A stretch of DNA of 31,278 bases from a virus, in IMG/VR virus record IMGVR_UViG_3300023049_000035, positions 1 to 31,278 of that record. The stretch is one strand, 5' to 3'. Numbering within the stretch: the first letter of the stretch is position 1; each line of letters begins with the position of its first letter. Below, in pieces: positions 1 through 31,278 of this stretch. The notes beneath the pieces were generated by a model that was given only the letters and a program-made list of their open reading frames with translations, made no database searches and had not been told where the DNA came from. The translations under genes were made by a program, and so were the position numbers.

Positions 1-28
1 TATAGACTACTATTAGGAAATGTAATAC

Positions 29-301
29 ATGGAAGTACAGCTTCTCAATTCTCTATTAAACACATTCCCCAATGTGGCTTTATCTATGATACTCTTGTTC
101 TTTGTCTATAATATCAATACTAGTCTTGTAGATTTACAGAACCATCTTAATGGTATGGATAGAGAGATTGAATACCTGAAAACCAAGATTAAGGTCTTGC
201 AAGAATCTCTTGATAAGATCAAAGAAGACTCTATTAGAACTACCGTGGAAGCCTCCACGCTCAAAGAGCGGCTTGACAGAGCCGGGATAAGGCACCCCTA
301 A
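29..301 (+). CDS. Small membrane-anchored coiled-coil protein (possible spanin or holin)
   Basis: A 90-residue protein with one hydrophobic segment near the N-terminus (about residues 16-29) followed by a charged, heptad-like helix (about 35-80). An N-terminal anchor plus a periplasmic or cytoplasmic coiled coil is the layout of inner-membrane spanins (Rz type), though at 90 residues it is shorter than T7 Rz. It is immediately followed by a holin-like gene (stop and next ATG are adjacent), so a lysis role is likely from context. An AGGAA Shine-Dalgarno sequence lies about 9 bases upstream of the ATG. I do not recognise a named family; a small holin or a virion membrane protein are alternatives. 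Confidence 0.6.
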   Translation: MEVQLLNSLLNTFPNVALSMILLFFVYNINTSLVDLQNHLNGMDREIEYLKTKIKVLQESLDKIKEDSIRTTVEASTLKERLDRAGIRHP

Positions 302-682
302 ATGCCAATACCTATCATCGGAACAATCATCTCAGCTATCAGTGGCTACCTCTCCGAGAGAAATGCCAAGAAAAGAGAGAAAAATCAGGCCGTACATGAG
401 CGTGAACTCTCCTTAATCAAGTCTGATACCGATTATAACCACGAAGCACTACGTTCTGAAGGGTGGAAAGACGAATATATCACTATAATCCTGTCTCTCC
501 CCTTCGTTAGCTTCTTCGTTGGTACTGTTTTCCAGATTCAAACCCTTACAGATGGCACACATGAGTTCTTTGTGGCCATGGAGAAGGCTCCAGACTGGTA
601 TCAATGGGCTTTTTTGGGTATGATAGCTGCAATCTTCGGCCTTAAAGGCTGGACTCTTAACAAAGCAATGGGTAGAAAGTAA
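302..682 (+). CDS. Holin-like membrane protein (resembles 3TM holin family)
   Basis: A 126-residue protein. Residues 1-17 are hydrophobic or amphipathic, residues 18-50 are strongly charged, and two membrane segments follow (about 59-79 and 101-118). A WKDEY motif just before the first strong membrane segment resembles proteins annotated as 'holin of 3TMs, gene-transfer release', common in marine phages and gene transfer agents. That assignment is from memory of the family. Holins permeabilise the inner membrane at lysis. The gene starts on the base after the preceding stop codon, suggesting translational coupling, and is followed by the tail fibre gene, matching the fibre-holin neighbourhood of T7-like phages. 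Confidence 0.6.
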   Translation: MPIPIIGTIISAISGYLSERNAKKREKNQAVHERELSLIKSDTDYNHEALRSEGWKDEYITIILSLPFVSFFVGTVFQIQTLTDGTHEFFVAMEKAPDWYQWAFLGMIAAIFGLKGWTLNKAMGRK

Positions 683-683
683 A

Positions 684-2240
684 ATGGCCGTAGATTTCAC
701 GCCAACAACCATTACATCTGGCTTCGCAAGCGTAGATACGCTAAATACGCTCTTCACATCCATCCAAACCTCCTTGGATGATGCCCTTTCCCGTTCTGGG
801 AACGGCCCTAACGTCATGTCGGCTGATTTCGACATGGATTCCAACCGTATCTTGAACCTCCCTGAACCTGTGGCTGATCATGAGCCTGCTCGGAAGATTG
901 ATTTCGAGAATATTCAAGGTGAGAAGGGGGATACTGGTGATACAGGTCCTCAAGGCCCACCCGGTGCCGATGGGGCAGACGGAGCCGATGGAGCCGATGG
1001 GACAGACGGAGGAGGAGTCCCTGTAGGGGGCACTACAGGGCAGCACCTGGCCAAAGCATCAGACACTGACTACGACACAGAGTGGGTAGCTGCAGCCTCT
1101 GGTGGTGGTGGCGGTGGTATCATGGAGGGCGAGTACACCAGGACTGTATCCAGCACCGGAGGCTCCAACCCCGGTAATGGTGAGATTTCCGTAAATAACT
1201 CGTTCCTGCGGAACGTCACCGAAATCAAGTTCAGTAACGCGTCGCCGGACGGCAACAGCTGGTACCCAGGTTTCTTCGCAAACTCTTTCGCCGCCGGCCA
1301 GTTATTGCAGTGGTATACCACTAATAGGGACGCCTTTGGTAATCTGATCTGGACTACCTACGAGGTAGTAAGTGTTTCTGAGTCCAGCTCCTTCACGACT
1401 ATCACGGTCACCAATGGGGACGACGACTTCAACAGCCACAACGCCTTGGTTGGCGACGAGGTGATTATCCAGATACGTCCTGGGGCACCGCCCTCTTCCT
1501 TCAGCGGGGCTTTACCCGGTGTAATGCGGTATACGCATAAGAGCGCCCTAGGACCTTTCGATACCCCGGGCAGCGGCGAGCTTGGCCTGAACAGTACTAC
1601 ACTGGGCAGTGTCACAGGGATTGTGGTTAGCACAACTACCGAAGATGGTATTGGCTTTGGGACTGACCTTGACTTCTTTAGGACAGGGTGGCGCCGGTCG
1701 CGTCTAATGCTGCTGCAAAAGCAGTCCGACCCCGCAGTGTTTGGTATGTATCGTATTACCGATTCCAACTTTGAGACCTCAGCTCTCCATGGCGTAGCCC
1801 TAACAGAACTAGACTCTAGTGGCGCTGTGGCAGATGATGACATCCTGACCATCACCTTCCTTAACGAAGGTATCTTCGATACCCCGTCAAGTGAGTTGTA
1901 TGCGTGGCAGTTTGGTGACCTAGTTGGTGCAACCCCTACCTCAGGGCAGATTAACTTCGCTGATGGATTCATCTCTGGAGAAACTTCCTTTGATCTCCAC
2001 ATGGAGAACCATGACAGTGAAGACCTTTCTACTCTGATTGATAAGCTGTACATCGTAGGTGCATGGATCACTATCTACTCTCCACAAGCAAGGGCCGAGA
2101 ACTTCTCTTGGTGGGAAACATTCGAGATTGACTCCATCAGTAAAGCTAGCTCTGTCTACTCGATTGGAGTGACTCACAAAGCAGGTAATGGTATGTTCCC
2201 CGTGGAAGGGTGGTACGCTCAAATTGAAGTAACAGCGTAA
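684..2240 (+). CDS. Tail fibre protein with collagen-like triplet repeats
   Basis: A 518-residue virion adhesin. Residues 46-75 contain the phage fibre signature (ADFDMDSNRILNLPEP) found near the N-terminus of many podovirus tail fibres. Residues 79-110 are collagen-like G-X-Y triplets (GPQGPPGADGAD type), which in phage fibres form a trimeric stalk. A linker of the type GQHLAKASDTDYDTEWV (about 119-135) follows, then a glycine run and a beta-rich C-terminal region of about 370 residues that I do not recognise and that is probably the receptor-binding part. The ATG is one base after the holin stop codon. It heads a block of four adhesin genes. Confidence 0.85.
   Translation: MAVDFTPTTITSGFASVDTLNTLFTSIQTSLDDALSRSGNGPNVMSADFDMDSNRILNLPEPVADHEPARKIDFENIQGEKGDTGDTGPQGPPGADGADGADGADGTDGGGVPVGGTTGQHLAKASDTDYDTEWVAAASGGGGGGIMEGEYTRTVSSTGGSNPGNGEISVNNSFLRNVTEIKFSNASPDGNSWYPGFFANSFAAGQLLQWYTTNRDAFGNLIWTTYEVVSVSESSSFTTITVTNGDDDFNSHNALVGDEVIIQIRPGAPPSSFSGALPGVMRYTHKSALGPFDTPGSGELGLNSTTLGSVTGIVVSTTTEDGIGFGTDLDFFRTGWRRSRLMLLQKQSDPAVFGMYRITDSNFETSALHGVALTELDSSGAVADDDILTITFLNEGIFDTPSSELYAWQFGDLVGATPTSGQINFADGFISGETSFDLHMENHDSEDLSTLIDKLYIVGAWITIYSPQARAENFSWWETFEIDSISKASSVYSIGVTHKAGNGMFPVEGWYAQIEVTA
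918..1013 (+). repeat. Collagen-like G-X-Y coding repeat
   Basis: This stretch encodes consecutive Gly-X-Y triplets inside the tail fibre, with near-identical 9-base GCCGATGGA/GCAGACGGA-type units in its second half. It is a coding repeat, probably a trimeric stalk, and a likely site of triplet-number variation between relatives. Confidence 0.85.
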
Positions 2241-2247
2241 TCTTCTA

Positions 2248-2505
2248 ATGTCTAAAATCAGCCTTCGGATAGGCCGGCAAAACACGAGTGTCTTTGGTGA
2301 AGCTGGTAGTGATATTAACCAGGCTGATACTATTGACGAAATCAAGGAACAGCTTGGCATCGGTAATACGGACACCAACAATCTAGCAGGTGTTCCTCTC
2401 AATATTACCGGCCTTAGCAATAACGATGTACTCAGATACTCAGGGTCCGCAACAGAGTGGACAAACGTAAACCAAACAATTCTAACAGACGGCGGTAACT
2501 TTTAA
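2248..2505 (+). CDS. Small tail-fibre-associated protein
   Basis: An 85-residue protein between two fibre genes. The C-terminal half has phage-fibre-like phrases (DVLRYSGSATEW) and ends in TILTDGGNF, close to the end of the next fibre (TVINGGTF). The N-terminus (MSKISLRIGRQ) loosely recalls the basic heads of the next two genes. It may be an attachment or adaptor piece or a detached fragment of a fibre. No catalytic motif is visible. Seven bases separate it from the upstream gene and no strong Shine-Dalgarno sequence is seen, so coupled translation is likely. Confidence 0.6.
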   Translation: MSKISLRIGRQNTSVFGEAGSDINQADTIDEIKEQLGIGNTDTNNLAGVPLNITGLSNNDVLRYSGSATEWTNVNQTILTDGGNF

Positions 2506-2507
2506 CC

Positions 2508-4022
2508 ATGTCCAACACTATTCGAATTAAGCGCAGGGCAAGCGGAGGCTCCGCAGGGGCACCTAGCTCTCTCGAGAACGCTGAACTAGCGTTTAACGAA
2601 GCCGATGACATCCTTTACTATGGTAAAGGCACTGGTGGTGCTGGTGGCTCAGCAACCACTATTGAAAGCATCGGTGGCCCTGGTGCTTACGTAACTCTCG
2701 GCACTACCCAAACTATTACTGGGGCTAAGACTTTTAGTAGTGGCCTCACCACAGATATCACGGGTAATGCAGATTCTGCTACCGCCCTCGAGACGGCTCG
2801 TGACATCACTCTCACGGGTGACGTAACTGGTACTGATAGCTTTGATGGTACTGCTAACGCAAGCCTCTCTACCACGCTCGCTAACAGCGGTGTAACGGCA
2901 GGTACGTATACCAAGATTACTGTGGACGCCAAAGGCCGTGCCACTGTAGGCGATACTCTCCTGGCAGCTGATGTCCCTACTATCACTGCCTCGAAGATTT
3001 CGGACTTTGACACTCAGGTCCAGACAAGCCGTCTCGATGAGATGGCAGCTCCCACGGCCAGCGTCGATCTTAACTCCCAAAAGATCACTGGCTTGGCTGC
3101 CCCTACCGCAGCTGACGATGCAGCTACTAAGAGTTACGTAGACTCTACTGCTCAAGGCCTTGATGTCAAAGACTCTGTCCGGGCAAGTACTACTGCTAAC
3201 ATCACTCTTAGTGGTACCCAGACTATTGATGGCGTCTCTCTTGTAGCAGGCGACCGTGTCCTGGTTAAGAACCAAACTACTCTTGCAGACAACGGTATCT
3301 ACGAAGTAGATGCTAGCACGTGGTCCAGGACTACGGACTTCGATGACAATGACGAAGTAACTGCAGGTGCCTTTACCTTTATCGAAGAAGGTACTACCAA
3401 CGCAGATACTGGTTGGGTACTCAGCACGGCTGACCCGATCACTGTCGGAACTACCGGTCTCGAGTTCGTACAGTTCTCCGGTGCTGGTACTGGTGTCATC
3501 GCAGGTGATGGTCTTACCAAGACTGGTAACACTCTTGATGTCGGTGCAGGAACGGGTATCACAGTAGACGCTACTGACGTAGCACTTGATACCAGCAACT
3601 CTCGTAACGTTGACCATACCTCCGTAGACATTACGGCAGGTGATGGTATCACGGGCGGTGGTGATATCTCTGCTACTCGTACTCTGACGCTGGGTACTCC
3701 AGGTACCCTGACGGATGCCACTACTAACGCTGTCACGGCTACTAGCCATACTCACGCCGTTACGTTCCCTGTTGATAGTGTCAATACCCAGACTGGTGAA
3801 GTTGTCCTCGACAACACGGACATCGGGCTTGGCAACGTTACTAACGACGCACAGCTGAAGGTTGCAAGTAACCTTAGTGATGTGGCCAACGCAGGTACTT
3901 CTCGTACTAACCTGGGCCTCGGTACTATTGCTACCCAGGACGCAAACAATGTTAACATTACTGGTGGCACGGTAGACGACATCACTCTGACGAATACTGT
4001 AATCAACGGCGGGACGTTCTAA
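2508..4022 (+). CDS. Repetitive phage tail fibre
   Basis: A 504-residue, Thr/Ser/Gly/Asp-rich protein of the long tail-fibre type. The head (about residues 1-40) has the common phage fibre pattern in which a basic strand is followed by ELAFNEADDILYYGKG. Residues 65-150 carry beta-repeat phrases such as TLTGDVTGTDSFDGTAN. Residues 192-212 match the frequent ITGLAAPTAADDAATKSYVD type, and a DRVLVKNQTTLADNGIYEV phrase follows (about 249-267). A DIGLGNVTNDAQLK phrase lies near the C-terminus. These are well-known motifs of marine podovirus and myovirus fibres. The C-terminus ends TVINGGTF. A long antisense open frame across this gene is a shadow. Confidence 0.85.
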   Translation: MSNTIRIKRRASGGSAGAPSSLENAELAFNEADDILYYGKGTGGAGGSATTIESIGGPGAYVTLGTTQTITGAKTFSSGLTTDITGNADSATALETARDITLTGDVTGTDSFDGTANASLSTTLANSGVTAGTYTKITVDAKGRATVGDTLLAADVPTITASKISDFDTQVQTSRLDEMAAPTASVDLNSQKITGLAAPTAADDAATKSYVDSTAQGLDVKDSVRASTTANITLSGTQTIDGVSLVAGDRVLVKNQTTLADNGIYEVDASTWSRTTDFDDNDEVTAGAFTFIEEGTTNADTGWVLSTADPITVGTTGLEFVQFSGAGTGVIAGDGLTKTGNTLDVGAGTGITVDATDVALDTSNSRNVDHTSVDITAGDGITGGGDISATRTLTLGTPGTLTDATTNAVTATSHTHAVTFPVDSVNTQTGEVVLDNTDIGLGNVTNDAQLKVASNLSDVANAGTSRTNLGLGTIATQDANNVNITGGTVDDITLTNTVINGGTF

Positions 4023-4028
4023 TAGACT

Positions 4029-5285
4029 ATGTCTAATACTATCATTCACAAGACCTCTTCCGTAGCAGGTAAAGTACCAGAAACCACAGACTTGTCTCTG
4101 GGCGAACTGGCTACTAATACCAATGACGGCCTTCTCTTTCTTAAGAAAGACGATGGGGTCGAAGAGATAGTTACGATAGGACAACTTGCACACGACTTCC
4201 TTCCTCCGGAAACTCGTATTCAATTCCCAAGGAATAAACCACTACCCAATGGTTGGTACAACCTAGCTGACGCAGAGTTTGGCCCCCTTCTCTCTATTAC
4301 CAACGTTACCTCGGATGATATGATTCTCCGTGTAAAAACGGACAACGCTGGTGTTAGTACTTCCTCGCAGATGCTTCTCCCTGGAAGAACTTTTAGAGAC
4401 TACGACTTTACTATCGACTGGGGGGATGGTACCGTCGAAGCCTTGGACAATACAGACTTTACAGCTGTTAGTGGTATTGATGGGTTCCTTCACACATACT
4501 CTTCTGCCGGCACCTACACGATTAGGATCAATGGCATCTACGATGAATTGTATTTTACTGGCCAAGGTGATGAAGAGAAGCTTGTCGAGTTTGCTAACTG
4601 GGGTGACATTCCTTTCCACCGTCTTGAGTTCGCATTCAAAGGTTGTGTAAATTGCTACTTTACGTTTGGCGACAACCCCAATGTAGGCCCTCGTGATGAT
4701 GCCATTGATCAATTGTTTAATGGCTGCGACTTGTTTAATGCAAACGTAACAGGCTGGGACCTATCATCCACATCGGGTGACATGGACTATGTGTTTCTTG
4801 GATGCAGCCTCTTCGAAGGTGTAGGCCTTGAAACGTGGGATGTTAGTGGCGTGGTTAGCATGAGAAGCATGTTTGCTGGCGCAACTATCATGAACCGCGA
4901 CATCTCTGGGTGGGACGTGTCTAGTGTAACAGACTTCAGAGATACGTTTGATAACGCCAAGGCGTTTAATATTGATATCTCTGGCTGGGATGTATCTAGC
5001 GCTACTACTATGGAAGACATGTTCTTTGCAGCTTCCGACTTCAACCAATCCCTGGGGGACTGGGATATTAGTAGTGTTACTGATATGACAGAGATGCTAG
5101 ATTTTACAGACCTAAGTACCGATAACTATGATGATACTCTGATAGGTTGGGCGGCGCAAACCGTACAGCCTAATGTAACTCTCGGCGCTACTAATCTTGA
5201 GTATACTAGTGCAGCAACGTCTGCTCGTAACACGCTGACTAGCGCTCCTAATAACTGGACAATTAACGGGGATACGCTCGTATGA
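4029..5285 (+). CDS. BspA-like (DUF285) repeat tail/adhesin protein
   Basis: A 418-residue protein joining a phage-fibre head to a bacterial-surface-type repeat domain. Residues 1-42 (LSLGELATNTNDGLLFLKK) match the phage fibre head pattern. Residues 98-168 form a PKD-like beta region with IDWGDGT and HTYSSAGTYTI. Residues 240-360 hold about five ~25-residue DUF285 repeats of the form GWDVSSVTDMxxMFxxAxxFNxDIS. The protein ends with NNWTING, typical of the last BspA-type unit. Such repeats mediate surface adhesion in bacteria; here the position and fibre head indicate a virion receptor-binding protein, which is inference. Its last four bases (ATGA) overlap the small terminase start. Confidence 0.8.
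   Translation: MSNTIIHKTSSVAGKVPETTDLSLGELATNTNDGLLFLKKDDGVEEIVTIGQLAHDFLPPETRIQFPRNKPLPNGWYNLADAEFGPLLSITNVTSDDMILRVKTDNAGVSTSSQMLLPGRTFRDYDFTIDWGDGTVEALDNTDFTAVSGIDGFLHTYSSAGTYTIRINGIYDELYFTGQGDEEKLVEFANWGDIPFHRLEFAFKGCVNCYFTFGDNPNVGPRDDAIDQLFNGCDLFNANVTGWDLSSTSGDMDYVFLGCSLFEGVGLETWDVSGVVSMRSMFAGATIMNRDISGWDVSSVTDFRDTFDNAKAFNIDISGWDVSSATTMEDMFFAASDFNQSLGDWDISSVTDMTEMLDFTDLSTDNYDDTLIGWAAQTVQPNVTLGATNLEYTSAATSARNTLTSAPNNWTINGDTLV
4743..5090 (+). repeat. DUF285 coding repeats
   Basis: Tandem units of about 75 bases encode the W-D-[VLI]-S motif followed by a methionine/phenylalanine-rich helix. The best-conserved copies begin near 4908 and 4980 (GGGTGGGACGTGTCTAG and GGCTGGGATGTATCTAG). The repeats are diverged at the DNA level, so the array is old or under selection rather than a fresh amplification. 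Confidence 0.7.
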
Positions 5286-5821
5286 CCGAGGCTATTAAAC
5301 TCCCTGAAGTAAGCGAGCTTTACTCAAAGGGCACAGTCCGTAAGGACCTAGTAAGAGAGCTTGCCAAGCGTGGCAGGAAAGCGGCTGTATATACTATGAA
5401 GCCCTATGATCATAGTGGCCTAATCTCCATCCGTCGAATCTATATGGAGTGTGCAGATGAGTACGAGTTTGCGGCGAAAGTATTTGGAACCTACGCAAAT
5501 TTTGAGGAGTATCTGAAAGAACCGCGCTTTGTTAAAGGCCCTCATCAAGAGGACAGGTACCAAAACTACCAAGGCCTCACCGAGTGGCGTCGAGAGAAAG
5601 AGCTCAAGGATAAGTCATCTGCCAAGAAGCTTCTGTGGCAAAGTGCTAAGAAAGGTAGTGTAGCAGCGCAGAAACTTCTCTATGAAGGCGACCGCCAAGC
5701 TGGGCGCCCTTCGAGAGAAAAAGTAAATAAAGAAGCAAACCGTCGTGCAGAGGAAGAAAGAATTCTTTCTGAAGGATGGGAACGAGTACGCAAGTTAAAG
5801 CTTGTAGAGGGTAATGGCTAA
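5282..5821 (+). CDS. Terminase small subunit
   Basis: A 179-residue basic, helical protein directly before the large terminase, with which it overlaps by 8 bases. In T7-like phages this position holds the DNA-recognition subunit (T7 gp18 equivalent). The middle (about residues 70-120) is rich in aromatic and charged residues and the C-terminal third is a long Arg/Lys/Glu helix. I see no enzyme motif. The call rests mainly on position, size and composition. GGGGAT about 8 bases before the ATG may serve as a Shine-Dalgarno sequence, and the ATGA overlap couples translation to the BspA-like gene. Confidence 0.7.
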   Translation: MTEAIKLPEVSELYSKGTVRKDLVRELAKRGRKAAVYTMKPYDHSGLISIRRIYMECADEYEFAAKVFGTYANFEEYLKEPRFVKGPHQEDRYQNYQGLTEWRREKELKDKSSAKKLLWQSAKKGSVAAQKLLYEGDRQAGRPSREKVNKEANRRAEEERILSEGWERVRKLKLVEGNG

Positions 5822-7406
5822 CACATATCACCAGCAATCAATTATTGACGAGTGCGAGAATAACCTCTACGCATTCGCCACATATTTGAACCCATACTAT
5901 ATGTATGGGGACATCCACGAAGAAGTATTTTCGTGGCTTGGTGATGGTGACTCTGCCCTAAGGCAATTGCTACTACTTCCACGGGGCCACCTCAAGTCCC
6001 ATTGTATCGCAGTCTTCTGCGTGTGGAAGGTAACGTACGAACCTTGGACCACGATTGTTTACCTGTCATCGCAGGACGACTTGGCTAAAGCACAGCTTTA
6101 CGCCATGAAGACTATGATGCAAAGTAACAGATATAAAATCTTGTGGCCTGAGATGTTCAGTGAGGAGAAGGGCGAAAAAGGTACGTGGTCAGCTTACGCA
6201 TTTGATGTCGACCATCCGGCCCGAAAGGATCGTGGCATCAGAGACCATACTGTTCTTGTCAAGACCGTAAAGTCCAACGCCCAGGGTTTGCACTGTGATG
6301 GCCTAGTCGGAGACGACGTGGTAGTCCCGCAGTTCGCGGACACTGAAGTTGGTCGTAAGGAATTGTCAAACAGCCTCGGCTACTTCTCCTCGATTCTTAA
6401 CCCTGGCGGTTGGATGAAATATGTAGGGACTCGGTACCACCCGAGGGACGCCTACGATTCTATGATCAAAGCCAAGGTACAAATCTGGGACAGTGAGAAG
6501 CAAGACTATGTCGGAGAAAGACCTGTATGGGATGTCAAGGAGAGAGTTGTCGAAAGCTCGCCGGACCGCTCAGGAACAGGACAATTCCTGTGGCCTAAGA
6601 CCGAGTCTCCTCTCGATCCCGGAAAGTCCTACGGATTCGACATTGAAGAACTTGCAAAAATTAGGGCAGACTATGTCTCTCATGGGAGCCTCACCCATTA
6701 CTATGCCCAGTACTACAATGATCCGAACGATGTTGGAACGCAGCGAATAGATCGAGGCCTCTTTCAATACTACGACCGTAAGCATATCACAATAGATGGT
6801 ACTACTGTGAAGCATAGGAACAATCGACTGAACGTAACCTGTGCGATGGACGTAGCTTGGAGTGAGAGTTCTGGAGCAGACTACACAGCCATCGCTGTAA
6901 TTGGTGTAGACAGTGAAGGGTTTATTTACGTCCTAGACCTCATCAGGTTTAAGACTAGTAAGTTCCAAGAGTACTACGATGCAGCCGTAAGCCTCCAGCA
7001 ACAATGGGGTTTCCGGAAGATGCTAGTCGAATCCAACGCAGGGGGTAACTTTGTTGCCCAAGAAATCGAAGCCCTCGTCCGTCGAAACGGCGGTAACTTG
7101 GTTGTAGATCGTAGGCCATCCACGTGGCGGCAAGGCAGTAAGCAAGAAAAATGGGCAGCTATTCTAGAGCCCCGTTACGAATCGAGAACGATTTATCACT
7201 TCAAAGGTGGTGTAACACCTTACTACGAAGAAGAAGTTCTTACTGCCAAGCCGAGACACGATGACCTTAAGGATGCTGTAACAGCAGCTATCTCTATCTC
7301 TAAGCCTCCGGCGGCTCGGAAGATCATTGACTACGATGAAATAAATAATAATGTCGTATCTCTTAACAAGAGGTTCGGTGGACGAAGAAGGATTAAACAT
7401 GCTTAA
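5814..7406 (+). CDS. Terminase large subunit (packaging ATPase/nuclease)
   Basis: A 530-residue DNA-packaging motor protein. The N-terminal ATPase shows a Walker A-type LLLPRGHLKSH (residues 53-63, K61/S62), an acidic Walker B-like GLVGDDVV (163-170) and a coupling motif YVGTRYHPRD (203-212). The C-terminal RNase H-like nuclease shows its three acidic positions: D346 in CAMDVAW, E406 in LVESNAGG and the aspartates of RHDDLKDAV (483-487). It packages and cuts concatemeric DNA at the portal vertex. The length is close to T7 gp19 (586 residues). The ATG overlaps the small subunit gene and the portal gene follows after 12 bases. Confidence 0.93.
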   Translation: MANTYHQQSIIDECENNLYAFATYLNPYYMYGDIHEEVFSWLGDGDSALRQLLLLPRGHLKSHCIAVFCVWKVTYEPWTTIVYLSSQDDLAKAQLYAMKTMMQSNRYKILWPEMFSEEKGEKGTWSAYAFDVDHPARKDRGIRDHTVLVKTVKSNAQGLHCDGLVGDDVVVPQFADTEVGRKELSNSLGYFSSILNPGGWMKYVGTRYHPRDAYDSMIKAKVQIWDSEKQDYVGERPVWDVKERVVESSPDRSGTGQFLWPKTESPLDPGKSYGFDIEELAKIRADYVSHGSLTHYYAQYYNDPNDVGTQRIDRGLFQYYDRKHITIDGTTVKHRNNRLNVTCAMDVAWSESSGADYTAIAVIGVDSEGFIYVLDLIRFKTSKFQEYYDAAVSLQQQWGFRKMLVESNAGGNFVAQEIEALVRRNGGNLVVDRRPSTWRQGSKQEKWAAILEPRYESRTIYHFKGGVTPYYEEEVLTAKPRHDDLKDAVTAAISISKPPAARKIIDYDEINNNVVSLNKRFGGRRRIKHA

Positions 7407-7418
7407 GCAGGAACAATA

Positions 7419-9257
7419 ATGTCCGGAGCTGAGACGATAGACATCGACATCATCTTCCCCGAAGGAGATGACCTAGCAAGACAAGTAACTAGCCTCTGGG
7501 AGCAGTGGAAGCATGGTCGGGCTGATTGGAGAGATCGGGTAGAAGAGGTCCGTAAGTATCTTTACGCCACCTCCACTCGTGAGACTGCTAATATTCAGAA
7601 CGATCACGAGCACACCACTCATACCCCTAAGCTGACTCAGATCAGGGATAACCTTGAAGCCAACTATATGGCAGCAATGTTCCCCTCTGATGACTGGCTT
7701 CGGTTTGATGGACAAGACGCTAAGGCGGAAATCTTTGAGAAGAAGCGCATTATCCTTGGTTACATCAACACCAAGAATAAGTTGAACAACTTCTACAATA
7801 TCGTTAACGAGCTTGTCCGTGACTGGATTGACACGGGTAACTGTTTTGGCGGAGTTACCTACGTAAGGGAATTCCATACCGACCCAGAGACTGGTGAGGT
7901 AGTAGCTGGGTACATCGGGCCGGAAGTCTTCCGTATTAGCCCAGATGATATTGTGTTCAACGCCTTCGCTTCAGACTTCGAAAGCACTCCTAAGATCGTC
8001 CGTAGCCTTAAGACAATGGGCGAACTTCATAGGGACGCTGAAGAGAATCCAGAGCTAGGGTACTCTATGGATATTATTGACAAGGTCAAGAAATCCCGTG
8101 AGATGCTCCTAGAGTTCTCTGACACCACCGTTGATAAGCACCTGCAGTTTACCTTTGACGGGTTTGGGTCTCCCAGCCAGTATTACCGTTCCGGGTTTGT
8201 AGAAATCCTCGAACTCTATGGGGACATCTACGACACATACCACAACGAGTGGATGAAGAATCGTGTGGTCACTGTGGTAGACCGGACTTGGGTCGTTCGT
8301 AATGAACCCCTTAATACCTGGTCTGGTAAGCCCAACATTTTCCACTGCCCCTGGAGAAGTCGTCCTGACAACCTCTGGGGCATGGGGCCTCTCGACAATC
8401 TGGTTGGTATGCAGTACTATATCAACCACCTCGAGAACGCAAGAGCAGACGCATTCGACCAAATGATCGACCCTGACCGTAGAATCTACGGGGATGTCGA
8501 GGTAGAAATACGTGGTGCTGCAGTTGACTACTACATCGCCGAGGGAGGTGACGTAGCGTACCTGGCCCCAGATACCACCGTGCTGAATGCAGACTTCGCT
8601 ATCCAGCGGAAAGAAGCACAGATGGAAGAGTATGCTGGTGCACCCCGCGAAGCTATGGGCATCAGGACTCCTGGTGAGAAGACAGCGTTTGAAGTAGCTG
8701 AGCTACAGAACGCAGCATCCCGTATCTTCCAAAGCAAAGTAACTGTCTTCGAGACGGTGTTCCTTGAGCGCATTGTTAATGCTGAGATTGAGGTAGCGAG
8801 ACAAAACCTTGACACGGCGGATATCGTCAAAGTAGTAGACGATGACTATGCCGTATCTGAGTTCTTGGAAATTACTGTGGATGATCTCCGTAGTAACGGC
8901 AAGCTCATCCCTGTTGGCGGACGACACTTCGCTCGACAAGCACAGCTTGCACAAAACCTAATTCAGTTTACATCTGCTATGCAACAAGACCCACTCCTTG
9001 CTCAACACTTCCCCTCCGAGCGGCTTGCTAAAGCCTGGGAAGACCTGCTTGGATTCAAGCGGCTTGAACTCTTCGAAAGATTCGGACGAGTGGAAGAAGA
9101 GCTTGAGATGGCAAGAATGCAAAGCGCAGCTCAAGATCAACTCCAAGTTGAACAGTCTATCTTCCCTGAAGATGAACTCCCTGAAGGAGCCCCTGAGGGC
9201 CCTGCAGCAGAAGAAGACTTCCCCGCTGAAGTTCCTGTTGAAGAGGAGGCTCTCTAA
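7419..9257 (+). CDS. Portal (head-tail connector) protein
   Basis: A 612-residue protein resembling the T7 gp8 type of portal in length and in the phrase GIRTPGEKTAFEVAEL (about residues 410-425) followed by a long helix, characteristic of podovirus head-tail connectors. Portals form a dodecameric ring at one capsid vertex through which DNA is packaged and ejected. The C-terminus (about 575-612) is very acidic, rich in Glu and Pro. The gene lies between the large terminase and scaffold/capsid genes, as expected. GCAGGAAC upstream of the ATG supplies a ribosome-binding site, and the stop overlaps the next start as TAATG. Confidence 0.9.
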   Translation: MSGAETIDIDIIFPEGDDLARQVTSLWEQWKHGRADWRDRVEEVRKYLYATSTRETANIQNDHEHTTHTPKLTQIRDNLEANYMAAMFPSDDWLRFDGQDAKAEIFEKKRIILGYINTKNKLNNFYNIVNELVRDWIDTGNCFGGVTYVREFHTDPETGEVVAGYIGPEVFRISPDDIVFNAFASDFESTPKIVRSLKTMGELHRDAEENPELGYSMDIIDKVKKSREMLLEFSDTTVDKHLQFTFDGFGSPSQYYRSGFVEILELYGDIYDTYHNEWMKNRVVTVVDRTWVVRNEPLNTWSGKPNIFHCPWRSRPDNLWGMGPLDNLVGMQYYINHLENARADAFDQMIDPDRRIYGDVEVEIRGAAVDYYIAEGGDVAYLAPDTTVLNADFAIQRKEAQMEEYAGAPREAMGIRTPGEKTAFEVAELQNAASRIFQSKVTVFETVFLERIVNAEIEVARQNLDTADIVKVVDDDYAVSEFLEITVDDLRSNGKLIPVGGRHFARQAQLAQNLIQFTSAMQQDPLLAQHFPSERLAKAWEDLLGFKRLELFERFGRVEEELEMARMQSAAQDQLQVEQSIFPEDELPEGAPEGPAAEEDFPAEVPVEEEAL

Positions 9258-9496
9258 TGAGGATGAACGCAAGGCTGATCAAAGGTCTTGATAAAGAAGA
9301 CATAGATAAGTTCGAAAAGAGCTACAACGTTTCAAAAAAAATTCTGCTGAAGATAAGGGCAGAGATTGTCAAACAGATTGAAGCTTCGTATATCGAAGAA
9401 GAACATCTGGAAGAAGTCTCCGCTACTACTTTGGCAAGGACTCTCGGATACCGACGGGGGTTGCGAGAAGTCCTGACATACTTACCCGAGGAGTAA
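9257..9496 (+). CDS. Small protein between portal and scaffold, unknown
   Basis: A 79-residue mostly helical, charged protein. Its start overlaps the portal stop (TAATG) and it is two bases from the scaffold gene. Small genes at this position are common in T7-like phages of aquatic origin, but I recognise no domain. No membrane segment or cysteine motif is visible. It is presumably co-expressed with the head genes. A second in-frame ATG lies two codons downstream. Confidence 0.65.
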   Translation: MRMNARLIKGLDKEDIDKFEKSYNVSKKILLKIRAEIVKQIEASYIEEEHLEEVSATTLARTLGYRRGLREVLTYLPEE

Positions 9497-9498
9497 CA

Positions 9499-10272
9499 AT
9501 GACCGATCTGACCTTTAAATCCGGCGACCCCGGAACTGCACCTGATAAAGACGGTGCCGATGGCAACCAGGATGCCGACACCACTACTACGTTTTCCACT
9601 GGCGACTCCAAGAATAACGATAGAGTAGGTGGATTAACTCGCGAAGAAATCGAGCAACTTCTCAAGCGTGATCAAAATGCTCAACGATTCATCGACCAGC
9701 TCAAATCTGAAAGGAAGACTGATCGTGAACGAATCCAAGAGATGGAACAACGCTTGTCGGAATCTACTCAGTTCGACGATGTAATCGAAAGGATGCACGA
9801 CACCAGAACCACAGACGAGAAGTCGACAACTTCTGTTGACGTGGATGAACTGGTAACAGCCACTGAGCGCAGGATTATGGAATCCCTTACGTCACGTGAG
9901 CGCGAGCAAAAAGAACGAGAGAACTTTAACAAGGCAGTTGAAGACCTCCGCTCTAGCTACGGTGAAAGCTTTGGTCAACGAATTGAAGAGAGAGCTACAC
10001 AGCTTAATCTTCCCATCGAAGAGATGGATCGTTTGGCTAAGACCTCCCCCGAAGCATTGGTCGAACTCGTACGTGGCTCCCAAAATAAGGGACCAATGCC
10101 TACGCACAGTACAACTAAAACTAACGTTGCTTCCCAGCAGCCCCAAGATTCACTCTCGTACTTTGAGAAAGTGCGTGTTGAAAACCCGAAGGAGTTTTAC
10201 TCCCCCGAGTTCCAAGCACGCTACAACCAAGTGATTCTTGATAAAGCTAGGAAGGAAGGACGAATTAACTAA
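9499..10272 (+). CDS. Capsid assembly scaffolding protein
   Basis: A 257-residue, highly charged, helix- and coil-rich protein immediately before the major capsid gene, the place and composition of the T7 gp9-type scaffold. The N-terminal 45 residues are Asp/Thr/Gly-rich and look disordered. Residues 50-150 are dense in Glu, Arg and Gln and likely coiled coil. The C-terminal part (about 210-257) is a basic helix region that in scaffolds contacts the capsid protein. Scaffolds direct procapsid assembly and leave before or during packaging. GAGGAGTAACA before the ATG is a good ribosome-binding site. Confidence 0.85.
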   Translation: MTDLTFKSGDPGTAPDKDGADGNQDADTTTTFSTGDSKNNDRVGGLTREEIEQLLKRDQNAQRFIDQLKSERKTDRERIQEMEQRLSESTQFDDVIERMHDTRTTDEKSTTSVDVDELVTATERRIMESLTSREREQKERENFNKAVEDLRSSYGESFGQRIEERATQLNLPIEEMDRLAKTSPEALVELVRGSQNKGPMPTHSTTKTNVASQQPQDSLSYFEKVRVENPKEFYSPEFQARYNQVILDKARKEGRIN

Positions 10273-10288
10273 ATAAGGATATTACCCA

Positions 10289-11266
10289 ATGGCAATTAAC
10301 TCCACTTGGGGTAATGACCATTTCCACCGGAACGAGATTTTCAATGCTCGTCTGAAGGAAGCGTTTCGCCACGAAACGTTCGCGCAACAGTGGGTCAACT
10401 GGATTGGTGACTTCACTGACGGCTCGAACTACAAGATCAACTCGATCGGGGAACTGACGATTGATCAAATGGCGGAAGCTACCGCACTTCCGGACCGTCG
10501 TCCTGACTCTGGCCAGTTTGTCTTCAACATCAACGAATTCGTTGGTTTGAAGGTTCCGTTTACGGACGTCTTCTTTGAAGATGATTTCATGGCTAATCAG
10601 GTTATGGCAATTATGCCAGATCGGTTCAAGCGCGCTTTCGACGAATACATGGAAACTCGCGTACTCCGCCTCCACCGCGAACAGACCGCCAATGATGCTA
10701 ACATGATCAACGGCGCTGCTCACCGGTTTGTGGCTAACGGTACGAGTGGAACCATTACTCTGCAAGACATCGCATACGTTCGGTATGCACTCCAAAAAGC
10801 TGCTGTCCCCATGGCAGGTCTGATCGGTATCGTCGATCCTAGCTTCGAGTTTGCACTCAATGTTAGCTCGCAAGTTACGACTTCCGACAACCCGCAATGG
10901 CAGGGCATCATCGAGTCTGGTATGGGCACCGGCCTCCGCTTCGTTCGTAACATCTACGGCATTGACTTCTACGTAAGTGAATACCTGGATACGATCGACA
11001 CGGCAGAAGCTGCTCTGACGGATTACGAAGGTAACACCACGGCAGGCGCTGTTGGCATGAAGGCTAACGTCTTCTTCTCGACTGCCTCCATGATGGACCT
11101 TCCGTATATTGGCGCATGGCGTCGTCAACCCAGCATCAAGAGCTGGCGTGACGAGTCCAAAGAGATCGAATATCATCAGATGTCCGCTCGCTTTGGTCTT
11201 TCCATGTACCGTCCGGAAAACCACGTCACGGTTCTGTCGAGCACTACGCTCGCAGCAGCTAGCTAA
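10289..11266 (+). CDS. Major capsid protein
   Basis: A 325-residue protein after the scaffold, about the size of T7 gp10A (345 residues), and likely of the HK97 fold. It begins with ANSTWGNDH-like text (MAINSTWGND) and contains a conserved-looking FNINEFVGLKVPFTDVFFEDDF block (about residues 72-95). It has an AAGGATAT ribosome-binding site and a 16-base gap from the scaffold gene. Codon choice differs slightly from its neighbours, with more C-ending codons, as expected for a very highly expressed gene. The antisense frame covering it is a shadow of this codon bias. Identity rests on position, size and family resemblance. Confidence 0.88.
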   Translation: MAINSTWGNDHFHRNEIFNARLKEAFRHETFAQQWVNWIGDFTDGSNYKINSIGELTIDQMAEATALPDRRPDSGQFVFNINEFVGLKVPFTDVFFEDDFMANQVMAIMPDRFKRAFDEYMETRVLRLHREQTANDANMINGAAHRFVANGTSGTITLQDIAYVRYALQKAAVPMAGLIGIVDPSFEFALNVSSQVTTSDNPQWQGIIESGMGTGLRFVRNIYGIDFYVSEYLDTIDTAEAALTDYEGNTTAGAVGMKANVFFSTASMMDLPYIGAWRRQPSIKSWRDESKEIEYHQMSARFGLSMYRPENHVTVLSSTTLAAAS

Positions 11267-11283
11267 TAGGTGAGGAATAAATA

Positions 11284-11820
11284 ATGGCACGTCAAGCAAC
11301 TTGGGTTAATGAGGACGGCCTCGAGGTCGGCTTCGGCACCCGCGACTCCAAAAACCCGCACCTGGCTACTGTTCAGACCGAAGGCAATGTTGAAATTGCT
11401 TCCGTGGTCTTGGACTACGATGACCTCCCCGCTGCTGCAGGCACTGCACCAAGCGCCAAGGACTTCGGTGTTCCGGGAGACTCGGTTATCACTCGCGCTT
11501 ACCTGCGTGTGACGACTGCGTTTACTTCCGGTGGCACCACGACCTTGACGGTTGGCTTTGTCAACTCGGCTGGTACGGCAATCGACCAAGATGGTCTGGA
11601 TGCTGCTATTGCAAAAGCGGCCCTCTCTGCTGACGCAGTGATTGAAATGGACGGCGCCCTTATCGGTGATAACATCGGTTCGGCTGACGGTTACATTTCC
11701 ACTTCGACTGGCAGCGGTCCGTGGACTGCGGGTCAGGCAGTACTGACGATTGAGTATGTGCGTCCCATGCCGGGAAGCACGCCTCAAGACCCGATTGACG
11801 GGATTGTTGGTAGCCTGTAA
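11284..11820 (+). CDS. Probable capsid decoration or head protein
   Basis: A 178-residue beta-rich protein with a strong ribosome-binding site (GGTGAGGAATAAATA before the ATG), directly after the capsid gene and directly before a terminator, so it should be expressed at capsid level. The centre contains ITRAYLRVTTAFTSGGTTTLTVG and the end has VLTIEYVRP, suggesting a beta-sandwich. The position fits a head decoration or fibre protein. No named family was recognised. The next gene, on the other side of the terminator, shows a similar pattern and may be a distant paralogue. Confidence 0.7.
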   Translation: MARQATWVNEDGLEVGFGTRDSKNPHLATVQTEGNVEIASVVLDYDDLPAAAGTAPSAKDFGVPGDSVITRAYLRVTTAFTSGGTTTLTVGFVNSAGTAIDQDGLDAAIAKAALSADAVIEMDGALIGDNIGSADGYISTSTGSGPWTAGQAVLTIEYVRPMPGSTPQDPIDGIVGSL

Positions 11821-11829
11821 GGCGTAATA

Positions 11830-11860
11830 ACTGGGGGCTCTTAACGGGGCCCCTAGTTTT
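11830..11860 (+). terminator. Rho-independent terminator after capsid genes
   Basis: An 11-bp stem (ACTGGGGGCTC with GGGCCCCTAGT, including two G-U wobbles) with a six-base loop is followed by TTTT at 11857-11860. It lies 9 bases after the stop codon of the 178-residue protein. It probably attenuates transcription, keeping capsid and decoration transcripts more abundant than the tail genes. The T-tract is short, so termination may be partial. Confidence 0.8.
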
Positions 11861-11875
11861 ACCTAGAGAATTTAA

Positions 11876-12367
11876 ATGACTATCCTACATACAGCTTTAA
11901 CAAGTGCACAGGTTCATGAACCAAAGCACATTACTGGCGCAACCACAGCTGACGCTGGCAAGGTTATCACACCTTCAGAGTCGGCCTCTGGAGCTTCGGT
12001 CCTCAGAAAACTGACTGAAGCAGATATTGACAATCGTATTACAGAGCTATCCGCTCGTATTGATGATATCTCTACGGCTGGTAATGTGTATGTGGTGTCC
12101 CCCTTTACAGGGACGATCACACGTATGCAACTAGTTCTGTTTGATGCAATTGCTACTGCTGATGCGACAGTCACGATTAGGGTGGGGGTAACTGATGTTA
12201 CCTCTATTCTTGTAGAGTATGATGGCTCGGCTGCAGGGGATACATACACAGTCTCCCCAACAGTAGACAACGAGGTCACTGACAGCCAAGCCATTCGCAT
12301 TAGAACCGATGGGGCATCTGACAATTCAGTAAGTGCTATGGTTCTACTGACAATCGTAAGGGATTGA
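11876..12367 (+). CDS. Beta-rich structural protein, unknown
   Basis: A 163-residue protein between the capsid terminator and the tail adaptor gene. The central and C-terminal parts are beta-rich, with TGTITRMQLVLFDAIATADATVTIRVGV-like text split over residues 78-105 and an end in VLLTIVRD. The ITR...T-T-V-G pattern and the ending parallel the 178-residue protein upstream, suggesting a related fold. A virion role (head or head-tail decoration) is inferred from position. AGAG about 9 bases before the ATG is a weak ribosome-binding site. The stop TGA and the next ATG are separated by a single base. Confidence 0.65.
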   Translation: MTILHTALTSAQVHEPKHITGATTADAGKVITPSESASGASVLRKLTEADIDNRITELSARIDDISTAGNVYVVSPFTGTITRMQLVLFDAIATADATVTIRVGVTDVTSILVEYDGSAAGDTYTVSPTVDNEVTDSQAIRIRTDGASDNSVSAMVLLTIVRD

Positions 12368-12368
12368 C

Positions 12369-13190
12369 ATGGCAAGAAACAGGATGACGTTGCTTAAGAT
12401 TGTCCAACTCACGTTGGATGCTCTCGGCAGTACTCCGGTAAACTCTATTTCGGACTCCGTTGAAGCAACACAAATCGCTGAAGAGGCGAGGGTAACCTAC
12501 TACGATCTTATGGATCGTGATGAGTGGCCCCACCTTATCGGTACCATCCAATTAGAATCAGTTAGCGACAGTAATCGTCCTAACTACCTGAAGATACCAC
12601 AGGATGTGACTCGAATCCATGACGTACGGTACGAGGCTACCCAACTGGGTGACCCCTCTACTACCGACAGACAGATCGAGTACCTCACTCCTAAAGGTTT
12701 CCTGAACCTAGTTCAAAAATCACGTGGCTCTAACCAAGATAATGTAATCCAGGTTACGGACTTTGGTGGCTTCGACTACTATGTAATCGACGATACCCCT
12801 CCGATGTACTGGACTTCTTTTGATGATGAGCACGTAGTCTTCGACTCGTATGACTCTGCACAAGAAGTCACTATGAGCGGAAGTAAGTCTACTATCAGGG
12901 CAAAGATTCTTTCTGATTGGACTACTGCAGACGGTTTCATTCCTGACATGCCCGATAACATGTTTGGGACCTTTCTCGCTGAGGTAAGAGCTTCAGCACA
13001 CATGTTCCTAAAGCAAACCCCGTCTCCAAAAGACGAGCAACGGGCACGCCGTGGGATCGCAAAACTTAGACGACAAGCAGCAAAAGTGAGTGAATATGAT
13101 GGACGAGCGCGCTATGGAAGAAAACGTTACAGAACCTATGGAAGCCAAGACGGCGTCCGAGGAAGCATCAACGCAGCACTCTGGCCGTAA
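12369..13190 (+). CDS. Tail tubular protein A (gp11-like adaptor)
   Basis: A 273-residue protein that joins the portal to the nozzle of a short tail. The N-terminus (LLKIVQLTLDALGSTPVNSISDSVEATQIAEEARVTYYDLM-type text over residues 8-50) is the hallmark helix-turn of T7 gp11-like proteins, and DEWPHLIGTIQLE (about 53-65) continues the family pattern. T7 gp11 is 196 residues; this one is longer, with an Arg/Lys-rich C-terminus (about 217-273). It precedes the gp12-like nozzle gene, as in T7. Its last ~95 bases overlap the next gene in another frame. Confidence 0.88.
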   Translation: MARNRMTLLKIVQLTLDALGSTPVNSISDSVEATQIAEEARVTYYDLMDRDEWPHLIGTIQLESVSDSNRPNYLKIPQDVTRIHDVRYEATQLGDPSTTDRQIEYLTPKGFLNLVQKSRGSNQDNVIQVTDFGGFDYYVIDDTPPMYWTSFDDEHVVFDSYDSAQEVTMSGSKSTIRAKILSDWTTADGFIPDMPDNMFGTFLAEVRASAHMFLKQTPSPKDEQRARRGIAKLRRQAAKVSEYDGRARYGRKRYRTYGSQDGVRGSINAALWP

Positions 13191-13485
13191 GGAAGAGTTG
13201 GAAGCAGCACTTGATGCAGCTTCTAAGTACGAAGACATCGCTTCCGTGAAGGAAGATGTAGCAGAGGACGTAGAAGTCCAGGAAGAAGATAGCGATGAGC
13301 CTCAGGGCACCGTCGTAGGCGTCTCCAGTAATGGTAAGAAGATGATCGCCAAGCCAGATAGTGTCTATGCAGGCTACGTCCTGTGCTGGGCAGATGGCGG
13401 CGTCATGCCTAAGGAACTGGACGGTCGCTGGACTAACGTAGAAAAAGCACGTACTGCCGCAACTACCTACCTCAACAGTAAGTAA
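13096..13485 (+). CDS. Small acidic protein overlapping the tail adaptor gene
   Basis: A protein of about 129 residues; the frame opens at a GTG (13090) and has ATGs at 13096, 13099 and 13114, so the exact start is uncertain. The N-terminal 70 residues are very rich in Glu, Ala and Asp. The C-terminal ~55 residues form a compact domain (VVGVSSNGKKMIAKPDSVYAGY... through WTNVEKARTAATTYLN). It overlaps the adaptor gene by about 95 bases and is followed five bases later by the nozzle gene. No function recognised. The context suggests a tail assembly factor or small virion protein. Confidence 0.65.
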   Translation: MMDERAMEENVTEPMEAKTASEEASTQHSGRKEELEAALDAASKYEDIASVKEDVAEDVEVQEEDSDEPQGTVVGVSSNGKKMIAKPDSVYAGYVLCWADGGVMPKELDGRWTNVEKARTAATTYLNSK

Positions 13486-13490
13486 TAACT

Positions 13491-14135
13491 ATGGCCGTCC
13501 AAGGGTCCATTACAAAGAACTATCTAACCTTCGTAGCCGGGTTGATCACAGAAGCCAGTCCTCTTACGTTCCCAGAGAACGCAGCTAAGGACCTGGACAA
13601 TGTGGACCTCCGTCGCGACGGTAGTATTTACCGACGTCTGGGGTTGACTCAGGATTTTGCTGAGTTTTCCACGCTGTCTTTTGATAGAGCAGATATAGAG
13701 AATTGGTACATCTCTACTTTTGTATGGAAATCTGTTGATGGCGATGGAAGCAGAAGCTTTGCTGTTATCCAAGTAGGCCCCAACCTGATCTTCCACAACT
13801 TTGTGGACGATGAAAATATTTCTTCTGCCGTAGGTTATATCGACTTTACACTGGCAGGTATTCGTGATGACTTCGCGTCCTACCCAGTTAAGATGACTCA
13901 GGGTAGAGGGAAGCTTTACGTGGCCAATAAACTAATGAACCCCTTTGCGGTAGAGTTTAATTCTGATGGCCTCTCGTTTACTGGTATACCCCTAACCATG
14001 CAAATTAGGGATATAGACGGGCTAAACGAACGAGAAGATACTACCCCTATTCTTACTGGCAATTCAGCCACCCCACCGGTACCTACTGCGGTACCGAGGG
14101 TAGAGTTCGACCTGCCATTTACTAGTTTGGTTTAA
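13491..14135 (+). CDS. Tail tubular protein B (gp12-like nozzle), N-terminal part
   Basis: A 214-residue protein that looks like only the first quarter of a gp12-type nozzle. The start (NYLTFVAGLITEASPLTFPENAAKDLDNVDLRRDG over residues 8-43) is the classic N-terminus of podovirus tail tube B proteins, and MTQGRGKLYVAN and MQIRDIDGL continue the pattern. The frame then stops at TAA (14133-14135), and the next gene, starting one base later in the +1 frame, continues with NRPSQLTAMHNYNLRNQGW, which in relatives lies in the same polypeptide. The nozzle therefore appears to be encoded in pieces. Possible explanations are a genuine split, frameshifting or a sequence error. Confidence 0.8.
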   Translation: MAVQGSITKNYLTFVAGLITEASPLTFPENAAKDLDNVDLRRDGSIYRRLGLTQDFAEFSTLSFDRADIENWYISTFVWKSVDGDGSRSFAVIQVGPNLIFHNFVDDENISSAVGYIDFTLAGIRDDFASYPVKMTQGRGKLYVANKLMNPFAVEFNSDGLSFTGIPLTMQIRDIDGLNEREDTTPILTGNSATPPVPTAVPRVEFDLPFTSLV

Positions 14136-14136
14136 C

Positions 14137-16302
14137 ATGAGTGATCTGATTACAAATAGGCCCTCCCAGCTTACGGCCATGCACAATTACAACCTCCGTA
14201 ACCAAGGCTGGCCCAGGACTCTCACGTGTGTGCGATCCTTGTCTGACCGAGGTGAAGAGGCTGATCCAGTTGCATACACAAAAGAAGTAGCAAACATCTA
14301 CCCTTCCAACGCAGATGTGGTGTACGCAGCTAAAGCGAGCACAGCTAAAAGGCATTCGGCTATTGGAGCCTACGCCCCTACTGAGTTGAAGAAAGCAGTG
14401 TTTGGTAATACTCCTGCTGGTAAAGGACACTACATTCTCCCTGCTTTCGACAGGAACAGGAGTTTGATTAGCGGGATAGCGGGTTTATACAATCAATCTC
14501 GAGATAAAGATAGGTATCGCCCTACTTCTGTAGAGTTTTTCTCTGGTCGCGTATTCTTTTTGATGCCAGATGGAAAAATACTGTACTCCCAGACTATTGA
14601 GGACAGGGACTTCTCCACTTCCGAAAAGTGCTACCAGGAAGCTGACCCTACTGCAGAAGATATTAATGAGCTGGTCGCCACAGATGGCGGCACCATGGTA
14701 ATCCAGGAAGTTGGGGAAGCCTACAAGCTTACCTCGACCGGAACAGAGTTACTACTGTTTGCAGACAATGGCGTGTGGTCCGTCTCCGGATCGGATCAAT
14801 CGAACTTTAAATCCACAGACTTTAGGGTACGGCGGATTACAAACATTGGTGTGACTGGCGTAGACACTGTCATTACAGCAGAGAGCAATGTTATCTACTG
14901 GGGGCAAGGTGGTATCTACATCCTGTCGTCCGACCAAGTAACTGGTGACCTGCAAGCTCAGAACATATCTGAACAAACTATCCAAGAGTTCTACAACAAC
15001 ATCCTACCTGGGGCTCGTGCAAGCGCTAAGGGCTTCTATGATGAGCGTGAACGCAAAGTCATGTGGATGTATAATGATACTGCTGGGTACGACGGTGTCT
15101 CTTTTAAAAATAAGTACAATAGGATACTGTTCTTTGATGTAGTACGTGGGTCTTTCTACACCTACACAGTAGAGTTCCAAGACCAGATTCCATACATGAC
15201 TTCTCTTCTTCAGAAGGAAGCTACTGGGAATAGGGTAGTACCCAAAGATGTTATTCTTACTACTGACTTCCCAACTGGTACGTTTGTTACTACCTGGACT
15301 CTCGTCGACTTTGGTGCCCTTGAGGACCTTCAAATAGAACTTCCTATCGTTGGAGTTAGCCCGCTTAATTTTTCAGTAGACTGGGGTGATGGTACTCAGG
15401 AAATAATTACCAGTTCTGCCGGTAGGTTCCATACGTACTCAGCGGCCGGTACTTACACAGTAACTATTGGTGGAACCATGCCTAAATGGGACTTCGGCTA
15501 CGGCAGTGCAAGCTTTAATAATGTTAAGATTAGGTCTGTCGAGCAGTGGGGCAATATTGAGTGGGGCGCGGACCTTGGTACGTTCATGGTGGATTGCCAG
15601 AACATAGTGTTTAATGCGCCAGATGTCCCTGATTTCTCTAATGTCACCGACCTCAATTTCGCTTTCGCAGGTTGTGTAAACATTACGTCCTTCCCACCAG
15701 TCGATGTCTCGAATGTAACTAACTTCAACGGGACTTGGCGAGATTGTAGTAGTCTTACTGTTATACCAGCTAGTCTCGACTTCAGTTCTGGCACCACATT
15801 TAACGACACTTGGAGGAGATCAGGGATCACCTCTTTCCCAACATTTAATTTCTCTTCTGCCACTACTATGGACTTTGCATGGGCACAGTGCGATTCGTTA
15901 GTAAACATGTCGTCCCAGCCTAGTACTACGAATGTTACTAGTTTTGCGGCAGCTTGGGCTGGGTGTCATAGTTTGAAAAATCTCTCTGTAAACATGACAT
16001 CCGTGACTGACATCAGGGAGTTGCGAGACGGTCCGTATACAAAACCAGTCAGCGGTCCCACTGCTTTGGAGACATTGCTCTTTACAGGGTTGACTAATAA
16101 TACTGGCATCACTGGGGATGGTCTCTTTCTGCTAAGCCTTGGGCTTAGTGATACAGCTTTGAACCAGTTCTTTGCTGCCCTAGGTACTAATACTACCACT
16201 AACACCACCCTCTACATAGCAGGGAACCCTGGTGCAGCCACTTCCGACCATTCCATAGCCAACAATAAAGGTTGGCTTGTTGACGATAATTTTGGGGCCT
16301 GA
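14137..16302 (+). CDS. Tail nozzle middle part fused to a BspA-like domain
   Basis: A 721-residue two-part protein. Residues 1-360 are the central part of a gp12-type nozzle (NYNLRNQGWP near 17-26; FDRNRSLISGIAG; FFSGRVFFLMPDGKILYSQ; WGQGGIYILS; ASAKGFYDERERKVMWMY). From about residue 365-383 it changes into a BspA-like module: FVTTW, then VDWGDGT (414-420) and FHTYSAAGTYTVTI (431-444), then serine/threonine-rich repeats with WRDCSSL, WAQCDSL and WAGCHSL (about 505-630), ending in IANNKGWLV. The C-terminal nozzle domain is absent here and is encoded by the next gene in the same frame after a TGA. No clear Shine-Dalgarno sequence precedes the ATG, which is one base after the previous stop, so coupling or frameshifting is likely. 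Confidence 0.82.
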   Translation: MSDLITNRPSQLTAMHNYNLRNQGWPRTLTCVRSLSDRGEEADPVAYTKEVANIYPSNADVVYAAKASTAKRHSAIGAYAPTELKKAVFGNTPAGKGHYILPAFDRNRSLISGIAGLYNQSRDKDRYRPTSVEFFSGRVFFLMPDGKILYSQTIEDRDFSTSEKCYQEADPTAEDINELVATDGGTMVIQEVGEAYKLTSTGTELLLFADNGVWSVSGSDQSNFKSTDFRVRRITNIGVTGVDTVITAESNVIYWGQGGIYILSSDQVTGDLQAQNISEQTIQEFYNNILPGARASAKGFYDERERKVMWMYNDTAGYDGVSFKNKYNRILFFDVVRGSFYTYTVEFQDQIPYMTSLLQKEATGNRVVPKDVILTTDFPTGTFVTTWTLVDFGALEDLQIELPIVGVSPLNFSVDWGDGTQEIITSSAGRFHTYSAAGTYTVTIGGTMPKWDFGYGSASFNNVKIRSVEQWGNIEWGADLGTFMVDCQNIVFNAPDVPDFSNVTDLNFAFAGCVNITSFPPVDVSNVTNFNGTWRDCSSLTVIPASLDFSSGTTFNDTWRRSGITSFPTFNFSSATTMDFAWAQCDSLVNMSSQPSTTNVTSFAAAWAGCHSLKNLSVNMTSVTDIRELRDGPYTKPVSGPTALETLLFTGLTNNTGITGDGLFLLSLGLSDTALNQFFAALGTNTTTNTTLYIAGNPGAATSDHSIANNKGWLVDDNFGA
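15283..16299 (+). other. BspA-like/PKD cassette inserted in the nozzle
   Basis: The stretch encodes residues 383-721 of the nozzle middle protein and has the same domain order as the separate BspA-like fibre at 4029-5285: [FM]-[VI]-x-T-W/K opening, WGDGT with HTYS-A-GTYT, a WG-[ND]-I element, a degenerate leucine-rich-type repeat region and an NN-x-W ending. It ends with its own stop codon, as if the 3' end of an adhesin gene had been placed inside the nozzle gene. The left edge is approximate. Confidence 0.65.
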
Positions 16303-16305
16303 TCA

Positions 16306-16893
16306 GTGGGTACAATTAATGTCTTTCACGCCGACGACCAAGTAATTGTAAACGTCTTAGAGTCTATCTTTAGCGAGCTCAGTGTAAAAGTACTCAACTT
16401 CAAAGAGACTTCTACAGATGTTTTTCAGTATAACTTTGCAGATTTTAAAAGCCGTACTTTCAAGGATTGGGTCCAAGAAGATGGTGGTATAAACTACCAA
16501 AGTTTTCTAGAAACAGGACATGACTTGCTCGAAGACCCAATCACTATTAAGTATGGTAACTACCTGTACGCATTCTTCTTGAGGACAGAAGATGGGTTTG
16601 ATGATGACCTTAACGCCATGAACCAGAGCTCTTGTCTCTACCGTGCCAAGTGGCACTGGAGTGACAGCGAGGCTAGTGGTAAGTGGTCTCAACAAGAACA
16701 ACTTTACAAACTAAGCCGTCCGTTCTTGCCAGCAAGCGTTAATGATCCCTTTGACTATGGGTTTGAAGTAATCGAAACTCGTAGTAAAATGCGCGGGGAA
16801 GGCAGAGCCTTATCAATAAGATTCGACTCAGAGGAAGGAAAGGACTTTAAACTCCTGGGTTGGGCAATTCCATTTACAGGAGCAGCACGATGA
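16306..16893 (+). CDS. Tail tubular protein B (gp12-like nozzle), C-terminal part
   Basis: A 195-residue protein that matches the C-terminal domain of podovirus tail tube B proteins: SRTFKDWVQEDGG (about residues 49-61), FLRTEDGFDDDLNAMNQSSCLYRAKWHWSDS (split over 91-122), KWSQQEQLYKLSRPF and the closing RGEGRALSIRFDSEEGKDFKLLGW (about 164-188). It is in the same frame as the preceding gene, which ends at TGA 16300-16302; the GTG proposed here lies one codon later. It could be made by restart at this GTG (GGGG about 8 bases upstream) or by readthrough of the TGA. Together the three pieces minus the insert total about 770 residues, close to T7 gp12 (794). Confidence 0.8.
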   Translation: MGTINVFHADDQVIVNVLESIFSELSVKVLNFKETSTDVFQYNFADFKSRTFKDWVQEDGGINYQSFLETGHDLLEDPITIKYGNYLYAFFLRTEDGFDDDLNAMNQSSCLYRAKWHWSDSEASGKWSQQEQLYKLSRPFLPASVNDPFDYGFEVIETRSKMRGEGRALSIRFDSEEGKDFKLLGWAIPFTGAAR

Positions 16894-17348
16894 ATGTAAC
16901 TTACGCAGTAGAAACCTTTGACGAAGCCTTCGGAGAACTTGGAGAACTGTTTGCAGAGAACCACAAAGAGAGTGGCGTCTTCCCAGACAAGATCGACCTC
17001 AATGTTCTGGACGACTTTTACGAGTGGTCTAGTGAGAATGGTAACGTAAGGTTTCATATCGCACGAGATGATGGGAAGGTAGTTGGATACACCGTCACGT
17101 TCATTGGAAACCACCCTCATTACCAAGACAAAGTCTTCGCTACAAATGATGTCTTGTATATCACACCCGATTATCGTAAGACATCTGTGGCTAAAGACTT
17201 GATTGAGTTTGTAGAAAAAGATATGAAAGATACTGGTGTGGATGTAATGTCTTTCCACACTAAGTGTGACAACCCCTGTAGAAAACTAATGGAAAGTGTT
17301 GGCTTTAAAGAAGATGAAATCCAATACTTTAAGTACATAAAGGACTAA
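16890..17348 (+). CDS. GNAT-family N-acetyltransferase
   Basis: A 152-residue protein from the ATG at 16890, chosen over an upstream TTG because AGGAG lies about 8 bases before it and it overlaps the previous stop as ATGA. It has the GNAT pattern: GKVVGYTVTFIG (beta strands), VLYITPDYRKTSVAKDLIEFVEKD (acetyl-CoA loop and helix, split over about 89-112) and a C-terminal NPCRKLMESVGFKED element typical of the family. GNAT enzymes transfer acetyl groups from acetyl-CoA to amines. The usual R/Q-x-x-G-x-G/A loop is degenerate (RKTSVA). Its target is unknown; the location between the tail and internal-protein genes suggests modification of a virion or host protein during late infection. Confidence 0.8.
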   Translation: MNVTYAVETFDEAFGELGELFAENHKESGVFPDKIDLNVLDDFYEWSSENGNVRFHIARDDGKVVGYTVTFIGNHPHYQDKVFATNDVLYITPDYRKTSVAKDLIEFVEKDMKDTGVDVMSFHTKCDNPCRKLMESVGFKEDEIQYFKYIKD

Positions 17349-17354
17349 TATCAA

Positions 17355-17846
17355 ATGTCAGGCGTCCCTGCAGTATTAGCAGCAGTAACGGCTATCTCCG
17401 CTATCGGCGGCGGTGTCGCAACTGCCGTGGCCTCTAAGAAGAGGAATAAAGCTGAGTCCCGTGCTCGGAAGATCGAGCAAGCAGCAGCATCCCTGGAGAA
17501 CCAACGTCGCATACGCAGGGCAATTGCTCAACGACGTATTCAAGAAGCTGAGATTCAGTCCCTTGGGGTTGATCAAGGCGTTCAAGGAAGCTCTTCCATA
17601 GCAGGTGCCAGGTCTTCTCTTGTCACTCAGACAGGTGCCAACATCGGTGCAGCTCGGACACAGTTCGGTGCTGAGCAAGGGCGTGCTAACGTTCTAGCCA
17701 GTGGCTACCGTAAAGGTGCTAAGTATGATAGCTTCGGCTCTATCCTTGGCAGTGTTGGTCAAGCTTCTCAAGGCCTTGGTGGTTTCATAGAAAGGAATCC
17801 TGACGCCACACTTAAAGATTTCCTTCCAACCTTTGGACGTAGATAA
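17355..17846 (+). CDS. Internal virion protein (gp14-like)
   Basis: A 163-residue protein with an N-terminal hydrophobic Ala/Gly/Val segment (about residues 4-26), a Lys/Arg/Gln/Ala-rich helix (27-70) and a Gly/Ser/Ala-rich remainder. This is the pattern of T7 gp14-like internal proteins, which are ejected first and form a pore in the outer membrane. T7 gp14 is 196 residues. It is followed by two large internal proteins, as expected of a core/ejection operon. The stop overlaps the next start as TAATG. The RBS is weak (AAGGAC about 11 bases upstream). Confidence 0.78.
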   Translation: MSGVPAVLAAVTAISAIGGGVATAVASKKRNKAESRARKIEQAAASLENQRRIRRAIAQRRIQEAEIQSLGVDQGVQGSSSIAGARSSLVTQTGANIGAARTQFGAEQGRANVLASGYRKGAKYDSFGSILGSVGQASQGLGGFIERNPDATLKDFLPTFGRR

Positions 17847-20800
17847 TGAGCGATCCCCGCGAACTCCTTCAAAGGATTCGAGAGAGTAACTACGAAGACG
17901 AAGACGCTATCAACGAACTCAGGAAGCTGTCTGGGGGCGATCTCCCTCGTCCTGCAGAAACCCAGATAGACGCAGCGTCTCGTAGGAAGGGCGGAGCACC
18001 AAGCCTCTCCAGGGAGCCTGAGAGCCCCTCACAGGGCGATGACCTCTCCCTGGTAGACATCCCTAACATCGAACCGCGGCTCTCCTTCGAAGGACGCACA
18101 GGCCCTAATAAGAGCAAGGTCAACTTCGAACAGCCGCCTATTACTAAACGAAAGCCCGTGATGCAAGAGCTGATGGCTCGTCATCTCGCGGCCACTGAAG
18201 CATTTATAAGAGGTGATAATGAACCTTCTGAAACGTCTCAAAGAATTCTGGAAGAGCTTGAACGTGATGGGTCAAGCGAAGAAATTTCTAAATCGGTTGC
18301 TGAAGTTGATCGAGTGGATCAAGAACAAGCTCTTGAAACTGCTCGGGAAATTGCAACGGACCCTTCGGTTCCTGTCGATCGCAAAATCCATAGTCTCGAA
18401 AGCGTCATCCAAGGCGCAAAGACTGGCCAAGAAGTTGAAACAAAGCTAACGGACTATCTCCGACGGGCAGTCCTGCAAAAGCTTGAGGCTTCCGGCGGAC
18501 AGGATCGTGTGGCTAATCAGAACGTTCTTGAGTCCATGCGTGAGCATATCTGGTACACACAGGAATGGGCAGAAATCCTTGCCGGCCTTGAGGGCCTCAA
18601 CGAAGGAGCCTGGGGCCAAGTCAGGGATATCACTCAGATTGGTTTGATGCCAGGCTTTGCGCAGCAGTACCGTAAGGTACATGAGGCAGCCTTCCCTGGG
18701 ACAAGTAATCTTCTTCATACTGGCCTTGGCGGCGAGATGATTAAGATGACGAATGACATGCTCAACGAGCTGCCTGTCAAGGAACGTCTGGAAAAACTAC
18801 AAGTCATGCTCGGAGCTATCAACCAGAATGAGTTCTGGGGCATAGAGAATGACGTGATGAAGTTCTTCCTGATCCAGGAAATCTTCCCCGACCCTCTGAT
18901 TACAGATGGAGAGCTCGAGACAGAGCGTGTACTAGTCAACGTATTCAGTGTACTTGATGCCTTGGCCTTTATCAGCCCTATTGTAACGGTAAGTCGTACT
19001 GCTCAGAAGCTGTTTAAGGGGGCCAAGCAAGCTAGGGCCACACGTAGGCAGATCAGGTCTATCTCTGACAGGTTCCAGGTATCTCCTGAGATGGCTCAGA
19101 CCATGGTAAACGATAAGATGACCAACATCTTACTTCGTCTTGATAACTTGGAAGGGGATTACCCACGTAACCATCCCCTTTCTGTTATGGAATCTGTGGC
19201 CCCTAGCCAAGCATCTAAGGAAATCGAGAAAATACTGGATGATGATACCCGTGAGCTGGCTGAAGAGCTTAACATTGACTATGATATCCTCCTTAACCAG
19301 CACGTACTGCCTAAGTCTGCTGTTAGAGAGGAGATCAGTGGCCACGTAAGCCTTCCGCTCGGAAGGTCTTTGACAGATCGTAAGAATGAGCTGGAGATCG
19401 CAGCTGCTCAGCTGGAATACAACCCTGTTTCTGCAGGGCACTTTGCAGCTGAGGTAAAATCAGCACAAAACATGCATATGCTCCGCATCAAAGAGATGAC
19501 GGAAGATATGAACTTGTCTCATTTAAACAAAAGCCAAATCTCCCCTCTGCAAGATGGCTCCGGATGGTATATATCTCATATCGTAGGACGTGACGCCAAC
19601 AGAGGGTGGAACACAGTAGAAGATGCACGTAAGGCAGCACAAAGGTACGATGAAGTAACCGTCCAAGGCATGCCTTATCAAGTACTTGCACGCCATCCGA
19701 GGAAAGGTACCTACGTTTCTCTCGATGAGTTCAAGGCTTACGAAAAAGATGTAATGAAGAATGCCCCTAAAGGCCTCCGTGTAACTAGCATCAAAACTGA
19801 CTACATCTTGAAGATGGACTACAAGCATCTGTATGATTCTGCAGACGCACTAGCTCAATCTCAGTTGAAAGGTGATACCTTCATTAGGGCAGACGGCCTT
19901 ACTGGAATATGGGCAAGGTTTACTCACAAGGCTGGGTACCTGACAAGTACTATCATGAGAGCTGGGACAACGGCTGTTGATATTGCACAGTCTCATCTTC
20001 AAGCATACCGTAGGATTCTCCGCCCCGTAACCGATCTTAACGCAGAGCAGCAGCATCAGCTCAGCAAGCTCTTGCAAGAAGATAACGGCAAGCATCCGTG
20101 GAGGAACATGGCCCAGCTTAAGAGAAGGTGGGGCCACCGCAAGGACTTTGACAAACTAGTCCTAGCCTACGACTCCGCTCGGATCATCGCTAAGCAGATG
20201 TATAGGACTCAGGATAAGAATGTTGCTTCGAAGCTCAGGTCCGAAGGAAACAGGGTAATCAAGTTCGCAAGAGGACTCCCGCCTGGCCTGTCTGCAGACA
20301 ACCGATTGATTGGCAAGCCTATACAAGGAGTGCCTCGCACGTTTACAGGGGATGTCCCGCGTAAAGTTTGGGACCCAGAGACCGGTCAAATGGTAGCCAT
20401 GACCCCTGAGATGGCAAAGAAGATCGTAGACGACGGTGGGCAGTTTCTCAAGTTCAATTACCCCATGCGTCTTCTGAGAGGTAGTGGCATCTACGACGAT
20501 GTCAACTTTACTTTCAAGAGGATTGACAGCGACGCTATCGAACTCAACCGGATACCCGAACGTGGCGTACTGAGAGAGTTGGATTCCTATGTACCTCAAG
20601 TCCATGAAGCCCCTTGGGTTGTAGGTAAAGTCATTCGTACCCAAGTGGACGGTGGGCCTATGACGGAAAAGTTCATTCCTCTGTATTCAGCATCCAACAA
20701 AGGCGAGGCTGAGCTCCTTATCAAGGATGGCACCTCTCCCGATTCGAAGTTGGAAATGCGGTCTGGTAGGGATTCCACGGTAGCTAGGGCGTTCGCTAAT

Positions 20801-23254
20801 GAACAGTCCCTCGAAACCTTTGACGCTACTGGTCGCCTGTTCACATCCCCACGTAGTGAGAGGGGCTTGCCGGGCATCAATGGTCGGACTAACCTGATTA
20901 ACCCAATCGAAGCATTAGAGATTGGTATTCAGAAAGCAGCTCGTGATGAAATCCTGCTCCCGATTATCAACAAGCTTGTGGCTAACTGGGAGAAGAGCTT
21001 CGGCAAGAAGTTTGGGGTGGTCGATAGGAACGGCCAGCCAGGCAAGATGCCAATGGCTCAGCGTGGATGGCTTGGCGGTGACAACACTCTCGCTAGGCCT
21101 ACAAACCCGGATGACTTGGCAGAGTGGAAAGACGCTGTAGCCTTTAGGGACCACATTATGCAGCTTCTCGGTGGCAGTGAGCCTGCTTTCCGTAAGATGT
21201 GGAACGAAAGGGTGGACATGTTTTCGGACTATCTCACCACGTCCTTCCGCAACGATACTATGTGGCAGCTCTCTGATGGATTCCGCAGAACTTTCAAAGA
21301 TGCTGACCCTGTTGGTATCTCGAAAGCCTTGGCGTTCGTTCGTTGGATTGTATTCAACCCACTGCGTCAGCTTTTACTCCAGTTTAACCAGAACTCTCTG
21401 TATCTCGGGCTCGATGGGTTCGGTGAATACGCTAAGTCTGGTAAGCTCTTCCTTGAGTACAATGGCCTGGCTATTGGTATCAATTCTAGGAGAACCAAGG
21501 CCTGGGATAAAATCCTAGACATGGTCCCCCAGAAGATGGGGATGACTAAAGAAGAGTACACCGACTACATTGACTCTTACATCAAGACAGGGCTTCCTAT
21601 CGTAGACTCCCATACCTACGCCAACATCATGTCCCTGCCCTCTGAAATTATCCAAGGTTCTGACGCACCCTCTGCTCTGCAACAATCTAAGTTCTGGGCA
21701 AACAGGAACCTGAAGAGTTCCTTGAGGTTCGTCAGGAAGATTGGTTTTGATACCGGCGAGCAAGCCCACCTGTTGACTTCGTTCAACCTGGCTCGTAATC
21801 GTTGGATGAAACAGAACCCAGAAAAAGCACACCTCTGGTCCACCGAAGGCTTGCAAGATATCGCTATGCAAGCAAGGACCTGGGCACTTGATATGAACCA
21901 AGCTGGTGCCATGGACTTCCAGAAAGGTACCTTGGGCTTGATGTTCCAGTTCATGAGCCACATGACCAAAAGTCTTCAGATGGTCCTTCCTTCTGAGAAG
22001 ATTGGGTTGCCAGGTATTGGACAGGTTAAGCTTCCTAAAGGGTATAAGAATACAGTAGGCAAGCTTTCCAACAAGCAGGTAAGTGATCTAGAGAAAGACC
22101 GTATCCGTACCACACAGTTCATGCTGTATGGTGCTGGCGGCTTTGGTCTGGTACAGGCTTACCAGAGTGCAATCTCGGACATGGGCATTGATCCGCCTGA
22201 AGAGGTCAACATGGGTGTTGAAGAAGGCCTTGTTGGCACGGCACTTAATCTGTGGATCAGGTCTGGGGACGAAGATACCCAACAGAACATTGACTTCGAA
22301 CAAGAGACTGCTTCGAGCAGAGTACGCTTTAGTGAACAGTACGGGCCTTTCGCAGGTACGTGGGGCGGCATGCCAGTGATTGGCGGCGAAGCCACCAACC
22401 CCCTTGCTAAGGTTGTCAACAGCGTTCTCCTCTCCAATGAGAGGTTGTATGAGATCGTAGGCCACGCTGCTTTGCCAGTCTACTCTGATATCGGCAAAGC
22501 ACTGAAGTTTACTGGTACTATCATGGGGTTCAACACCAAGTTCAACCGCTTGGAAGACCTGGATATTACAGAGCCACATCGTGTGGCACTATTGGTTGAC
22601 GAGTGGGCCAGGCTGATGCCCGTCTACAATAACTTCGCTAAGATGCGTGCTGGTATGCAGGCAAACGCTGTCATCTCTAACAGTAATAACGAAGTTGTGA
22701 GGGCGACGTTCCGTGAACTCCTGGCTAAAGGGCTTCTAGGGACGCCACTGGCCAGGGAAGAAGATACCCGTAGCCTCCTTATGGAGCTGACTGGTGTCAG
22801 GGCTCTGGAAGAAGACCCAATCACTAGCGACCTAGATGATATCGCCAATACATACTATGACACTATCCTTACTGTCCTTCGTAGGACCGGGGGGGATAGC
22901 CTTGTACATGGCGGTGTGATTGACGAGGAAAAAGCTCTTGATATGGTAGAGAACAACACATCTTATCTTAAGTTCATTCTTAACGAAGATGAATACCACT
23001 ACGTAATCAATAAATTCCGTGACGCTGTGTACAGCGATGTAAACGACAGGTTTGAGCCTCGTCTAGTCGAAGAGATCATGCGTCTCTATGCCTCTGGCGG
23101 AGCTCCTGAAGGGTTCCTCGACAGAGTTAGGGTAATGGCAGACTTCGATGGGAAGAAAGAGTTGATTGAACTTGTAGAAGATGTCATGGAAGAGTACAAC
23201 CAAGAAACCTCCTATGAGCACCTAGGACCAGAATATAATTTAGGAACAGAGTAA
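17846..23254 (+). CDS. Giant internal virion / DNA ejection protein
   Basis: An 1802-residue protein, longer than T7 gp16 (1318 residues), between gp14-like and another internal protein gene. The first ~150 residues are charged and look disordered. The rest is mostly helical, with moderately hydrophobic stretches (about 365-385 near ALAFISPIVTV; about 1440-1460 near LYGAGGFGLVQAY) that could insert into a membrane. I see no lytic transglycosylase motif of the kind found at the T7 gp16 N-terminus. The likely role is a core protein ejected into the periplasm and inner membrane to form the DNA channel. Its gene overlaps both neighbours by one base (TAATG). Confidence 0.8.
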   Translation: MSDPRELLQRIRESNYEDEDAINELRKLSGGDLPRPAETQIDAASRRKGGAPSLSREPESPSQGDDLSLVDIPNIEPRLSFEGRTGPNKSKVNFEQPPITKRKPVMQELMARHLAATEAFIRGDNEPSETSQRILEELERDGSSEEISKSVAEVDRVDQEQALETAREIATDPSVPVDRKIHSLESVIQGAKTGQEVETKLTDYLRRAVLQKLEASGGQDRVANQNVLESMREHIWYTQEWAEILAGLEGLNEGAWGQVRDITQIGLMPGFAQQYRKVHEAAFPGTSNLLHTGLGGEMIKMTNDMLNELPVKERLEKLQVMLGAINQNEFWGIENDVMKFFLIQEIFPDPLITDGELETERVLVNVFSVLDALAFISPIVTVSRTAQKLFKGAKQARATRRQIRSISDRFQVSPEMAQTMVNDKMTNILLRLDNLEGDYPRNHPLSVMESVAPSQASKEIEKILDDDTRELAEELNIDYDILLNQHVLPKSAVREEISGHVSLPLGRSLTDRKNELEIAAAQLEYNPVSAGHFAAEVKSAQNMHMLRIKEMTEDMNLSHLNKSQISPLQDGSGWYISHIVGRDANRGWNTVEDARKAAQRYDEVTVQGMPYQVLARHPRKGTYVSLDEFKAYEKDVMKNAPKGLRVTSIKTDYILKMDYKHLYDSADALAQSQLKGDTFIRADGLTGIWARFTHKAGYLTSTIMRAGTTAVDIAQSHLQAYRRILRPVTDLNAEQQHQLSKLLQEDNGKHPWRNMAQLKRRWGHRKDFDKLVLAYDSARIIAKQMYRTQDKNVASKLRSEGNRVIKFARGLPPGLSADNRLIGKPIQGVPRTFTGDVPRKVWDPETGQMVAMTPEMAKKIVDDGGQFLKFNYPMRLLRGSGIYDDVNFTFKRIDSDAIELNRIPERGVLRELDSYVPQVHEAPWVVGKVIRTQVDGGPMTEKFIPLYSASNKGEAELLIKDGTSPDSKLEMRSGRDSTVARAFANEQSLETFDATGRLFTSPRSERGLPGINGRTNLINPIEALEIGIQKAARDEILLPIINKLVANWEKSFGKKFGVVDRNGQPGKMPMAQRGWLGGDNTLARPTNPDDLAEWKDAVAFRDHIMQLLGGSEPAFRKMWNERVDMFSDYLTTSFRNDTMWQLSDGFRRTFKDADPVGISKALAFVRWIVFNPLRQLLLQFNQNSLYLGLDGFGEYAKSGKLFLEYNGLAIGINSRRTKAWDKILDMVPQKMGMTKEEYTDYIDSYIKTGLPIVDSHTYANIMSLPSEIIQGSDAPSALQQSKFWANRNLKSSLRFVRKIGFDTGEQAHLLTSFNLARNRWMKQNPEKAHLWSTEGLQDIAMQARTWALDMNQAGAMDFQKGTLGLMFQFMSHMTKSLQMVLPSEKIGLPGIGQVKLPKGYKNTVGKLSNKQVSDLEKDRIRTTQFMLYGAGGFGLVQAYQSAISDMGIDPPEEVNMGVEEGLVGTALNLWIRSGDEDTQQNIDFEQETASSRVRFSEQYGPFAGTWGGMPVIGGEATNPLAKVVNSVLLSNERLYEIVGHAALPVYSDIGKALKFTGTIMGFNTKFNRLEDLDITEPHRVALLVDEWARLMPVYNNFAKMRAGMQANAVISNSNNEVVRATFRELLAKGLLGTPLAREEDTRSLLMELTGVRALEEDPITSDLDDIANTYYDTILTVLRRTGGDSLVHGGVIDEEKALDMVENNTSYLKFILNEDEYHYVINKFRDAVYSDVNDRFEPRLVEEIMRLYASGGAPEGFLDRVRVMADFDGKKELIELVEDVMEEYNQETSYEHLGPEYNLGTE

Positions 23255-25173
23255 TGGCAGAATTTCGTCAACAAGGACCTGAGGTACAGCCTGTAAGGCG
23301 GGACTTGTCAGGGGCACGCAGGTTCGAAGGAACCGCAGGCTTGGCTGGGGCAGTGCTAGGGTTTCTCCCAGGCTACACTGAGCAGCTCTCTCAGAGTGCT
23401 GATAGAGAGTTCGATAATAAAATCGCCTTAGCACTTACTGACCCCAAGGTTACCGGTATCAACCGTGACCCTGAGACAGAAGAGATTGAAATCTCAGCGG
23501 CTAAGCTTAAGCGAAGTGACGGACAACGTTCGCTGCATAACCAGTCACGTGTACGTGCTACTGTGGAAGCCCGCCGTCTGGCAGAAAAGTACCCTCATCG
23601 GGCAGCCGAAGTATTCCAGAAGTTTGGCCTGATGACTGGGCAACCTATCCTGGCAGCAGCTAGGGATATTGAAGAGGAAGCTCGTCGCCCTATCTTGGAG
23701 CAACAGGCCCAGGTAGACCAGTGGTCTTTGGCCGAAGGCATTTCTCTTTCTGTACCTCGTGCAGAGAGGACAGAGCAGTTCATGAATGCCTCTGCACGTA
23801 TGCAAGAAGCAGCTCAGGCTCGTAGGGAAGTAGAGATTCTACAGAACCAAGGCATCCTTACAAACCACAGGGCACGAAGAACTCTGCAGAAGGAGAGCGG
23901 AGCTCTTTACGAGGAGATGTCAGCTCTTGTAACTCAAATAACCAGTGACATTGATCCTGCTAATATCTCAGCAGCTGATGCTACCGAACGGGTAGCTGAA
24001 TACAGAGGGTTGATTGACTCTCGTATTGACGAAGTGATCGAGTCTTACGACGGCCACATCACACGGCAGGAAGCGGAGCAAATCCTAGCTCCGAGTATTC
24101 GACTTTTCCAAACAGCCGTCGCCTGGGTTAACGGAGAAACTTCTCTTGCCCACCTGGAGAGCGCTAACAAGTTTCTTCGGGAAGCACATGACAATCAGTG
24201 GCTCAACACCCCAGGGTTCCAAGACCTTGAGCGCAGGGCTTCCCTGATCAGGGACTTGCCGGCTAACTGGGGCACCCCGCTAGTCCAAGCCAGGGAAGGT
24301 AACGCCTTCTTTAAAGAGTACAAGGCAGTATTGGAAGCTAACCGCAGAGTTAGGAATGGGAACTCTAACCCTATCGCTGATGGCCAAGAAGAAGGTATGT
24401 CAGACAGGGAACTTGGCAGACTCACAGAATCTGCTATGAAGTACTTGGCAAGTGTTAGTCAGAACGAGGATGCAAATCCAATCGAGGTGGCTACAGCTAC
24501 TGAAATGGTTCTCACTGCATACACAAACCAATTCTCAGAAGACCCCTCCAGTGTACCTACTAGCGTATACGACTCTGTTCTCTTTGCTCTTGGTGACTCT
24601 CAGGTAGGACCATGGCTCAACGACGTCGGCGCCTTCGGAGAGAATGCTCAGGCCTTCCGTAACTACAGGCGCATGACGCAAAGGTACATGAGAGACATCA
24701 CGGAAGACGTGGCCTCAGAAGTACAGCGTCTTAGTACAGATCCAAATGTATCCTCCGTAGCGTCTGCCGCTTTCTCCCTCCCGTTTGGTGGGATTAGTAC
24801 AGTAGGCCGTAGTATCAGGGAGATGACGAGAGGTATCATCGAGTTCGACATCAAGAATGATGGACGTGTGGTAGCCACCCCTGTTAACTCCGGTGACAGG
24901 AGGATGTCAGACGCAGCTGACTCGTTTAACGAGAAATACTCTGACCGTTTCGGCATGGTATCCAGGTCACAAGCCCACTTGTTCGGCCTTACTTCTAGCG
25001 ACGACTATAAGCAAGCGGCTAATAGATTCTTGGATGGAGCAGGCCTTGATACCCCAGACCCAGACACTCTTAACAGTGCTTCGATGGACAGGGCTATTGA
25101 GAACCTTCGAGCTCAAGGATTCTCCGAAGAGCAAATTCAAATGGCAGTTGAAGAGTACAGGAACCAACAATAA
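23254..25173 (+). CDS. Internal virion protein (gp15-like)
   Basis: A 639-residue, strongly helical, Glu/Arg/Ala-rich protein next to the giant ejection protein. The N-terminus (about residues 28-45, GLAGAVLGFLPGYTEQL) is mildly hydrophobic and the rest soluble. Size and context match T7 gp15 (747 residues), which forms the periplasmic part of the ejection channel together with gp16. In T7 the order is 14-15-16, whereas here the longer protein comes first. No enzyme motif is visible. It overlaps both neighbours by one base (TAATG), consistent with balanced co-translation. Confidence 0.72.
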   Translation: MAEFRQQGPEVQPVRRDLSGARRFEGTAGLAGAVLGFLPGYTEQLSQSADREFDNKIALALTDPKVTGINRDPETEEIEISAAKLKRSDGQRSLHNQSRVRATVEARRLAEKYPHRAAEVFQKFGLMTGQPILAAARDIEEEARRPILEQQAQVDQWSLAEGISLSVPRAERTEQFMNASARMQEAAQARREVEILQNQGILTNHRARRTLQKESGALYEEMSALVTQITSDIDPANISAADATERVAEYRGLIDSRIDEVIESYDGHITRQEAEQILAPSIRLFQTAVAWVNGETSLAHLESANKFLREAHDNQWLNTPGFQDLERRASLIRDLPANWGTPLVQAREGNAFFKEYKAVLEANRRVRNGNSNPIADGQEEGMSDRELGRLTESAMKYLASVSQNEDANPIEVATATEMVLTAYTNQFSEDPSSVPTSVYDSVLFALGDSQVGPWLNDVGAFGENAQAFRNYRRMTQRYMRDITEDVASEVQRLSTDPNVSSVASAAFSLPFGGISTVGRSIREMTRGIIEFDIKNDGRVVATPVNSGDRRMSDAADSFNEKYSDRFGMVSRSQAHLFGLTSSDDYKQAANRFLDGAGLDTPDPDTLNSASMDRAIENLRAQGFSEEQIQMAVEEYRNQQ

Positions 25174-28112
25174 TGGCCTCCCCTAAACTCCTGAAAAGAG
25201 CTGTAGACCCCACAGAAGTAACTCGGATTGAGAAGGCGTTAAGTCAGTCTATCAGTCGTCAGCAGAGGATTGGCGAAGAGTCCGACGTTATTACCCAAGA
25301 GCTACGGAAGTTCATTGACAGTGAGCAAGGTCAACTTGCTGGTGAAGTCGGTGATCGTGTGGCTAGGGAGAGGGCGTCTGAACCTAAGTTTGATGGTACA
25401 GGCCCAAGGCCTCACCAACAACAGCAGCGTCAGCGTCAAGAGACCTTCATAGGTCTTTCTGGTATGAGGTCTCGTGCTGTCAATAACCCTGAAGAAGCAA
25501 CCAATATCTCCAGGGCCACGGATATGAATGTGGATGGGCATAGTGCCAGGGAAATCTGGGAAGAGACTGGTGTAATCTATGGCCCTGATGGCCACCGTCG
25601 CATGGAAATCCCTGACTACGACATGGATTACAACAAGCCTCTGATGGATCACATACTGGTAAATGGGCCAGGGTCTCTCGTTAGACTTGAGGCATTGGTT
25701 AAGCATGATGGACTTAGGGAAGTCTACCCTGAAATCTTCTCCACTAGGGTCAGGGTCATTACCCGCCCGGAAAAGTTCATTGCTAGGGTACAGTTTCAGA
25801 CAGCAGAAGGCAAGCCTGTAATCGAAGTAAATCAAAACTACTTCAAAGAACTCAATGCATACGAACAGAGTGCTGTTGTCATGCATGAGGTACAGCATAT
25901 TATTCAGAATCTAGAAGGCTTGCCCGCTGGTACTAACCCTAACTTCGAGGCTCTCCGTTACCTGCAGAACAATATCCCTGAAAACTTGTTGGGCCACATT
26001 CCTGGTGGACCAGACCCGGCTGGAAGCCTTCTCTCTACTACGAGGAGTATCCTTAATGATCTAGTTAGAGGGGCTGCCGAAAGAGAATTAACCCCTGCTG
26101 AACGTCAGGATATGATGAAATACGTTCAGATTGAAAAGCTAGCAGCAAGGGCTATTCAGGAGGGCCGCTCTGCATACTTCCGTAACATCGGTGAGGTGGA
26201 AGCGTTTGATGTGGAGAACCGTCTCGAAGCTATGGGGCTCCTCGACGATTTCCCACCTGCCCTTATCCAAGCATTGGAGGAAGACCATCTCGACAAACTA
26301 TACCAAAGACAAAACGAGGGGCCAGGTATCTCAGAAGCCCGTGGCAGACGCCCAGGCGGACGTACTACAGACCCTCGCAGGCTCCCCTCCCTCCTGCCTA
26401 ACGGCATCCACTATGACAACAACGGCTTCCCCTTCAAGGTTAAGGACAGGCGCATAGTTCGTATGTCTGACGAGGAGACGGAAGAGGCACTTACAAATGC
26501 ACCCTTGACTGGGGAAGAGATTGATGAATCTGTCCTGATCCAGAGGGCTAGGCAAGAGAGCCAGGAACGAGCTCGTAAGGCTAGGCAGACCAAGCTGGAT
26601 AACGAGAAGAAAGCTCGTCAACAGAAAGAGATGGAGGATTTCAAGAACTCCGAAGAGTTCAGGAGACTCCAAGAACAGTCCCTCTCAAGGGTACAACGTG
26701 CACGAGAGCAACGGTTTAGGGAGTCTGAAGAGTTCCAAGAGCTGCAACGACAGAACTTGAACCGTAGCAGAACTGCGCTGGGACAAAAGCCAGAAGAAGC
26801 TCCAACCCCTCAGTCAGAGCCTACTACTGCCAGTACCCAAAACACTTCGAAGCCAGAAGATAGCTTCGAGAAGAAAAAGAAAGATGCTATCGCAAGGGGT
26901 AAGGATAAGAGGGAAGGTAATGTTGAGGAAAGCAAGGAGAGCCTGCTTGCTGGACAGCAAGGGCAGTTCGATGAAGCAAGGCTAGCAGCAGAGAACGAGG
27001 TATTCGCTGCTCAACGAGACTCTATCTTCGAGCCTGCCACTATGGCTCAGATGGATGATGTTGCCTTGTTTGAGGACATGCAAGGTTTCCTTGATGAAAC
27101 CAATGCTCTTGTGGCAGATGGTAAACTACCTGAAGACAGGGCCCAGTCTCTCCTTAATCTCTACCTTGAGAGAGTAGATGCAGCTGGTAAGTCTGACCAG
27201 ATAGAAGATATGCTGTCCAAGCAGGAGACTACTCCTCAGCAGCAACAGGCACAAGCCCAAGGACGCCCACTGTTCCGTGGACTTAAGCCTAATGGACGCC
27301 CACGTGGCTACCCAGGCGAGTTCTACACAGAACTAGAAGGCCTTGCGGGCAGGTACGCCGGTGCAGATGGGTCCATGATCACACGTGAAGAGCTACCAGA
27401 GCAGCCCTTTAACGTGGACGCTGTAGCAGACATGCCTCAGGAAGAGCGTATGCAGATGCTGAGTGAGTTCACTGAGTTTATGAAGGCTCGCCATCCGGGT
27501 GTCCCTGAGGAAGAGCTCATTGGGCCAGGTCAATCAGACTTTGCCTACCTAGACCGGGTACTTGGAGAGCCTTTCGAGACTGACTTCATCTACCCTACTC
27601 AGGATGATGTAGACTTCTTGAGAAGCAAAGGGTATGACTCTGTATTCTTTGGACAAGAGGGTGGAGAAGAAGTGAACAGCTGGTTCATCTTCGATCAGCC
27701 TGAAGCTAGGCAGCCTACTCCTCAACAGCAGCCTCAAGCACAAGCTTTTAGGCCTGGTATGGCCACACAAAGAAACGAGTTTGGCGACACAGCCGCAGCA
27801 TTTAGCACTGTCAATATGACAGAAGACGGTGGCAGTAGGTTCCTCAAACAGATCACTAAAGACCAACTAGAGAGGAATGTTTCCGTCTCGCTTAAGAACC
27901 CCATCCGGCTGAAGGACGGGGGCAGGTTGTCTGGATTCACTGATCCGATAACTCAGACTACCATGTATGGGTACAACAAGAACGGAGAGCTATTCACTTG
28001 GAGACGAGGAAGTATCGACCCTGAAGAACTTGTATCCTCAAGAGACAACAATAAGACTAGAGACGCTCTCAAAGAGTTCTTAGAGACTCAAAGAAACAAA
28101 GGCAATCTCTAA
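25173..28112 (+). CDS. Polyvalent virion protein with HExxH metallopeptidase-like domain and possible ART-like domain
   Basis: A 979-residue multidomain protein closing the late operon. Residues 180-350 form a zinc-peptidase-like domain: VVMHEVQHIIQ contains HEVQH (238-242), followed by EGLPAGTNP and a possible third ligand in NIGEVEAF (E341/E343). This arrangement recalls phage polyvalent-protein-associated domains with HEIQH...GEVEAR. Residues 450-600 are a charged coiled coil. Residues 698-845 (PLFRGLKP, GEFYTELEGLAGRYAG, GYDSVFF, WFIFDQPEA) resemble ADP-ribosyltransferase-like domains of polyvalent proteins, less certainly. Gln/Pro-rich linkers flank that region (688-697, 850-858). It is probably packaged and ejected, and may act on host proteins; this is inference. 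Confidence 0.72.
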   Translation: MASPKLLKRAVDPTEVTRIEKALSQSISRQQRIGEESDVITQELRKFIDSEQGQLAGEVGDRVARERASEPKFDGTGPRPHQQQQRQRQETFIGLSGMRSRAVNNPEEATNISRATDMNVDGHSAREIWEETGVIYGPDGHRRMEIPDYDMDYNKPLMDHILVNGPGSLVRLEALVKHDGLREVYPEIFSTRVRVITRPEKFIARVQFQTAEGKPVIEVNQNYFKELNAYEQSAVVMHEVQHIIQNLEGLPAGTNPNFEALRYLQNNIPENLLGHIPGGPDPAGSLLSTTRSILNDLVRGAAERELTPAERQDMMKYVQIEKLAARAIQEGRSAYFRNIGEVEAFDVENRLEAMGLLDDFPPALIQALEEDHLDKLYQRQNEGPGISEARGRRPGGRTTDPRRLPSLLPNGIHYDNNGFPFKVKDRRIVRMSDEETEEALTNAPLTGEEIDESVLIQRARQESQERARKARQTKLDNEKKARQQKEMEDFKNSEEFRRLQEQSLSRVQRAREQRFRESEEFQELQRQNLNRSRTALGQKPEEAPTPQSEPTTASTQNTSKPEDSFEKKKKDAIARGKDKREGNVEESKESLLAGQQGQFDEARLAAENEVFAAQRDSIFEPATMAQMDDVALFEDMQGFLDETNALVADGKLPEDRAQSLLNLYLERVDAAGKSDQIEDMLSKQETTPQQQQAQAQGRPLFRGLKPNGRPRGYPGEFYTELEGLAGRYAGADGSMITREELPEQPFNVDAVADMPQEERMQMLSEFTEFMKARHPGVPEEELIGPGQSDFAYLDRVLGEPFETDFIYPTQDDVDFLRSKGYDSVFFGQEGGEEVNSWFIFDQPEARQPTPQQQPQAQAFRPGMATQRNEFGDTAAAFSTVNMTEDGGSRFLKQITKDQLERNVSVSLKNPIRLKDGGRLSGFTDPITQTTMYGYNKNGELFTWRRGSIDPEELVSSRDNNKTRDALKEFLETQRNKGNL

Positions 28113-28137
28113 CACCTAGGTAAACTCTAGGCAAAAA

Positions 28138-28173
28138 GAAGCCCCGACTGGAGTGATCCGGCCGGGGCTTTTT
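28138..28173. terminator. Strong bidirectional rho-independent terminator
   Basis: AAGCCCCG pairs with CGGGGCTT; after an a/c mismatch, CTGGA pairs with TCCGG (one G-U) around a GTGA tetraloop. T5 follows on the plus strand, and an A-rich tract (28132-28140) precedes it, giving a U-rich tail on the minus strand. It sits between convergent gene blocks and should stop transcription from both sides. Confidence 0.92.
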
Positions 28174-28190
28174 CATGTCTATAGTTTCTA

Positions 28191-28283
28191 TTAGCTGTGC
28201 TTATCCCATGTCTTAGCAGCTGTGACTAACAGCCATACTACTAGGGGTGCAGGGAGCCCCATGAGTACCAGGCTAGTTATCAT
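28191..28283 (-). CDS. Tiny single-span membrane peptide, 30 residues
   Basis: A short frame reads MITSLVLMGLPAPLVVWLLV followed by TAAKTWDKHS and TAA. Residues 1-22 form a hydrophobic membrane-spanning segment and the tail is short and charged. The ATG lies inside the last codons of the 62-residue gene upstream (11-base overlap), suggesting coupled translation, with GAGAT about 9 bases before the start. It is the last open frame before the terminator. Function is unknown; a lysis or membrane-modulating peptide is possible because it follows a DUF5675 gene. It is too short to be certain. Confidence 0.5.
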   Translation of the reverse strand: MITSLVLMGLPAPLVVWLLVTAAKTWDKHS

Positions 28284-28461
28284 CAGCGTTGATCTCTAGC
28301 TCGATACTATTCAGTACAATGTTGCCGTCCTCTGGAGAGCTGATCTGCTCACTCCACCAGGTACCAGCGTAGAAGAATGTCCACCGTGTACCATGTGGGT
28401 GTTCAATGCACTCGCAACCTTGCGAGTCTAGGAAGCTATAGATTTCGTGGTGATCACTCAT
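28273..28461 (-). CDS. Small conserved-looking acidic protein, unknown
   Basis: A 62-residue protein with aromatic and histidine-rich text (MSDHHEIYSFLDSQGCECIE... TRWTFFYAGTWW) and an acidic C-terminus. It starts one base after the DUF5675 stop codon, with AAAGGT upstream of the ATG. Two cysteines (C16, C18) and several histidines are present, but no known metal motif. No membrane segment. No family recognised; it belongs to the minus-strand operon of small genes. Confidence 0.6.
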   Translation of the reverse strand: MSDHHEIYSFLDSQGCECIEHPHGTRWTFFYAGTWWSEQISSPEDGNIVLNSIELEINADDN

Positions 28462-28462
28462 G

Positions 28463-29026
28463 TTAAACCTTTAGTTCTTTAGTCTTAATTCGAATAGACC
28501 ACTCGTCATTTGTAAGTAGAGTGTCCATCAATTCTTTGAAGGTATCCCTAGAGTTGCTTACTCCTGGTCTACCAGCGATAACACCGTAAGACTTGCCTAC
28601 TAGAATACAACCTTCAGTGTCTTTCTCCCAGTTACCTGGGTGAATCATGATAAAGGTCCTGTTCGGTACATCACATACCTCCCAACCTTTCTTAAACTCA
28701 CCGCCACTAGTACGCTTTACGATAGACGATGCGCGGAGACGTAGGTCGTACCTACCATCGGGGATGCAAGAGAGCTTCTTCTTGTTCTCGAACCACCTGT
28801 TCTCTAGAGTAAGGCAGTCGTACAGAAGCTCTCCGTCATCCCATACGGACATCTTACCGAACACTCCCCACGGACCGCTGCCAAGCCTTTCAAGGGACAC
28901 TTCTGTTGCCGGTATATCCCCATGTTCCGGATCATTAACGGCTGCCATGGGCTCGCACAAGGCTTCTTGGAGGTACGTCTGGATAGGTTTAGGGACAAAC
29001 TGTCGGATTGCTGATTGAAGCATCAT
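28463..29026 (-). CDS. DUF5675 family protein
   Basis: A 187-residue protein. Residues 45-160 match the phage DUF5675 pattern as I recall it: LERLGSGPWGVFGKMSVWDDGEL, LTLENRW, CIPDGRYDL, WEVCDVPNRTFIMIHPGN, DTEGCILVG and GVSNSR. The H129...D136...G139-C140 arrangement resembles the active-site spacing of L,D-transpeptidase (YkuD) folds, so a peptidoglycan-related role is conceivable but unproven. The start is the first of two adjacent ATGs, preceded by AGAGGAAGA and overlapping the upstream gene by four bases (ATGA). No signal peptide; the N-terminal ~25 residues are amphipathic. Confidence 0.75.
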   Translation of the reverse strand: MMLQSAIRQFVPKPIQTYLQEALCEPMAAVNDPEHGDIPATEVSLERLGSGPWGVFGKMSVWDDGELLYDCLTLENRWFENKKKLSCIPDGRYDLRLRASSIVKRTSGGEFKKGWEVCDVPNRTFIMIHPGNWEKDTEGCILVGKSYGVIAGRPGVSNSRDTFKELMDTLLTNDEWSIRIKTKELKV

Positions 29027-29271
29027 TCTTCCTCTTTAATGTATTCCATTATTTCCCTGAAGTCCCTTTCTATATCAGATGAGCCTTGTATTTGTAGCTC
29101 TCTGGCTAGCCACACCCCAGCGTAGATAGAGCCGCTCCTAATTTCCCTAGACAGATACATCTGTGCTAGATTAGCGATGCGGCCCTTCTCCGCTTTACGT
29201 TTATTCCTCTCATAAGTGAGAGAAACCACGTTACCATCAGAGCCTGTCTGTGATTTTTCCATCGACATCAT
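29023..29271 (-). CDS. Small helical protein upstream of DUF5675, unknown
   Basis: About 82 residues from the ATG at 29271; the frame also has a TTG at 29289 and ATGs at 29268 and 29262, so the start is uncertain and no good Shine-Dalgarno sequence decides it. The sequence is basic and helical in the middle (LTYERNKRKAEKGRIANLAQ), with an acidic C-terminus (YIKEEE). It overlaps the gene upstream by about 35 bases in another frame and the DUF5675 gene by four. No domain recognised. The overlap with the DUF5675 start suggests co-translation. Confidence 0.55.
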   Translation of the reverse strand: MMSMEKSQTGSDGNVVSLTYERNKRKAEKGRIANLAQMYLSREIRSGSIYAGVWLARELQIQGSSDIERDFREIMEYIKEEE

Positions 29272-29365
29272 ACAGTACTGGTACGTCAACGTATTTATTC
29301 TGGGAGTCAGAGAATACCTGAAGCTTAACCTGCCGGGTTGGCTTCAGTTTCTTTAGCCACGACAT
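29237..29365 (-). CDS. Very small basic protein, unknown
   Basis: About 42 residues from the ATG at 29365 (MSWLKKLKPTRQVKLQVF... VPVLYDVDGKITDRL). The frame extends further upstream to 29425, but that part lies in the coding sequence of the 95-residue gene. It bridges the end of that gene (41-base overlap) and the start of the 82-residue gene. The sequence is protein-like, with alternating strands and a YDVDGKI turn. No strong ribosome-binding site. It fills what would otherwise be an untranslated gap in an operon with no gaps. Confidence 0.45.
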   Translation of the reverse strand: MSWLKKLKPTRQVKLQVFSDSQNKYVDVPVLYDVDGKITDRL

Positions 29366-29612
29366 CTTGGTCTGCTTGACCCATCGAAGCTTTGTCCTCG
29401 CCTTGCTCGTTGCGTTCCACGGCATGCTCTGCCTCCGTTTGCTTTTCTTTACGCTCGATTACGTTGCGGAGAATCTCCAGTGCTTCGTCAAGGACGGATT
29501 CGTCTCGATCACTCTCGACAATATCGTCAGCATGCATGTGCACAAGGGTTTCCATAGCGTAGAGAACGTGCTCTACTTCGTTGTGGCTGATTTCGTACAT
29601 CGTTTCATCCAT
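29325..29612 (-). CDS. Small acidic helical protein, unknown
   Basis: A 95-residue protein with an AAGGAG ribosome-binding site about 8 bases before the ATG. The first 60 residues are helical with several histidines and methionines (HNEVEHVLYAMETLVHMHADD); the C-terminal third is low-complexity Glu/Ala/Gln/Asp. Its start lies within the last 40 bases of the endonuclease I gene. No known domain or membrane segment. It is part of the minus-strand operon. Confidence 0.6.
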   Translation of the reverse strand: MDETMYEISHNEVEHVLYAMETLVHMHADDIVESDRDESVLDEALEILRNVIERKEKQTEAEHAVERNEQGEDKASMGQADQDVVAKETEANPAG

Positions 29613-30040
29613 TTTTTAAGCTCCTTAAGCCATTCAATTGGGATAGTTTTATCGGCGTACTTCCAGGTTACCCCTTTAAATTCGCCTCTGCCTCTGCCCT
29701 CACATATATCTGCGTATGTGGTGGTAGAGTTCTTAGATATCTTAGCCTTAGAGTTAGTAAACACAAAGCGGATATCTAATTCCGGGAACTGCTGTCTGAT
29801 TAGTAGGTGTTTCTTCCTGTCAGCTGCGTTCCATATACCCTTGGTCTCTACTAGAAATAATCCTAGATCAAAGTCAGGGGTGTATACTGCCTTTCTTTCT
29901 GGTACTATGTACCTTATCTTGAACTCTTCGTAGGTGAACTTAACACCAAGTAGGCTCAGGCTCTCCGCTGTCTTCTTCTCCAGGCCGCTTCTGTACGTCG
30001 CCTTCAGGTGTCTTCTTTGCACCCCTTTCTTTTTTCTCAT
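29573..30040 (-). CDS. Endonuclease I (T7 gp3-like Holliday junction resolvase)
   Basis: A 155-residue nuclease very close in pattern to T7 endonuclease I (149 residues): YRSGLEKKTAESL, GVKFTYEEFKIRYIVP, YTPDFDL, FLVETKGIW, RKKHLLIRQQFPELDIRFVF and IPIEWLKE. The catalytic residues of the T7 enzyme (E20, D55, E65, K67) correspond to E21, D56, E65 and K67. It resolves branched DNA, helps free packaging substrates from host-sized tangles and degrades host DNA. Near residues 110-125 there is a short Gly/Arg-rich insertion (CEGRGRGEFKGVTW). CGAGG about 8 bases upstream of the ATG supports this start. The first ~100 bases overlap the zinc-ribbon gene. Confidence 0.93.
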   Translation of the reverse strand: MRKKKGVQRRHLKATYRSGLEKKTAESLSLLGVKFTYEEFKIRYIVPERKAVYTPDFDLGLFLVETKGIWNAADRKKHLLIRQQFPELDIRFVFTNSKAKISKNSTTTYADICEGRGRGEFKGVTWKYADKTIPIEWLKELKKWMKRCTKSATTK

Positions 30041-30131
30041 TAGGTACCTCGACTGTTACGAGGCCTTCGTAGTTACACCACTTACAACCTTCGCAGTCAC
30101 AAGCAGGGCAGGGATGTAGGACATTACTCAT
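29940..30131 (-). CDS. Small zinc-ribbon protein (DnaJ-type cysteines)
   Basis: About 63 residues from the ATG at 30131, preceded by GGAG at about 8 bases and overlapping the exonuclease stop by 8 bases. The N-terminus has a dense cysteine cluster, CPACDCEGCKWCNYEG, close to DnaJ-type zinc fingers (CxxCxGxGC..C). The C-terminal half is low-complexity Lys/Glu/Pro and overlaps the start of endonuclease I for about 100 bases in another frame. It could bind single-stranded DNA or a replication partner, but that is a guess. The cysteine pattern makes coding likely. Confidence 0.6.
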   Translation of the reverse strand: MSNVLHPCPACDCEGCKWCNYEGLVTVEVPNEKKERGAKKTPEGDVQKRPGEEDSGEPEPTWC

Positions 30132-30942
30132 AGTAATCATCTCCGTCTGCTTCAAGTGCTTCTTCCCATCCTTCAGGGAAATTCCACATCTCTTCCATAG
30201 ATCGTTTCATCCAAAGAAGTCTTCCAGTTTCAAGGAGGAATATTGCTGCGTAGTTACCATAGTATTTCTTATACCAGGTATAGACATGCACAAACATGTC
30301 AAGTTCATTATCAAGTTCATCAATCTTCTTGAATGCCCTTGACTTACCGCCTAGCATGTACAAGCCATGGATATTATCGGCTGCATCACCAGTGATAATC
30401 TGTTTGTAGAAACTACGTAGGCCATCTACTGGGTCAATCCACCAAGGACCCATCTCTTTCTGGTTGAAAGACTCCCACCTGTAGTGCCACCCAGGCACCA
30501 TTAGTAGGTCTTTATCCCTGGTGCAAAGCACTGTGTCCGCACTTTCTTTCAGCTTGAGGTGACCGTCTACCGTCTTGAGGATGTCTCTAAGATTAGACCA
30601 CTGAGTGATGGACAATGCATCGTCTGCTTCCATACCTTCTACGATTATGGAGCCACGTTCTTTAGCTAGATAATCGTAGACTCTCTGGTACCAGTGCGGC
30701 TTTTTCTTTTTCTTCCTGTGCTCTTTGTACTCACGAATTGTGGCGATGTCGTAGCGAAAGTTTGACTTATCCTGTGAGGTCAGGTATCCTGTCCAATAGG
30801 TAGCTTCAGTCTTGTCAAGGATAACATTGATCCTTTGATCTACCCTCCACCTTACAAGGCCCCAGTCTAGCGGGAACCCTTCAGGGTCTACGCTGCTCCC
30901 CATTTCGTAGCACAGAATGTCCATGTCTATCAATGCGTGCAT
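30124..30942 (-). CDS. 5'-3' exonuclease (T7 gp6-like, FEN family)
   Basis: About 272 residues from the ATG at 30942 (a TTG at 30960 is an alternative). FEN-type metal-binding motifs are clear: ALIDMDILCYE (D6/D8), EGMEADDALSI (E105, D107, D108), LCTRDKDLLMVPG (D143, D145) and QIITGDAADNIHGL (D186, D189). T7 gp6 is 300 residues. The usual helix-hairpin-helix glycine motif after the last aspartate is modified (GLYMLGGKSRA). It removes RNA primers and degrades host DNA during replication and recombination. It lies upstream of endonuclease I in the same operon, as expected of replication genes. Confidence 0.88.
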   Translation of the reverse strand: MHALIDMDILCYEMGSSVDPEGFPLDWGLVRWRVDQRINVILDKTEATYWTGYLTSQDKSNFRYDIATIREYKEHRKKKKKPHWYQRVYDYLAKERGSIIVEGMEADDALSITQWSNLRDILKTVDGHLKLKESADTVLCTRDKDLLMVPGWHYRWESFNQKEMGPWWIDPVDGLRSFYKQIITGDAADNIHGLYMLGGKSRAFKKIDELDNELDMFVHVYTWYKKYYGNYAAIFLLETGRLLWMKRSMEEMWNFPEGWEEALEADGDDYYE

Positions 30943-30963
30943 ATGAAAACATCCATACAAGTA

Positions 30964-31013
30964 GGAGGAGGGGCAGAAGAAGCACCCACTTTAACCCAAC
31001 TTCTGCCTCCTCC
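30964..31013. repeat. Imperfect inverted repeat between minus-strand genes
   Basis: GGCAGAAG (30972-30979) pairs with CTTCTGCC (31000-31007), and GGAGGA (30964-30969) pairs with TCCTCC (31008-31013) around a two-base GG bulge, leaving a 20-base loop. It sits between the partial gene at the right end and the exonuclease start, in a gap of about 80 bases. In the minus-strand transcript no T-tract follows, so a processing site or translational control element is more likely than a terminator. Confidence 0.55.
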
Positions 31014-31023
31014 CACAGGCCGC

Positions 31024-31278
31024 TCAAAATGGCAGGCTATCGGAGTTATCAAGGGCAGGTGTCTCTTTCCCCTTGATGTCCCCGCCTTCCAACTGCTTCA
31101 CCATAGACTCCACTTTGGAGTCGGGGTAGTTAACAGCTTCTTGGATCAGGGACTTGGTAAAGGGAGGAATCTTACCCCACACCTGAGGGTCAGGGTCTTT
31201 CCAGCTAAACCAGAAGGGCTCTGTGTCCAGTTCTGGCACCTCAATGCCAGGCAGTAGACGAGTAACGCTGTCGATACG
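31024..31278 (-). CDS. Partial gene, C-terminal part, with SSB-like acidic tail
   Basis: The frame is open to the window edge, so only the last 84 residues are visible and the true start lies outside; a GTG at 31239 is internal. The protein ends in LDNSDSLPF, like the acidic-Phe tails of single-stranded DNA-binding proteins that recruit replication partners. The remainder (FWFSWKDPDPQVWGKIPPF) is not something I recognise. Position upstream of the exonuclease and endonuclease I fits a gp2.5-like single-stranded DNA-binding protein, but another replication protein is possible. Confidence 0.55.
   Translation of the reverse strand, partial: RIDSVTRLLPGIEVPELDTEPFWFSWKDPDPQVWGKIPPFTKSLIQEAVNYPDSKVESMVKQLEGGDIKGKETPALDNSDSLPF

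Follow-up and report, generated by a model that had tools for sequence, protein, structure and literature searches.

The nozzle of a phage tail keeps the pressurised DNA inside and gates its exit from the tail. In all solved podophages described in the literature we examined, the nozzle is a single chain. In T7 the nozzle protein gp12 consists of a seven-bladed propeller, of which blade 3 is opened by the nozzle-tip domain, a platform made of N-terminal strands together with the C-terminal domain, and a fibre dock that connects the end of the propeller with the platform (PMC6702177). Extra domains on such a gp12-type propeller are found in the SU10 nozzle (PMC9509320) and the crAss001 muzzle (PMC10172136), where the propeller takes up Ig-like domains between its second and third blades. 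The nozzle of Vibrio phage ICP2 (Zobellviridae) is encoded by a single gene, gp9 (734 aa).

The stretch of DNA analysed here (the window, 31,278 nucleotides) is a 31.3-kb fragment of an ICP2-like marine phage. Its structural genes are found in the same order as in ICP2 (fibre genes, terminase, portal, scaffold, capsid, adaptor, nozzle, acetyltransferase, internal virion proteins), with the nozzle region at the place expected for a gp12-type nozzle gene, between the adaptor and the internal virion proteins. ICP2 gp9 has the same place and belongs to the same protein family (PHROG 8094), but whereas the T7 and ICP2 nozzles are one polypeptide, the window has three consecutive frames and an added PKD-BspA module. 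No second nozzle gene was seen in the window. A search for closer relatives with the adaptor, the third nozzle frame and a fibre gene returned solely a near-identical contig and distant ones. Several neighbouring genes were also observed: an acetyltransferase gene (16890-17348) overlaps the stop of the third nozzle frame (ATGA) and is likewise located 3' of the nozzle in ICP2 and SIO1, a fibre gene with collagen-like Gly-X-Y repeats (684-2240) has an N-terminus that is 35% identical to that of ICP2 gp25, and 25173-28112 encodes a protein of 979 aa that has an LPD23 domain and matches a phage metallopeptidase weakly.

Three frames for one nozzle

The features of the nozzle region, and of a related fibre gene, are as follows.

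13491-14135, plus strand: ORF1, N-terminal nozzle chain, 214 aa (PHROG 8094 positions 5-184, E 2.5e-26)
14133-14139, plus strand: ORF1/ORF2 junction, TAA-C-ATG with a 1-nt spacer (direct sequence)
14137-16302, plus strand: ORF2, whole middle frame, 721 aa
14137-15250, plus strand: ORF2 part 1, central nozzle domain (PHROG 8094 positions 187-545, E 4.3e-78)
15251-15480, plus strand: ORF2 part 2, PKD-like domain (Pfam PKD E 2e-3, WGDG motif, AF2 strands)
15481-16299, plus strand: ORF2 part 3, BspA/DUF285-type leucine-rich repeats and C-terminal cap (phrog_34853/9915, fold)
16300-16308, plus strand: ORF2/ORF3 junction, TGA-TCA-GTG in the same frame (direct sequence)
16306-16893, plus strand: ORF3, C-terminal nozzle chain, 195 aa (PHROG 8094 positions 582-761, E 3.8e-44)
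4029-5285, plus strand: tail-fibre-like gene with a related PKD and DUF285 module (Pfam DUF285 E 2.5e-36, fibre-type N-terminus)

The original prediction held that three consecutive frames encode the N-terminal, central and C-terminal domains of one gp12-type protein, and this was confirmed. ORF1, ORF2 and ORF3 match PHROG 8094 ('tail appendage', 769 positions), the nozzle family of the Zobellviridae, in order, without overlap and far beyond chance. Mapped on L028, the intact nozzle of a relative (788 aa) that served as reference, ORF1 corresponds to residues 7-184, ORF2 to residues 185-580 and ORF3 to residues 587-787, with 0 residues of L028 missing at the cut between the N-terminal and central domains (the N/C cut) and 6 at the cut between the central and C-terminal domains (the C/T cut). 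Since the three pieces cover PHROG 8094 and L028 almost without gaps, no core sequence was lost at either cut, and together they make up a whole-length member of the family. The 214- and 195-residue proteins indeed align with its ends, and without the insert the total is near 770 residues, as had been predicted. The central domain takes up about residues 1-375 of ORF2, and ORF1 ends in a new C-terminal tail of ~30 residues. ORF2 is in frame +1 relative to ORF1, while ORF3 is in the frame of ORF2, separated from it by the TGA and one codon; it starts with GTG, and no clear Shine-Dalgarno sequence was found before this GTG. Other genes of the window are joined in the style of ORF1 and ORF2, for instance by TGA-C-ATG at 12365-12371.

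Sixty intact relatives were aligned and an AlphaFold model was made of L028 (mean pLDDT 89.4). The best matches of this model among solved structures were podophage nozzles, those of cyanophage A4 (first, at E 2e-28), Pa223, LME-1, T7 gp12 (E 3e-19), SU10, P22 gp10 and others. The A4 nozzle was the sole solved nozzle that was matched by sequence too (E 2.5e-13), whereas T7 gp12 was undetected in the profile comparison, so that the link to T7 rests on the fold. The label 'gp12-type' is thus correct at the level of the modelled fold, the propeller and platform being those of the intact relative L028.

The boundaries of tip, fibre dock and platform were transferred from T7 by the order of secondary structure elements, not by superposed coordinates. 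By this analogy ORF1 would comprise the platform strands and the first propeller blades, the central domain of ORF2 the tip and the rest of the propeller, and ORF3 the fibre dock and the platform. The N/C cut would then lie at the entrance to the nozzle tip, the C/T cut would separate the propeller from the fibre dock, and a cut within the terminal domain of certain relatives (described below) would lie between fibre dock and platform, which makes all three candidate domain boundaries.

The module at the end of the middle chain

The middle chain has at its C-terminal end a module of ~340 residues that combines a PKD-like domain with BspA/DUF285-type leucine-rich repeats, in line with the prediction of a BspA/PKD module of this size between the central and C-terminal domains. 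Both parts scored below the Pfam gathering score (PKD E 2e-3; DUF285/BspA repeats E 0.25), and the repeats match phrog_34853 (E 1e-7) and phrog_9915 (E 5e-7). A profile of 27 homologues, which includes the module itself, gives it an E of 7e-91, and the WGDG motif of the PKD-like domain is invariant among homologues. A model of the module (pLDDT 80.9) matched stand-alone phage PKD/BspA proteins, the best being M4QPG4 of S-SKS1 (E 1e-14), which have the same two-part module but are not joined to a nozzle. In a fold search of the PDB with the module there were no matches below E 0.01, the best of several weak matches to leucine-rich repeats being at E 0.015.

Of 35 homologues checked, most have a C-terminal cap (W-[TSV]-I-x-D-G-G) directly after which the protein ends. 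ORF2 likewise ends in a cap-like sequence (GWLVDDNFGA-stop), as the homologues do, which suggests that the module arrived together with its own stop. The module thus ends the middle polypeptide, and of the predicted 'adhesin built into the tail tube' the presence of the module stands, while the architecture has to be revised from an internal insert to C-terminal display on a separate chain. By comparison with T7 the module would be located at the boundary of propeller and fibre dock, not in the tube wall. This also sets it apart from the additions in SU10 and crAss001, which are in-line, at the tip and within a single chain, whereas the module of the window is attached to a new C-terminus before the putative fibre dock.

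From its domain type, the module is a putative adhesin. A related module, 33% identical to that of the nozzle, ends the fibre-like gene at 4029-5285. That gene is part of a fibre cluster directly upstream of the terminase genes, like ICP2 gp23. In ICP2 the host-range genes are gp23 and gp25 (PMC10264812), which likewise belong to the fibre cluster that precedes the terminase, and in phage Hep4 a single substitution in tail tubular protein B alters the host range (PMC10904470). By analogy with these cases, and given the module in the fibre gene, a role in host contact is plausible.

Split nozzle genes in the Zobellviridae

A second assembly, IMG/VR 3300028412_000033 (18 kb), has the same arrangement and is identical to the window throughout 13491-16893, while about 13 site differences and one 3-nt indel were found over the 18 kb. 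Viral contigs were furthermore scanned with alignments of the central domain and then with profiles of the N-terminal (N), central (C) and terminal (T) domains; only the best 80 loci per scan, ranked by similarity, were kept, and the counts are therefore no unbiased frequencies. Among the resulting 156 distinct loci the nozzle gene was intact in 120, split at N/C in 7, split inside T in 12 and split inside C in 1; in 3 it breaks off within T, close to the locus end, and 13 are cut by contig ends. The nozzle is thus in one frame in 120 of the 143 classifiable loci. The three that end in the last domain (L165, L205 and L206) stop before a second piece could follow and were not counted as split. 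The PKD-BspA module was found in none of the other nozzle loci of this survey.

The phages with an N/C split (that of the window and L042-L045, L122 and L124) form one clade (SH-aLRT 99) of seven distinct phages from several metagenomes, the relatives being at 48-51% identity. In the six relatives stop and start either share 1 nt or have 2 nt between them, so that over the clade the spacing is -1, +1 or +2 nt and the relative frame varies. The first genes gained tails of ~30-65 residues, with a motif (SP.vFGDd.TPp..DP) that is common to the six other phages and weaker and partly kept in the window. The second genes start with a Met that directly precedes the segment known as RPttL from intact relatives. 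The N/C junction in six further phages and the arrangement in the second assembly show that an error does not account for the split. The C/T split with the BspA module was found solely in this phage, in its two near-identical assemblies, and is thus without independent conservation.

In the 12 loci with a split inside T the cut is near L028 residues 680-700, and the last ~95 residues (PHROG 8094 positions ~678-766) are a separate gene. Seven of these 12 have an intervening gene whose product begins with a sequence similar to FIDGFDHY; the two such genes that were tested matched phrog_2448. L033 and L034 have other genes between the pieces and L218 has none, while in L199 and L233 a VWA domain (Pfam 4.5e-13 and 1e-9) is fused to the new C-terminus of the first nozzle chain (L199:8423-8932 and L233:7210-8820). 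The first chain of L067, L093, L197, L198, L200, L207 and L214, also phages with a split inside T, ends in 2-3 copies of an RVTQSVxEVL-like peptide, possibly a docking peptide for the product of the following gene. On the tree this type requires 2 changes if it is taken to include the three truncated loci and 5 otherwise. Some members of the group have been cultured, namely phages of Vibrio breoganii, of which 1.034.X and 1.015.O were assigned by profile and 1.209.O and 1.139.A by annotation; from this it follows that phages with a split nozzle are infective. Their nozzle gene is split like that of the window, and an accessory gene lies between the pieces, but the cut is inside the C-terminal part (by analogy at the boundary of fibre dock and platform) and there is no BspA module. 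In 1.034.X, 1.209.O and 1.139.A (L033, L352 and L353) the nozzle genes are upstream of the adaptor, the reverse of the usual order.

Other variants were found as well. Two phages from oyster metagenomes, L036 (PQ867850) and L355 (PQ867848), have a split in the central domain, with two nozzle genes of roughly 350-400 aa each. L004 has an uncut nozzle of 1168 aa with an in-line insert of ~450 aa at the C/T site of the window. Nozzle fission is thus recurrent in the Zobellviridae, at several sites and in cultured infective phages. No description of a split nozzle was found in the literature searched, a search that was incomplete and does not prove novelty.

Probable gene fission and its alternatives

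A sequencing or assembly error, or decay of a nozzle gene whose single frame was broken by mutation, seems very improbable to us. The record is derived from a metagenome and the C/T split is known from this phage only, but seven distinct phages, which come from several metagenomes, share the N/C split, the second assembly has the same sequence here and real polymorphism elsewhere, all nozzle domains are complete, and no second nozzle was seen in the window, whose structural genes are in ICP2 order. For the N/C split this explanation is already contradicted. Recoding, by a frameshift between ORF1 and ORF2 and/or readthrough of the TGA at 16300-16302, would give a nozzle fused into one chain, possibly in minor amounts, in which the module is internal. 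As ORF3 has a GTG start and the frame of ORF2, with just TGA-TCA between them, readthrough is possible, and the insert of L004 indicates that an in-line addition is tolerated at this site. Nevertheless, the module has its cap just before the TGA, as in its homologues, and at the N/C cut the variable spacing and relative frame argue against a programmed frameshift, no common slippery site being evident across the clade and the split proteins starting with an ATG directly before the conserved segment. A programmed frameshift is therefore not supported, and reassignment of TGA to sense was rejected, since TGA is also the stop of three other assigned genes of the window (ORF3 and two others). Overall we regard recoding as improbable.

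It could also be that the fission is real and that the module, instead of being an adhesin, acts as a structural spacer or as the place where a further fibre docks at the nozzle. The large distal Ig-like insertions in the nozzles of SU10 (PMC9509320) and crAss001 (PMC10172136) have partly structural roles, and the T7 fibres dock beside the comparable site (PMC6702177). On the other hand, related modules occur in a fibre gene of the same phage and in stand-alone proteins of the phage surface type, and another adhesion-type fold, VWA, is found at a comparable position in L199 and L233. We consider such a role rather unlikely.

A natural fission of the nozzle gene, after which separately translated chains reassemble and the added module probably contacts the host, is the explanation that we favour with fair confidence. 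Observed directly were pieces that are full domains in gene order, tight stop/start junctions, an N/C cut conserved in a clade of seven phages and cuts at other sites in other Zobellviridae. Each piece would be translated from its own start by termination-reinitiation, and the three chains would re-associate into a hexameric nozzle as the domains of the one T7 chain do. The fission would leave new chain ends at inter-domain loops, with chain 1 ending in the loop toward the nozzle tip and chain 2 at the passage from propeller to fibre dock. At this latter end chain 2 may have gained the PKD-BspA leucine-rich-repeat module together with the stop of the module. Six modules would then ring the tail near the fibre attachment, probably touching the host surface, and the fibre of the same phage, with its related module, would act alongside them. 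The new chain ends would carry accessory, and probably adhesive, modules.

The pieces of such nozzles are mislabelled by annotation pipelines, for instance the 95-aa end in Vibrio phages, which is called 'head-closure' in 1.015.O and 'hypothetical' in 1.034.X, 1.209.O and 1.139.A. A nozzle of two or three chains raises the question how it is assembled and opened, including whether separate chains ease the opening, and because cultured phages with a split nozzle exist, it is open to testing. We suggest tentatively, at somewhat less than an even chance, that in part of the Zobellviridae the nozzle is a modular assembly of several chains, in which the ends made by repeated fission at inter-domain boundaries are places where host-binding modules (PKD-BspA, VWA and others) are exchanged, so that the gate joins in host recognition while its fold is uninterrupted. 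Should these extra modules bind host cells, contact with the receptor would be coupled physically to the opening of the gate, which is relevant to the question how binding triggers ejection.

Follow-up and report, generated by a model that had tools for sequence, protein, structure and literature searches.

The polyvalent proteins of phages and conjugative elements are the closest described systems to the protein analysed here, and this kind of protein is already known. Iyer et al. 2017 (PMC5512222) propose that such proteins enter the host by injection and that their MPTases process the chain itself or attack host proteins. In the same paper, the polyvalent MPTase core is described as a three-stranded sheet with an N-terminal helix and two C-terminal helices, and the catalytic set of ART-PolyVal as H on strand 1, Y on strand 2 and D on strand 5. 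The protein reported here, P0001, resembles the polyvalent proteins in that an LPD, a zincin MPTase and possibly an ADP-ribosyltransferase (ART) domain are present in one chain encoded beside virion genes. However, P0001 has one LPD and one clear enzyme domain, with the ART over no cut-off, and is encoded by its own gene behind the ejection proteins instead of being fused to them.

A more specific comparison is provided by Pseudomonas phage AF, the only phage matched by P0001 among 50,697 phage records using tblastn (two records of the same phage; E 8e-4, residues 120-350). AF gp16 (NC_019923) is like P0001 in that LPD23 is followed by VVMHEVQHxIQ and GEVEA, with 31% identity over the aligned region, and both lie near internal virion proteins, gp16 being two genes after the annotated ones. 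By contrast, AF gp16 holds the LPD23-zincin inside a chain of 2213 aa that also has LPD22, while P0001 is a separate protein of 979 aa. Among the matches listed for podovirus internal virion proteins and metallopeptidases, no title describes P0001, and our literature search, with most subscription journals outside its scope, found nothing on polyvalent proteins in Zobellviridae.

The window, i.e. the whole stretch of DNA that was analysed, is a virus record of 31,278 bases whose portal and terminase place the phage near Zobellviridae. The portal is 44-47% identical to those of Celeribacter phage P12053L, Lentibacter phages ICBM1-3 and Pseudomonas PA11-like phages and 66-70% identical to those of five IMG/VR contigs, with one further contig being near-identical. 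The virus that carries the gene is a short-tailed, Zobellviridae-like podovirus. Rightwards from the tail appendage genes, the operon encodes a GNAT acetyltransferase, a 163-aa protein, ejection proteins of 1802 aa and 639 aa and, last, P0001 (Table 1). The same order is found in the operon of Klebsiella phage Klyazma, the internal virion proteins of which are named A, B, D and C by its authors (PMC9960094). Each of the final three genes of the operon is joined to its predecessor by a TAATG junction, its start lying at the stop of the gene before it; the genes for the 639-aa protein and P0001 overlap by one base, with position 25173 being the final stop base (caaTAATG). The larger ORFs beyond 28112 lie on the opposite strand, and no terminator pattern was found immediately 3' of 28112. 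An earlier note, made from the sequence of the window, had described P0001 as encoded right after the internal proteins. This description holds: the ORF is real and at the place given, with an ATG start and a stop codon, the PHROG 12003 gene lies two places upstream, and the TAATG junction links P0001 to the preceding gene. The 639-aa gene weakly matches the gene at the equivalent place in another phage (G004; E 6e-4), and the large ejection protein, used as a three-row alignment, fetched five loci. An Rfam scan of the window gave no family at its threshold.

Table 1. Features of the ejection operon and of P0001, with positions in the window
Feature	Position	Strand	Basis
GNAT acetyltransferase, ejection operon	16860..17348	+	Acetyltransf_1 E 1.8e-10; PHROG 1249 E 8.1e-21
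163-aa protein, IVP-B position	17355..17846	+	PHROG 8168 E 4.7e-15; placed as in Klyazma
Large ejection protein, 1802 aa	17846..23254	+	PHROG 12003 "internal virion protein" E 5.5e-33
Second ejection protein, 639 aa	23254..25173	+	Operon position equals that of IVP-C of Klebsiella phage Klyazma
P0001, 979-aa ejection-operon protein	25173..28112	+	ORF from ATG to stop, translation
LPD23 (PF18838), residues 110-151	25500..25625	+	Pfam E 3.2e-7, 30.5 bits, cut-off 27
Zincin-like metallopeptidase domain, about residues 155-360	25635..26252	+	50-row alignment, model, zincin fold matches
HEVQH, residues 238-242, predicted zinc ligands and general base	25884..25898	+	Invariant H, E and H; model helix 135-154
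GEVEA, residues 340-344, candidate third zinc ligand E341 or E343	26190..26204	+	Conservation; model helix 245-264
Long helical linker, about residues 452-541	26526..26795	+	Model helices 358-397 and 400-441, single sequence only
Possible ADP-ribosyltransferase-like domain, residues 698-850	27264..27722	+	Model with 75 ART rows, fold matches
C-terminal region, residues 863-979	27759..28109	+	No significant Pfam or PHROG match; low-confidence model

The tail appendage gene (window 14137-16893) is in two parts, an ORF of 721 aa and one of 195 aa. The first 374 residues of the former and the 195-aa ORF correspond to halves 3-370 and 372-568 of a single gene in relatives; in the window, these halves are separated by about 350 additional residues, which may represent an intein, an insertion or a true gene split.

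P0001 had no match in PHROG at E<=1, no whole-length relatives were found in viral contigs using peptide patterns, and it was matched in none of the six portal relatives. Within the protein, LPD23 exceeds its Pfam cut-off and, searched alone, gives E 1e-7. PhageMetallopep (PF18894) matches residues 210-247 with E 3.6e-4 and 21 bits, below its cut-off of 23.7. The alignment of LPD23-zincin domains (A4) was started from a two-row alignment that fetched 69 loci from viral contigs, VVMHEVQ being one of two search patterns. It consists of the window and 49 domains from 75 ORFs matched by an iterative profile, only non-duplicate domains of 150 to 335 residues being retained and the piece of the window among these ORFs being set aside. 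In A4, H238, E239 and H242 are present in all 50 proteins, as are E248 and G253, while Q241 and Q245 are present in 49 of 50. Among rows with a letter at the GEVEA columns, G340 is kept in 44 of 44, E341 in 43 of 44 and E343 in 41 of 44. Because the search string VVMHEVQ occurs in only four of the 50 rows (the window, L002, L048 and L032), selection by the search pattern does not account for the motif conservation in most rows. Thus, judged from the alignment, the peptidase motif is more than chance. Residue 345 is F in the window and R in 40 of 43 relatives; with F345 in place of the conserved arginine, the zinc site may be altered.

A model of residues 95-979 was built with the 49 LPD23-zincin rows, and block pLDDT values in residues 95-354 were 82-97. 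The zincin part of the model has an N-terminal helical part followed by three strands (model residues 98-102, 112-117 and 120-126); HEVQH then sits on a helix at 135-154, and GEVEA on a further one at 245-264 that is separated from it by inserted helices. In this model, the secondary structure matches the polyvalent MPTase core, with both motifs on the expected helices. Fold matches were read among the best 50, and absence from these was not taken as evidence. Foldseek gave no match to the zincin model at E<=0.001, its first rows including MATCAP and SPRTN (6mdw; probability 0.66). In a second look, the model matched selecase (4qhj; Z 6.7, 4.5 A, 96 aligned), SPRTN (6mdx; Z 6.6, 3.7 A, 103 aligned) and the jannalysin zymogen (4jix; Z 6.0). 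These three matches cover the sheet and the helices, and the PDB entries that match over the full domain are zincins; unrelated helical chains reached equal Z while covering only the helices around 160-243. The earlier note had suggested a zinc peptidase-type fold from HEVQH and GEVEA, with structure prediction and fold comparison of the region as a check. LPD23 over the Pfam cut-off, the conservation of the motifs, the predicted fold and the zincin matches all support this suggestion, with both secondary structure and fold matches fitting a zincin.

The same note had read a pattern in the second half of P0001 as recalling ART-type domains. The strings that it quoted are all present, i.e. HEVQH and GEVEA in the peptidase (Table 1) as well as FRG (701-703), FYTE (within GEFYTE, 715-720), GYDSVFF (820-826) and FIFDQP (within WFIFDQP, 837-843). 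ART-PolyVal (PF18760) did not match the window at E<=10, nor did it match the ART segment alone, and neither relatives of the ART region in viral contigs nor relatives of 27243-28109 in genome contigs were found. Sequence tests were taken on residues 691-862, with shuffles and other proteins of the window as controls. An 8-domain ART profile gave an hhalign score of 4.6, with shuffles reaching up to 17.9, and the 1.5 bits obtained with a 7-domain ART HMM were equalled by 25 of the 827 shuffles listed (1000 made). The 86-domain ART profile, for which 86 of 98 domains from 80 loci were kept as distinct and 75 rows were passed to structure prediction, gave an hhalign P of 6.4e-4 on GYDSVFF...WFIFD alone; none of 200 shuffles scored as high, but a tail-protein segment with GYDGVSF did better (3.6e-4). 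Similarly, the semi-global score of the region (z 3.3) was reached in two of 400 shuffles and exceeded by two of 102 other window segments, the best of which had 17.8 vs 3.3. Because unrelated segments of the window score higher, we do not count these tests as support. With the 86-domain profile (hhalign), the positive controls were detected with 98.25% probability (the G002 protein described below) and 98.2% (an L100 segment). As sequence alone, the ART motif is not more than chance.

The catalytic His column of the ART family (H in 75 of 75 others) is R702 in the window; the Tyr column (Y in 65 of 75) is F717, with Y718 adjacent; the E column (43 rows) is S836, with other acids near; and the placement of the latter two depends on the alignment. 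QIK of the family reads EAR in the window. With R702 in the catalytic His column, the region fails the defining His of ART-PolyVal, although the fold may be shared. Conserved columns of the family that are kept in the window are G715, A725, Y728, P745, G820, D822 and F840.

Modelled without ART rows, the region is of low confidence. By contrast, residues 698-850 modelled together with 75 ART-PolyVal rows gave a pLDDT of 80.5 and a pTM of 0.73, with an ART-like strand order: strands at 700-704 and 715-719, a helix at 722-729, a strand at 734-738, helices, and strands at 823-829 and 832-840. In the alignment used initially (A9), a Gln-rich stretch was placed on strand 1, and the query was trimmed to start at 698 (A10), a choice that favours reading FRG as YHG. 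The best Foldseek match in the PDB was 6kyf (E 2.8e-3, prob 0.99; 13% identity over 117 aligned), which is AcrIF11, an ART anti-CRISPR, according to PMC12421852; AcrIF11 is a free-standing chain of 137 residues, unlike the ART-like region inside P0001, and the model matched to it was made with ART rows. The top second-look match was residues 1422-1603 of chain B of the cyanophage A4 pre-ejectosome (PDB 9k3a; Z 6.8, 5.1 A, 129 aligned), a chain of an ejection complex with only 12% identity to the region. Among the best 50 second-look matches, we take 49 to be ART-superfamily enzymes, judging by their titles and names, and the viral fold matches include proteins named ART-PolyVal-like and the vRNAP of a Roseobacter phage. 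Because the rows supplied to the model were ARTs, the ART fold may be partly imposed. Thus, the ART proposal is plausible: the strings exist and a model made with ART rows has an ART fold, but the sequence profiles do no better than with an unrelated protein and the H, Y and E positions are substituted. Compared with ART-PolyVal (PF18760), P0001 possibly shares the fold and the order of motifs while lacking a significant profile match. Residues 698-850 probably form an ART-like fold that has diverged and is an optional part of P0001. As a separate observation, the solved cyanophage A4 pre-ejectosome may itself already hold an ART-like domain in chain B (1422-1603).

The gene behind the second ejection protein, referred to here as the slot, was read in 24 distinct operons, comprising 14 named phages and 10 IMG/VR records including the window; near-identical G006 and L092 were counted together with G002 and L091. 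The slot is an LPD23-zincin in two of the 24, the window and IMGVR_UViG_3300025944_000023 (G015), the portal of which is 39% identical to that of the window. The two proteins are alike in domain, operon slot and TAATG start, but that of G015 has only 526 aa, and its record gave no ART-PolyVal match. In one operon (G002), the slot encodes a 298-aa protein (L009:5471-6367, minus strand) that matches ART-PolyVal with E 2.1e-5, below the Pfam cut-off, and with 98% in hhalign. Two further slots (G004 and L091) hold members of a common family (36% identical, E 4e-29), and in the remaining 19 the position either lacks any ORF of 100 aa or is occupied by lysis genes, by a gene resembling those for tail fibres or collagen, or by small unassigned genes, with several of these labels being as annotated or assigned by eye. 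The G004 and L091 proteins (L014:4909-5610, minus strand, and L091:16845-18284, plus strand) share the string GQEGLxRAxAAxxLGxxxIPVL, and their domain is reminiscent of ParB/Srx-like domains. No significant shared sequence was found between P0001 and the G002 protein (best blastp E 2.8). The two contain a look-alike string, PSLLPNGIHYDNNGFPFKVKDRRI in the window (26385-26456, near residues 405-428 and a predicted hairpin) and PSLTPLEDGVYRDDAGKTFIVENGKI in the G002 protein, with a blastp E of about 6, i.e. possibly by chance.

Among 49 Zobellviridae-like records, many of which are fragments, the LPD23-zincin profile matches two, both used in building the profile, and PF18760 also matches two, one weakly over 18 positions. 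Because most of these records lack the gene, P0001 is not needed for ejection in general. In the records behind L057, L054, L089, L041 and L031, LPD23-zincin and ART-PolyVal occur in one long frame. Among the 32 matched ORFs of <=1000 aa listed, many have only 300-450 aa, one being the piece of the window and some being cut by contig ends.

Based on these data, we suggest that P0001 is fairly likely to be an injected polyvalent-type peptidase. In this model, P0001 would be co-translated with the two large ejection proteins, most likely be packaged alongside them, and enter the host with the DNA. H238 and H242, together with E341 or E343, would hold zinc, and E239 would activate water to cut a peptide bond. 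The region of residues 698-850 may bind a target or NAD instead of using a classical H-Y-D/E site. That P0001 would be made late and next to the ejection proteins suggests packaging, and the carriage in the capsid and delivery with the DNA that the earlier note envisaged are consistent with the operon position, the coupling of the genes and the polyvalent-protein hypothesis (PMC5512222).

Alternatively, the zincin could cleave the polypeptide it belongs to, or the large ejection proteins, either ahead of ejection or while it proceeds, freeing the ART-like and C-terminal parts. Self-processing is what Iyer and others favour for polyvalent MPTases, and it is proposed from the processing of P1 DdrB (PMC5512222). 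The Gln-rich stretches on both sides of residues 698-850, and the AF-like relatives in which the zincin lies in the middle of proteins of >2000 aa, would fit such a function, while the G015 protein of 526 aa has little else to release and many of the 32 listed ORFs have only 300-450 aa. We consider self-processing as the main function rather unlikely. Because the LPD23-zincin stands alone at 526 aa in the equivalent slot of the distant phage G015, we take it to be somewhat more likely that the peptidase acts in trans, with a host protein or a virion protein as its target, than that it only cuts itself. A structural accessory of the ejection channel or of its assembly, in which the zincin no longer cuts and the ART-like fold has no enzyme activity, strikes us as improbable. 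The location of the gene at the end of the ejection operon, the replacement of H, Y and E by R702, F717 and S836, the unusual F345 and the top second-look match to a pre-ejectosome chain point in this direction. However, the predicted zincin ligands and general base are all kept, which a dead fold need not do, and other Zobellviridae do without the gene.

A separate question is whether residues 698-850 are an ART at all, and there is a real possibility, which we favour slightly less than its opposite, that they are not, the motif string being chance and the model having been pulled to an ART fold by the supplied rows. The region has no Pfam hit, its best hhalign P (6.4e-4) is beaten by the unrelated tail-protein segment (3.6e-4), two of 102 window segments score above it, and its model without ART rows is of low confidence. 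On the other hand, the 76-row model, with its pLDDT of 80.5, has the strand order and fold matches of an ART, the seven columns from G715 to F840 listed above are kept, and a likely ART-PolyVal domain is present at the equivalent gene position in another phage (G002).

Returning to P0001 as an injected peptidase, we speculate that the slot might be a cargo slot of this lineage, through which unrelated host-acting entry enzymes are swapped at one coupled position. Here, the cargo would be an LPD23-zincin joined to an ART fold similar to that of AcrIF11; this fold would have lost its classical catalytic residues and might now direct the peptidase, as a module for target binding or anti-defence. 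We regard this extended reading as unlikely. If it were true, injected effectors could be listed by inspecting this single position in a large number of podovirus genomes. P0001 offers a compact, separable example of a predicted injected peptidase: whereas the LPD23-zincin of many relatives lies deep inside very large proteins, the window and G015 each encode it as a single gene of a short operon. As a consequence, packaging, injection and cleavage would be testable by deleting or mutating a single gene.
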